Below, one piece after another: positions 1 through 48,309 of a stretch of DNA of 48,309 nucleotides (positions are counted from its first letter, which is position 1; every line of letters starts with the position of its first letter). The position numbers were made by a program, and so were the translations under genes. A model generated the notes under the pieces. The model was not told the DNA's origin and did not search any database. It was given only the letters and a program-made list of their open reading frames with translations. The stretch is from Ascidiaceihabitans sp. (GTDB taxonomy: Bacteria; Pseudomonadota; Alphaproteobacteria; Rhodobacterales; Rhodobacteraceae): NCBI GenBank assembly GCA_029251465.1, contig JAQXDI010000067.1:1-48309 (forward strand), written 5' to 3'.

Positions 1-109
1 CTGAAGTTCTTCCGACAAACCATCCCAAACGATTGGAAAACCTTCCGAAGTCAAGTCTCAGACAATTTCCGCGTCATAACTCATGAAAATTTTCGGGTTT
101 TGGCGTAGC

Positions 110-343
110 TCAGGTATAGTAAAACAGGATAGGCATTTGCAGGCCCAGCATTGCCACAAAATGCATCGACCAGGTGCCACCTCCAAGCGCTATGGCAGAC
201 ATCGCAACCGACCCTTTTCGGCGTGACACACTTTGCGATGATAGGTTTTTTGACAACGTAAACCCAGTGAACCCCGCCACAATAGCGATGATCATTGAGG
301 CAAATACCAGCCATGTATTGTGACTAACGTCCAAGAATTCCAT
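110..343 (-). pseudogene. Truncated MHYT-domain membrane protein fragment
   Basis: The frame from the ATG at 343 gives 77 residues with two hydrophobic segments and the string WSMHFVAMLG, which is the second MHYT-type motif of the MHYT integral-membrane sensor family. A full MHYT domain is about 190 residues with six or seven membrane helices. This frame stops at a TGA right after the second helix, and the DNA beyond it (positions 1-109) does not continue the domain in any frame I could read. No effector domain such as GGDEF, EAL or LytTR is present. I read it as a degraded remnant. A short functional protein is possible but less likely. Confidence 0.6.
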
Positions 344-1024
344 GATACGTGAGTGCACCAAATTCCTGACAAATCAACACGGAAGGTCAGTAGGCTGTTC
401 AATTTTGCGCCAAAAGCGGAAAAATTTGGGCCGTTCGTCAAAGGTAAAACCATCTCGCTGAGAACAATCTGCGGGGTCTTAGGCTTACAAATCGTTCACG
501 CCGCACCAATCAGTTCGGGCCGTCCTGCGTCATTGGAAAATTATCGATCTAGGAAAAGAGGAGCGGATAAAATTGTTCGCCCAGTGTTCAGATGCCGATC
601 TTTGTGTGACCGGGCGATAACAGTACGGTGCATCGTATACGTGCCTGTTTCGCTTGGCTTTAGATCCAACTGCTGTAACTCAGCCACGCACCAACCGTGC
701 GTACACATCCGCTAAGTTTCGCAGAACTCCAATGTCTTGATTGGTGGAAATGTTCACTTTTGGTCAACTTGGATACATTTCAACATTCTTACAGGTCGGA
801 CAAGTTTTGGTAAAATGTCTTTGGCGTTCCTAAGGGTCCAAAATCCACACCCGCTATGGCCTGCCAGGAACACTTAAGACAGGGTTAGATGGGTTGACGA
901 TGACTTCACGAAGACGCCCGTGGGTACGGCCGTAAATACAAACGATATTTTTCTAAGGTGATCCTTGATACTGCCAGCAAAAATGACAGCTTCACGTGCT
1001 ACTCGGCGGACCAATTTTTAACCT
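344..1024. other. Gene-poor stretch with no convincing coding sequence
   Basis: About 680 bases with no reading frame that has family features. A 120-codon open frame at 353-715 on the plus strand has the scrambled composition of a chance frame (rich in Arg, Cys and Ser, no domain). Short open stretches on the minus strand at about 860-1015 are also unrecognised. The composition is more AT-rich than the flanking genes. Together with the broken MHYT fragment it looks like a decayed or rearranged region. I see no clear promoter, repeat or transposase. Confidence 0.5.
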
Positions 1025-2344
1025 TTAGACCAAACCGTCCAGCTGCCTGATGCGCAGCTGTGTGATGCGGTTGCCGTCGCGTTCCAGCACTTCAAAACGA
1101 AAGCCGTGGAAGGAAAACACCTGACCAGCGGTCGGGATCATTTGGGCCTCGTGAATGACCAAACCGGCGACTGTGTTTGCCTCGTCATCGGGCAGGTTCC
1201 AATCGGTTGCGCGGTTCAAATCGCGGATCGTCATGGCCCCGTCGACAAGGAACTGATCGTCTTCGGATTCGGTCACTTGGTGCTCTGCATCGTCATCGAA
1301 TTCGTCGGTGATTTCGCCAACGATTTCCTCGAGAATGTCTTCTAGCGTGATCAAGCCCTGTAGGCTGCCATACTCGTCCACCACCAGCGCGAAATGCGTG
1401 CGATTGCGCAGGAACTGGCGCATTTGGTCGTCCAGCGTCGTGGTTTCAGGCACAAAGTAGGGGGCCATAGCAACGGCGGATATGTCGAATGTTTTCAAGG
1501 CGCTGGCTTTGCCTTCCGGGCCACCAATGTCTTTGAACATGGCGCGTGCAAGATCTTTGGCATGGATCACGCCGATGATGTTTTCAGGGTCGTCACGAAA
1601 CACTGGCAGGCGGGAATGGCGTGATCCCAGGCACTGCTCCAGAATGGTTTCGGGCGCATCGGCCACATTGACCATTTCAATGTTGGAGCGGTGCAACATG
1701 ATCTCTTCGACCACGCGGTCGCCCAAATCTAGCGCGCCCAAAATCCGGTCGCGGTCTTCTTTTTCCACAACCCCTTCGGAATGGCCAAGTTGCAGCGCGC
1801 CGGCGATTTCTTCGCGCACGGCCAGAATGTTGCTGTCAGGGTCGATTTGCACGCCAAAGATGCTGAGCACACCGCGCACCAAAAGGCGCACCGCCGACAC
1901 GATGGGCGAGAATACAGTGACGACCAAAGAAATCGGGCGCGACACGGCAGACGCTGCTGTTTCCGAATTTGTGATAGCGTAGGTCTTGGGCAGAACTTCG
2001 GCAAAGATCAGGACCAACAGGGTCATGGCGAGGGTCGCAATCACAACGCCGCTTTCGCCAAAAGCCTTTGTAAACATGGCAGTCGCCAGGGACGTCGCAA
2101 GGATATTCACAAGGTTGTTGCCCAGCAAAACCGATCCGATCAGGCGTTCGTTGTCCTCGGTTATGGCTAGTGCACGTTCGGCACCGCGTGATCCTTTGTC
2201 GGCCTGCGCACGCAATTTCCCGCGCGAGGCTGCCGTCAACGCGGTTTCAGACCCTGAAAAAAAGGCCGACAACACCAAGAGAAAGAGGATCACGGCTGAG
2301 GTGATCCAAAATGCGCTGTCCAGCGTGGCCATTGATGCGTCCAT
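1025..2344 (-). CDS. CNNM/CorC-HlyC family transporter (DUF21 plus CBS pair)
   Basis: A 439-residue membrane protein with the order expected for the CorC/HlyC (CNNM) family. The N-terminal DUF21 domain at about residues 10-190 has several helices and the motif FFSGSETALTA. A CBS pair follows at about 205-330 (contains the typical stretch FALVVDEYGSLQGLITLEDI), and then a CorC_HlyC domain at about 345-430. Such proteins are implicated in Mg2+/Co2+ export or magnesium homeostasis at the inner membrane; the substrate here is inferred only. The ATG at 2344 is used. An ATG four codons later is possible. It is divergent from the metallophosphoesterase at 2412, with 67 bases between them for both promoters. 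Confidence 0.9.
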   Translation of the reverse strand: MDASMATLDSAFWITSAVILFLLVLSAFFSGSETALTAASRGKLRAQADKGSRGAERALAITEDNERLIGSVLLGNNLVNILATSLATAMFTKAFGESGVVIATLAMTLLVLIFAEVLPKTYAITNSETAASAVSRPISLVVTVFSPIVSAVRLLVRGVLSIFGVQIDPDSNILAVREEIAGALQLGHSEGVVEKEDRDRILGALDLGDRVVEEIMLHRSNIEMVNVADAPETILEQCLGSRHSRLPVFRDDPENIIGVIHAKDLARAMFKDIGGPEGKASALKTFDISAVAMAPYFVPETTTLDDQMRQFLRNRTHFALVVDEYGSLQGLITLEDILEEIVGEITDEFDDDAEHQVTESEDDQFLVDGAMTIRDLNRATDWNLPDDEANTVAGLVIHEAQMIPTAGQVFSFHGFRFEVLERDGNRITQLRIRQLDGLV

Positions 2345-2411
2345 TTGTGAGTATGTCCTTTACCTTCATTGCTTTATGGGGGTGCAAGGCAGTGCAATCA
2401 AGGGGCGCGTC

Positions 2412-3230
2412 ATGCGGCATAAACATATTGGTGTTCTGGATGGGACGGTTCTGGTCTTTGGCGGACCCTATTCTAACGCGCAGGCGACAGCGGCCGTGCT
2501 GGCGCAAGCGTCGGTTTTGGGCATTGCCCCCAGTCATGTGATTTGCACCGGCGATGTGGTGGCCTACTGCGGCGCACCGGGACGCACGGTTGCGGCAATC
2601 CGCGCCTCTGATTGCACGGTTGTGGCCGGCAATTGCGAGGTGCAATTGGCAGCGGGCGCGATAGATTGCGGCTGCGGATTTGAAGAAGGCTCTGCCTGCG
2701 ACGTTCTTTCTGCGGGCTGGTTTTCTTATGCATCCAAACACGTGCGCGATGCGGATCGCTCTTGGATGTGGCGCTTGCCAGATATCGCAACATTTGATCA
2801 CTGCGGTGCACGTTACGCGGTGGTGCACGGCGGCGTCATCGATGTTGCACGGTTCATCTGGGACAGCAGTGATGACGCTGTTTTTGATGAGGAATGGAAC
2901 GAGATCGAGCGTTTTGTCGGCCCCGTCGATCACGTGATCGCTGGGCATTGCGGGATGCCGTTTGTGAAAACCACACCGCGTGGGCGGTGGATGAACGCAG
3001 GCGTAATCGGAATGCCGCCCCATGATGGCGGCGTGGACACGCGCTTTGCGCTGTTAGAAAAAGACGCGTTTGTGGTGCGACCGCTAACCTATGACGTCGC
3101 GGGGGCTGTGGCGGATATGGAAACCGCGGGATTGACCCAAGGCTACGCCGACGCGCTACGCACAGGCTACTGGCCATCCCAAGACGTTCTGCCTCAGGGT
3201 TTGCGGGTGTCAGGTTTCGCCAAAGGGTGA
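2412..3230 (+). CDS. Calcineurin-like metallophosphoesterase
   Basis: From the ATG at 2412 this is a 272-residue protein of the calcineurin-like phosphoesterase fold. It shows the ordered metal-site motifs of the family: GGPYSN near the N-terminus (where many relatives have a D-x-H motif), GDVVAYCG, GNCE, VHGG and GHCG. It is probably a cytosolic phosphohydrolase of the YfcE/ApaH-like group. The substrate cannot be read from sequence. The first metal motif lacks the usual Asp-x-His, as in a subgroup I recall from Rhodobacteraceae. An in-frame ATG at 2376 is an alternative start. The 3' end overlaps the convergent xerD by 37 bases. Confidence 0.8.
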   Translation: MRHKHIGVLDGTVLVFGGPYSNAQATAAVLAQASVLGIAPSHVICTGDVVAYCGAPGRTVAAIRASDCTVVAGNCEVQLAAGAIDCGCGFEEGSACDVLSAGWFSYASKHVRDADRSWMWRLPDIATFDHCGARYAVVHGGVIDVARFIWDSSDDAVFDEEWNEIERFVGPVDHVIAGHCGMPFVKTTPRGRWMNAGVIGMPPHDGGVDTRFALLEKDAFVVRPLTYDVAGAVADMETAGLTQGYADALRTGYWPSQDVLPQGLRVSGFAKG

Positions 3231-4141
3231 TGTTCGAGCACCAATTCGCTCAGCCTCTCGTCCAGAACATGCGTGTAGATTTCGGTCGTGGCGACGTCTG
3301 CGTGACCCAACATCGCCTGGATTGATCGCAAGTCCGCACCGCCCGCCAGCAAATGCGTCGCAAAGGCATGGCGCAACGTGTGCGGCGTGACTTTGGCCGG
3401 GGAAACGCCGCCGGCGACGGCCAGTTCCTTGATCAAAAGATAGAGCCGGTGGCGCGTCAGATAGCCTGCAACGCCGCGTGACGGGAACAGGAACTTGGAC
3501 GCGGGTTTGCCCTTGGATTTGGCCAAATCATCTGCCGCATCACGCACCGGCAACCACGCTGCCAAGGCTTCGCGGGCAGGGGGGGACAATGGCACAATCC
3601 GTTCCTTGCCGCCTTTGCCAAGGATCAAAAGCACCCGTGGATCGCCGCGTGCCGCCGACACAGGCAGGCCAACCAATTCGCTGACCCGCATGCCGGTGGC
3701 ATACAGCAGTTCCATCAAACAGGTGTTGCGGGTGCGGTCACGCCCATGGCTGCGGGCGGCTTCTAATAGCCGGTCGACTTCGGCCACCTCTAGGGTTTTG
3801 GGCAAGCGTTTATCAAGCCCCGGACCCGCGATTTGGATCGCCGGATTATCCTCGCGCCAACCTTCCTCAAATGCAAAGCGGAACAGTTGTTTGATTGATG
3901 ACAACCGGCGCGCGCGGGTGGATTTGGCAAGGCCTTGAGCGTCACAATAAATCAGGTAATCCTCAACATCAGATTGCGTGACGCTCGGAAAATCCTTTGC
4001 TTTTCCAGTGAGATAGGCGTCAAAATCCTTTAGATCCCGACCATAGGCGAGCAAGGTGTTGTTGGCGGCCCCCAATTCTGCGGCTTGTGCCTCGAGGAAC
4101 GTGGAAATCCACTGGGCGGCTGAAATTGACGGGGCGCTCAT
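3194..4141 (-). CDS. xerD: Tyrosine recombinase XerD
   Basis: A 315-residue site-specific recombinase that acts with XerC at dif to resolve chromosome dimers before division. The N-terminal SAM-like core-binding domain covers about residues 10-95 and the catalytic domain about 115-305. Visible catalytic residues are R152 (GMRVSEL), K176 (GKGGKE), H254 and R257 (PHTLRH), H280 (LGHADV) and nucleophile Y289 (TEIYTHV). The length fits XerC/XerD. Its ATG overlaps the TGA of the upstream secreted-protein gene (ATGA), so the two are probably co-transcribed. No phage or integron genes lie nearby, so this is the housekeeping enzyme. XerD rather than XerC is a family-level judgement. Confidence 0.87.
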   Translation of the reverse strand: MSAPSISAAQWISTFLEAQAAELGAANNTLLAYGRDLKDFDAYLTGKAKDFPSVTQSDVEDYLIYCDAQGLAKSTRARRLSSIKQLFRFAFEEGWREDNPAIQIAGPGLDKRLPKTLEVAEVDRLLEAARSHGRDRTRNTCLMELLYATGMRVSELVGLPVSAARGDPRVLLILGKGGKERIVPLSPPAREALAAWLPVRDAADDLAKSKGKPASKFLFPSRGVAGYLTRHRLYLLIKELAVAGGVSPAKVTPHTLRHAFATHLLAGGADLRSIQAMLGHADVATTEIYTHVLDERLSELVLEHHPLAKPDTRKP

Positions 4142-5676
4142 GTGGCATCCTCGCGTTGCAGCACTTGCAAGGCAGACCGGCGGGCCGCGTCTTCTAGGCC
4201 CAAGGCACGCATCGCGCTAAGGCCTTTGCTCAGCTGGTCCAGATCGCCGTCGGCACCGGCCTGTACCGCGCGCAAGCTTTGCAGAATCGCGCGCCCAAGT
4301 TCGTTATTTTGCGCCAATTCGGTGATCGGTGTCGGGCCGGTAGACGTGCCAAATGCGTTTGCAATTGCACGCTCGTGTGCGGTTGTGGGGGTCACCGGAT
4401 CGATCCAGCCTGTGGCTATGGCCAGATCAAAAACATGCCGTTTGGGGATGTCGCCCTGCGCGGCAATGGATTCGTAAAACGGCGACACCAGGATCACGTC
4501 CCATGCGATGCTGCGGGCGGGTTCGCTTAGGGTTTGCTTACTAAGCGCTTCGCCAAACAATGTCGCAAACGGCACCGCGAGGCCTGCGGCCTTCATGTGG
4601 TTCCATGCATTTGGCAAGGTCTTGGAAATCGCATCGACGCTGCCGGTTTTTAGTGCTGTTTCAAAACGTTGCACGGCAGACACCCGATCCCACGTGCCGC
4701 CGGATGCCGCGGGTTTTCGCTGCGAAAAGATGCCCAACAAACGATTGTCACCCAAGGCCCCCGCAGCGGCCAAACGTTCGGCGGCGTCCAGTTGTTTTTT
4801 CCAACCAGCCACATCGCGCAAATCCGCGTGGGCATAAACGACGGGCCAACTGCGCGTGCTGATCGGCTGGCCCAGGGCCTCGTGAATGCGAAACAACAAC
4901 GGGTCAGGGTCGGCGGGGCGGGGCAGCGGTGGTTCGCTCTCAAACAGGTCAGGATCAAGAAATCGCTCAAGTGCGGCGATTTGCGCCGGCGTGATCGTTT
5001 CCAGCGCGCGCGCCGTGCCCAACAACAAGGCTGCCGTGTCCCAATCACCAGCGCGAGCAGCACAAAAAACGCGGTAGGCGTAGTCCGGTGCAAGGCGTGG
5101 ATCGGTTTGAATAAGCGCGCAGGCCGTGTCTTCGGTTTCGTTCAGCAGTGCGGCCTGAATGTAGCGGCGCGCAAACGCCGGGTCGCGCTTGGGGTCAGCT
5201 TGTTCAAGCAGGGCAAGCGCTGGATCAACCGCGCCAGCCTTCATCACCGCATCAATGCGCGCCAGATCAAACAGATCGCTTTTGCCTGTCGCGGGGGCCG
5301 CATCCGCGAGCAGTGTCGTGAAAAATACGGCCTGTGCTGCGGGCAGCGTCAGGTCCGGCATGTCCGCCAGAACCTTGGCCAGCGTCGCCGCATCACTGCC
5401 CGACCACAACGTGTCCGGCAGGCCAGACACTGACGGCGGCAGCAATCCGATGCGCATCGGGGCGTTTTCACCCAGCGGCATAACCGTCACGTTCGGCACA
5501 GATCCGCTGCCCGTTGTCGCGGGTTCATCCGGAATTAGCGCTGCAGGGGCAACACGCGCCGCGGTGGCAGCGCTGTCCAGCCAATCGATAGCAGACAAAG
5601 GCCGGTCCTGCGCAAACGCAAAAACCGGCAGCCCGATCAGGCACATCGAGGCCAAAAGGCGCGCTTTAGTCCGCAT
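4138..5676 (-). CDS. Secreted alpha-helical protein of unknown function
   Basis: A 512-residue protein with a Sec signal peptide (hydrophobic core at about residues 8-21, Ala-x-Ala-like end before QDRP). The rest is rich in Ala and Leu and has the helix-pair feel of a TPR/SEL1-like solenoid, for example around residues 145-235, but I cannot name a Pfam domain. It is presumably periplasmic. The gene sits between a 49-residue membrane protein gene (overlap of 11 bases upstream) and xerD (ATGA overlap downstream), opposite aroK-aroB. I recall the same context from other Rhodobacteraceae, so it is likely a conserved family. Function is unknown. A role in envelope or division is only a guess from the xerD linkage. 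Confidence 0.8.
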   Translation of the reverse strand: MRTKARLLASMCLIGLPVFAFAQDRPLSAIDWLDSAATAARVAPAALIPDEPATTGSGSVPNVTVMPLGENAPMRIGLLPPSVSGLPDTLWSGSDAATLAKVLADMPDLTLPAAQAVFFTTLLADAAPATGKSDLFDLARIDAVMKAGAVDPALALLEQADPKRDPAFARRYIQAALLNETEDTACALIQTDPRLAPDYAYRVFCAARAGDWDTAALLLGTARALETITPAQIAALERFLDPDLFESEPPLPRPADPDPLLFRIHEALGQPISTRSWPVVYAHADLRDVAGWKKQLDAAERLAAAGALGDNRLLGIFSQRKPAASGGTWDRVSAVQRFETALKTGSVDAISKTLPNAWNHMKAAGLAVPFATLFGEALSKQTLSEPARSIAWDVILVSPFYESIAAQGDIPKRHVFDLAIATGWIDPVTPTTAHERAIANAFGTSTGPTPITELAQNNELGRAILQSLRAVQAGADGDLDQLSKGLSAMRALGLEDAARRSALQVLQREDAT

Positions 5677-5815
5677 TCAAGGTCACAGGTACACGCACTT
5701 CGTCTTGGGGTGCTGCGAAATCGGCCCCAAAAAACGGTCCGACGTAGGAATAGCCAACCAGCCCAATGAATCCAAAAAATGCGAGATAAATCAACAGTTT
5801 AATCAGTTTGAACAT
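5666..5815 (-). CDS. Conserved 49-residue single-pass membrane protein
   Basis: A short frame of 49 codons: the N-terminal MFKLIKLLIYLAFFGFIGLV is a membrane helix after a short basic start, followed by an aromatic/Gly linker and a charged C-terminal tail ending VTLNAD. Codon use is like its neighbours. The stop at 5666-5668 lies inside the start of the next gene (ATG at 5676), which implies translational coupling and one transcript with the secreted protein and xerD. It is divergent from aroK with 81 bases between. I recall similar small proteins in the same place in related genomes. Function unknown. Confidence 0.72.
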   Translation of the reverse strand: MFKLIKLLIYLAFFGFIGLVGYSYVGPFFGADFAAPQDEVRVPVTLNAD

Positions 5816-5896
5816 AAATCCGCCTGCCCTTTGGTCTTTTGATTTTGTCCAACTTATATATGGCCTTTTTCACAATATCACGTCATTCACATCATT

Positions 5897-6487
5897 ATGA
5901 GCGAAAATGAGCAATCCATGGCCGATCAGCCGAATGCATCCCACCGGTTTCGCCTGCGAAAAACGGTGGTGATGGTGGGCATGATGGGGGCCGGCAAGAC
6001 AGCCGTCGGGCGTGCTTTGGCGCTGCGATTGGGCGTGCCGTTTCTGGACAGTGACGCCGAAATCGAAGCGGCCGCCAACATGTCGGTGCCCGAAATTTTT
6101 AACCGCGACGGCGAGCCGTTCTTTCGCCTGAAGGAAACGCAGGTCATCGCACGTTTGTTGGACGAACAACGCGGTATCCTGTCGACGGGGGGCGGCGCGT
6201 TCTTGAGTGCTGAAAACCGCGAGAATATCTCTGCCAAAGGCGTGTCGATCTGGCTGGACGCAGACATTGATTTGCTGTGGACCCGTGTACGCTACAAAGA
6301 CACGCGCCCTTTGCTGAAAACCCCTGATCCCAAAGCGACGTTAACCCAACTGTTCGAGCAGCGCGTTCCCCAGTACAAACTGGCGGATATCGCTGTGCGC
6401 TCGCAATCAGGGTTGTCGATCGAAGACATGGTTGACCGGGTGATCGAAGCACTGAAAACCCGCCCGGATGTGATGGAGATCCTGTGA
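5897..6487 (+). CDS. aroK: Shikimate kinase
   Basis: A 196-residue cytosolic kinase that phosphorylates the 3-hydroxyl of shikimate with ATP, step five of chorismate synthesis. The P-loop GMMGAGKT is at about residues 28-35. LDSD at about 49-52 holds the magnesium/shikimate aspartate, and GGGAF at about 78-82 is the substrate-binding loop. R-x-R-x-x-x-T-R-P-L in the lid region is also present (RVRYKDTRPLL). The ATG at 5897 has no good ribosome site. The ATG at 5918 would shorten the unconserved N-terminus by seven residues. aroB follows with a TGATG overlap, the usual aroKB arrangement. Confidence 0.93.
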   Translation: MSENEQSMADQPNASHRFRLRKTVVMVGMMGAGKTAVGRALALRLGVPFLDSDAEIEAAANMSVPEIFNRDGEPFFRLKETQVIARLLDEQRGILSTGGGAFLSAENRENISAKGVSIWLDADIDLLWTRVRYKDTRPLLKTPDPKATLTQLFEQRVPQYKLADIAVRSQSGLSIEDMVDRVIEALKTRPDVMEIL

Positions 6488-7596
6488 TGCGTGACCTTGT
6501 TCAAGTGAACTTGCCGGGGCGTGAATATGATATTCACATCGGCCCTGGGTTGCTCGCCGAGGCGGGCGAATTGATTGCGCCGTTGTTGTCACAGCCGCGG
6601 GTCACGGTCATCACTGATGACAACGTCGGTGCCTTGCATCTTGAGGCATTGCGCGCCGGTTTGGCCACTGCGGGCATCACAATGCAATCGCTGACTTTGC
6701 CTGCGGGCGAGGGCACCAAGAACTGGGCGAACCTGACCAAATGCGTCGAATGGCTGCTCGATCAAAAGGTCGAACGGCGCGATGTCGTGATCGCTTTTGG
6801 CGGCGGCGTGATCGGTGATCTGGTCGGTTTCGCGGCCTCGATCCTGCGGCGCGGCGTCCGGTTTGTGCAAATTCCGACGTCTTTGCTGGCGCAAGTCGAC
6901 AGTTCGGTTGGCGGTAAAACCGGCATCAATACACGCCACGGCAAAAATCTTGTTGGCGCGTTTCATCAGCCCGCCTTGGTGCTGGCGGATATCGATGTTT
7001 TGGGCACGATGACCCCGCGTGATTTTCTGGCGGGTTGCGGCGAGGTCGTGAAATACGGGCTGCTGGGGGATGCTGAATTTTTTGAATGGCTTGAGGTCAA
7101 TGGACCAAAAATGGCCGCCGGTGATGTGGCCGCGCGTGTCCATGCCGTGCGCCGTTCCGTTCAGATGAAGGCCGAGATTGTGATGCGCGACGAGACTGAG
7201 CAGGGCGACCGCGCGCTGTTGAACCTCGGGCATACGTTTTGCCACGCGCTAGAGGCCGCAACGGGCTATTCGGATCGTTTGTTGCACGGCGAAGGCGTCG
7301 CGATTGGCTGTGCGCTCGCCTTGGAATTGTCGTCGCGCATGGACCTGTGTTCGCAAGAAGACCCAAGCCGCCTGCGTGCGTTCTTGCGCGACATGGGCAT
7401 GAAAACCGACCTGCGCGACATTGAGGGTGATTTGCCTGATGCAGGCGCGCTACTGGAATTGATGGGGCAGGATAAAAAGGTGCTCGACGGACAGTTGCGC
7501 TTTATTCTGACGCGCGGAATTGGCGATAGCTTTGTGACCAGCGATGTGCCTCGAACGGCTGTGCTGGATGTGCTGCAAGACGCATTGGCGCTGTGA
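6487..7596 (+). CDS. aroB: 3-dehydroquinate synthase
   Basis: A 369-residue NAD+- and metal-dependent enzyme that converts DAHP to 3-dehydroquinate, step two of the shikimate pathway. The typical blocks are present: AFGGGVIGDLVGFAAS (NAD site), TSLLAQVDSSVGGKTGIN, GCGEVVKYG, and the zinc ligands around NLGHTFCHALE and HGEGVAIG. The start is ambiguous between GTG at 6484 and ATG at 6487. I chose the ATG, which overlaps the aroK stop by one base (TGATG). It is translated with aroK from one message. Confidence 0.95.
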   Translation: MRDLVQVNLPGREYDIHIGPGLLAEAGELIAPLLSQPRVTVITDDNVGALHLEALRAGLATAGITMQSLTLPAGEGTKNWANLTKCVEWLLDQKVERRDVVIAFGGGVIGDLVGFAASILRRGVRFVQIPTSLLAQVDSSVGGKTGINTRHGKNLVGAFHQPALVLADIDVLGTMTPRDFLAGCGEVVKYGLLGDAEFFEWLEVNGPKMAAGDVAARVHAVRRSVQMKAEIVMRDETEQGDRALLNLGHTFCHALEAATGYSDRLLHGEGVAIGCALALELSSRMDLCSQEDPSRLRAFLRDMGMKTDLRDIEGDLPDAGALLELMGQDKKVLDGQLRFILTRGIGDSFVTSDVPRTAVLDVLQDALAL

Positions 7597-7605
7597 TTTA
7601 GGCTG

Positions 7606-8142
7606 CTAACTGCCCAGATTGACGGCCTGACTGATTTCGATCCCGGCATTGATTGCTGAATACAGCGGCCTTGGCGGCCTCTGGTTCATGTCAATATCGC
7701 GCGTAAGCCATTGTTGTTTATGCAGAGTTTGCAACGACTGCGATAATGCCCGATCTGTGATCGCCCCAAGGTCGTTTTTGATATCACCAAAGTATCTAGG
7801 CCTTTGACTGACGGCCAAAACAGGAACGGTCCATGCACGGCGCACAAGGATCCGTTCGCTGTCTTTGCGGGCTGCTACGGTGATCTGATCGGCGCGCGCT
7901 GCATACTGTGTGCCCAGAGGTGTTAGTCGATATTCCGGCCGCAGTGGGCGACCATGGCCCGGATTTCGCTCCATCAAACCAAGCTCGATCAAGTAGCTCA
8001 GGCTCTTGGTGAATGCAGTCCGACCAGCCCCTGATGCAGACAGCAAGGCCGCCTGACGGCCTGCAACCCCGCGATGCATCAGCGTAAGAATGTTCAATGA
8101 CCACGCACGAGAGGTGACCTTGACAAGCAAATCAATGTCCAT
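7606..8142 (-). CDS. HxlR-like regulator with two winged-helix units
   Basis: A 178-residue putative transcription factor. Two similar winged helix-turn-helix stretches are visible. The first covers about residues 9-78 (RAWSLNILTLMHRG ... LMERNPGHGRPLRPEYRLTPLG). The second covers about 100-165 (RRAWTVPVLAVSQRPRYFGDI ... RPLYSAINAG). Each has the HxlR-type pattern 'W-x-x-x-x-L ... L-x-x-L ... G-x-x-x-R-x-x-x ... Y-x-L-T-x-x-G'. No ligand domain is seen. It is divergent from a VOC protein gene, and a palindrome overlaps its own start codon, so it very probably represses itself and its neighbour. No ribosome site precedes the ATG, and a -10-like TATACT sits directly upstream, which suggests a leaderless message. 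Confidence 0.75.
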   Translation of the reverse strand: MDIDLLVKVTSRAWSLNILTLMHRGVAGRQAALLSASGAGRTAFTKSLSYLIELGLMERNPGHGRPLRPEYRLTPLGTQYAARADQITVAARKDSERILVRRAWTVPVLAVSQRPRYFGDIKNDLGAITDRALSQSLQTLHKQQWLTRDIDMNQRPPRPLYSAINAGIEISQAVNLGS

Positions 8143-8166
8143 AAAGTATAGTATATATATTTTATG
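8140..8166. promoter_or_regulatory. 27-base palindromic operator over divergent promoters
   Basis: Near-perfect inverted repeat CATAAA-n-TATA-n5-TATA-n-TTTATG. The two arms agree at 10 of 11 paired positions. It begins with the start codon of the HxlR-like gene (CAT at 8140-8142) and ends 18 bases before the VOC ATG. It contains -10-like hexamers in both directions (TATAGT forward, TATACT reverse). A dimeric regulator bound here would block both genes. The binding protein is inferred to be the adjacent HxlR-like product. Confidence 0.65.
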
Positions 8167-8183
8167 ACAAAGGGGGAACTAAA

Positions 8184-8561
8184 ATGTCTATAGTCACGTT
8201 AGATAAGACCATCACGATTGCCATCTCTGTCAAAGATCGCCACGCAAGCGCTGCATGGTATGAGGAAAAACTGGGGTTCGCACTGCTGTATCATCTCGAT
8301 GAGGCCGGCTGGAGCGAATTGAAGACCATGACGGACGGCGTAACTTTGGGCATGGGGGAACAGGTCGAACCAAAACCCGGCAATTCGGTTCCGTTTTTTG
8401 GCATCGCAGACATCAATGCCGGGCGAAAAAACCTGGAGGCCGCAGGCGTGAAGTTTGACGGGGATACCGAAGTGATCGAGGGCATGGTCAGCACCGCGAC
8501 GTTTTACGACCCTGACGGCAATGCCCTAATGTTAGCCCAAGATTTGACGGGTAGCAGTTAA
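8184..8561 (+). CDS. VOC-fold (glyoxalase/bleomycin-resistance-like) protein
   Basis: A 125-residue single VOC module pair. The N-terminal half has ITIAISVKDRHASAAWYEEKLGF, the usual first beta-alpha-beta, and the C-terminal half has STATFYDPDGNALMLAQ. The DPDGN motif and the Glu/Gln at the end are typical of glyoxalase I-type or dioxygenase-like metalloenzymes; the reaction cannot be assigned. It has a clear ribosome site (AGGGGGA, six bases before the ATG). It is divergent from the HxlR-like regulator and is likely its target, perhaps a small-molecule stress response gene. Confidence 0.85.
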   Translation: MSIVTLDKTITIAISVKDRHASAAWYEEKLGFALLYHLDEAGWSELKTMTDGVTLGMGEQVEPKPGNSVPFFGIADINAGRKNLEAAGVKFDGDTEVIEGMVSTATFYDPDGNALMLAQDLTGSS

Positions 8562-8579
8562 ACGAGCCTGAGAAACACA

Positions 8580-8605
8580 AAAGGCGCGAGGGTCATCGCG
8601 CCTTT
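8580..8605. terminator. Bidirectional terminator between VOC gene and ssb
   Basis: Perfect ten-base stem AAAGGCGCGA / TCGCGCCTTT with a six-base loop, lying between two convergent genes. The A-run on one side and T-run on the other serve transcripts of both strands. Confidence 0.8.
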
Positions 8606-8642
8606 CGAAATTCAAAATGTCATCGCCGGTCGCGCGCCGTTT

Positions 8643-9149
8643 TTAGAACGGAATTTCGTCGTCCAGATCGCGCGACGGGGCAGGGCCGGAATTGCCGCCG
8701 CCGCCATTGCCGCTGTCGTATCCGCCACCGCCGGATGGGCCGGAATCATAGCCGCCTTGCTGTTCGTAGCCACCGCCACCACCGCCGCCGCCTTCGCTGC
8801 GGCCGTCCAGCATGGTCAATGTGCCGCCAAAGCCCTGCAGCACAACTTCGGTGCTGTATTTGTCGACACCGGATTGGTCCTGCCATTTGCGGGTCTGCAA
8901 TTGGCCCTCAATGTAAACTTTGGATCCTTTGCGCAGATACTGTTCTGCAATCCGCACCAAACCCTCTTGGAAGATCGCGACAGAATGCCATTCGGTCTTT
9001 TCTTTGCGCTCGCCGGTGTTGCGGTCTTTCCATGTCTCGGAGGTCGCGATGCGCAGGTTGCACACTTTGCCGCCGTTCTGAAATGAACGCACTTCGGGAT
9101 CACGTCCCAAATTGCCTATAAGGATCACTTTGTTTACTGAGCCAGCCAT
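8643..9149 (-). CDS. ssb: Single-stranded DNA-binding protein
   Basis: 168 residues from the ATG at 9149, which has a strong ribosome site (AGGGGGA). The OB fold covers about residues 4-110 ([17 protein letters not shown] at the start, EWHSVAIF in the middle). A Gly-rich disordered linker at about 116-158 follows. The acidic tip DDEIPF binds partner repair and replication proteins. The frame is open further upstream to 9521, but that part does not resemble SSB. The protein coats ssDNA during replication, repair and recombination. The usual alphaproteobacterial SOS box was looked for upstream (9150-9352) and not seen. Confidence 0.95.
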
Positions 9150-9352
9150 GGCATCCCCCTTGGATATTTCGTGTCCCGCAAGCGTCGCAAACGCGAATCT
9201 GACGAGACGTATTTGGACGTGGTTATACCCAAACGCCGCGTCATAGAACATCTCTAACGCAGGCGTGACAGGAATTTTGGAACCAATCTCTGGTAACGCG
9301 GTTAATTTTGCGTATGTTGCACCCAAAGCAGATGCCGTGGGGCAAAGACTGA

Positions 9353-9934
9353 ATGCGCATAGGTGTAGTTGTTGCAGTATGCAGCGCGTTAATTGTTGAG
9401 GCCGCAGTGGCCGAGGGTTTGTCGTCGCGCAACCGCAAGTCGCTATTTTCGTCGCAGACCAAAATTCTCGACAGCCGCGCGTCCAAGCAGTATTCCGGTT
9501 CGGTGCGTTTGCAGCCTGCAAAGGTCAACACGCCGTCCAAATGGGCCAGCCCGTCGTACAAAGGCAAATACAAAGGCAAGTACCTGAACATGGCCCGTGA
9601 TGCGGCGCGCAGGTACAACGTGCCCGAAGATTTATTCGTTCGTCTTGTGCAACAAGAAAGCAACTGGAACCCGAATGCGAAATCGCATGTGGGGGCGTTC
9701 GGGTTGGCGCAACTGATGCCGGCCACAGCACGCTATTTGCGGGTAAACCCCCGTGATCCTTACGAAAACCTTGATGGTGGTGCGCGTTATCTCAAAGAAC
9801 AATACCGCGAGTTCGGCTCGTGGCGCCTGGCCCTTGCGGCCTATAATGCGGGCCCGGGGGCGGTCAAAAAATACGGTGGTGTGCCGCCGTTCAAAGAGAC
9901 CCGCAACTACGTCAAAGTGATCTGGGGCAGCTAA
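9353..9934 (+). CDS. Lytic transglycosylase (SLT domain)
   Basis: A 193-residue exported enzyme. A signal peptide is at about residues 1-20 and a basic linker at 25-78. The SLT/Goose-lysozyme-like domain covers about 80-190: catalytic Glu at about 102 in [12 protein letters not shown], then [13 protein letters not shown], then [11 protein letters not shown]. It cleaves the MurNAc-GlcNAc bond of peptidoglycan to 1,6-anhydro products in the periplasm. It is short and has no LysM or lipobox, so it is probably soluble. It is divergent from ssb with about 200 bases between the genes. Confidence 0.9.
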
Positions 9935-10034
9935 GGCCACATGTATCGCGTGTCTTCCTTTCGCCTGATCAGGTCCGCAAAATTGCCACGATCCTTCGGT
10001 ATGCCCTGTTTATTGGGCAACTAAGGGGTACGAC

Positions 10035-10487
10035 ATGGCCGTTTCTTCCACCAGTTTTGAAGAGCGTTTGACGCGTTTGGACTCTGGCACAGTCAAGCTG
10101 TACGCAGGCGATTACACGCCGCAAAAATACAAAGCTGACAATCTGATTTGCGCCAAACAAAAGGTCAAAAAGACGTTTTGGACCGCGATTTTGTCAGGGG
10201 TGCCAGCGGGCGCGTTGGCGGGCTACATGTTCAAATCCAACGTCGGGATCGAGATGTTCTTTTCTCAGTCCTTGCCGGTTTTGTACGCGATCATCAAAGC
10301 AGATCCCACAACCGCGGCCATCTATTTGGCGATGCTGGCCGGGCCAGTATGCACCCTCGGGTTCCTGATTTTTGACCGCACGCAAAACCGTTTGGCGCAG
10401 TTTGGGTGGTCTTATCTGGCGGGATCAATCGGCGTGAACCTGACGACGTGGTACTATTTTTACTTGGCAATGTCTGCCGGCGCGTAA
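10035..10487 (+). CDS. Small integral membrane protein of unknown function
   Basis: 150 residues with a good ribosome site (AAGGGG, eight bases before the ATG). The N-terminal 47 residues are soluble and basic (a segment YTPQKYKADNLICAKQK precedes the first helix). Three or four hydrophobic segments follow at about residues 48-66, 72-90, 92-112 and 122-147. No family is recognised. It stands alone between the transglycosylase and a convergent ABC transporter operon. Its stop codon lies inside the loop of a hairpin terminator. Confidence 0.7.
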   Translation: MAVSSTSFEERLTRLDSGTVKLYAGDYTPQKYKADNLICAKQKVKKTFWTAILSGVPAGALAGYMFKSNVGIEMFFSQSLPVLYAIIKADPTTAAIYLAMLAGPVCTLGFLIFDRTQNRLAQFGWSYLAGSIGVNLTTWYYFYLAMSAGA

Positions 10488-10501
10488 AGTCACACGCCGG
10501 C
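10476..10501. terminator. Hairpin at convergent gene ends
   Basis: Seven-base stem GCCGGCG / CGCCGGC with a 12-base loop that contains the TAA of the membrane protein gene. The T-run after it is poor, so it may be weak. It is positioned to separate this gene from the minus-strand ABC operon. Confidence 0.45.
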
Positions 10502-10508
10502 CTTAGGG

Positions 10509-12596
10509 TTATTGCGCCGCGATCTTGATCACAGGCTCCATCTTGGACAAAATGTCGTCGCTGAGGTGGCATTTGACCTGATGGCCATCGGCCAGTTCAC
10601 GCACGGGCGGGATGTCTTTTTCACACAAGCCGCCGGGCACGTCCGATTTCCAACGACACCGCGTCTGGAACGGGCAACCGGGGGGCGGGTTCATGGCCGA
10701 CGGGATGTCGCCCTCAAGCACGATGTGCTGTTTTTCCACCGATGTATCCGCGATTGGCACGGCTGACAGCAACGCCTCGGTGTAGGGGTGATAGGGGGGC
10801 GAAAACACCTGATCGGTTGTGCCCAATTCCACCACATGCCCCAGATACATCACCATCACACGGTCGCTAAGGTAGCGCACAATCGACAAATCGTGGCTGA
10901 TAAACAGCAGCGTGGTTTTGTGTTCGCGCTGAATTTCCATCAACAAATCAGTGACCGCGGCCTGCACTGATACGTCAAGCGCTGAGACCGGTTCATCCGC
11001 CACAACGATGCGCGCATCACCTGCAAAGGCGCGCGCAATTCCGACCCGTTGCTTTTGCCCACCAGACAGCTGGCGCGGCATCCGGTCGGCAAATTCACGG
11101 GGCAGTTTCACCAGATCCAGTAGCTCAAGCATGCGCACCCGCCGCTCGGCCTCGTTTTTGCCGACCTTGAAAATTTCCAGCGCGCGAATGATCTGGCGGC
11201 CAACCGTCATCGACGGGTTCAGCGTGTCAAACGGGTTCTGAAATACCATCTGGATGTCGGCGACGTTCTTGGTTGTGCGCGCCTCGATTGGCGTGTCCTG
11301 GATTTCTTCTCCGTCCAGCAAAATGGTGCCGTCACTGGCCGTTTCCAGCCCCATTAGTACCTTGGCAAAAGTGGATTTACCGCAGCCAGATTCACCCACA
11401 ATGGCCAATGTTTCGGATTCACGCGCCTCGAATGTCAGCGTCTCGTTGGCCTTGACCACTCTGGTCGATCCGCCCCCAAACATCGCGTTCGCCGCTACCT
11501 CGTAGTATTTCTTGAGGTTCTTCATCGACAAGACGACCTCGCCGATCTCACCCTTTTGTTTGACCTCGCCCAGTTCCAACGGCGCGTCCCAATCGATTTC
11601 ATCGAACTTCAAACAGCGGCTTTCGTGGCGGTCGCCATGTTCAACCGTTTCCATCGGGATCGCTTTGGCGCGGTCACAGCGTCCGACCTCGAAGTAGTCG
11701 CAGCGCGGTCCAAAATTACAACCCGAGGGGCGCTCGTGCGGCAACGGAAAGTTACCGGGGATCGCCACCAAAGGCCGTGCGTTTTTGTCCGCACCGGGCA
11801 GGGGGATCGAACGAAATAGGGCCTGCGTATACGGATGCTGCATCTTGTCGAACACGTCTTCGATGCGACCGGTTTCGACGGCCTCGCCAGAATACATCAC
11901 ACAGATGCGGTCACAGGTTTCCAGCACCAGACCCAAGTTGTGAGAGATGAACAGCATCGAGGTGCCGTATTTCTTGCCAAGGTCTTTGACCAGCTCGACC
12001 ACGGCGGCCTCGACTGTCACATCGAGGGCCGTCGTAGGCTCATCCAAGATCAACAAAGACGGCTCTGACATCAACGCCATTGCAATGACGATACGCTGTT
12101 GCTGACCACCTGATAGTTGATGGGGAAATGACTCCAAAATGCGTTTGGGATCGGGCAGTTTCACATCCGTGACAACCTGCAACGCGCGCTCGTAAGCGTC
12201 GCTAGATGACATGCCTTGATGGATCATCGGGACTTCCATCAGCTGCTTGCCGATCTTCATTGCAGGGTTCAACGACGCCATCGGTTCTTGGTAAATCATG
12301 GCAATCTCGGATCCGCGAATGTCGCGCAACTCTTCCATGCTCATCGTGCCCAGATCGCGGCCCTTGAACTTGATCGAACCACCAACAACGCGCCCGTTCT
12401 TGCCTAAATCCTGCATGACCCCAAGGGCCACCGTAGATTTTCCGCACCCTGATTCACCCACCAGCCCGACCGCTTCGCCGGGTTGAACAGTGACCGAAAA
12501 ATCCATCACCGCAGGAATTTCGCGCAACCGCGTAAAGAAGGAAATCGACAGCTGGTCAATCTCTAGGATCGGCCCGTCGTAATCTAGCTTTGTCAT
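10509..12596 (-). CDS. Fused oligopeptide/dipeptide ABC transporter ATPase (DppD-DppF type)
   Basis: 695 residues from the ATG at 12596 (ribosome site GGGAGA). Two complete ABC ATPase modules are joined. Module 1 has Walker A GESGCGKST at about 47-55 and signature LSGGQQQR at about 161, then Walker B LLILDEP. Module 2 has Walker A at about 401-409 and signature LSGGQKQR. Each ends with the Cys-containing oligo_HPY tail of peptide and nickel importers (GCNFGPRC, GCPFQTRC). It energises the two permeases encoded just upstream. The substrate is peptide or a similar solute by family only. Fusion of the two ATPases replaces the usual pair of genes. Confidence 0.93.
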   Translation of the reverse strand: MTKLDYDGPILEIDQLSISFFTRLREIPAVMDFSVTVQPGEAVGLVGESGCGKSTVALGVMQDLGKNGRVVGGSIKFKGRDLGTMSMEELRDIRGSEIAMIYQEPMASLNPAMKIGKQLMEVPMIHQGMSSSDAYERALQVVTDVKLPDPKRILESFPHQLSGGQQQRIVIAMALMSEPSLLILDEPTTALDVTVEAAVVELVKDLGKKYGTSMLFISHNLGLVLETCDRICVMYSGEAVETGRIEDVFDKMQHPYTQALFRSIPLPGADKNARPLVAIPGNFPLPHERPSGCNFGPRCDYFEVGRCDRAKAIPMETVEHGDRHESRCLKFDEIDWDAPLELGEVKQKGEIGEVVLSMKNLKKYYEVAANAMFGGGSTRVVKANETLTFEARESETLAIVGESGCGKSTFAKVLMGLETASDGTILLDGEEIQDTPIEARTTKNVADIQMVFQNPFDTLNPSMTVGRQIIRALEIFKVGKNEAERRVRMLELLDLVKLPREFADRMPRQLSGGQKQRVGIARAFAGDARIVVADEPVSALDVSVQAAVTDLLMEIQREHKTTLLFISHDLSIVRYLSDRVMVMYLGHVVELGTTDQVFSPPYHPYTEALLSAVPIADTSVEKQHIVLEGDIPSAMNPPPGCPFQTRCRWKSDVPGGLCEKDIPPVRELADGHQVKCHLSDDILSKMEPVIKIAAQ

Positions 12597-12642
12597 CTTC
12601 GTCTCCCAGATCAGACCTGCATGCTGCAGTTTGTTCTGATCA

Positions 12643-12678
12643 AAAATACTTCGGGGGTCCGGGGGCAGCACCCCCGGG
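12643..12678. repeat. G/C-rich palindromic intergenic element
   Basis: In the 95-base gap between the permease and ATPase genes there is a stem TCCGGGGG / CCCCCGG with a five-base loop, flanked by another G-run (CGGGGGTCC). Read on the minus strand it is followed by GAAGTATTTTTG. The pattern matches short palindromic elements I recall scattered between genes in Rhodobacteraceae. It could act as a partial terminator or as an mRNA-stabilising hairpin inside the operon. Confidence 0.55.
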
Positions 12679-12691
12679 ACGGCTCCGTTTA

Positions 12692-14158
12692 TCAGTCGCG
12701 CAGGCTTTCTTCGCGCAGACCATCCGCCAGCAGGTTCAGGCCCAACACCAACGTCAGCAAGGACAAGGCTGGGGCAATCGCTGCGTGCGGATACAGCGCC
12801 AACAGGCGGCGACCGGCGTTAATCGTTGTGCCCCAATCAGGGCTTTCAGATTCCAGACCCAGACCAAAGAAACCCAACGTGCCCAAAAGGATCGTCGTGT
12901 AGCCAATGCGAAGGCAGAAATCCACGATCAGCGGGCCACGGGCGTTGGGCAGAATTTCCCAAAGCATGATGTACCACGGCCCCTCACCACGGGTTTGCGC
13001 CGCCGCCACGTAGTCGCGGGTTTTGATGTCCAACGCGAGGCCGCGCACAATCCGGAACACGGTGGGCGAGTTCACAAACACCACCGATACGAACACCACC
13101 AGAATGGCAGGGGGCATGTTGATCCCGTCTAGAACCGCGGGCAGGCCGGGGATCCAGTAAGTCTTGGTCGCGACAATCGCGCCGTCATTTGAAATCAACG
13201 ACAGATAGGCCCACGCCAACACGCCCAGCACCACGATCAGCAGCGGTGTGCGCACCGATGGCTGTGTGTAAAAGCGCGAATTCAGCAAAATGGCAAAGAA
13301 GATCAGCGGGAACACGAACAGCACCGCAGCCATGTAGTTCGGAATACCTGTCGCCACGATCTCTGGCGTGACCAGCAGGTAGAACAACAAGATGACCGGA
13401 AAGGCCAGGATCAGGTTCGCGAGGAACGACAGGATCGTGTCCAAACGACCACCGTAGTAGCCTGCAGGCAGGCCCAGCGTGATGCCGACCATAAAGGCAA
13501 ACAGCGTCGCCATCGGTGCAATCAGAACGACGATCCACGCGCCTTTGAACAGACGGCTAAACACGTCGCGCGCAAGGTTGTCACCCCCCAAAAGAAACCA
13601 CTGATAGTCGCCGTCTTCGGCCCCACGCAGCGGCGTGCCGGGTAGTTTGTTCTTCATGCCTGACGTTTGGGACAGGCTGTCATGGGTGACCAGCATGTCA
13701 AACACGCCGCCCATAACACCGGCCAAAACCCAGAACAAAACGATGCCGAACCCGATCATGCCGACGGTGCTGTCAAACAATTTGCCGTACAGACCAAGCT
13801 TGCGTTTGAACTTGAACGATGCGGCAAAGATCACAATCATTGCGATCCAGACTGGCAACAACTGCTGCGCCATGCCACCAAAAATGCCAGCCTTGGGGCC
13901 CATGACAATGCCAGCCACCAGGTAAATCAGGATAATGCCGATCACCAGCATAAAGCTGAATTTGACGCCGGTGCCAATTAGTCCCGACACACCGGCACTG
14001 CTGCTGGCGGTTCCGTCCGATTGCACCCGAATAGGTTCGTCCGTCACAAACAGCGATGTCACAATTTGCACCACCACCAGAATGGCAAAGAGGCAAACAG
14101 CGAGGGTGAAAAACAGGTTTAGCGCGCTCAGGCTGCCTGTCCATGTTAATGGTTCCAT
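12692..14158 (-). CDS. Peptide-type ABC transporter permease (DppC/OppC family), long form
   Basis: A 488-residue inner membrane protein. The C-terminal 300 residues are a BPD_transp_1 permease with the EAA-type loop (AAQTRGEGPWYIMLWEILPN) that contacts the ATPase. The N-terminal 190 residues add about four extra hydrophobic segments and a Ser/Gly-rich linker, so the protein is much longer than a typical DppC (about 300). The second permease ends 15 bases upstream and the fused ATPase follows, so the three genes form one operon. Confidence 0.9.
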   Translation of the reverse strand: MEPLTWTGSLSALNLFFTLAVCLFAILVVVQIVTSLFVTDEPIRVQSDGTASSSAGVSGLIGTGVKFSFMLVIGIILIYLVAGIVMGPKAGIFGGMAQQLLPVWIAMIVIFAASFKFKRKLGLYGKLFDSTVGMIGFGIVLFWVLAGVMGGVFDMLVTHDSLSQTSGMKNKLPGTPLRGAEDGDYQWFLLGGDNLARDVFSRLFKGAWIVVLIAPMATLFAFMVGITLGLPAGYYGGRLDTILSFLANLILAFPVILLFYLLVTPEIVATGIPNYMAAVLFVFPLIFFAILLNSRFYTQPSVRTPLLIVVLGVLAWAYLSLISNDGAIVATKTYWIPGLPAVLDGINMPPAILVVFVSVVFVNSPTVFRIVRGLALDIKTRDYVAAAQTRGEGPWYIMLWEILPNARGPLIVDFCLRIGYTTILLGTLGFFGLGLESESPDWGTTINAGRRLLALYPHAAIAPALSLLTLVLGLNLLADGLREESLRD

Positions 14159-14173
14159 GTGCTCATCCTCCCT

Positions 14174-15271
14174 TTATGAAATGCGAATGCGTGGGTTCAA
14201 AAAGACATAACCGATATCAGATATCAGCTGGGTCAGCAGAACCACCACAACAGAGACGACCGAAACGGCCAGTAAAAGTTCGATGTCGTTGTTGGATGCG
14301 GCCTGAACCAGCAACCAGCCAAAGCCCTTGTAGTTGAACAAGGTCTCGACGATCACAACCCCGTTCAACAGCCACGGGATTTGCAACATAATGACAGTGA
14401 ACGGCGCGATCAGCGCGTTGCGCAGCGCGTGTTTCATCACCACGTTGCCAAAGCTGACGCCCTTTAGGCGGGCGGTGCGAATGTACTGCGCCGTCATGAC
14501 TTCGGTCATCGAGGCCCGCGTCATCCGCGCGATATAGCCCATTCCGTAAAGCGAAATGGTTAGAACGGGCAGGAAGAAGTTCTTGAACGTTGCATCGTCA
14601 ACCGCGCGGGTGGCAGAGCCCGAGAACAGCGTCTTTGCGTCCATCCAGCCCCAGTCAACCAACAGCGGTGACAGGCCGTTCTTCGAGGACGCCAACAGAG
14701 CAATGAAAATAACGCCAGAGACGTATTCGGGCGTCGCAGTGGTCGCGATCGAGAATGTTGATAGCGAACGGTCCAAACGCGATCCTTCGCGCATGCCCGC
14801 CAGAACGCCGACCCCTAGTGCCATTGGCACCATCAGCAGCAAAACAAAGCCCATCAATTTGCCCGTGGCCCCGAGGCGCGTCATGACCAGCTCGCCAACG
14901 TCGGTTTTGAACACCGTAGAAGAGCCCCAATGGCCTTGCAGAACGCCGCAGAACTTTGCCCGTTGGTCTTGGGGGGTGTTGCGCGCAAAACAACGTCCGA
15001 TGACGATCGGGTTCCCGTCATCATCGACTTTTTCGGTGACCCAGCCCGGCACAACGCCAACCCAGCGGCCGAATTTTACGGGCATTGCATCGAGGTATCC
15101 GCGATCCCCCAGATAGCTTTCCACAGCCTCTTCGGACATGCGAAAGTTGCCTTGGGTTTTGGCGAGCTTTTCAAGGTTTGGATAAAGGTTCGTCAGGAAA
15201 AACACGATGAATGTCAGGCAAAGTGCCGTCAATAACATCACGCCCAGACGTCTGAGTATGAATATTCCCAT
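14174..15271 (-). CDS. Peptide-type ABC transporter permease (DppB/OppB family)
   Basis: A 365-residue permease that starts MGIFILRRLGVMLLTALCL, the classic DppB N-terminal helix. A periplasmic loop of roughly 100 residues follows, then the BPD_transp_1 core with the cytosolic coupling motif (ASMTEVMTAQYIRTARLKG). It pairs with the DppC-type subunit encoded next. It is the first gene of the operon. The 5' side carries a palindrome at 15296-15311, and no solute-binding protein gene precedes it in this window. Confidence 0.92.
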   Translation of the reverse strand: MGIFILRRLGVMLLTALCLTFIVFFLTNLYPNLEKLAKTQGNFRMSEEAVESYLGDRGYLDAMPVKFGRWVGVVPGWVTEKVDDDGNPIVIGRCFARNTPQDQRAKFCGVLQGHWGSSTVFKTDVGELVMTRLGATGKLMGFVLLLMVPMALGVGVLAGMREGSRLDRSLSTFSIATTATPEYVSGVIFIALLASSKNGLSPLLVDWGWMDAKTLFSGSATRAVDDATFKNFFLPVLTISLYGMGYIARMTRASMTEVMTAQYIRTARLKGVSFGNVVMKHALRNALIAPFTVIMLQIPWLLNGVVIVETLFNYKGFGWLLVQAASNNDIELLLAVSVVSVVVVLLTQLISDIGYVFLNPRIRIS

Positions 15272-15295
15272 GGGTGCCCCTGTTGGTAGGCTTGC

Positions 15296-15311
15296 GGCAG
15301 ATTATTCTGCC
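15296..15311. promoter_or_regulatory. Perfect palindrome upstream of the ABC transporter operon
   Basis: GGCAGA-TTAT-TCTGCC, two perfect six-base arms, 25 bases before the first permease ATG. The position is right for a repressor operator or a leader hairpin. The binding factor is unknown; the upstream AraC-type gene is one candidate, though AraC sites are usually direct repeats. Confidence 0.45.
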
Positions 15312-15595
15312 TATGTTATAAAGAGCGACCGATTTTCGGTTCTTCTCCAGCCGTGTGTAGCGCCGATGGCACCTGTGAATTTGCATGAAAATTACGCCGC
15401 TTAGATGTTAAAACCGGGTCCGCGCGGTGCGTCACCAATCCCATACACTCAAACATGCACCTCAATCCCCATCCGCCCATCAGGCAACAGAACGCGTCAT
15501 AGGTCAATGTGAAGTTTGCCCAAATAGTCGTGATCCAGCGACACCAAGACGTCTGAAAACGACATCGCGGCTTTGCAGGGAATTCGACTGGCTGA
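15312..15595. other. Intergenic stretch with a possible gene remnant
   Basis: About 280 bases between the AraC-type gene and the ABC operon. On the minus strand around 15555-15450 one frame reads MSFSDVLVSLDHDYLGKLHI, then a stop, then LLPDGRMGIEVHV. This has protein-like composition but is interrupted, and I cannot identify it. The rest shows nothing clear. Confidence 0.3.
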
Positions 15596-16399
15596 TTAGG
15601 GCGAAACCGGCGATTTTCCTGACCCTTTGCGCAAAGCACTTGGGGTTTTAGAGGTGTGGTGCTGAATAAAGCGGGTGAAATAAGCGGCACTGCCAAAGCG
15701 TAAGTGCCGCGCGATTTCCTGAAACGGCACGTCGGTGTCGATGAGCGCGGATTGCGCACTGTGCAACTGGCGCTCTGTTATGATGTCTGCCGCTGTGCGT
15801 CCTGTGGCGGCTTTGCAGGCGCGCGTCAGATGTGTTGGCGTCACGCTTAGTTCAGCGGCGTGATCCGCCATGCTGAACCCTTGTATTTCAGGGCGGATCA
15901 GATTGTCGCAAAACCGTGCAGACAGGCGGGCAGAGGCGTTTTGTTTGACAGGCAGGTTTTCAGGCAAAGCGATCTGGCGGCGCAACCACACCGAAATCAA
16001 ACCCATGTGTGCATCCAGCGCGTCTTGGGCCAAGGCACGTCCGCGCGCCACTTCACGTCCTGCGGCCTCAAGCAGACCTGACATTTCGCCGATGGCATCG
16101 TTGTCGCGTACTCTGATCTGGCGGGGCTGTTCGGGCAGACGCAAGTCATTGCCAACAGGGCAGACCGCCACTTGGCCAAGCCCCTGGCGGCCCATATCCA
16201 GCGCAAAGATCTGACCGCTGGGCACGTAGATCGCGTTGTGCACACCAACGCCGCGACGGGTGCCGTTCAACAGCAATCGCCCTTGGCCACGGGTGATCCA
16301 GATCACCATGTCCTGTTGGCTTTCATGTGCCAGTGACAACCGCCAAGGCTGGGTGCCGATCATGGCCGCGAGGCTGATAATATCAATATGTCTAAACAT
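15596..16399 (-). CDS. AraC family transcriptional regulator
   Basis: 267 residues. The N-terminal part (about 1-130) is a cupin-like sensing domain with 'HESQQDMVIWITRGQGRLLL' and a GVGVHNAIYVPSG segment. The C-terminal part (about 165-262) holds two helix-turn-helix units of the AraC type, ending IARHLRFGSAAYFTRFIQHH, the family signature. It lies upstream of, and in the same direction as, the ABC permease operon, with 324 bases between, so it may control that transporter; this is inference. The 5' flank is AT-rich (16400-16440). Confidence 0.88.
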   Translation of the reverse strand: MFRHIDIISLAAMIGTQPWRLSLAHESQQDMVIWITRGQGRLLLNGTRRGVGVHNAIYVPSGQIFALDMGRQGLGQVAVCPVGNDLRLPEQPRQIRVRDNDAIGEMSGLLEAAGREVARGRALAQDALDAHMGLISVWLRRQIALPENLPVKQNASARLSARFCDNLIRPEIQGFSMADHAAELSVTPTHLTRACKAATGRTAADIITERQLHSAQSALIDTDVPFQEIARHLRFGSAAYFTRFIQHHTSKTPSALRKGSGKSPVSP

Positions 16400-16478
16400 A
16401 CACGGAATCTGTATGAATAGATTGTTTTAGTCAATTTTTGATGCTGGAAGGCAAAAATTTAACTCGGTTCTGTGTGGT

Positions 16479-17366
16479 TTATGCAATCTGGCTGGGATCA
16501 ACCTTGATCCAGTCCTTCATTTTTGAACGGAACCACGTGCGTTGGCGTTTGGCATACTGACGGGTTGCGATGATCGCTGCCTCGCGGGCTTGATCCAAAG
16601 TTATTTCACCAGTCGCGTGGGCCATTAATTCGGGCACGCCGATGGCGCGGCACGATGGCAGTGCCGGATCAAAGCGGGTTTTCATAGCAGCGATTTCGTC
16701 CAGCGCGCCGTCGTCGATCATCAGATCAAAGCGCTGCGCGATGCGGGGTGTCAGCCAGTCTTTGGGTGCATCCATCACGATGCAAGTGGCCTCAGCTGTG
16801 TCCAGCAGTGGCGCAGGGGTCGCGTCTTGCCACGCCGCAAGGCTGGTGCCGGTTGCGGTTAGAACCTCGTAGGCGCGCTGCACGCGGGCGCGGTTTTGCA
16901 CGTCAATGCGCGCGCAGGTGGTAGAATCAAGTGCCGCCAACATGTGTTCGCGGGGCAGATCATCTGCGGCTTTGCGCACCTCTGGAGGCGTTGCAGGGAT
17001 GTCTGCCAGCCCGTTCGTAAGTGCGGAAAAGTACAAACCGGTGCCGCCAACGATGATCGGGCGCGCGGAACCGCCTAACAGCGGCAAAATATCGCGTAGC
17101 CAGTGACCCGCAGAATAGGGCGCGTCATAGGGCACGTGACGGTACAATTTATGAGGGGCGAGCGCCTCTTCGGCGACGGACGGGCAGGCGGTAATTGTGC
17201 GCCAACAGTCATAAATCTGGCTTGCATCGGCATTTATGACGACCCCGCCGCCACTGCGCGCAATCGCCAAAGCCAGCGCGGATTTACCGGAGGCTGTGGG
17301 CCCTGCGATCAGCACCGGCTGGTCAGCGCGAATATGCGCCAACCCGAATGCGTCCAAAATATCCAT
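16479..17366 (-). CDS. miaA: tRNA dimethylallyltransferase
   Basis: 295 residues from the ATG at 17366. It transfers dimethylallyl from DMAPP to N6 of A37 in tRNAs reading UNN codons. The P-loop GPTASGKS is at about residues 22-29. [15 protein letters not shown] is the substrate-site segment in the form used by this family branch. [13 protein letters not shown] and the C-terminal [14 protein letters not shown] are canonical. Alternative ATG at 17420 would add 18 residues but leave only 39 bases to the divergent pyrH. I prefer the shorter start because it begins close to the P-loop as in relatives. Confidence 0.92.
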
Positions 17367-17459
17367 TTCTTTTGCGCGTCGCCTCAAAGTTGGATTGAAT
17401 TCTGGGCTGGTTTGCGACATTTTACGCCGAAACAAAACATAAATTGCAGGAGCGCCCAC

Positions 17460-18197
17460 ATGTCGTCACCCGAGACCGCTGAAAACAAGACCACGTTCAA
17501 ACGGGTGATGCTCAAAATTTCGGGGGAGGCGTTGATGGGCGATCAGGGCTTTGGCCTGCATCCCCCCACCGTTGAACGCATCGCGGCCGAAGTGAAATCC
17601 GTGCACGACATGGGTGTCGAAATCTGCATGGTCATCGGTGGCGGCAACATCTTTCGCGGGCTGCAAGGCTCGGCCCAAGGGATGGAACGCACCACGGCTG
17701 ATTACATGGGCATGCTGGCCACGGTGATGAACGCGCTGGCGATGCAATCCTCGCTCGAAGCGCACGGCATCCACACCCGTGTGATCAGCGCAATCACCAT
17801 GAACGAAGTCGCCGAACCCTACATCCGTCGCCGCGCCGTGCGTCACCTCGAGAAAAAGCGCGTTTGCATTTTTGCCGCCGGGACGGGCAACCCGTATTTC
17901 ACCACCGACACGGCCTCTGCGCTGCGTGCGAACGAAATGGCCTGCGAGGCGATCTTTATGGGCAAGCAGGTCGACGGTGTTTACGACAAAGACCCAAAGA
18001 AACACGACGACGCAGTGCGCTACGACAACGTCAGCTATGATGACGTGCTGCAAAAGCGTCTCGGGGTTATGGATGCATCCGCCATCGCATTGGCCCGTGA
18101 CAACAACTTGCCGATAATCGTGTTTTCCTTGGACGAGCCCGGCGGGTTTCGCGGAATTTTGGCAGGCAAGGGCACTTACACAACCGTCGGTGACTGA
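17460..18197 (+). CDS. pyrH: Uridylate (UMP) kinase
   Basis: 245 residues from the ATG at 17460, which has a good ribosome site (AGGAG). A bacterial amino-acid-kinase-fold UMP kinase: it converts UMP to UDP with ATP, is hexameric and allosterically regulated. Visible blocks are [52 protein letters not shown] and the C-terminal [11 protein letters not shown]. The frame is open further upstream inside miaA, but that extension has no similarity to PyrH. First gene of the envelope block. Confidence 0.96.
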
Positions 18198-18315
18198 CGG
18201 GGACTGCGTGAAATTTGCTCAAAACCTGCGCCATAGCTGACGCTAATAGCGCTGGATCGCTGGGCAAATTGAAAGTATACGGTTTAAATCAATAAAAAAC
18301 GGCAGGCACACCACA

Positions 18316-18879
18316 ATGTCAGAAGACTTTATGCTTGATACAGACGATCTTGAGCGCCGCATGGATGGCGCGATGAGTTCGCTGAAAACTGAATTTGCAT
18401 CGCTGCGCACGGGGCGCGGTTCTGCGTCGATGTTGGAACCGATCATGGTCGAGGCGTACGGCCAGCGCACCCCGATCAATCAGGTCGGAACGGTCAACGT
18501 ACCTGAGCCACGTATGGTCACGATCAACGTCTGGGACAAATCGATGGTCCAAGCCGTCGAAAAAGCGATCCGCGAAAGCGGGCTGGGGATTAATCCACAG
18601 CTGAACGGCACAATCATCATGCTGCCGATCCCCGAGCTGAACGAAGAGCGCCGTCGCGATCTGACCAAAGTTGCCGGACAGTATTCCGAAAGTGCACGGA
18701 TTTCCGTGCGCAACATCCGCCGTGATGGCATGGGCCAGATCAAAAAAGCCAAGAACGATGGCATGTCCGAGGATGACCAAAAAATCTGGGAAACCGAAAT
18801 GCAGGACATGACCAACAAGTACATCAAACTGGTTGATGAAATGCTTGACACCAAACAAGCAGAGATTATGCAGGTTTAA
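18316..18879 (+). CDS. frr: Ribosome recycling factor
   Basis: 187 residues, the usual length, starting near [15 protein letters not shown]. It splits post-termination ribosomes together with EF-G. Conserved stretches are [30 protein letters not shown], and [20 protein letters not shown]. The ribosome site is weak (GGCAGG, about 10 bases upstream). The 118-base gap after pyrH has AT-rich promoter-like DNA (TTGAAA at about 18270). Confidence 0.96.
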
Positions 18880-18899
18880 AAGCGGTCGATTGCGCGTGA

Positions 18900-19697
18900 A
18901 TGACACCTGATTTGGTGAAACACACTCAGAACAACGAGGATATCGCCATCGCTGATCGAGCAGAACAAACCGTTGAACAGGCCGCAGCCCAAGATCATGG
19001 ACCGCGCCACGTGGCGATCATTATGGATGGCAACGGGCGGTGGGCGACACAGCGCGGGCGTCCGCGTCTGTTTGGGCACCATGCAGGTGCAAAACGTGTG
19101 CGTGAAATCGTCGAAAGCTGTCCTGATGTCGGGGTGAAATACCTCACGATCTTTGCGTTCTCGACGGAAAACTGGAAACGCACGCAGGTAGAAGTCGCAG
19201 GACTAATGAGCCTGTTTCGCCGCTACATCACCAAAGAGGCCCGTGCGTTGGACGGATTTGGCGCGCGCGTGCGGTTCATCGGGGATCGGGTGCGTCTGGA
19301 TGCTAAATTGATCAAACTGATGGACGATCTCGAGGACATGACCGCGCACAACACCTCGATTAACCTGACAATTGCGTTGAATTACGGCGGCCGCGACGAG
19401 GTGGCCCGCGCTACAAAACGTCTGGCAGAAGAGGTCGCAGCAGGCCGTCTGAGCCCCGAAGATGTAGATGAAGAAACTCTGCCAAAGTATTTGGATACTT
19501 ACGTTTTACCTGATCCGGACCTCGTAATCCGCACCAGTGGCGAAGCCCGCATTTCGAATTTCCTGCTGTGGCAGTCGGCCTACGCAGAATACGAATTCAT
19601 TGAAACGCTCTGGCCTGATTTCTCGAAAGAGGAATTTGCCAAGCTATGTGCCTCGTACGGCGGACGCGAGCGTCGGTTTGGGGCGGTGAAAACATGA
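18900..19697 (+). CDS. uppS: Undecaprenyl diphosphate synthase
   Basis: 265 residues. Cis-prenyltransferase that extends FPP with eight IPP units to give the C55 carrier lipid precursor for peptidoglycan and O-antigen. The catalytic Asp is at about residue 43 in AIIMDGNGRWA. FAFSTENW and the C-terminal DLVIRTSGEARISNFLLWQ are signature motifs. The first 36 residues are a charged, unconserved extension. The TGA overlaps the cdsA ATG (ATGA). Confidence 0.96.
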   Translation: MTPDLVKHTQNNEDIAIADRAEQTVEQAAAQDHGPRHVAIIMDGNGRWATQRGRPRLFGHHAGAKRVREIVESCPDVGVKYLTIFAFSTENWKRTQVEVAGLMSLFRRYITKEARALDGFGARVRFIGDRVRLDAKLIKLMDDLEDMTAHNTSINLTIALNYGGRDEVARATKRLAEEVAAGRLSPEDVDEETLPKYLDTYVLPDPDLVIRTSGEARISNFLLWQSAYAEYEFIETLWPDFSKEEFAKLCASYGGRERRFGAVKT

Positions 19698-20485
19698 GCG
19701 GAAATCTCAAATGGGCCGATCTTGCCATTCGCCTCAGCTCGGCGCTTGCGATGGTTTTGGTCGGAATTTGGGGCGTTTGGATGGGATCACACGCGTTCCA
19801 CGTCTTAGTCTCGTTGATTTGCGGTTTGATGATCTGGGAACTGGTGCGCATGATTGCACCGCGCAACGCGCCATTGGCCCTGCAACTGGGCACCCTTGGC
19901 GGCGTCGCCTTGATCATCGCGATCTATTTACCGTCAGGGTTTTCATTTCCGCTGCTGATGGCACCAGCCTTTGTCGGCTTTGGCCAACTGATCAAGCACC
20001 GCGTTATTTTTATGATCTTTGCGGTGATGGTGTTGCTGGCGGGCTTTGGCATGATGTCGGTGCGCGATGATTTGGGGCTTGGCTGGATGATGTGGCTGAT
20101 CTGCGTTGTGGTGGCCACAGACGTGCTGGGCTATTTCGCAGGGCGTTTGATCGGCGGGCCGAAATTCTGGCCGGCAGTCAGCCCGAAAAAGACATGGGCG
20201 GGCACTGGATTTGGTTGGATCGGGGCGGCACTGGTCGGCTGGGGTTTTGCACTGAACACTGGTGTGACGTTCGAATTGATCGGAATTTCCATCGCAATCT
20301 CAATGGCATCGCAAATGGGCGACATCGCCGAAAGCGCAATCAAACGGATGATGGACGTCAAGGATTCCAGCGCATTGATCCCGGGCCACGGCGGCGTTTT
20401 GGACCGTTTTGACGGGATGTTGGGCGCGTCCGTGTTCTTGTTGATTGTGGGGCAAATCATCGGCTTTCCCCCCGGGCTCGCATGA
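19694..20485 (+). CDS. cdsA: Phosphatidate cytidylyltransferase
   Basis: 263 residues from the ATG at 19694. An inner membrane enzyme with about seven helices that makes CDP-diacylglycerol from phosphatidate and CTP, the branch point of phospholipid synthesis. The CTP-transferase signature is complete near the C-terminus: SAIKRMMDVKDSS then PGHGGVLDRFDG. Coupled by ATGA overlaps to uppS before and dxr after. An open frame begins 48 bases earlier, but the overlap start is preferred. Confidence 0.96.
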   Translation: MSGNLKWADLAIRLSSALAMVLVGIWGVWMGSHAFHVLVSLICGLMIWELVRMIAPRNAPLALQLGTLGGVALIIAIYLPSGFSFPLLMAPAFVGFGQLIKHRVIFMIFAVMVLLAGFGMMSVRDDLGLGWMMWLICVVVATDVLGYFAGRLIGGPKFWPAVSPKKTWAGTGFGWIGAALVGWGFALNTGVTFELIGISIAISMASQMGDIAESAIKRMMDVKDSSALIPGHGGVLDRFDGMLGASVFLLIVGQIIGFPPGLA

Positions 20486-21675
20486 CAAAACGGCGGGTTA
20501 GCATCCTTGGGGCCACGGGCTCGATCGGGCAAAATACCATTGATTTGATCGCACGCGATCCGGATCACTATGACGTGGTGGCCCTGACCGGCGCGCGCAA
20601 TATTGGGCAGCTTGCGCGTGACGCGATCAAGCTGAACGCAGATATCGCAGTTACGGCCCACGATGATTTGCTGAATGACTTGCGTGCTGCATTGGCGGGC
20701 AGCACTGTTCAGGCGTCCGCGGGGCAGGCGGCCTTGGACGAGGCCGCAGCGCGCCCTGCCGATTGGGTCATGTCAGCGATTGTCGGGGCTGCGGGTTTGG
20801 CTCCTGGCATGGCCGCCTTGGCGCAAGGCGCAACATTGGCGCTGGCCAACAAGGAATCGCTGGTGTGCGCAGGCGCGTTGATCAAGGCGACGGCGGCGAC
20901 ACACAGAGCGCGCATCCTGCCAGTGGACAGCGAACATTCCGCTGTTTTCCAAGCTTTGATCGGGGAAGACATCGCAGCGGTCGAGCGGATCATTATCACG
21001 GCCAGCGGTGGTGCATTTCGCGACTGGCCGATCGCGGATCTGGCGAATGCGTCACTGGCGCAGGCGTCCTCGCATCCCAACTGGGACATGGGGCAGCGGA
21101 TCACGATTGATTCCGCGTCGATGTTCAACAAGGCCATGGAACTGATTGAAACCCTTGAGTTTTTTGAAGTTTCGCCATCCCAAATCGAAACCGTTGTGCA
21201 TCCGGAATCGATGATTCACGCGCTGGTCGGGTTCAACGATGGTGCCTTGATGGCGCATGTCGGCCCGCCGGATATGCGCCATGCAATTGGCTTTGCGCTG
21301 CATTGGCCGACGCGCAAAACCTTGCCGGTTGCGCGTCTGGATCTGGTGCAAATCGGCGCGCTGACGTTCCGTGCCCCTGATGAAACCCGCTGGCCGGCTT
21401 TGCGCCTTGCACGCGAGGTGATGGAACGCGGCGGCATGGCAGGGGCGGTGTTCAACGCGGCCAAAGAAATCGCGTTGGATGGTTTTATTGGCGGTCACAT
21501 TAAATTTACCCAGATGGCCGATATCGTGGCGGATGTGTTGGACACTGCCAATCGCGATGGTGGTGCGCTGAATGCCAGCCACATTGATGCCACGATGACA
21601 CTTGATAATGTGCGCGAGGTGAACCATCTCGCACGCAAGGCCGCCCAAGCGGCAATAAAAAACAGAGCAGGATAA
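20482..21675 (+). CDS. dxr: 1-deoxy-D-xylulose 5-phosphate reductoisomerase
   Basis: 397 residues. The NADPH-dependent enzyme that turns DXP into MEP, committing carbon to isoprenoid synthesis. The N-terminal nucleotide motif GATGSIGQNT is present. The metal and substrate site is VDSEHSAVFQ, then ITASGGAFRDW and a C-terminal MIHALVGFNDGA block. It provides precursors for uppS and, through DMAPP, miaA in the same window. ATGA overlap with cdsA. Confidence 0.96.
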   Translation: MTKRRVSILGATGSIGQNTIDLIARDPDHYDVVALTGARNIGQLARDAIKLNADIAVTAHDDLLNDLRAALAGSTVQASAGQAALDEAAARPADWVMSAIVGAAGLAPGMAALAQGATLALANKESLVCAGALIKATAATHRARILPVDSEHSAVFQALIGEDIAAVERIIITASGGAFRDWPIADLANASLAQASSHPNWDMGQRITIDSASMFNKAMELIETLEFFEVSPSQIETVVHPESMIHALVGFNDGALMAHVGPPDMRHAIGFALHWPTRKTLPVARLDLVQIGALTFRAPDETRWPALRLAREVMERGGMAGAVFNAAKEIALDGFIGGHIKFTQMADIVADVLDTANRDGGALNASHIDATMTLDNVREVNHLARKAAQAAIKNRAG

Positions 21676-21680
21676 AAACG

Positions 21681-23030
21681 TTGGATATCGGAACACTGGT
21701 TGGTCAGTTTGGTGGATTTTTCTGGGTGATCCTCGCCTTTATTGTGGCGCTCAGCGTGATCGTCGCGATCCATGAATATGGCCATTACATCGTTGGCCGT
21801 TGGTCGGGCATTCATGCGGATGTGTTTAGCATCGGCTTTGGCCCCGTCATCTGGAGCCGTAAGGACAAGCGCGGCACCCAGTGGCAAATCGCGCTGCTGC
21901 CTTTAGGCGGCTACGTGAAATTCGCCGGCGACGCCAACGAGGCCTCTGGCAAAGACGAAGAGGCGATGGAAGAGGTCGCCGCCGATCCCGAAGCATTGCG
22001 CAAAACCATGCACGGCGCACCACTTTGGGCCCGTGCTTTGACCGTGGCGGCCGGGCCTGTGTTCAACTTTGCATTCTCGGCATTGCTGTTTTTCGGCGTG
22101 GTGATGTGGTCGGGCACGCCCAGCGACCCCCTGACTGTCTCCAAACTGCGCCCATTGCCTGATGTGCAAAGCGGCTTGCAACCTGGTGACCGTATTTTGC
22201 GGGTCGAGGGCCAAGAGGTGCCCAGTTTTATCGGAAATGACGTTTTGAAATTCGCCAACGCTTTGCCACGGCAAGTGGAACTGGCCTACGAGGTCCAGCG
22301 TGACGGCGAAACCGTCAGTACTGTTGGCCCGTTTCTGGCACCGGCGCGTGTCGGCGGTGTGACGCCGCGCAGTGCGGCGCAAGTGGCTGGCCTGAAAGAG
22401 GGGGACGTGATCACCCACGTGGACGGCACGCGCATCTACGCATTCGGCGATCTGGCGCGTGTGGTCGAATCCTCGGACGGTCGCGGCATCCCGCTGATTG
22501 TTTGGAGCGACGGCGTGTCGCGCGACATTACCTTAACCCCGAAGCGTGTGGATGAACCGCAGGACGAGGGCGGTTTCGTCACGTATTGGCGCATCGGCGT
22601 GGCCTCAAGCATGGCGTTCGAACCTGCCTACGAAAGTGTCGGCGTCTGGGATGCCTTAAGTGGCAGCGTGTCGCAAGTTGGGCGGATCATCACCGGGTCG
22701 ATCACCGGATTGGGATCTATGATCGCCGGGCAAATCAGCACCTGTAATCTGTCTGGTCCAATCGGCATTGCGCAAACATCGGGCGCGATGGCAAGCCAAG
22801 GCGTCGACAGCTTTATCTGGTTCATTGCGGTGCTGAGCACAGCGGTGGGTCTGCTAAACCTGTTCCCGATCCCGGCATTGGATGGCGGTCATCTGGTGTT
22901 TTACGCCTTTGAATCTGTCACCGGACGCCCGCCAAGCGATCGCGCGCTGCGCATCTTGATGACGATCGGTTTGACCTTGGTCTTGGGGCTGATGATGTTC
23001 TCGTTGTTCAACGATTTATTCTGTCCGTAA
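21681..23030 (+). CDS. rseP: Site-2 intramembrane zinc metalloprotease RseP
   Basis: 449 residues from a TTG at 21681, preceded by AGGA seven bases upstream and five bases after the dxr stop. The zinc site HEYGH is at about residues 31-35 in the first helix. One or two PDZ regions at about 120-300 carry the 'GLQPGDRILRVEGQEV' and 'AQVAGLKEGDVITHVDG' repeats, and the third ligand motif NLFPIPALDGGH is near residue 400. It cleaves anti-sigma factors or signal-peptide remnants within the membrane. TTG is the only start that fits the family N-terminus. Confidence 0.95.
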   Translation: MDIGTLVGQFGGFFWVILAFIVALSVIVAIHEYGHYIVGRWSGIHADVFSIGFGPVIWSRKDKRGTQWQIALLPLGGYVKFAGDANEASGKDEEAMEEVAADPEALRKTMHGAPLWARALTVAAGPVFNFAFSALLFFGVVMWSGTPSDPLTVSKLRPLPDVQSGLQPGDRILRVEGQEVPSFIGNDVLKFANALPRQVELAYEVQRDGETVSTVGPFLAPARVGGVTPRSAAQVAGLKEGDVITHVDGTRIYAFGDLARVVESSDGRGIPLIVWSDGVSRDITLTPKRVDEPQDEGGFVTYWRIGVASSMAFEPAYESVGVWDALSGSVSQVGRIITGSITGLGSMIAGQISTCNLSGPIGIAQTSGAMASQGVDSFIWFIAVLSTAVGLLNLFPIPALDGGHLVFYAFESVTGRPPSDRALRILMTIGLTLVLGLMMFSLFNDLFCP

Positions 23031-23046
23031 CGGGCATTGCGCATCA

Positions 23047-23071
23047 GGGCGGGCCACATGTTGGCCTGCCC
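23047..23071 (+). terminator. Hairpin after rseP
   Basis: Ten-pair stem GGGCGGGCCA / TGGCCTGCCC (one G-U pair) with a five-base loop, 17 bases after the rseP stop. No T-run follows, so it may be a weak terminator or an mRNA-stabilising hairpin. Two 17-base near-repeats follow at 23070-23108. Confidence 0.5.
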
Positions 23072-23145
23072 AATTGCTGCCACATTTGGTCCCAATTGCC
23101 ACCACATTCGCGAGGTAGAGTTTTCTTAACAAAAGGAATTCGACC

Positions 23146-23271
23146 ATGCAGACGCTTCAATCCAGCTACCGCGGCCTAAGCTTACTCCTAGATTTGAACT
23201 GGGATCGTGCCTTGTATTTGGGCACGCTGACAGCCGGCCTTTGCTTGGGCATTTGGATGAGCGGGCTTTAA
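23146..23271 (+). CDS. 41-residue hydrophobic small protein
   Basis: A short gene with an ATG at 23146 and a good ribosome site (AAAAGGAA, seven bases upstream). The product begins MQTLQSSYRGLSLLLDLNWD and ends with a hydrophobic segment TLTAGLCLGIWMSGL, so it probably has one membrane helix near its C-terminus. I recall similar short proteins with the 'SSY-x-GLSLL-x-LN-x-DR' pattern in related genomes. It sits alone between rseP and bamA with intergenic DNA on both sides. Function unknown. Confidence 0.65.
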   Translation: MQTLQSSYRGLSLLLDLNWDRALYLGTLTAGLCLGIWMSGL

Positions 23272-23415
23272 TCCGCCGCCCACCAGCAGCGATACCCACC
23301 ACATGTTGTGAAAATTAAGTGCTCAGACCACCGTGTCTGGGCCTTTGTCGTTTTGACAAGCCTTTGTATTCTCGGTACTCAGAAAGAAATAGATGTCTGA
23401 AGGTGGGGGCAATCC

Positions 23416-25767
23416 ATGAGACTGGGGTTTTCGAAAATGCGTGCAGGCAAAAAAGTCGGATCAACGAGCGTGCAGACAATTGTACGCGCATTTGGCGTTT
23501 TTCTACTAATTTCAGCGGTTTGGGCGGTGCAATCGGCACCTGCTGTTGCGCAGAATTTCAAATTCAATCGCGTTGTCGTTGAAGGCAATGCGCGAATTGG
23601 CGATTCAGCTGTGATTTCTCAGTCGGGAATCGCACGGGGCCAAACGGTCAGCGCCGGCCAGCTAAATGACGCCTATCAACGTTTGCAAAACAGCGGATTG
23701 TTCGAAAGCGTCGAAATGGCGCCTGCCGGAAACACGTTGCGCATCACAGTTGTTGAATTCCCGACAATCAACCGCGTCAGCTTTGAGGGCAACCGCCGCA
23801 TCAAAGATGAAGCGATGTCGGCTTTGGTCACCTCTGCAGAGCGCCGCGTATTCAACCCTTCCGTTGCCGAAGCAGACGCCGCAGCTATCGCCGAAGCCTA
23901 CACAAACGACGGCCGTTTGGCAGCACGTGTCACCCCGCGCATCATCAAACGGTCCAATAACCGGGTTGATGTGGTGTTCGAGATTTTCGAAGGTGACGTT
24001 GTCGAAATCGAACGCCTGAGCTTTGTGGGCAACCGTATTTATTCTGACAACCGTTTGCGCCGTGTTCTGGACACCAAACAAGCCGGTCTTTTCCGCGCGT
24101 TGGTGCGCAAAGACACTTTTGTTGAGGATCGCATCGAATTCGACAAACAAATCCTGCAAGATTTCTACTTGTCGCGTGGCTACATCGATTTCCGCACCAA
24201 TTCTGTGAACGCACAATTGGCGCAAGAACGTGATGGATATTTCCTTGCCTTCAATATCCAAGAGGGCCAGCAATTCAAATTTGGTGAAATCGCCACGGTT
24301 TCCAACATCAACTCAGTGGATTCAGATGACTACCAAGACGTCATCCGTGTCCGCCCCGGTGTCGTTTATTCGCCTACCTTGGTGGAGCAAGAGATCGCTC
24401 GCATGGAGCGTTTGGCCGTCAAACAAGGTGTTGATTTTCTGCGCGTCGAGCCGCGTATCAAACGCAATGATCGCAATCTGACGCTGGATGTCGAATTTGT
24501 TCTGTCACGCGGCCCGCGCGAATTAGTGGAACGCATCGACATCGAAGGCAACACGACGACACTGGATCAAGTGATCCGCCGTCAATTTGACTCAGTCGAA
24601 GGTGATCCGTTGAACCCGCGCGAAATTCGCGAAGCTGCGGAACGCATTCGCGCATTGGATTTCTTTTCATCCTCGCAAGTGAATGCCCGAGAAGGCTCTG
24701 CGCCGGATCAGGTCATTGTTGATGTTGATGTTGTAGAGCAACCGACCGGGTCGCTTAGTTTTGGTGGATCATTTTCGGCAACTGACGGATTTGGCCTTGC
24801 GATCAGTTTTGTGGAAAAAAACTTTGTGGGTCGGGGCCAACAGCTTAGCCTTGATTTTTCAACGGCAGAAGAACTCGAGAGCTACGGATTTCGGTTCGCA
24901 GAGCCCGCATTCTTGGGCCGAAATGTAGAGTTCGCGATTGCACTGAGCTATAGCGAAACAGACAGCGATTATGCCACATACGACACAGAGAAGATTTTCT
25001 TTCAGCCGAGCCTGTCGTTCCCGATTGCTGAAAATTCCCGTTTGCAACTGCGCTACACTGCAGAGCGCATTGATGTGCTCGAGCGTGACACGTCCGTTAA
25101 TGGAACAATCATCGCTTCCGACATTGCAGCAGTTCCGCAAATATCGTCGGCCCTTGGCTATCTATACACCTATGACACACGCACCACCGGCATTGATACG
25201 GATCGCGGATTTTTGTTCCAGTTCGGCCAAGACTTTGCCGGCGTTGGCGGCGACAGCGAGTACATCAAAACCACGGCCAAAGCGATTGCACAGCGCAAAA
25301 TCTTTAACGAAGAGGTCACATTGCGCGCGACTTTGGAAGCAGGCGGATTGTCGTGGGTCAGCGGGACAAACCGTGCCGCGGATCGCTTTATTATTTCCTC
25401 ACAAACGTTCCGTGGGTTTGAGACCGGCGGTATTGGCCCGCGCGACGGTGTGAAAGGCGATGCATTGGGCGGTAACTTGTTTGTGGTGGCCCGTTTTGAA
25501 GCTGAATTCCCACTGGGTTTACCTGAGGAATATGGCATCACAGGCGCGCTGTTTTACGATGTGGCCAACCTTTGGGACCTAAGCGACGTGAACACAGGTG
25601 GCACGGCTGTAGATGGCGAGAGTGGCGCCTTCCGTCATGTCATCGGCGTTGGCATCCTTTGGGAAACGCCGGTTGGCCCACTGCGGTTCAACTTTACCAA
25701 GGCCATCAAAAAAGAAGACTATGACATCGAGCAGACGTTTGATTTGACGCTGACCACCAAGTTCTGA
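23416..25767 (+). CDS. bamA: Outer membrane protein assembly factor BamA
   Basis: 783 residues. It has a signal peptide (hydrophobic core at about 24-42, Ala-x-Ala before QNFKFN). Five POTRA domains follow at about 47-450 ('VVVEGNARIGDSAV', 'FEGNRRIKDEAM', 'LSFVGNRIYSDNRL', ... 'IDIEGNTTTLDQVI' mark their starts). A C-terminal 16-strand barrel covers about 455-783 and ends with a Phe, as outer membrane proteins do. It folds and inserts beta-barrel proteins. The ATG at 23416 has a strong ribosome site (AAGGTGGGGG). skp follows six bases later. Confidence 0.96.
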   Translation: MRLGFSKMRAGKKVGSTSVQTIVRAFGVFLLISAVWAVQSAPAVAQNFKFNRVVVEGNARIGDSAVISQSGIARGQTVSAGQLNDAYQRLQNSGLFESVEMAPAGNTLRITVVEFPTINRVSFEGNRRIKDEAMSALVTSAERRVFNPSVAEADAAAIAEAYTNDGRLAARVTPRIIKRSNNRVDVVFEIFEGDVVEIERLSFVGNRIYSDNRLRRVLDTKQAGLFRALVRKDTFVEDRIEFDKQILQDFYLSRGYIDFRTNSVNAQLAQERDGYFLAFNIQEGQQFKFGEIATVSNINSVDSDDYQDVIRVRPGVVYSPTLVEQEIARMERLAVKQGVDFLRVEPRIKRNDRNLTLDVEFVLSRGPRELVERIDIEGNTTTLDQVIRRQFDSVEGDPLNPREIREAAERIRALDFFSSSQVNAREGSAPDQVIVDVDVVEQPTGSLSFGGSFSATDGFGLAISFVEKNFVGRGQQLSLDFSTAEELESYGFRFAEPAFLGRNVEFAIALSYSETDSDYATYDTEKIFFQPSLSFPIAENSRLQLRYTAERIDVLERDTSVNGTIIASDIAAVPQISSALGYLYTYDTRTTGIDTDRGFLFQFGQDFAGVGGDSEYIKTTAKAIAQRKIFNEEVTLRATLEAGGLSWVSGTNRAADRFIISSQTFRGFETGGIGPRDGVKGDALGGNLFVVARFEAEFPLGLPEEYGITGALFYDVANLWDLSDVNTGGTAVDGESGAFRHVIGVGILWETPVGPLRFNFTKAIKKEDYDIEQTFDLTLTTKF

Positions 25768-25773
25768 TCCGCT

Positions 25774-26391
25774 ATGGGACAAACCCCGTTTAGCAAGTCA
25801 TGTTTGAAAATGCTGATGGCCGCAGTGCTGTCATCGGTATTGACGGGCGGATTTGTCATGACGCTTGTTTCAGCGGTGCACGCTCAGTCAACTGAAACGG
25901 TGCGCAGTCCGATTCTGGTTGTGGACAGCGAGCAGCTTTATGTTGGCAGCGCGTTCGGGAAACGCGTTGCGCGGGATCAAAGCCGGCTTAGCGCTGCCTT
26001 GGTCGCCGAGAACGTCGAGATCGAACAGGAGCTGTCGGCACAAGAGCAGTCTTTGACAGAGCGACGCGCCACCACGCCTGCGGCCAACTTCAGAAAACTT
26101 GCCGATGAGTTTGATGCAAAGGTGCAAGCCACTCGGTCCCGCCAGTTGGGAAAAACCCAAGCGTTGACGCAACTTTTGGAGCAGCAGCAAGTCGTCTTCC
26201 TTCAGTCTGCTGGTCCGGTGTTGGAAAACCTGATGCGCGACGCAGGAGCCGCAGTGCTTTTGGATCGTCGTAATGTGTTTTTTAGCGCGGATGCCGTCGA
26301 TGTCACCGGTGCCGCAATATTACGGATTGACGCAACCCTTGGCGAAGGTGCGCCGTTGGCGGCCCCAAAGAACGCGCTGCCAGTCGAGTGA
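25774..26391 (+). CDS. OmpH/Skp-family periplasmic chaperone
   Basis: 205 residues with a long signal peptide (about 1-37, ending VHAQ). The mature part starts SPILVVDSEQLYVGSAFGKR, the typical beta strand of Skp/OmpH. A charged coiled coil follows at about 75-145 and a final strand region VLLDRRNVFFSADAVDVT. It would hold unfolded outer membrane proteins on their way to BamA, whose gene ends six bases upstream. The overall divergence from E. coli Skp is high, so I name it as family only. Confidence 0.85.
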   Translation: MGQTPFSKSCLKMLMAAVLSSVLTGGFVMTLVSAVHAQSTETVRSPILVVDSEQLYVGSAFGKRVARDQSRLSAALVAENVEIEQELSAQEQSLTERRATTPAANFRKLADEFDAKVQATRSRQLGKTQALTQLLEQQQVVFLQSAGPVLENLMRDAGAAVLLDRRNVFFSADAVDVTGAAILRIDATLGEGAPLAAPKNALPVE

Positions 26392-26466
26392 TCACCTTGC
26401 CCACGGTGGTTTGGCTTGCTAGGCAGTTATGAGTACTTAAAATCAAGACAAGGAAAGAGCAGGCCC

Positions 26467-26931
26467 ATGAGTTCCGAACTTCTGAGCGCAGACATCCATC
26501 TGATCCAGCGCATTCTGCCCCACCGCTATCCATTTCTTCTGGTTGATAAAGTTGTCGATATTGACGGCATCCATTCGGCGCGTGGCATCAAAAACGTCAC
26601 CATGAACGAACCGCATTTTCAGGGCCATTTTCCTGGCAATCCGATTATGCCGGGTGTCACAATTGTTGAGGCAATGGCGCAAACGGCGGCTGTCATGGTG
26701 GGCACTGCGCTGAACATGTCTGACAAGGAATTGCTGGTCTATTTCATGGCAATCGATGGCTGCAAATTCCGCCGCATGGTTATTCCGGGCGATGTTCTGG
26801 AGCTAAAGATGAAAACCATTCGTGGTAAGCCCGGCGGCAAGGTCTGGAAGTTTTCAGGTGTGGCCGAGGTCGCAGGCGAATTGGCGTGCGAGGCGCAATT
26901 CACCGCGATGATCGACCTACCTAAGGAGTAA
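26467..26931 (+). CDS. fabZ: 3-hydroxyacyl-[ACP] dehydratase FabZ
   Basis: 154 residues from the ATG at 26467 (ribosome site AAGGAAAG). Hot-dog-fold dehydratase of fatty acid elongation. It has [12 protein letters not shown], the catalytic His in [16 protein letters not shown] and the catalytic Glu in IVEAMAQ. In this cluster it balances acyl supply between phospholipid and lipid A, and the substrate 3-hydroxyacyl-ACP is shared with LpxA. lpxA begins seven bases after the stop. Confidence 0.96.
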
Positions 26932-26937
26932 GAGCGC

Positions 26938-27720
26938 GTGAGCAATATTCACCCGTCAGCCATAATCGAGGCCGGTGCGCAAATTGATCCAACCGCCAAG
27001 GTGGGTCCGTTTTGTTTGGTCGGTCCTGAAGTTGTGCTTGCCGCTGATGTCGAGCTGAAAAGCCATGTTGTTGTGACGGGGTCTACGGAAGTGGGCGAAG
27101 GGACCGTCATTTACCCTTTTGCGGTCATCGGTGAAATCCCGCAGGATCTGAAATTCAAAGGCGAACAGTCGCGCCTTGTGATCGGCAAGCGCAACCGCAT
27201 CCGTGAACATGTTACGATGAATGTCGGCACCGAGGGTGGTGGCGGTGTCACGCGCATTGGTGACGATGGAATGTTTATGGCAGGCTGTCACATTGCCCAT
27301 GACGCGGTCATTGGGGATCGTGTTGTTTTGGTCAATTCGGTGGCGATCGCCGGGCACGCGGTGCTTGAGGACGATGTGATTGTTGGCGGGCTGGGCGGTG
27401 TGCATCAGTTTGTCCGCGTTGGGCGTGGTGCAATCGTTGGCGCGCTGACCAAGGTCACGCATGACGTTATTCCATACGGTCTGGTGCAGGCCCCGCGCGG
27501 CGAGCTGGAGGGTTTGAATTTGGTTGGATTGAAACGTCGCGGTGTTGCGCGCGCCGACATCACGGCCCTACGCGCGGCGTTCCAGATGCTGGCGCAGGGT
27601 GAGGGCACGTTCCATGATCGGGCAGAGCGACTGGGTGCTGATACAGACAGCGCCTATGTCAAAAAAATCACTGATTTTGTTTTGGGCGAAAGCGATCGCT
27701 CATTCTTGACGCCACGCTGA
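26938..27720 (+). CDS. lpxA: UDP-GlcNAc 3-O-acyltransferase LpxA
   Basis: 260 residues from a GTG at 26938. The ribosome site AAGGAG overlaps the fabZ stop codon. A left-handed beta-helix of hexapeptide repeats covers about residues 4-190, with the catalytic His in HIAHDAVIGD, and a helical C-terminal domain follows. First step of lipid A synthesis: acyl transfer from 3-hydroxyacyl-ACP to UDP-GlcNAc. The stop overlaps the lpxI start by one base. Confidence 0.96.
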   Translation: MSNIHPSAIIEAGAQIDPTAKVGPFCLVGPEVVLAADVELKSHVVVTGSTEVGEGTVIYPFAVIGEIPQDLKFKGEQSRLVIGKRNRIREHVTMNVGTEGGGGVTRIGDDGMFMAGCHIAHDAVIGDRVVLVNSVAIAGHAVLEDDVIVGGLGGVHQFVRVGRGAIVGALTKVTHDVIPYGLVQAPRGELEGLNLVGLKRRGVARADITALRAAFQMLAQGEGTFHDRAERLGADTDSAYVKKITDFVLGESDRSFLTPR

Positions 27721-28511
27721 TGTTGGCGCTGATTTGTGGCACAGGCGATTTGCCCGCAAAAATCGCCGCAGCTCAGGCTGAACCACCGCTGATTTGTGTG
27801 ATCGAGGGGTTTGCCCCCACCGGTCTCAAGGCGGACTTGGTGTTTTCGTTTGAAACACTTGGGACTCTGCTGATTGAATTGGGCCATCACGGCGTCACCG
27901 AGGCCTGTGCCTGCGGTGCCATTGATCGCCCGCAGATTGACCCTTCAAAGCTGGATGAGAACACAGCGCCGCTGGTGCCGTTGTTGATGGGGGCGATAAC
28001 GTCAGGGGACGATGCAGCGCTGCGGGCGGTCATGGGCCTGTTCGAACAGACCGGTTTCAGAGTGCGCGCTGCGCATGAGCTGGCGCCGGAATTGATTGCT
28101 CAGCCTGGAGTGTTGTCTGAAAAATGGCCCGATGCCCAGATGCGTCTGGACGCAAAACTAGGTGCAGATGTATTGGCCGCGATGGCCCCGTATGACGTGG
28201 GCCAAACCTGTGTGACAGGAGGCGGGCAACTGTTGGGAATGGAGACCATTGGCGGTACGGATCATATGATCGCGACGCTGCCAAAAACGCCACTGCTGGC
28301 GCAGGGGGTATTGGTCAAAGGCCCCAAGATTGGCCAAGACATGCGCGCAGATATGCCAACAATCGGGCCGCGTACTCTCGAGGCGGTGATTGACGCGGGT
28401 CTTGCTGGCATCGTGATTGATGCGGGTGACGTTTTGTTGCTGGATGCGGATCGCTGCATTGCGCTGGCGAATGCCGCGGGCATTGTCCTTTGGTCGCGCA
28501 CGGGCGAATGA
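27720..28511 (+). CDS. lpxI: UDP-2,3-diacylglucosamine diphosphatase LpxI
   Basis: 263 residues. DUF1009/LpxI family enzyme, the alphaproteobacterial replacement for LpxH, that hydrolyses UDP-2,3-diacylglucosamine to lipid X and UMP. The start LALICGTGDLPAKIA is typical. GQTCVTGGGQLLGMETIGGTDHM and LVKGPKIGQDMRADMPTIGP hold conserved active-site residues, with a TDHM-type segment near the catalytic Asp. It sits between lpxA and lpxB with TGATG and ATGA overlaps, as expected for the pathway. Confidence 0.95.
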   Translation: MLALICGTGDLPAKIAAAQAEPPLICVIEGFAPTGLKADLVFSFETLGTLLIELGHHGVTEACACGAIDRPQIDPSKLDENTAPLVPLLMGAITSGDDAALRAVMGLFEQTGFRVRAAHELAPELIAQPGVLSEKWPDAQMRLDAKLGADVLAAMAPYDVGQTCVTGGGQLLGMETIGGTDHMIATLPKTPLLAQGVLVKGPKIGQDMRADMPTIGPRTLEAVIDAGLAGIVIDAGDVLLLDADRCIALANAAGIVLWSRTGE

Positions 28512-29677
28512 GCATGCGCGTGTTTGTCGTGGCCGGCGAGGTGTCTGGTGACAAGCTGGGTGGCGCGTTAATGGCTGGCCTGCGCAAATTGCAACCGGAC
28601 GTGTCATTTGATGGTATTGGCGGCGCTCAGATGCAGGCCCAAGGGCTGACCAGCCGTTTTGAGATGAACGAGCTGAGCGTGATGGGGATTGCAGAAATCC
28701 TCCCTAAATATTTCCACCTGAAACGCCGGATACGCGAAACAGCGCAGGCGGTGATCGACACTAAACCTGACGTGATGATCACCATCGACAGTCCTGATTT
28801 TTCCCTGCGCGTGGCAAAGCTGGTGAAAGAAGCCAGTGACATTCGCTGTGTGCATTACGTGGCACCGTCCGTGTGGGCGTGGCGCCCGGGGCGCGCTGTA
28901 AAGATGGCAAAAGTCATTGATCACGTGCTGGCGCTGCTGCCTTTTGAACCGCCCTACATGGAAGCGGCGGGAATGGAATGTGATTTCGTCGGGCATCCTG
29001 TTGTGGCGGAACCTGTGGCGTCGTCGGATGATGCAAAGGCGTTTCGTGATCAACATGGTTTGGGTGACGCTGACCCATTGCTGTTGGTGTTGCCCGGATC
29101 ACGGCGGGGCGAGGTTTCGCGATTGGCTCCGATTTTGGGGGACGCGTTAAAGCCGTTGGTGGCAGCACATCCCAACTTGAAGGTTGTAGTTCCTGCGGCC
29201 GGACCGGTTGCGACCTTGGTACAAGAACAGGCCAAGGAGTGGCCCATAGAACCGCTGATCCTTGACCCAAGCGGTCAGTCGCTTGCGGCGGCAATGGCGG
29301 ATAAACGCGCCGCATTTGCTGCCGCTGACTTTGCGATTGCCGCGTCCGGCACGGTCATGCTTGAAATGGCTGCGGCACAGACCCCAACGGTCAGTATCTA
29401 CACGGTGAATTGGCTGAGCCTTAAGATCATGCAAGGGTTGGCCATCGTTGATACGGCCAATTTGATCAATCTGGTGTCGGACACCCGCCACGTGCCCGAA
29501 TTTATCGGGGCTGACTGCCGCGGTGATTTGGTTGCGGGGGGGCTGGAGAAGCTGATGGCTGACCCTGAGCTCCAGCGCGCGGCCATGGGCGTCACGATGA
29601 CGCGTTTAAGGCAGGGTGGCGAAGATCCCGGTTTGCGCGCTGCACGTGCCGTGCTGGACCGGATGCCCAAGGCCTGA
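28508..29677 (+). CDS. lpxB: Lipid-A-disaccharide synthase LpxB
   Basis: 389 residues from the ATG at 28508 (ATGA overlap with lpxI; a second ATG lies two codons later). Peripheral membrane GT-B glycosyltransferase that joins lipid X and UDP-diacylglucosamine. Typical blocks are FVVAGEVSGDKLGGALM, the 'YVAPSVWAWRPGRA' motif, VLPGSRRGEV and ASGTVMLEMA. Last gene of the envelope block. A weak hairpin (CCCGC-TGAC-GCGGG, 29693-29706) follows. Confidence 0.96.
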   Translation: MSMRVFVVAGEVSGDKLGGALMAGLRKLQPDVSFDGIGGAQMQAQGLTSRFEMNELSVMGIAEILPKYFHLKRRIRETAQAVIDTKPDVMITIDSPDFSLRVAKLVKEASDIRCVHYVAPSVWAWRPGRAVKMAKVIDHVLALLPFEPPYMEAAGMECDFVGHPVVAEPVASSDDAKAFRDQHGLGDADPLLLVLPGSRRGEVSRLAPILGDALKPLVAAHPNLKVVVPAAGPVATLVQEQAKEWPIEPLILDPSGQSLAAAMADKRAAFAAADFAIAASGTVMLEMAAAQTPTVSIYTVNWLSLKIMQGLAIVDTANLINLVSDTRHVPEFIGADCRGDLVAGGLEKLMADPELQRAAMGVTMTRLRQGGEDPGLRAARAVLDRMPKA

Positions 29678-29733
29678 CCTGATCCAAAGGCACCCGCTGA
29701 CGCGGGCATTCCATATTTTATTGGCGCGTGTCG

Positions 29734-30876
29734 CTAGCCTTTGTGGATCCAGCCACCGCCAAAGATGCGGCTGCTGTCGCGGTCGTAAAACACGCAGGCT
29801 TGGCCCGGGGATACGCCTTGTTCTGCGGTGATCAATTCCACCGTTGCTTCGGTGTCCGAAATCGGGCGGATGATCGCATCTGTCGGCGGACGGGTCGAGC
29901 GCACGCGCACGCCCACATGCCATTCCGTGCGGCTGGTCAGAGGTTCATCCCCAAGCCAGTTGATTTCTTTGAGCGGTACAATCCGTGTCGCCAGCATTGA
30001 TTTGGGCCCAACAACAACTTGGCGTGTGTTGGGGTCCAGTTTCACAACATAAAGCGGATAGGCAAGGCCGCCGATGCCGAGACCTTTGCGTTGGCCGATG
30101 GTGTAGTTAATGACGCCGTCATGCTGCGCCAGCACGTTTCCGTCGACGTCGACAATGTCGCCTGGTGCGGCGGCTTCTGGGCGCAGTTTGCGGATGACCG
30201 AGGCGTAGTCGCCGTTGGGCACAAAGCAGATGTCTTGGCTGTCGGGTTTGTCGGCCACACTAAGCCCGTATTTTGCGGCCAGTGCGCGAGTGTCATCCTT
30301 TGAGGGCAGATGCCCAAGCGGAAAACGCAGGTAGTCGAGCTGTTCTGGGGTGGTGGAGAACAGGAAATAGCTTTGATCGCGGTTAGCGTCTGCGGCGCTG
30401 TGCAATTCGGGGCCTGCATCGCCCACCATCCGTTGAATGTAGTGGCCGGTCGCCATGCAATCGGCCTCAAGGTCTTTGGCGGTTTCAAGCAGGTCTTTGA
30501 ATTTCACGCGTTCGTTGCAGCGGATGCAGGGTACAGGGGTCGCACCGCCTAGATAGCTGTCTGCGAATTCGTCGATCACCGCGTCTTTGAACACGTTTTC
30601 ATAGTCCAAAACATAGTGCGGAAAGCCCATGGTTTCGGCGACTCGGCGCGCATCATGGATATCAAGACCGGCACAGCATGCGCCTTTTCTCGCCAAAGCA
30701 GCACCGTGATCGTAAAGCTGTAGGGTGACGCCAACCACATCGTAGCCTTGCTCAGCCAGCATCGCGGCGACAACGGAACTGTCCACGCCGCCTGACATTG
30801 CAACCACCACGCGCGTCTCGGACGGTGGTTTGGCAAAGCCCAGTGAATTGAGCGTTTTGTTTTGATCCAGTGCCAT
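29734..30876 (-). CDS. mnmA: tRNA-specific 2-thiouridylase MnmA
   Basis: 380 residues. It adds sulfur to U34 of tRNA-Lys, -Glu and -Gln. The ATP-pyrophosphatase P-loop SGGVDSS is at about residues 29-35. The first catalytic Cys lies in [14 protein letters not shown] and the second in [13 protein letters not shown]. The C-terminal beta-barrel domain covers about 220-375. It is convergent with lpxB and divergent from sciP. Confidence 0.95.
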
Positions 30877-31074
30877 GGTGGCATCTCCGAATGGGGTCAG
30901 TTTGGGCGTCGATCACGTGGTTTGTCACGTGGCCCAACACAAGGTTTGTAGAATGTCTGAGAAAATATAGGAAAATCCTAATCATTCTCAAGGGCCAGCT
31001 TCACCGCTCATTAAGCCTAATTGCGCGAATGTTCCAGCCAAGACAAAGATTGGGACAATAAATCGGGTGAAAAA

Positions 31075-31353
31075 ATGTATCTAAAAAAGGTGGAAGGACC
31101 GCGTGCAGTGACGCTGCCGGACGGTTCAATAATGACCAAGGCAGATTTGCCAAGCGAAACGACGCGCCGATGGGTGGCGTCGCGCAAGGCGGCAGTTGTG
31201 CGTGGTGTTTTGTATGGTTTGCTCTCGGAAGAGGCGGCCTTGACCAGCTACAAGTTAAGCGAAGATGAATTCAAAGAGTGGGTTCGGGCCGTTAGTTTGC
31301 ACGGAGAAGCCGCTTTAAAAGCCACATCTGTTCAGAAATATAGACAGTTTTAG
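31075..31353 (+). CDS. sciP: CtrA inhibitor SciP (DUF1153)
   Basis: 92 residues from the ATG at 31075, although the frame is open 54 bases earlier. The start MYLKKVEGPRAVTLPDGSIM and the helix-turn-helix-like core (RRWVASRKAAVVRGVLYGLL ... EFKEWVRAVSLHGEAALK) are characteristic of DUF1153/SciP. In Caulobacter SciP binds DNA and CtrA and blocks CtrA-dependent transcription in G1. Here it lies directly upstream of ctrA, so inhibitor and target are encoded side by side. Confidence 0.93.
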   Translation: MYLKKVEGPRAVTLPDGSIMTKADLPSETTRRWVASRKAAVVRGVLYGLLSEEAALTSYKLSEDEFKEWVRAVSLHGEAALKATSVQKYRQF

Positions 31354-31379
31354 GTTGTATGGCTAATATCTAGTTATCG

Positions 31380-31395
31380 GTAACCGATGGTTAAC
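31380..31395 (+). promoter_or_regulatory. Candidate CtrA box upstream of ctrA
   Basis: GTAA-N7-TTAAC, one mismatch from the CtrA consensus TTAA-N7-TTAAC, 60 bases before the ctrA ATG. A further TTAACC half-site lies at 31413-31418. This suggests CtrA autoregulation, as known in Caulobacter; it is not proof. Confidence 0.5.
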
Positions 31396-31454
31396 CTTTT
31401 TTGTTCACGTTTAGTGCCAATGGTTAACCCTTGATGTGATAGCGGAGAAAAAGA

Positions 31455-32177
31455 ATGCGTGTGCTGCTGGTTGAAGACGATCCAACGACCTCGAAGAGTA
31501 TCGAATTGATGCTTACCCATGCCAACCTGAACGTCTATGCGACGGACCTGGGCGAAGAGGGGATCGATCTAGCCAAGCTTTATGATTACGATTTGATCCT
31601 TCTTGACCTCGATCTACCGGATATGAACGGTCACGATGTGCTGCGTCAATTGCGCCTTGCGCGGATTGAAACGCCGATTTTGATCCTGTCGGGGGCCGAT
31701 GATACCGAAAGCAAAATCAAAGGCTTTGGGTTTGGGGCAGATGATTTTTTGACCAAACCATTCCACCGCGAAGAACTGGTGGCGCGTATCCATGCGATCA
31801 TTCGCCGGTCCAAAGGCCACTCGCAATCAGTGATTAATACAGGTCAGATTGCGGTTAACCTGGATGCCAAAACAATCAGCGTGCAGGGTAAAACCGTGCA
31901 CCTGACGGGTAAAGAGTACCAGATGCTGGAACTGCTGAGCCTGCGCAAAGGAACAACTTTGACCAAAGAAATGTTCCTGAACCACCTCTATGGCGGCATG
32001 GATGAACCCGAATTGAAGATCATCGATGTGTTCATTTGCAAGCTGCGCAAAAAGCTCAGCGTTGCCACTGGTGGTGAAAACTACATCGAAACGGTTTGGG
32101 GGCGCGGTTACGTCTTGCGCGATCCAGAACCTGTTGCTGCGCCTGAAGATCACCGATTGGTTGTCGGCGCACGATAG
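31455..32177 (+). CDS. ctrA: Cell-cycle response regulator CtrA
   Basis: 240 residues. OmpR-type regulator: receiver domain about 1-115 with acidic pocket E7-D8-D9, phospho-acceptor D51 ([12 protein letters not shown]) and K101 (FLTKPF). The winged-helix output domain covers about 125-225 ([37 protein letters not shown]). These blocks are almost invariant in CtrA. In Rhodobacterales it governs motility, chemotaxis and gene-transfer-agent functions more than essential cell-cycle control (known of the order; not shown here). Confidence 0.97.
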
Positions 32178-32205
32178 ATCAAGCGACCTCATAAATTACG
32201 GCACC

Positions 32206-32280
32206 GTCGACCTTTGGTTCGGTCGACACCGCTGCACGGGCGGTAGGCGATACTTTAGGGTGTCGCCTGTCGCCGTTTTT
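32206..32280 (+). terminator. Double hairpin terminator after ctrA
   Basis: First a perfect seven-base stem GTCGACC / GGTCGAC (32206-32227, eight-base loop). Then a twelve-pair stem GGCGGTAGGCGA / TCGCCTGTCGCC (32239-32274, two G-U pairs) followed by GTTTTT. The second is a good intrinsic terminator for ctrA. Confidence 0.8.
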
Positions 32281-32355
32281 AGATGACCAAAATATTCCGC
32301 ACATTTTGGACCGAATCCAACTGGACCTGCCCTTGTCTGCCGCCTATTTCTATAG

Positions 32356-36584
<4,229 letters not shown>

Positions 36585-36612
36585 ACGAAGACATGCCAAA
36601 AAGTTCACAAAT

Positions 36613-36627
36613 GTTCTCAAAAAGTTC
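36613..36627 (+). promoter_or_regulatory. LexA (SOS) box match, GTTC-N7-GTTC
   Basis: Exact GTTC-N7-GTTC, the alphaproteobacterial SOS box. Another GTTC at 36603-36606 is spaced by six bases, so three half-sites lie in a row. It is 63 bases upstream of the micro-protein ATG at 36691. Confidence 0.7.
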
Positions 36628-36639
36628 TTTACAAGAGCG

Positions 36640-36654
36640 GATCAAAGTGAGAAC
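36640..36654 (-). promoter_or_regulatory. Second LexA box match, GTTC-N7-GATC
   Basis: Read on the minus strand this is exact GTTC-N7-GATC, the variant described for Rhodobacter sphaeroides SOS genes. Centre-to-centre distance to the first box is 27 bases. Both lie within the presumptive promoter of the 42-residue membrane protein gene. Confidence 0.65.
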
Positions 36655-36690
36655 AAAGGTGCAACAGAAGAACATGAGGCACCGACGAAC

Positions 36691-36819
36691 ATGACAACTA
36701 TTCGCCAAATCAAATCAATCGCGAACCGTGCGCAAGATACTTTGTTGCAGGATGCGATTGGAATGGCCGCGTTAATTGTGATGCTCTTTGTTGGCCTGTC
36801 TCTGCCGTCTTTTGTTTGA
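36691..36819 (+). CDS. 42-residue single-pass membrane protein, probably SOS-controlled
   Basis: A 43-codon gene: a basic amphipathic N-terminus (MTTIRQIKSIANRAQDTLLQ), then a hydrophobic helix AIGMAALIVMLFVGLSLPSF and a two-residue end. GAGG lies 12 bases before the ATG. A tiny six-codon frame (ATG at 36674) overlaps the start by ATGA. Two LexA-box matches lie just upstream, so induction after DNA damage is likely. I recall similar short proteins in other Rhodobacteraceae. By analogy with the small SOS-induced membrane division inhibitors SidA and DidA of Caulobacter it might pause division, but there is no visible homology. Confidence 0.7.
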   Translation: MTTIRQIKSIANRAQDTLLQDAIGMAALIVMLFVGLSLPSFV

Positions 36820-36957
36820 TTTTCTGCCTGCGATCTTATGCCGACCATTCTTCGCGTCCGTCCCAAATTGATGCGTTAACAGACACTGCCTGTCCTACGT
36901 TAAGCCGTCACCTTCGGCTCTGAATGGTCCAGGGTCCCCATAAGATACAGTTACTTG
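36820..36957. other. Intergenic DNA before a strong terminator; possible small RNA
   Basis: No open frame of interest. A short stem AGCCG / CGGCT (36903-36919) and several TTAA half-sites (about 36874, 36900) are seen. A strong terminator follows, so the stretch is either the 3' UTR of the micro-protein gene or a separate small RNA. No recognised RNA family. Confidence 0.35.
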
Positions 36958-36992
36958 CGCCGCCATCCCTTTGGATGAGCGGCGTTTTTTTT
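36958..36992 (+). terminator. Strong rho-independent terminator
   Basis: Stem CGCCGC-CATCC / GGATG-A-GCGGCG with one bulged A and a four-base loop, followed by eight T. It points along the plus strand and ends the message from 36691 or a small RNA. It lies 141 bases before the end of the convergent chemoreceptor gene. Confidence 0.9.
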
Positions 36993-37133
36993 GATCTCAC
37001 GACTTTGGCAAAGGTTGGAAATCGTTCATGCTCTACTTTAGGCAGGGGGCAAAATGTTTACGCTTGGACTTTATGGATCGCTCTGAAAACGCATCATGAC
37101 CTGCATCGCAGATTGGGCATTCGCCTCGTTGTT

Positions 37134-38528
37134 TTAGAACGTGTACGCAAGCCGCAGCCCACCCCAGTGGCGGCCTTGGATCATGATGGGTGCGGACAGA
37201 TCCTTCATCATCACAAAGTCACCGCCGCCCATGTCGCGCCGGTAAACTTGTAACAAAAACGGCTCTGTGTTTCGTCCGGCCTTAAGGCCGACACGATCAG
37301 CAAAGATGCGACGGTTACGGCAGTTCGCCATGTTCCAAACCGGATCGTCGCCTTGGGGATGCGAAAATTTGTGGTTGTGCGTTGGTAGATAGCCGTTTTT
37401 GTCCACTGCTGCGCAAAATACGACTTTGGGGTCGAACTGCACGGCGGGTTCCTGGATGTCTGGCATCACGGCGTCCATCAGCGTTGTGAACGCGGTCAAA
37501 ACCTGTTCCGGGTCACTGTTTGGGATCGGTCTGTAGCCGGTATCGAACATTTTGGGCAGGCTGATCTGACCGGTTTCGACGGCGTTGGACAGTGCGGCGC
37601 TGGCCGTCGCAGCGGCTGTTTGGACGTAGTCGATGAACTTGCTGTCTGCGGTCAATCCGCTCAAACCGGCGCTGGCTTGGACAATTGTCTCTGACGTGTC
37701 GATCAAGGATTGAATGCGTCCATGGGCTTCTTCGATGCCGCCAGCTGTGGCGGTCGCGCTCTCTTCTAATCCGTTCAGGACTGGTTCGAAGGCTGCAACT
37801 GTCGAACCAATTGTTTCGGCGCGGATCTTGATCCGTTGTGCCAGATCATTGGTGGCGGCCACCGATTGCTCCATCCGGCCAAGCGCCTGATCCGTGCTGC
37901 TGGAGTGTTCCAACACGTGGCTGGCCATCGCGGCAACCTCATGCGCTTCGACGCCCAATTTGGCCATCCATTCGCTCAAGGCTTCGATGTTGGTAGAAAT
38001 CTGTGCTGCCGCCGCTTTGGTGTGCTGGCTAAGTTCGTTGATGGCCTCTGCGACGACCGCAAAACCTCGGCCCGCGTCGCCTGCATGGGCCGCCTCGATC
38101 TTGGCATTGATCGCCAGCGTGTTCACTTGCATCGAAATCGACGCGATTTGCGAATTGTTCTTTTTCACCGCCTTGAGCGTGCTAGAGACGGTTTCAGTCC
38201 GCGCGCCTAGTTCTTGCACCCACTCAGCCACGCCGCGGGTTTTTTCGCCAACATCGCGCATTGCCTCGGCAGAACTGTAGATTTCCTGCGCCGTGGCATC
38301 GCTGCTTTCGGACGAATCAATCAGGGCGGAACGCGATTCTTCGTTGGCCCCAAGAATCGCGCGCGCGCTTTTGCTAAGCTCTGCCAATTCACGGCGCTGA
38401 CGTTGCGCCTGTGCTTCGACCACGTCGAGAAATCCAGCCAAATCAACGATTTCGTATCCCATGATTGATGCCGATTTCGACATGCGCGTCATCTGTTTCG
38501 GATCAGGGAATGTTGAATGTGTAGACAT
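37134..38528 (-). CDS. Cytosolic methyl-accepting chemotaxis protein
   Basis: 464 residues, no membrane helix or signal. A coiled-coil signalling domain covers about 40-300, with the hairpin tip at about 134-165 (MQVNTLAINAKIEAAHAGDA then GRGFAVVAEAINELS). A C-terminal sensor-like domain at about 350-464 contains VDKNGYLPTHNHKFSH and ends with a Trp-Gly-Gly-Leu-Arg strand. The order signalling-then-sensor is the reverse of classical receptors. It would relay a cytosolic cue to CheA. A CtrA-like site precedes it. The ligand is unknown. Confidence 0.88.
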   Translation of the reverse strand: MSTHSTFPDPKQMTRMSKSASIMGYEIVDLAGFLDVVEAQAQRQRRELAELSKSARAILGANEESRSALIDSSESSDATAQEIYSSAEAMRDVGEKTRGVAEWVQELGARTETVSSTLKAVKKNNSQIASISMQVNTLAINAKIEAAHAGDAGRGFAVVAEAINELSQHTKAAAAQISTNIEALSEWMAKLGVEAHEVAAMASHVLEHSSSTDQALGRMEQSVAATNDLAQRIKIRAETIGSTVAAFEPVLNGLEESATATAGGIEEAHGRIQSLIDTSETIVQASAGLSGLTADSKFIDYVQTAAATASAALSNAVETGQISLPKMFDTGYRPIPNSDPEQVLTAFTTLMDAVMPDIQEPAVQFDPKVVFCAAVDKNGYLPTHNHKFSHPQGDDPVWNMANCRNRRIFADRVGLKAGRNTEPFLLQVYRRDMGGGDFVMMKDLSAPIMIQGRHWGGLRLAYTF

Positions 38529-38577
38529 GAAACCTCGTTAAGACTTGTGGCGCAATACCAGCCTTAGCGTGGAATTC

Positions 38578-38592
38578 TTCAAATGTGCTTAA
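38578..38592 (-). promoter_or_regulatory. Possible CtrA box upstream of the chemoreceptor
   Basis: On the minus strand TTAA-N7-TGAA, one mismatch from TTAA-N7-TTAA, 50 bases before the chemoreceptor start. CtrA controls chemotaxis genes in this order, which makes the match plausible, but single half-degenerate sites occur by chance. Confidence 0.35.
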
Positions 38593-38608
38593 TGCCCGTT
38601 AGGCAATG

Positions 38609-39058
38609 TCAGGCGCAATCGGACTGGGCGGCTTGCTGCATGGCTTCAAATGTGGCTTCGATGCTGAGCAAAATCGAGGCGTGTCGGTTTTTATAGTCGC
38701 GTGCGGGTTCCACCACTTCGAACCCGTCGAAAGGGGCCGCAGGCACCGGGCCGTTTGATTTGAGCATCGCGCGCAAGGCGTCGCGTGCCGTTTCAACGTC
38801 ATTCAACGTGCATCCAATGATCGCGGATCCGGTTACAGCTGCCGCCGCTTGGCCCAAGGCGCAGGCTTTGACGTCCTGACCAAAGGCGGTGATCCGCCCG
38901 TCTTGAACGTTAACGTCGACAGTCACGGTTGAGCCGCACAAGGGCGAGCGTTTCTTGACGCTGGCCTGTGGTCCCTCAAGACGTGCGTGATGGGGAATGT
39001 CAGCCGCGAGGGCCAAAATGCGCCCCGAATAGAGTTTGATCAGATCTGTATCGCTCAT
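38609..39058 (-). CDS. NifU/IscU-like iron-sulfur scaffold family protein
   Basis: 149 residues from the ATG at 39058. NifU_N fold: LIKLYSGRILALAADI, then C41 in SPLCGST and C66 in KACALGQAAAA. The third scaffold Cys, expected in a HCSIL-type motif near residue 126, is Ala here (RHASILLS). The C-terminus has an extra Cys (QSDCA). It may be a SufU/IscU-like assembly factor with altered cluster chemistry. Divergent from hisI with 69 bases between; the wider frame upstream (to 39607) is a chance extension. Confidence 0.85.
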   Translation of the reverse strand: MSDTDLIKLYSGRILALAADIPHHARLEGPQASVKKRSPLCGSTVTVDVNVQDGRITAFGQDVKACALGQAAAAVTGSAIIGCTLNDVETARDALRAMLKSNGPVPAAPFDGFEVVEPARDYKNRHASILLSIEATFEAMQQAAQSDCA

Positions 39059-39127
39059 GGCCGCTTTCCTTACCGCTGAACCTATTACATAAGCGTCTGG
39101 ACCAAAGATGCAAAAAGGTTTTCTGCG

Positions 39128-39496
39128 ATGACGGATGATGTGATGTTTGACCCTGCAAGTTTGACGTTCAACGAGGCTGGTTTGATCCCCGCAATTGCCC
39201 AAGACGCAGCATCTGGCGAGGTGTTGATGATGGCGTGGATGAACGCCGAGGCCGTTGCAAAAACCCTGTCGACCAAACGTGTGACCTACTGGAGCCGGTC
39301 GCGCCAAGCGTTCTGGATCAAGGGCGAAACATCGGGCAACGTGCAGGAACTGGTGGCGCTGCGGGTCGATTGTGATCGTGATTGCTTGCTGGCTGTTGTG
39401 CGTCAAACGGGGCCCGCGTGTCACACGGGGCGGCGCGTTTGTTTTTACACCGACGTGACAGATGGCACTGAAGTTGAGCTGATGTCGCCTGAGTAG
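39128..39496 (+). CDS. hisI: Phosphoribosyl-AMP cyclohydrolase
   Basis: 122 residues, single-domain HisI (no HisE fusion). It opens the purine ring of PR-AMP in histidine synthesis. The core VTYWSRSRQAFWIKGETSGN and metal site DCDRDCLL, then GPACHTGRRVCFY are all present, with the conserved Cys/His zinc ligands. It stands alone here, away from other his genes. The stop is one base from the convergent gluQ stop. Confidence 0.96.
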   Translation: MTDDVMFDPASLTFNEAGLIPAIAQDAASGEVLMMAWMNAEAVAKTLSTKRVTYWSRSRQAFWIKGETSGNVQELVALRVDCDRDCLLAVVRQTGPACHTGRRVCFYTDVTDGTEVELMSPE

Positions 39497-39497
39497 G

Positions 39498-40352
39498 CTA
39501 CAACCCGACCATCGCGCGAATATCGGCGGGGGTGCATCCCTCAGCGCGGTATTTTGATAATGCCCGTGCATCATCGCGCTTGGCCAATCGTTTGCCTGCG
39601 TCATCACGGATTAGGCTGTGATGATGGTAGATGGGCGTCGGCACGCCCAGTAAATGTTGCAGCAACACGTGGATTTTGGTCGCCTCGAACAGATCCTGAC
39701 CACGCACCACATGCGTGATTCCTTGGGCAGCATCATCCAGCACCACGGACAGATGATAAGACGTACCCATATCGCGGCGGGCCAAAATGATGGCCCCAAC
39801 TTGGGCTTGGAACTCTTGATCGGAAATGTTGATCTTGCCTGTTTGACCCTCAGGGCCTTGACCCGTTTCCATGAACGATGCGGACCACTCAGCGACCTTT
39901 GAGACATTCAAGCGAAGTGCCGTATCCGTCGGGCGCGATTTCGACGTGCGTGGTTTCGATTGGCAAGTGCCGGGGTAAATCAAACCATCAGGGCCGATCA
40001 TCGGTGATCCTTCTTGAGGGGCGGAGGCGGTGTTCAGGATATCTTTTCGATTACAATGACATGCGAACAGTAGTTCATGTTCCCAAAGCGTATCAAGCGC
40101 CTCCGAATACACGCCAAGCCGGTCAGATTGGCGCAGGACAGGTTCTGACCAACTGATCCCCAACCATGCCAGATCGTCATAGATTTGCGTCTCCCATTCA
40201 GGGCGCGCGCGCGATTGATCAATGTCCTCGACGCGCAGCAGGAATTCGCCGCTATTTTCTATCGCCATATCGTAGGCTAACAGCGCCGAATAGGCATGGC
40301 CCAGATGCAGTGGGCCTGTGGGGGATGGCGCAAATCTGGTTCGAAAAGTCAC
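39498..40352 (-). CDS. gluQ: Glutamyl-Q tRNA(Asp) synthetase
   Basis: 284 residues from a GTG at 40352. GluRS catalytic core without the anticodon-binding domain: APSPTGPLHLGHAYSALLA at the N-terminus and the KMSKS-like GKRLAKRDDA near the C-terminus. Zinc ligands are in CHCNR and YPGTC. It attaches glutamate to queuosine in tRNA-Asp rather than to the 3' end. The start overlaps the methyltransferase stop (GTGA). Confidence 0.93.
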   Translation of the reverse strand: MTFRTRFAPSPTGPLHLGHAYSALLAYDMAIENSGEFLLRVEDIDQSRARPEWETQIYDDLAWLGISWSEPVLRQSDRLGVYSEALDTLWEHELLFACHCNRKDILNTASAPQEGSPMIGPDGLIYPGTCQSKPRTSKSRPTDTALRLNVSKVAEWSASFMETGQGPEGQTGKINISDQEFQAQVGAIILARRDMGTSYHLSVVLDDAAQGITHVVRGQDLFEATKIHVLLQHLLGVPTPIYHHHSLIRDDAGKRLAKRDDARALSKYRAEGCTPADIRAMVGL

Positions 40353-40963
40353 GCTTTTTCAATCACGTACACATTACTCTTCAAGTTAATTCCGGGCAAG
40401 TGATCACCGTATTCTTTGAACAAAAGCTGGGCCGCCCCGCAATCAGTCCATTCGGAAATTGCGCCCTCGTTGCTGGCGTCTGCGATGGCATGGTCGTTGA
40501 ACGAAAATACCAGCTTTCCGCTGCGTGGCAATGCTTTCATCAGCATGTGAAAGACCGAGATCGGGGCCGCACCTGCACCGATCACTCCAATGGCCGCAAT
40601 GTTCGCATAAGTCCGTGAGGGGCTTGGCAAATTTGCACCTGCTTTGATCACATCGAGAGTCCGGTAAGCCCCGGATGTCTCGGCCTGCGCCAACATGTCG
40701 GGCGACAGATCAAGGCCGTCGATCAGATCAAAGCCAGCCAGCCGCAAGGCCAAACCCGACAGCCCGGTACCGCAGCCGAAATCCAAAATAGGTGCCGCTA
40801 AATCATCAGCGAATTGCGCCAAAGCCGAGGCGCATCGCCCCGGCGTTGCATAGCCGTTTTTGGTGATTTCGTCGTTATAGCTGGCGGCCCACGCGTCATA
40901 GTGCGCGCGCACGCTGGCGCTGGTTGATTTGCCGTAAGACTTGCTTAAAAAATCGTCATTCAT
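40349..40963 (-). CDS. Class I SAM-dependent methyltransferase
   Basis: 204 residues. The SAM-binding motif ILDFGCGTGLSGLALRLAGF is at about 58-77, with the acidic loop at DGLDLSPDML. VRAHYDAWAASYND upstream is typical of small-molecule (UbiE/TPMT-like) methyltransferases. The substrate is unknown. The overlap with gluQ suggests co-translation, but a link to tRNA is not visible. Confidence 0.85.
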   Translation of the reverse strand: MNDDFLSKSYGKSTSASVRAHYDAWAASYNDEITKNGYATPGRCASALAQFADDLAAPILDFGCGTGLSGLALRLAGFDLIDGLDLSPDMLAQAETSGAYRTLDVIKAGANLPSPSRTYANIAAIGVIGAGAAPISVFHMLMKALPRSGKLVFSFNDHAIADASNEGAISEWTDCGAAQLLFKEYGDHLPGINLKSNVYVIEKA

Positions 40964-40984
40964 GACGTAGGTTAACGTTTGAAC

Positions 40985-42340
40985 CTAGGTTGCGTCCAGT
41001 GTGCTCGCGCCAAGCCATGCTTGCCAGTCCAATTTCGCGCGATCTGTGTAGGCTTTGTAGCGGTCTTTGCGCCCGCGACGTCCGCCTTTGAGGCCCTCAA
41101 CCAGCGGGAACAGTCCAAAATTCACGTTCATCGGTTGGAATGTTTTTGCATCTGCGCCACCAGTGATGTGCGTGATCAACGCCCCCATCGCTGTGGTGTT
41201 TGGCGGCGCGCTGATGGAGCCGCCCAGCATTTCCGTGGCCGCCATACGACCAGCAAGTAAACCCATGGCGGAACTTTCAACGTAGCCTTCAACCCCCGTG
41301 ATCTGACCCGCAAAGCGGATGTGCGGGGCGGACCGCAAACGCATCTGGTCATCCAGCAACGTGGGCGAGTTCATGAACGTGTTTCGGTGGATGCCGCCAA
41401 GGCGGGCAAAGCTGGCGCTCTCAAGTCCGGGAATTGTTTTAAAAACATAGGTTTGTGCGCCATACTTCATCTTGGTTTGAAAGCCGACGATGTTGTAAAG
41501 CGTGCCCAATTTGTTGTCGCGGCGCAGCTGCACAACGGCGTAGGCTTTGACGTCTGGCTGGTGTGGATTGGTCAGGCCAACGGGCTTCATCGGGCCAAAG
41601 CGCAGCGATTCACGGCCACGTTCCGCGATGACTTCGATCGGCAGGCAGCCGTCGAAATAGCCGGCAGTTTCGCCCTCGTGAAATTCGGCTTTGTCCGCGA
41701 CCATCAGCGCGTCGATGAACGCCTCGTATTGGTCTTTGTCCATCGGGCAGTTCAGGTAGGCGGTGCGTTCTTCTTCGGTTTCGCCTTTGTCGTAGCGCGA
41801 TTGCATCCACGCTTTGGACATGTCGATGCTATCGAAATAGACAATCGGGGCAATTGCGTCGAAAAACGCCAGTGATTCCGCGCTGGTTTGTTTGGCAATC
41901 GCTTGGCCCAAGGTGGTTGACGTCAGCGGGCCAGTGGCAAAGATCCAGTGGCCGTCTGCGGGCAGTTCGGTGATTTCGCCGTACTCAACCGTGATATTCG
42001 GGTGCGCCAGAATCGCATCAGTCACCGCTTGGGCAAAGTGATCACGATCAACCGCCAATGCGCCACCGGCAGGCAGGCGATGTTTGTCGGCCGTTTGCAT
42101 GATCAAACCGCTCGCTTGACGCATTTCCCAGTGCAGCAAACCCACCGCATTTTGTTCGTCATCATCCGAGCGGAAGGAATTGGAACACACCATTTCGCCG
42201 AGCAATCCGGTTTGATGCGCAAAAGTTTCGACCTTTGGGCGCATTTCGTGGATCACCACGGTGATCCCCATATTTGCGGCCTGCCATGCAGCTTCGGACC
42301 CGGCCATGCCGCCGCCCACGATGTGTAATATATCTGTCAT
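40985..42340 (-). CDS. trmFO: Methylenetetrahydrofolate-tRNA-(uracil-5-)-methyltransferase
   Basis: 451 residues. FAD/folate-dependent enzyme making m5U54 in tRNA. The N-terminal dinucleotide motif [17 protein letters not shown] and HEMRP are characteristic. [13 protein letters not shown] holds a catalytic-region Cys. The C-terminal [20 protein letters not shown] block is complete. A third tRNA-modification-related gene after mnmA and gluQ on this strand. A structured element lies 83 bases upstream. Confidence 0.95.
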
Positions 42341-42422
42341 GATTGGGATTTAGGGCAGGGTCGCGCCATAGGCAACAGCGCAGGTGGCCCTAAGCGGATC
42401 ATATTTGAGGGGAAGGAGAGAG

Positions 42423-42500
42423 TTTTGGGGTCGCCGGAGCAGGAACGGTCGATCAGCGAGGGCTGACCTGGAGGGACCATCTGCGTTCGGCGACCCAAAA
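42423..42500 (-). ncRNA. Candidate structured RNA, nested hairpin
   Basis: A 78-base element that folds as one long rod. Outer stem GGGTCGCCG / CGGCGACCC has A/T extensions on both sides (42423-42436 with 42488-42500). Next comes GCAG / CTGC, then a GGTC / GACC stem, and an apical TCAGC / GCTGA stem closed by a four-base loop. Two extra pairs are G-U on the minus strand but A-C mismatches on the plus strand, which favours a minus-strand RNA. An unpaired CCUCC lies in the internal loop. No T-run follows, so it is not a plain terminator. No Rfam family recognised. Confidence 0.45.
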
Positions 42501-42666
42501 TCTCGTCTGGGTTACTTCGTTTCACCCGATGTCTTATTTGTGCCTTATTGCCGCCCAATTTGATAGTCCAAATGTGGAAAGAATGTGACGCAAATTTGGA
42601 AACAATCGAAGGCGAAGGTATTTTTCATTTACGTTCAAGTGCTTAGATTGAACCGGTGGGCGCGAT

Positions 42667-43452
42667 CTATTGTTCCCAAGTCGGATCACGTTTGTCTAAA
42701 AATGCCGCAATCCCTTCTTGAGTGTCTTTTTCCAGCATGTTTTGCACCATGACATCGCCGGTGTAGGCATAGGCATCGGCCACGGGCATCTGGATTTGGG
42801 CGTAAAATGCCTCTTTTCCGACCTTAACGGCGCTGCCCAATTTGCTGGCGACCAATTGCGCAAGGTCCATAGCCTCTGATTCCAAAGCCTCCTGCGGCAC
42901 AACGCGGTTGACCAGACCCAGATTTTCGGCGCGCTCTGCGTCGATGAACGTGCCTGTGGTTAACATTTCAAACGCTTTCTTGCGCCCGATATTACGCGAC
43001 AGGGCGACCATCGGAGTAGAGCAGAACAGGCCGATGTTGACGCCATTGACGCCGAAACGCGTGCCTTGCGCTGCAATCGCCATGTCGCAGGTCGCAACCA
43101 ACTGGCAACCGGCGGCGGTCGCGATGCCGTGGACTTGGGCGATGACAGGCTGCGGCATCGATTGCACCCGCGCCATCATGGCGGCACAGCGATCAAACAG
43201 GTCTTTGAAATAGGCCGCACCCCCGTCCTCGTTTTGGCGACCCGCCGTCATCTGTTTCAAATCATGGCCCGCGCAGAACGCTTTGCCACTGCCTGACAGG
43301 ACAACCGCCCGCACGGAACGATCCTCGGCGATGTCATCCAGCGCGCCGTGCAGGGCCGCCAACATCTCGTCCGACAGCGCGTTCAACCGCTCGGGTGCGT
43401 TCATCACCAGCTGCGCAACCGCGCCCGTGCCCCGACGTTCCAAAATTGCCAT
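42667..43452 (-). CDS. Enoyl-CoA hydratase/isomerase family protein (ECHDC3-like)
   Basis: 261 residues from the ATG at 43452 (ribosome site GGAGGG). Crotonase fold: oxyanion-hole segments SGSGKAFCAGHDLKQM and QVHGIATAAGCQLVATCDM. The loop that usually carries the second catalytic Glu reads NIGLFCSTPMVAL, as in ECHDC3-type members, so normal hydratase activity is doubtful. It acts on an acyl-CoA thioester of unknown type. Divergent from a PaaI-type thioesterase with 57 bases between. Confidence 0.88.
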   Translation of the reverse strand: MAILERRGTGAVAQLVMNAPERLNALSDEMLAALHGALDDIAEDRSVRAVVLSGSGKAFCAGHDLKQMTAGRQNEDGGAAYFKDLFDRCAAMMARVQSMPQPVIAQVHGIATAAGCQLVATCDMAIAAQGTRFGVNGVNIGLFCSTPMVALSRNIGRKKAFEMLTTGTFIDAERAENLGLVNRVVPQEALESEAMDLAQLVASKLGSAVKVGKEAFYAQIQMPVADAYAYTGDVMVQNMLEKDTQEGIAAFLDKRDPTWEQ

Positions 43453-43509
43453 CTTGCCCTCCACCGCATTTCCAACAAGGTTTAGAGCACCAAACGGAGA
43501 AGGAAAAGC

Positions 43510-43929
43510 ATGTCACTCAAGATGGATGAAGCGCAGTTGATGGAGTTCATGCGCGGCGTGTTTCATCAGGTGGCTGATGATTTTTACGTGGATGCAGTGT
43601 CGGCCGATGAAATCACGATGCGGTTGCTGGTGGGGGATCGCCATTTGCGCCCCGGCGGTACGGTGTCAGGCCCGTCGATGTTCGCGCTGGCGGATGTCTG
43701 TGCCTACCTGCTGACATTGGCCAATATCGGGCCCAAGGCGCTGGCAGTCACGACCAATTGCAGCATTGATTTTATGCGCAAACCTGCCGCAGGCGTCGAT
43801 CTGATCGCAAAAGGGCGGATGTTGAAGTTGGGCAAGCAACTGTCGGTTTCCGATGTGTTGTTGTTTTCTGACGGGCTGGAAAAACCTGTGGCGCGGGCCA
43901 GTTTGACCTACGCGATCCCCCCAAATTGA
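43510..43929 (+). CDS. PaaI-family hot-dog thioesterase
   Basis: 139 residues with a good ribosome site (GGAGAAGGA). Single hot-dog domain with the PaaI-type motif HLRPGGTVSGPSMFALADVC and NCSIDFMRKP. It hydrolyses an acyl-CoA, the substrate not readable from sequence. Its divergent pairing with the crotonase suggests a shared acyl-CoA clean-up or degradation role. Confidence 0.9.
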   Translation: MSLKMDEAQLMEFMRGVFHQVADDFYVDAVSADEITMRLLVGDRHLRPGGTVSGPSMFALADVCAYLLTLANIGPKALAVTTNCSIDFMRKPAAGVDLIAKGRMLKLGKQLSVSDVLLFSDGLEKPVARASLTYAIPPN

Positions 43930-43959
43930 CCAAGCATTGACCAGACATTATCCAAAAAG

Positions 43960-43981
43960 GCCGCCGGAGTTCACCGGCGGC
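43960..43981. terminator. Bidirectional terminator
   Basis: Perfect eight-base stem GCCGCCGG / CCGGCGGC with a six-base loop, between convergent genes. On the minus strand it is followed by CTTTTTGG, so it best serves the DUF1127 gene. It may also stop the thioesterase message. Confidence 0.8.
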
Positions 43982-44013
43982 AAGGAAGAGGTCTGGATCA
44001 CATCACGGGGAAG

Positions 44014-44247
44014 TCATGCCTTCCAGAACACGCGGGAGGCCTCGCTAAGAGCCTGCTCGCGTGTCAGCCCGACGTCCGCCAATTGTGCACCCGTTAGCTG
44101 TTTCAATGCAGCACGGGTGTTTCGGCGCGTCGTCCAAATCGACACATAGACTGCAAATTCCACTGCCCAGACCGATACAATCGGCAAGCTTTTGTTTTCG
44201 CGCAGGTAAATCAGCGCGTCGATGTTGGAATGCTCTACATATGTCAT
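44014..44247 (-). CDS. DUF1127 small protein
   Basis: 77 residues from the ATG at 44247. The C-terminal 45 residues are a DUF1127 domain: YVSIWTTRRNTRAALKQLTG then LADVGLTREQALSEASRVFW. The N-terminal half is a short hydrophobic/charged lead. Short DUF1127 proteins in alphaproteobacteria can bind RNA or affect phosphate and carbon metabolism; the role here is unknown. It is divergent from the MocR-type regulator and shares its control region. Confidence 0.88.
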   Translation of the reverse strand: MTYVEHSNIDALIYLRENKSLPIVSVWAVEFAVYVSIWTTRRNTRAALKQLTGAQLADVGLTREQALSEASRVFWKA

Positions 44248-44260
44248 GGCATTCTCCAAT

Positions 44261-44350
44261 ATTGTATTGACACAATGTGACGGTACCGCCATGTGTATTG
44301 GTAGATAACTTGATACAAGGAATCTACGGAAACATTGTAATGGATACAAT
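44261..44350. promoter_or_regulatory. Operator region of the MocR-type regulator
   Basis: Four TTGTAT/GATACAA-like half-sites lie in the 92 bases between the divergent genes. They include the inverted repeat ATTGT-N6-ACAAT (44261-44276), GATACAA at 44312-44318 and ATTGTA-N5-TACAAT (44334-44350), which spans the MocR start codon. This layout suggests self-repression and joint control of the DUF1127 gene. Confidence 0.55.
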
Positions 44351-45749
44351 TTGGCAACCGGTCCTTTCCCATTTGACGGGGCCCAAGTACAAAGCGGTGG
44401 CGCAGACCATTCGTGACGGTGTTGCGACGGGCGAATTGCTTGAGGGGGCAAAGCTGCCTCCGGTGCGCGATTTGGCGTGGAAACTGGGCATCACGCCGGG
44501 CACCGTTGCGCGCGCCTACACGATCCTGACCGACGAGGGGATGCTGAACGCCGAAGTTGGGCGGGGCACATTTGTCGCCCCCAAGCGCAGCTTTGCGCCG
44601 CTGTTCGCGCCAATCGAAATCGATGCTGCGATCCACAATTCCAAGGCGCAAACCTACAACGTCAATCTGTTTTCCCCGCATTTGCCCAGCGTCGGACAGG
44701 CGTCGCTGATCCGTCAGTTGCTGTCCGACATTGCCCATGATCCGCCGTCGGGTGTGATGCATTACCCCAGCCGTCATACTTCGCAAAAGGCGCGCGAGGC
44801 CGCGGTGCAGTGGTTGAAAAATGCACCCTTAGGGGCGTTTCGCGAAGGCGATTTGACGCTGACCAACGGTGGTCAAAACGCGATTTTGATTGTGCTGCAA
44901 GCTGTCTTGCGGGGGCGCAAACCAACGATTTTGGTCGAAGAACTGGCCTATCCCGGTTTTCGCCGCGCCGCCGAATTGCTGCGGGTGAATGTGGTGCCGG
45001 TGGCGATGGACGAAGACGGGCTGATCCCTGATGCGTTGGCCGCTGCCTGCCAATCCTACGAGGCGCAGGTGCTGTGCACCTCACCCGAAGTTCACAATCC
45101 GACCTGTGGTTTCACGCCAGAATACCGCCGCGAACAAATCGTTGCCGTGGCGCGCAAACATGATCTGCAAATTTTGGAAGACGATTGTTACCGCATGGGC
45201 GCGGCCGTTGCCCCGACTTACCGGATGCTGGCCCCGGAACGCGGCTGGTACGTGGCCTCGATTTCGAAAACTGTAACCCCTGCGTTGCGCATCGGGATTG
45301 CGGTCGCACCCGAAGGCAAAGGGTCAAAACTGCGCCGCGCGGCAGAGCATTCGTTCTTTGGCCTTGCGACCCCGATCACCGATTTGGCAGCACGTTTGTT
45401 GACCCATCCGCAGCTTGACGCGCTCACGACCAAAGCCCGTCTTGGGACCAATACCTATGTGGAAAGTGCCGTGAACATTCTGGGCGGGTACGATTTGAAA
45501 TGGCGCAAAGACGTGCCGTTTCTTTGGCTGAAATTGCCCGAAGGCTGGCGGGCAGGGGCGTTCTGTCAAGCGGCCGAAGCGCAAGGCGTGCAAATCCGCC
45601 CAGCCGAGGAATTCGCCTGCCGTGATGCGCGTGTGCCGCATGCGATCCGGTTTGCGATCAATGCCGGCGTCAGTTTGGCGAGTTTCGAGGCCGCAATTCA
45701 CCGTTTGCGTGATTTGCTAGACAATCCGCACGACCAGATCGGGGTTTAA
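44340..45749 (+). CDS. MocR-type GntR/aminotransferase regulator
   Basis: 469 residues from the ATG at 44340. The N-terminal GntR winged helix is at about 12-80 (LLEGAKLPPVRDLAWKLGIT ... VARAYTILTDEGML). An aminotransferase-I fold covers about 105-465. The PLP Lys is present in VASISKTVTPALRIG and the preceding Asp in LQILEDDCYR. Such proteins sense PLP or PLP adducts and control vitamin B6, amino acid or taurine/GABA genes. The target is not evident. Convergent with, and overlapping by four bases, the zinc-ribbon gene. Confidence 0.92.
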   Translation: MDTIWQPVLSHLTGPKYKAVAQTIRDGVATGELLEGAKLPPVRDLAWKLGITPGTVARAYTILTDEGMLNAEVGRGTFVAPKRSFAPLFAPIEIDAAIHNSKAQTYNVNLFSPHLPSVGQASLIRQLLSDIAHDPPSGVMHYPSRHTSQKAREAAVQWLKNAPLGAFREGDLTLTNGGQNAILIVLQAVLRGRKPTILVEELAYPGFRRAAELLRVNVVPVAMDEDGLIPDALAAACQSYEAQVLCTSPEVHNPTCGFTPEYRREQIVAVARKHDLQILEDDCYRMGAAVAPTYRMLAPERGWYVASISKTVTPALRIGIAVAPEGKGSKLRRAAEHSFFGLATPITDLAARLLTHPQLDALTTKARLGTNTYVESAVNILGGYDLKWRKDVPFLWLKLPEGWRAGAFCQAAEAQGVQIRPAEEFACRDARVPHAIRFAINAGVSLASFEAAIHRLRDLLDNPHDQIGV

Positions 45750-46807
45750 AGCAGCCCGCCTGCGCCCCACGCAATTCCAAACGCAATGGTCATCGCCGCC
45801 AGCGCCGCCGAATAGCCCGCGATTTTCCACTTTGAAAACGGGCGTTCGCCAAAGGTGCGACCGTCGATGCCAGAGACCACAACCTTCATCGGTGTGCCGC
45901 CGTAGGTGTAGTGCAGGATCCAGACGGGCAGCAGGATGCGCCGATAGTGGATGCCCGTGATGTCGGTTTGATAGCGAATGCTGTGCACGCCGGATTTGTT
46001 GATGTGTTGCTTGATCCGGTTGCGCATCAGCAGGGTCTTGTCGGCACCATTGGCACGCAACCCTTCATCGACGGTTTGGTGGTGACGCTCTGCCGCAAAG
46101 CCCGCAAGGTATCCGGCGCGGTAGGGGCGCAAGTCGCTCGGGTTGAATTCGTGCAGAATCCCGTCGCGGATCAGCGGTGTCACATGCGGCGAGGCTGGCA
46201 TCAGCACGTCGTCAAAGTGGATTCGCATGTGCCCTGACAAGGATCGTGTGCGCCGGTTGTCACCGCTGCCGGTTGTGTGTTTGGCCCAGTATTCAACGGC
46301 CTCGGTGCTGTCAAAGGTCCAGAACGGGGCGTACAAACCGGCGACGCGGGCCTGACTGACGACAACGTTTAGATCGCCGGGGGCTGCGAGGCGTCCTGCG
46401 ACCCAATCGAGGGCTTGGCGTTGGGCAAAATCCTGATCCGCTTTGAACGGGATCAATGCTTTGGTTTGATAGCCGCTGTCTTGATCGCTCAGCACCATGG
46501 CCCCGTCGCAATAGGGGCAATGTTCGGACAGGGCAGGGCCGGTGAAAAGGACTTCGCCGCCGCAAGTCAGGCACTGGTGCGCGCGCGTGTCACTAAGGTC
46601 TTTGACCTGCGGCAAAGGTGGTTCAGCGTCTGGCAGATCAACATCGTACGGGAATTCTGCGGCTGCGAGGTGATCGTCAGCTGTGTCTAGGCTGTGGACT
46701 GCGCCGCACATTGTACATTGCAAGCCTTGGGCGACGGGGGAATAGCGGCACTGGCCGGCGCAGTTCGGGCACTGAAGGTCGCCTTGGTCGGCATCAACGC
46801 GCTCCAT
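45746..46807 (-). CDS. Zinc-ribbon membrane protein of unknown function
   Basis: 353 residues from the ATG at 46807 (a TTG one codon earlier also fits). Two zinc ribbons near the N-terminus: CPNC ... CTMC (about 13-36) and CLTC ... CPYC (about 80-101). A globular middle follows with a conserved-looking VAGLYAPFWTFDS and RRILLPVWILHYTYGG, and one hydrophobic helix near the C-terminus (about 330-350). Similar TFIIB-type zinc-ribbon membrane proteins occur in many bacteria, often near SPFH/virion-core-like genes; none is seen here. The small gene upstream overlaps it (TGATG). Confidence 0.72.
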   Translation of the reverse strand: MERVDADQGDLQCPNCAGQCRYSPVAQGLQCTMCGAVHSLDTADDHLAAAEFPYDVDLPDAEPPLPQVKDLSDTRAHQCLTCGGEVLFTGPALSEHCPYCDGAMVLSDQDSGYQTKALIPFKADQDFAQRQALDWVAGRLAAPGDLNVVVSQARVAGLYAPFWTFDSTEAVEYWAKHTTGSGDNRRTRSLSGHMRIHFDDVLMPASPHVTPLIRDGILHEFNPSDLRPYRAGYLAGFAAERHHQTVDEGLRANGADKTLLMRNRIKQHINKSGVHSIRYQTDITGIHYRRILLPVWILHYTYGGTPMKVVVSGIDGRTFGERPFSKWKIAGYSAALAAMTIAFGIAWGAGGLL

Positions 46808-47121
46808 CAATTTGAATCCCCAAGAGCAGCCGCGATTTCCAGCAAGATGCGCAGGCGCAGCCAGGATCGATCAATCGCGCCGTCTAAATCGCCTGAGACA
46901 CCCCAATCGCCAATGATCGTCGCCACAAACCACGTGGCCATCAACCAGAAGGCAATCATCGCCCAGCCGGCAACGGACCGGATAAAGCCGGCAGAGCCAT
47001 GTTTTAGCTCGTGTTTTGCCTCGCGTACTTTGATCAGTTTGACGACTGCGGGCACACCAACAACCGTTGCCGTGATCATCAGGGCAAGCGTGGCAAGAAT
47101 CGGCGGGATCAAGGAGACCAT
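46807..47121 (-). CDS. Small membrane protein coupled to the zinc-ribbon gene
   Basis: 104 residues from the ATG at 47121 (the frame also has a TTG at 47187). Two hydrophobic segments are at about 5-28 and 50-70. A charged linker lies between, and the C-terminal tail is amphipathic. The stop overlaps the start of the zinc-ribbon gene by one base, so the two are made together and may interact in the membrane. No family recognised. Confidence 0.65.
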   Translation of the reverse strand: MVSLIPPILATLALMITATVVGVPAVVKLIKVREAKHELKHGSAGFIRSVAGWAMIAFWLMATWFVATIIGDWGVSGDLDGAIDRSWLRLRILLEIAAALGDSN

Positions 47122-47285
47122 TTCGGGGGGATATCGCTTTGAGATTTGGTTAGAAACCACGGTGCAGGGGACAAAGCGCGAATGCAAGCCGTTCAGGGTG
47201 GCGATTTGGGCGGAATTCTGTGGGGTATTATGATACCTTATTTGTAAGTCATTGTTTTTGATAATCTAAAACATGTTTGTGTCGC

Positions 47286-47313
47286 TTGACCGTGCGCGCA
47301 CGTCCTTTATACA
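47286..47313 (+). promoter_or_regulatory. Promoter of rplM-rpsI
   Basis: TTGACC, 16-base spacer, TATACA: a strong housekeeping sigma promoter about 67 bases before the rplM ATG. A GC-rich stretch near the start point (CCGC) would fit stringent control of ribosomal genes. Confidence 0.65.
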
Positions 47314-47379
47314 CCGCTCATCTGATATCGGATATGGCGCAATTTCCATGTCCTCCACCCCAAACAGGATATTCCTGCC

Positions 47380-47841
47380 ATGAAAACCTTTTCTGCGACA
47401 CCTGCAGATATCGACAAAAAATGGATCATCATTGATGCTGAAGGCATCGTGTTGGGCCGTTTGGCATCGATTGTAGCCATGCGTCTGCGTGGCAAGCACA
47501 AGCCAACCTTTACGCCTCACATGGATTGCGGCGACAACGTTATCATCATCAATGCTGAAAAAATCCAGCTGACCGGTAACAAACGTCAAGAGCACCACTA
47601 CTGGCACACCGGCCACCCAGGTGGGATCAAATCCCGCACCAAGGAGCAAATCCTTGAGGGTGCACACCCAGAGCGTATCGTAACGCTGGCTGTGAAACGC
47701 ATGTTGCCTGGCAACCGCCTGAGCCGTCAAATCATGACCAACTTGCGCGTCTATGCGGGTGGCGAACACCCACATGAAGCGCAAAACCCAGACGTTCTGG
47801 ACGTTGCGGCCATGAACCCTAAAAACACACGGAGCGCATGA
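47380..47841 (+). CDS. rplM: 50S ribosomal protein L13
   Basis: 153 residues. Canonical blocks are [43 protein letters not shown] and [21 protein letters not shown] primary binder of 23S rRNA, assembled early. Its stop overlaps the rpsI start (ATGA), the usual L13-S9 operon. Confidence 0.97.
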
Positions 47842-48309
47842 GCATGTCTGACGAAATCAACGCACTCGAAGACTTGCAAGCCGTTGCAGGCGTTGCCGCA
47901 GCGCCAGAAGTCGAACTGATCGTTCGTGAACCTGTTCGTGATGAACTGGGCCGCGCATACGCCACAGGCAAACGTAAAGACGCGGTTGCTCGCGTTTGGA
48001 TCAAGCCTGGTTCCGGCAAAGTCACCGTAAACGGCAAGCCGCAAAACGAATATTTTGCACGCCCCGTTCTGCAAATGATCTTGGCACAACCTTTCACCAT
48101 CGCTGGTGTTGAAGGCGAATTTGACGTGTACGCCACAGTCAAAGGCGGCGGTTTGTCCGGTCAAGCGGGCGCGGTAAAACACGGTGTTTCCAAAGCATTG
48201 CAGTTGTACAACCCGGCCCTGCGTGGCGCGTTGAAAGCAGCAGGCTTCCTCACACGCGACAGCCGCGTTGTTGAGCGTAAGAAATACGGTAAGGCCAAAG
48301 CGCGTAAGA
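47838..48309 (+). CDS. rpsI: 30S ribosomal protein S9, 3' end cut off by the window
   Basis: 157 codons are present, in frame to the window edge. There is an N-terminal extension of about 30 acidic residues ([18 protein letters not shown]), then [39 protein letters not shown] and [18 protein letters not shown]. Only the final few residues (S-F-Q-F-S-K-R-type tail that reaches the P-site tRNA) are missing. The start could be the ATG at 47838 or at 47844. Confidence 0.96.

Follow-up and report, generated by a model that had tools for sequence, protein, structure and literature searches.

In Caulobacter, two small membrane proteins, SidA and DidA (71 aa), halt cell division; SidA, from Caulobacter crescentus, is a 29-aa, SOS-induced protein of the inner membrane that interacts with FtsW (PMC4211646), and ΔlexA Caulobacter filaments via sidA (PMC12700426). 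SOS-induced division inhibitors are described in the Firmicutes as well (YneA and SosA; PMC13396833, PMC6851548). In Klebsiella pneumoniae, the LexA-controlled mRNA of the small protein DinI carries an RNA at its 3′ end, ahead of the terminator, and this RNA, DinR, blocks ftsZ translation (PMC10907235). Finally, in Rhodobacter sphaeroides, which belongs to the same bacterial family as the genome studied here, the small-protein gene ccaF1 is co-transcribed with the 3′ RNAs CcsR1-4, and UpsM, an RNA derived from the division-cluster leader, pairs with the RNA StsR (PMC10253847, PMC8625941).

The locus described here, behind recG in Ascidiaceihabitans sp., resembles these systems in different respects. 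As with SidA, its predicted product is a very small protein of the inner membrane whose regulon has the GTTC-N7-GTTC LexA box (PMC4211646, PMC12700426), which is the published box of the Alphaproteobacteria (PMC3323433, PMC12700426). Unlike SidA, the protein has 39-42 residues, its operator has multiple sites and a conserved RNA follows it, and the likeness is drawn by analogy. DidA, too, is a small membrane protein with a single helix that belongs to the damage response, but it is longer, SOS-independent and induced by DriD rather than by LexA cleavage (PMC4211646). YneA and SosA can be likened to our protein by its proposed role only; no Pfam (E up to 1) or NCBIfam (E up to 10) family matches its 42 residues. 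The dinI-DinR transcript has the same layout, but DinI (83 aa) modulates RecA filaments and the pairing site of DinR is Klebsiella-specific (PMC10907235), whereas the RNA here occurs across many genera; this likeness is one of layout. The ccaF1-CcsR1-4 transcript also joins a small protein to 3′ RNAs, but it has an RpoHI/RpoHII promoter and encodes a 71-aa DUF1127 RNA-binding protein (PMC10253847, PMC8625941), while the protein here matches no Pfam family.

The window, that is, the whole 48,309-nt stretch of contig JAQXDI010000067.1 that was analysed, holds the following features at this locus.

34470-36584, plus strand: recG, whose place upstream is conserved (Pfam RecG wedge and domain 3, DEAD, Helicase_C).
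36603-36627, plus strand: a GTTC-N6-GTTC-N7-GTTC array, read from the sequence, with half-sites spaced 10-11 bp.
36603, 36613 and 36624: starts of the GTTC half-sites, read from the sequence.
36613-36627, plus strand: box 1, the predicted LexA operator GTTCTCAAAAAGTTC (GTTC-N7-GTTC, conservation).
36628-36656, plus strand: putative promoter, TTTACA, 17 bp and GAACAA, the latter preceded by TGA (column conservation).
36640-36654, minus strand: the GTTC-N7-GATC box of the earlier note, GATCAAAGTGAGAAC, present in the window and unconserved.
36651-36665, minus strand: box 2, a predicted reverse LexA-like site, GAAC-N7-CAAC (conservation).
36676-36679, plus strand: Shine-Dalgarno-like GAGG (sequence).
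36691-36819, plus strand: the 42-aa membrane micro-protein P0001, with one predicted helix (family, AlphaFold2, hydrophobicity).
36820-36957, plus strand: a conserved, multibranched RNA structure at the 3′ end, whose loops are C-rich (CUGCC / GUCCC) (covariation, model matches, folding z-scores).
36956-36993, plus strand: predicted intrinsic terminator, a G+C-rich hairpin followed by eight T (fold).

The three GTTC half-sites, the GTTC-N7-GTTC box, the minus-strand GTTC-N7-GATC box and the 42-residue frame directly after recG all lie where the earlier note had placed them. The feature is longer than the note stated: it reaches about 36993, and the conserved 3′ RNA had been missed. A convergent gene for an MCP signalling domain (37134-38528, minus strand) may share the terminator region of the micro-protein transcript.

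We propose, with a probability of about 0.6 for the whole reading set out in this paragraph, that the comparative evidence reflects a member of the SOS regulon of Rhodobacteraceae: a transcript under LexA repression that encodes a membrane micro-protein with one helix and ends in a structured 3′ RNA. Comparisons between genomes strongly support the gene, the operator and the RNA fold; we infer LexA binding, induction, the transcript ends, topology, division arrest and RNA action. LexA would occupy the GTTC-N7-GTTC site just 5′ of the −35 element, aided by the neighbouring GTTC half-sites, and probably also the reverse site that spans the −10/start region, so that the promoter stays shut. Upon DNA damage, LexA cleavage would release a transcript of about 330 nt, which would encode a 39-42-residue protein with its basic N-terminus inside, one membrane helix and a short C-terminus. 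Most likely, the micro-protein would act at the membrane to delay division, like SidA in Caulobacter, and the folded RNA with its C-rich loops would be processed or regulatory in the same response; division arrest is drawn by analogy with SidA and DinR. Overall, the locus would combine a product like SidA, by analogy, with a transcript like that of DinR, by layout, in most sampled Rhodobacteraceae.

A protein search of the genome itself and 60 relatives returned matches in 33 of the 61 genomes (E ≤1), and 30 loci shared the same layout of GTTC array, short leader and small frame (39-42 residues). The consensus of 26 aligned members reads MxxxIKxxxxRSxxTLLxDAxGAAALxVMLxxGLHLP, in which D21 and G24 never vary and K8, L36 and L38 hardly do. 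With a profile (E ≤0.1), we found the family in 269 of 295 Rhodobacteraceae genomes, including 240 of 260 high-quality ones, with matches itemised only to E ~2e-13. Among 385 genomes of the class, 33 matched, convincingly only the genome itself and four others of the same family; the best remaining match (E 0.002) lay within a long frame. One Rhodobacteraceae genome counted as frame-less, G034 (L426), appears to carry a divergent copy that the profile missed, with an operator after recG and a frame containing ADMLGVAAIGVATLTVLWLPAL, so 269 may be a slight undercount. In a scan of 72,556 plasmid records, a single relative was found (Pseudorhodobacter turbinis, 51% identity, 1.58-Mb record).

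Differences among 11 same-genus sequences fell mostly on third positions (pN/pS 0.27), and pN/pS was 0.55 among 100 family members. In 218 of 221 distinct loci, recG was the same-strand neighbour upstream of the frame, and a Shine-Dalgarno-like motif preceded the frame in 114 of 116. The earlier note's unannotated small gene beside recG is thus real and kept in relatives, and judged from its conservation the 42-residue frame is a genuine coding gene. A search of the open-licence literature, supplements excluded, returned no description of the micro-protein gene or the 3′ RNA, and the available parts of PMC2864571, PMC6473078, PMC8625941 and PMC3323433 contain none.

By count alone, box 1 is ordinary: GTTC-N7-GTTC occurs three times in the window (1.53 expected; 21 of 100 shuffles reach 3) and, across the 3.3-Mb genome, 91 times exactly against 148 for the backwards pattern, which is no enrichment. 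The question of the boxes was therefore decided by comparison between loci. We used 123 loci from genome searches, 116 of them distinct and mostly stronger matches; 105 further loci (221 distinct in total) were found by operator or frame, and since they were picked by the operator pattern they are no independent evidence for it. Box 1 lies within 170 bp upstream of the frame in 115 of the 116 distinct loci, the single exception being L180. The pattern matched at 123 of 18,096 target positions, compared with 0 of 75,389 positions on the recG side and 1 of 43,381 downstream. It is this conservation, not the count, for which we accept box 1 as real. That a chance frame merely sits behind chance boxes would fit box counts near or below expectation in window and genome, but frame, operator and RNA are all conserved, and we regard the idea as rejected, with a negligible residue of probability.

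The operator extends beyond box 1. A three-GTTC array is present in 104 of 116 loci, the extra GTTC lying six bases before box 1 in 103; a fourth GTTC occurs in 37 and the run GTTCTTTAC in 100. Over all loci, the consensus is TTTTGTTCACAAATGTTCTYAAAAAGTTCTTTACA, followed after about 11 variable bases by ATGAGAACAAA and GGCAACAA. This consensus of the aligned operator regions exposed a second site, GAAC-N7-CAAC, found in 102 of 116 loci (0 of 116 when shuffled) and placed 23 bp after box 1 in 96 of the 102. Of the two boxes whose conservation upstream in relatives the earlier note proposed to check, then, only GTTC-N7-GTTC was kept. GTTC-N7-GATC exceeds expectation in the window (5 vs. 1.55; 0 of 100 shuffles reach 5), but is present in only 3 of 116 loci, and we rejected it as a second operator. 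Promoter-like columns were conserved across 115 loci (TTTAC, 87-100%; TGAGAACAA, 88-98% per column). A sigma-70 scan gave no standard promoter match at the presumed −35/−10, so we infer the promoter at 36628-36656 from these columns only.

In public genomes, at least 117 stretches contain ATGTTCTYANNAAGTTCTTTAC, and the family frame follows in 113 of the 117. Nearly all of the 80 for which titles were shown are Rhodobacteraceae, with Roseovarius, Ruegeria, Sulfitobacter, Tateyamaria, Celeribacter, Rhodobacter, Paracoccus and others among the genera. In three of the four stretches without a following frame (L261, L299 and L275), the sequence runs out no more than about 80 bases from the pattern; L261 continues after the pattern with the conserved TGAGAACAAA and L275 does not; the fourth, L204, is labelled Muribaculaceae.

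The same box marks the core of the SOS response in this bacterial family. GTTC-N7-GTTC lies upstream of lexA in 21 of 21 family loci and upstream of recA in 15 of 16 (12/12 plus 3/4), a check that covered 16 of the 22 family recA loci. In the genome itself, it precedes recA and lexA, as identified by family models, together with genes read as imuB, dnaE2 and mmcB. With the box kept at 115 of 116 micro-protein loci, the LexA-type SOS operator claimed by the earlier note is supported by comparison, and from this pattern the micro-protein gene is very probably under LexA control. In Caulobacter, one box is the rule at SOS promoters (about 97%; PMC12700426), which would make an operator with several sites unusual there; a need to repress a harmful product tightly could explain it. 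LexA control of recG itself has been predicted in some alphaproteobacteria (PMC3323433); the sites studied here sit behind recG.

Several observations accompany the regulon. The recA locus without an exact box is L312 in G019, a genome (82% complete) that also has no lexA match and no frame, possibly a joint loss of the LexA circuit. At L068 (G000:C62:34019), GTTCTGCCTTTGTTC stands directly before the frame read as mmcB. At L053 (G000:C17:36504), GTTCTTTTTTTGTTCCAATTTGTTC lies just 5′ of a 116-aa frame (MHYQAQFPGMFAPEQ...), a further candidate SOS gene with a GTTC array.

Genomes without the frame were compared with genomes that have it, using 20 of the 26 frame-less ones. No lexA was found in 5 of the 20, against none missing in 20 frame-bearing genomes, which is suggestive. 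However, a lexA match is kept in the other 15 (in one, G094, below the cut-off), so we rejected a simple coupling of gene loss to lexA loss; the micro-protein gene is evidently dispensable in some lineages. The extended pattern GTTC-N7-GTTCTTTAC was found in 3 of 20 frame-less genomes vs. 10 of 10 frame-bearing ones; one of the three is the divergent gene of G034 and the other two look like chance. Neither G011 nor G012 contains it.

AlphaFold2 modeled the micro-protein as one helix (residues 3-41, mean pLDDT 90.6). The best hydrophobic 19-mer scores above 1.6 in 99% of 220 members, and the N-terminal part carries a median charge of +1, in agreement with the basic start and single membrane helix of the earlier note. 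These features suggest one membrane span with the N-terminus inside. Very short, with a single predicted helix and a predicted LexA operator, the protein shares these features with the SidA-type inhibitor class, and on this analogy the chances that it acts as a division or growth brake seem about even.

Small membrane peptides also serve other roles. TisB and DinQ are LexA-controlled membrane peptides, and a tiny protein with one helix and a LexA-type operator could be of their kind, causing depolarisation and dormancy rather than acting on the divisome. The TisB helix is charged and amphipathic, unlike the last 20 residues here, which have no net charge in 98% of the 220 members; the constancy of D21, G24, K8, L36 and L38 speaks against such a peptide as well. 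Type I toxins of the TisB/DinQ kind have a long structured 5′ leader under antisense RNA control, as in tisB, whose leader is long and structured. At our loci, 51-100 nt separate the end of box 1 from the start codon; with a promoter at the boxes, only a short leader would fit, with no room for one of the tisB type. A scan for antisense promoters found none, although the same scan also missed the putative promoter of the gene. Taken together, a TisB-like peptide appears improbable, and we continue with the reading of a micro-protein that restrains division.

After the stop codon, the motifs CTGCCTG and CCTGTCC recur in the loci. Our script recognised a terminator-like end in 191 of 221 distinct loci; a dedicated terminator scan did not report 36956-36993. 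Among the 191 terminator-bearing loci, CTGCCTG is present in 156 (3.2 expected from shuffling) and CCTGTCC in 118 (7.2 expected). Even without the terminator, the folding z-score averages −2.76 (166 sequences) vs. −1.05 for 89 recG segments, and the window's own 3′ region, terminator included, scores −4.82.

Applied to 22 divergent 3′ regions aligned with MAFFT, RNAalifold recovered only four pairs because variable loops misalign. We therefore built a covariance model, R1, from eight closer seed sequences and a hand-written structure based on single folds. It matched 45 of 100 loci (E ≤0.01), six of them seeds. In the R1 alignment, 91.3% of cells can pair, compared with 71.6% after shuffling and 31-47% when the structure is slid; two-sided changes occur in 29 of 31 pairs, and covariation is 0.497 (0.175 shuffled; ≤0.116 slid). 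A second model, R2, was built from the 45 matches of R1 and matched 73 of 100 loci, with covariation 0.531. Since the structure was hand-written, seeds are among the matches and R2 derives from R1, the later counts lean towards the structure, and fitting alignments A4 and A5 to it favours its pairs; the slid controls guard against this, as does the occurrence of the RNA in other genera. Under stricter filters, R2 found one match each in 54 of 120 whole family genomes, making the RNA more variable than the protein. The fold has two stems, one closing and one inner, and hairpins whose exposed loops carry GUCCC or CUGCC, and the covariation leaves little doubt that it is under selection.

Rfam 15 gave no match in the window at 36500-37150 (E up to 5). 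In eight relatives (E up to 1), there were seven matches, all below the gathering score and all outside the 3′ RNA, namely Ysr141 in six of the eight and one ROSE_3, so a known Rfam family was rejected. A structured RNA without Rfam match at the 3′ end of the predicted transcript is the new element here.

A conserved fold after the stop codon, then a predicted intrinsic terminator, is a feature of 3′-UTR-derived regulatory RNAs, and whether this RNA acts in trans seems to us evenly balanced. It might instead serve only in cis, in mRNA stability, localisation or control of micro-protein translation, for it keeps close to the frame: among 37 R2 matches with E <1e-4, 32 had a listed frame, and in all 32 the RNA was adjacent to it on the same strand (the other five were unchecked). 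A weak R2 match in G077 (E 0.098) lies on a different contig from the frame. Pairing of the RNA with its own start region was rejected as a cis mechanism, the only one covered by this comparison: across 70 loci, the energies were −22.5 for the own region, −22.8 for other loci and −22.7 for reversed sequences. A purely cis role is possible but on the unlikely side, and a processed or regulatory RNA of the SOS response remains our preferred reading.

Prompted by DinR, we inspected ftsZ leaders. In the family, ACAGGCGG precedes ftsZ in 19 of 21 genomes (genus 9/9, others 10/12), and ACAGGC is absent from 9 ftsZ start regions outside the family and from 64 frames of the window. The ftsZ start of the family (L463-L490) has in ACAGGCGG an unusual Shine-Dalgarno sequence. 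This motif is complementary, with one G-U, to CUGCCUGU of the RNA; CTGCCTGT is present in 84 and GCCTGT in 122 of 191 RNA cores. However, in a control with 154 genes of the genome itself, which for each gene kept the best among several candidate starts and included ftsZ, 13, 25 and 20 genes paired with the three loops at least as well as ftsZ. Moreover, G012 has only a weak frame match (E 0.009) and still keeps ACAGGCGG.

In the same ranking, mraZ, with which the division/cell-wall cluster begins, came first among the 154 genes for the H1 loop, and it was picked after the ranking had been seen. Within the genus, GGGACGG in the mraZ start region faces CCGUCCC in the RNA loop; in G016, the corresponding pair is GGGACAGG and CCUGUCCC. 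A GGGAC complement lies 5′ of the mraZ start in six of eight other RNA-bearing genera, G018 and G014 being the misfits. Upstream of the mraZ start, GGGAC occurs in 15 of 19 family leaders, vs. 3 of 11 outside.

Against shuffled leaders, the mean z for mraZ was −3.50 in the genus and −1.12 in other genera with H1, −1.93 and −1.52 with H2, and +0.67 and −0.22 with the 5′ motif, which therefore shows no mraZ preference; genus members are not independent in these means. For ftsZ, the respective values were −1.41 and −1.49 (H1), −2.78 and −1.60 (H2), and −2.48 and −1.05 (5′ motif). Leaders of recA and lexA ranged from −0.84 to +0.52, so most loop-gene pairs favour ftsZ and mraZ, although ftsZ is no outlier among the 154. 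When H1 and mraZ were swapped between genomes, genus-genus pairs reached an energy of −17.6, compared with −13.6 for genus H1 with other mraZ and −14.6 for other H1 with genus mraZ. Within the other genera, own pairs (−15.8) differed only weakly from swapped ones (−14.9).

By sequence comparison, the complementarity of the RNA loops to the ftsZ and mraZ starts is suggestive only. One could read it as pointing to the RNA as the main product, a DinR-like SOS RNA that represses division genes at their starts, with the frame secondary. The strong covariation, the repeated CTGCCTG and CCTGTCC, the family-specific ftsZ motif, the mraZ rank with the z means below those of recA and lexA, and the DinR precedent (PMC10907235) all agree with this. 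Against it stand the wider detection of the protein (269/295) than of the RNA (54/120), the purifying selection on the protein, the ordinary rank of ftsZ, the ftsZ motif kept in G012, and, for mraZ, the post hoc choice, the two misfitting genera, the outside leaders with GGGAC, the weak H1 score beyond the genus and the 5′ motif's lack of preference; we consider this reading doubtful. Rather unlikely, too, is a two-pronged checkpoint on one SOS transcript, in which the micro-protein would stall the divisome while the RNA loops pair with the ftsZ and mraZ starts and stop division-protein synthesis, as the damage checkpoint of most Rhodobacteraceae. The reading that we prefer is the LexA-repressed transcript itself, encoding the micro-protein and carrying the RNA.

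Rhodobacteraceae are abundant marine bacteria and include photosynthetic models. For them, the locus is a candidate for holding division during DNA repair, present in about nine tenths of the sampled genomes and built around a gene too short for ordinary annotation. An apparently LexA-controlled RNA joined to a protein would make two arms of one response genetically separable, and the complementarity to ftsZ and mraZ is a sharp, testable prediction.

A reverse GTTC-N7-GTTC box also lies about 570 bp upstream of mraZ in the genome itself (G000:C67:4607-4621; L064:1208). Boxes are found upstream of mraZ at −536 to −571 in seven of nine same-genus loci and at −530 in G016, and some exact box lies within 750 bp upstream of mraZ in 10 of 19 family loci.
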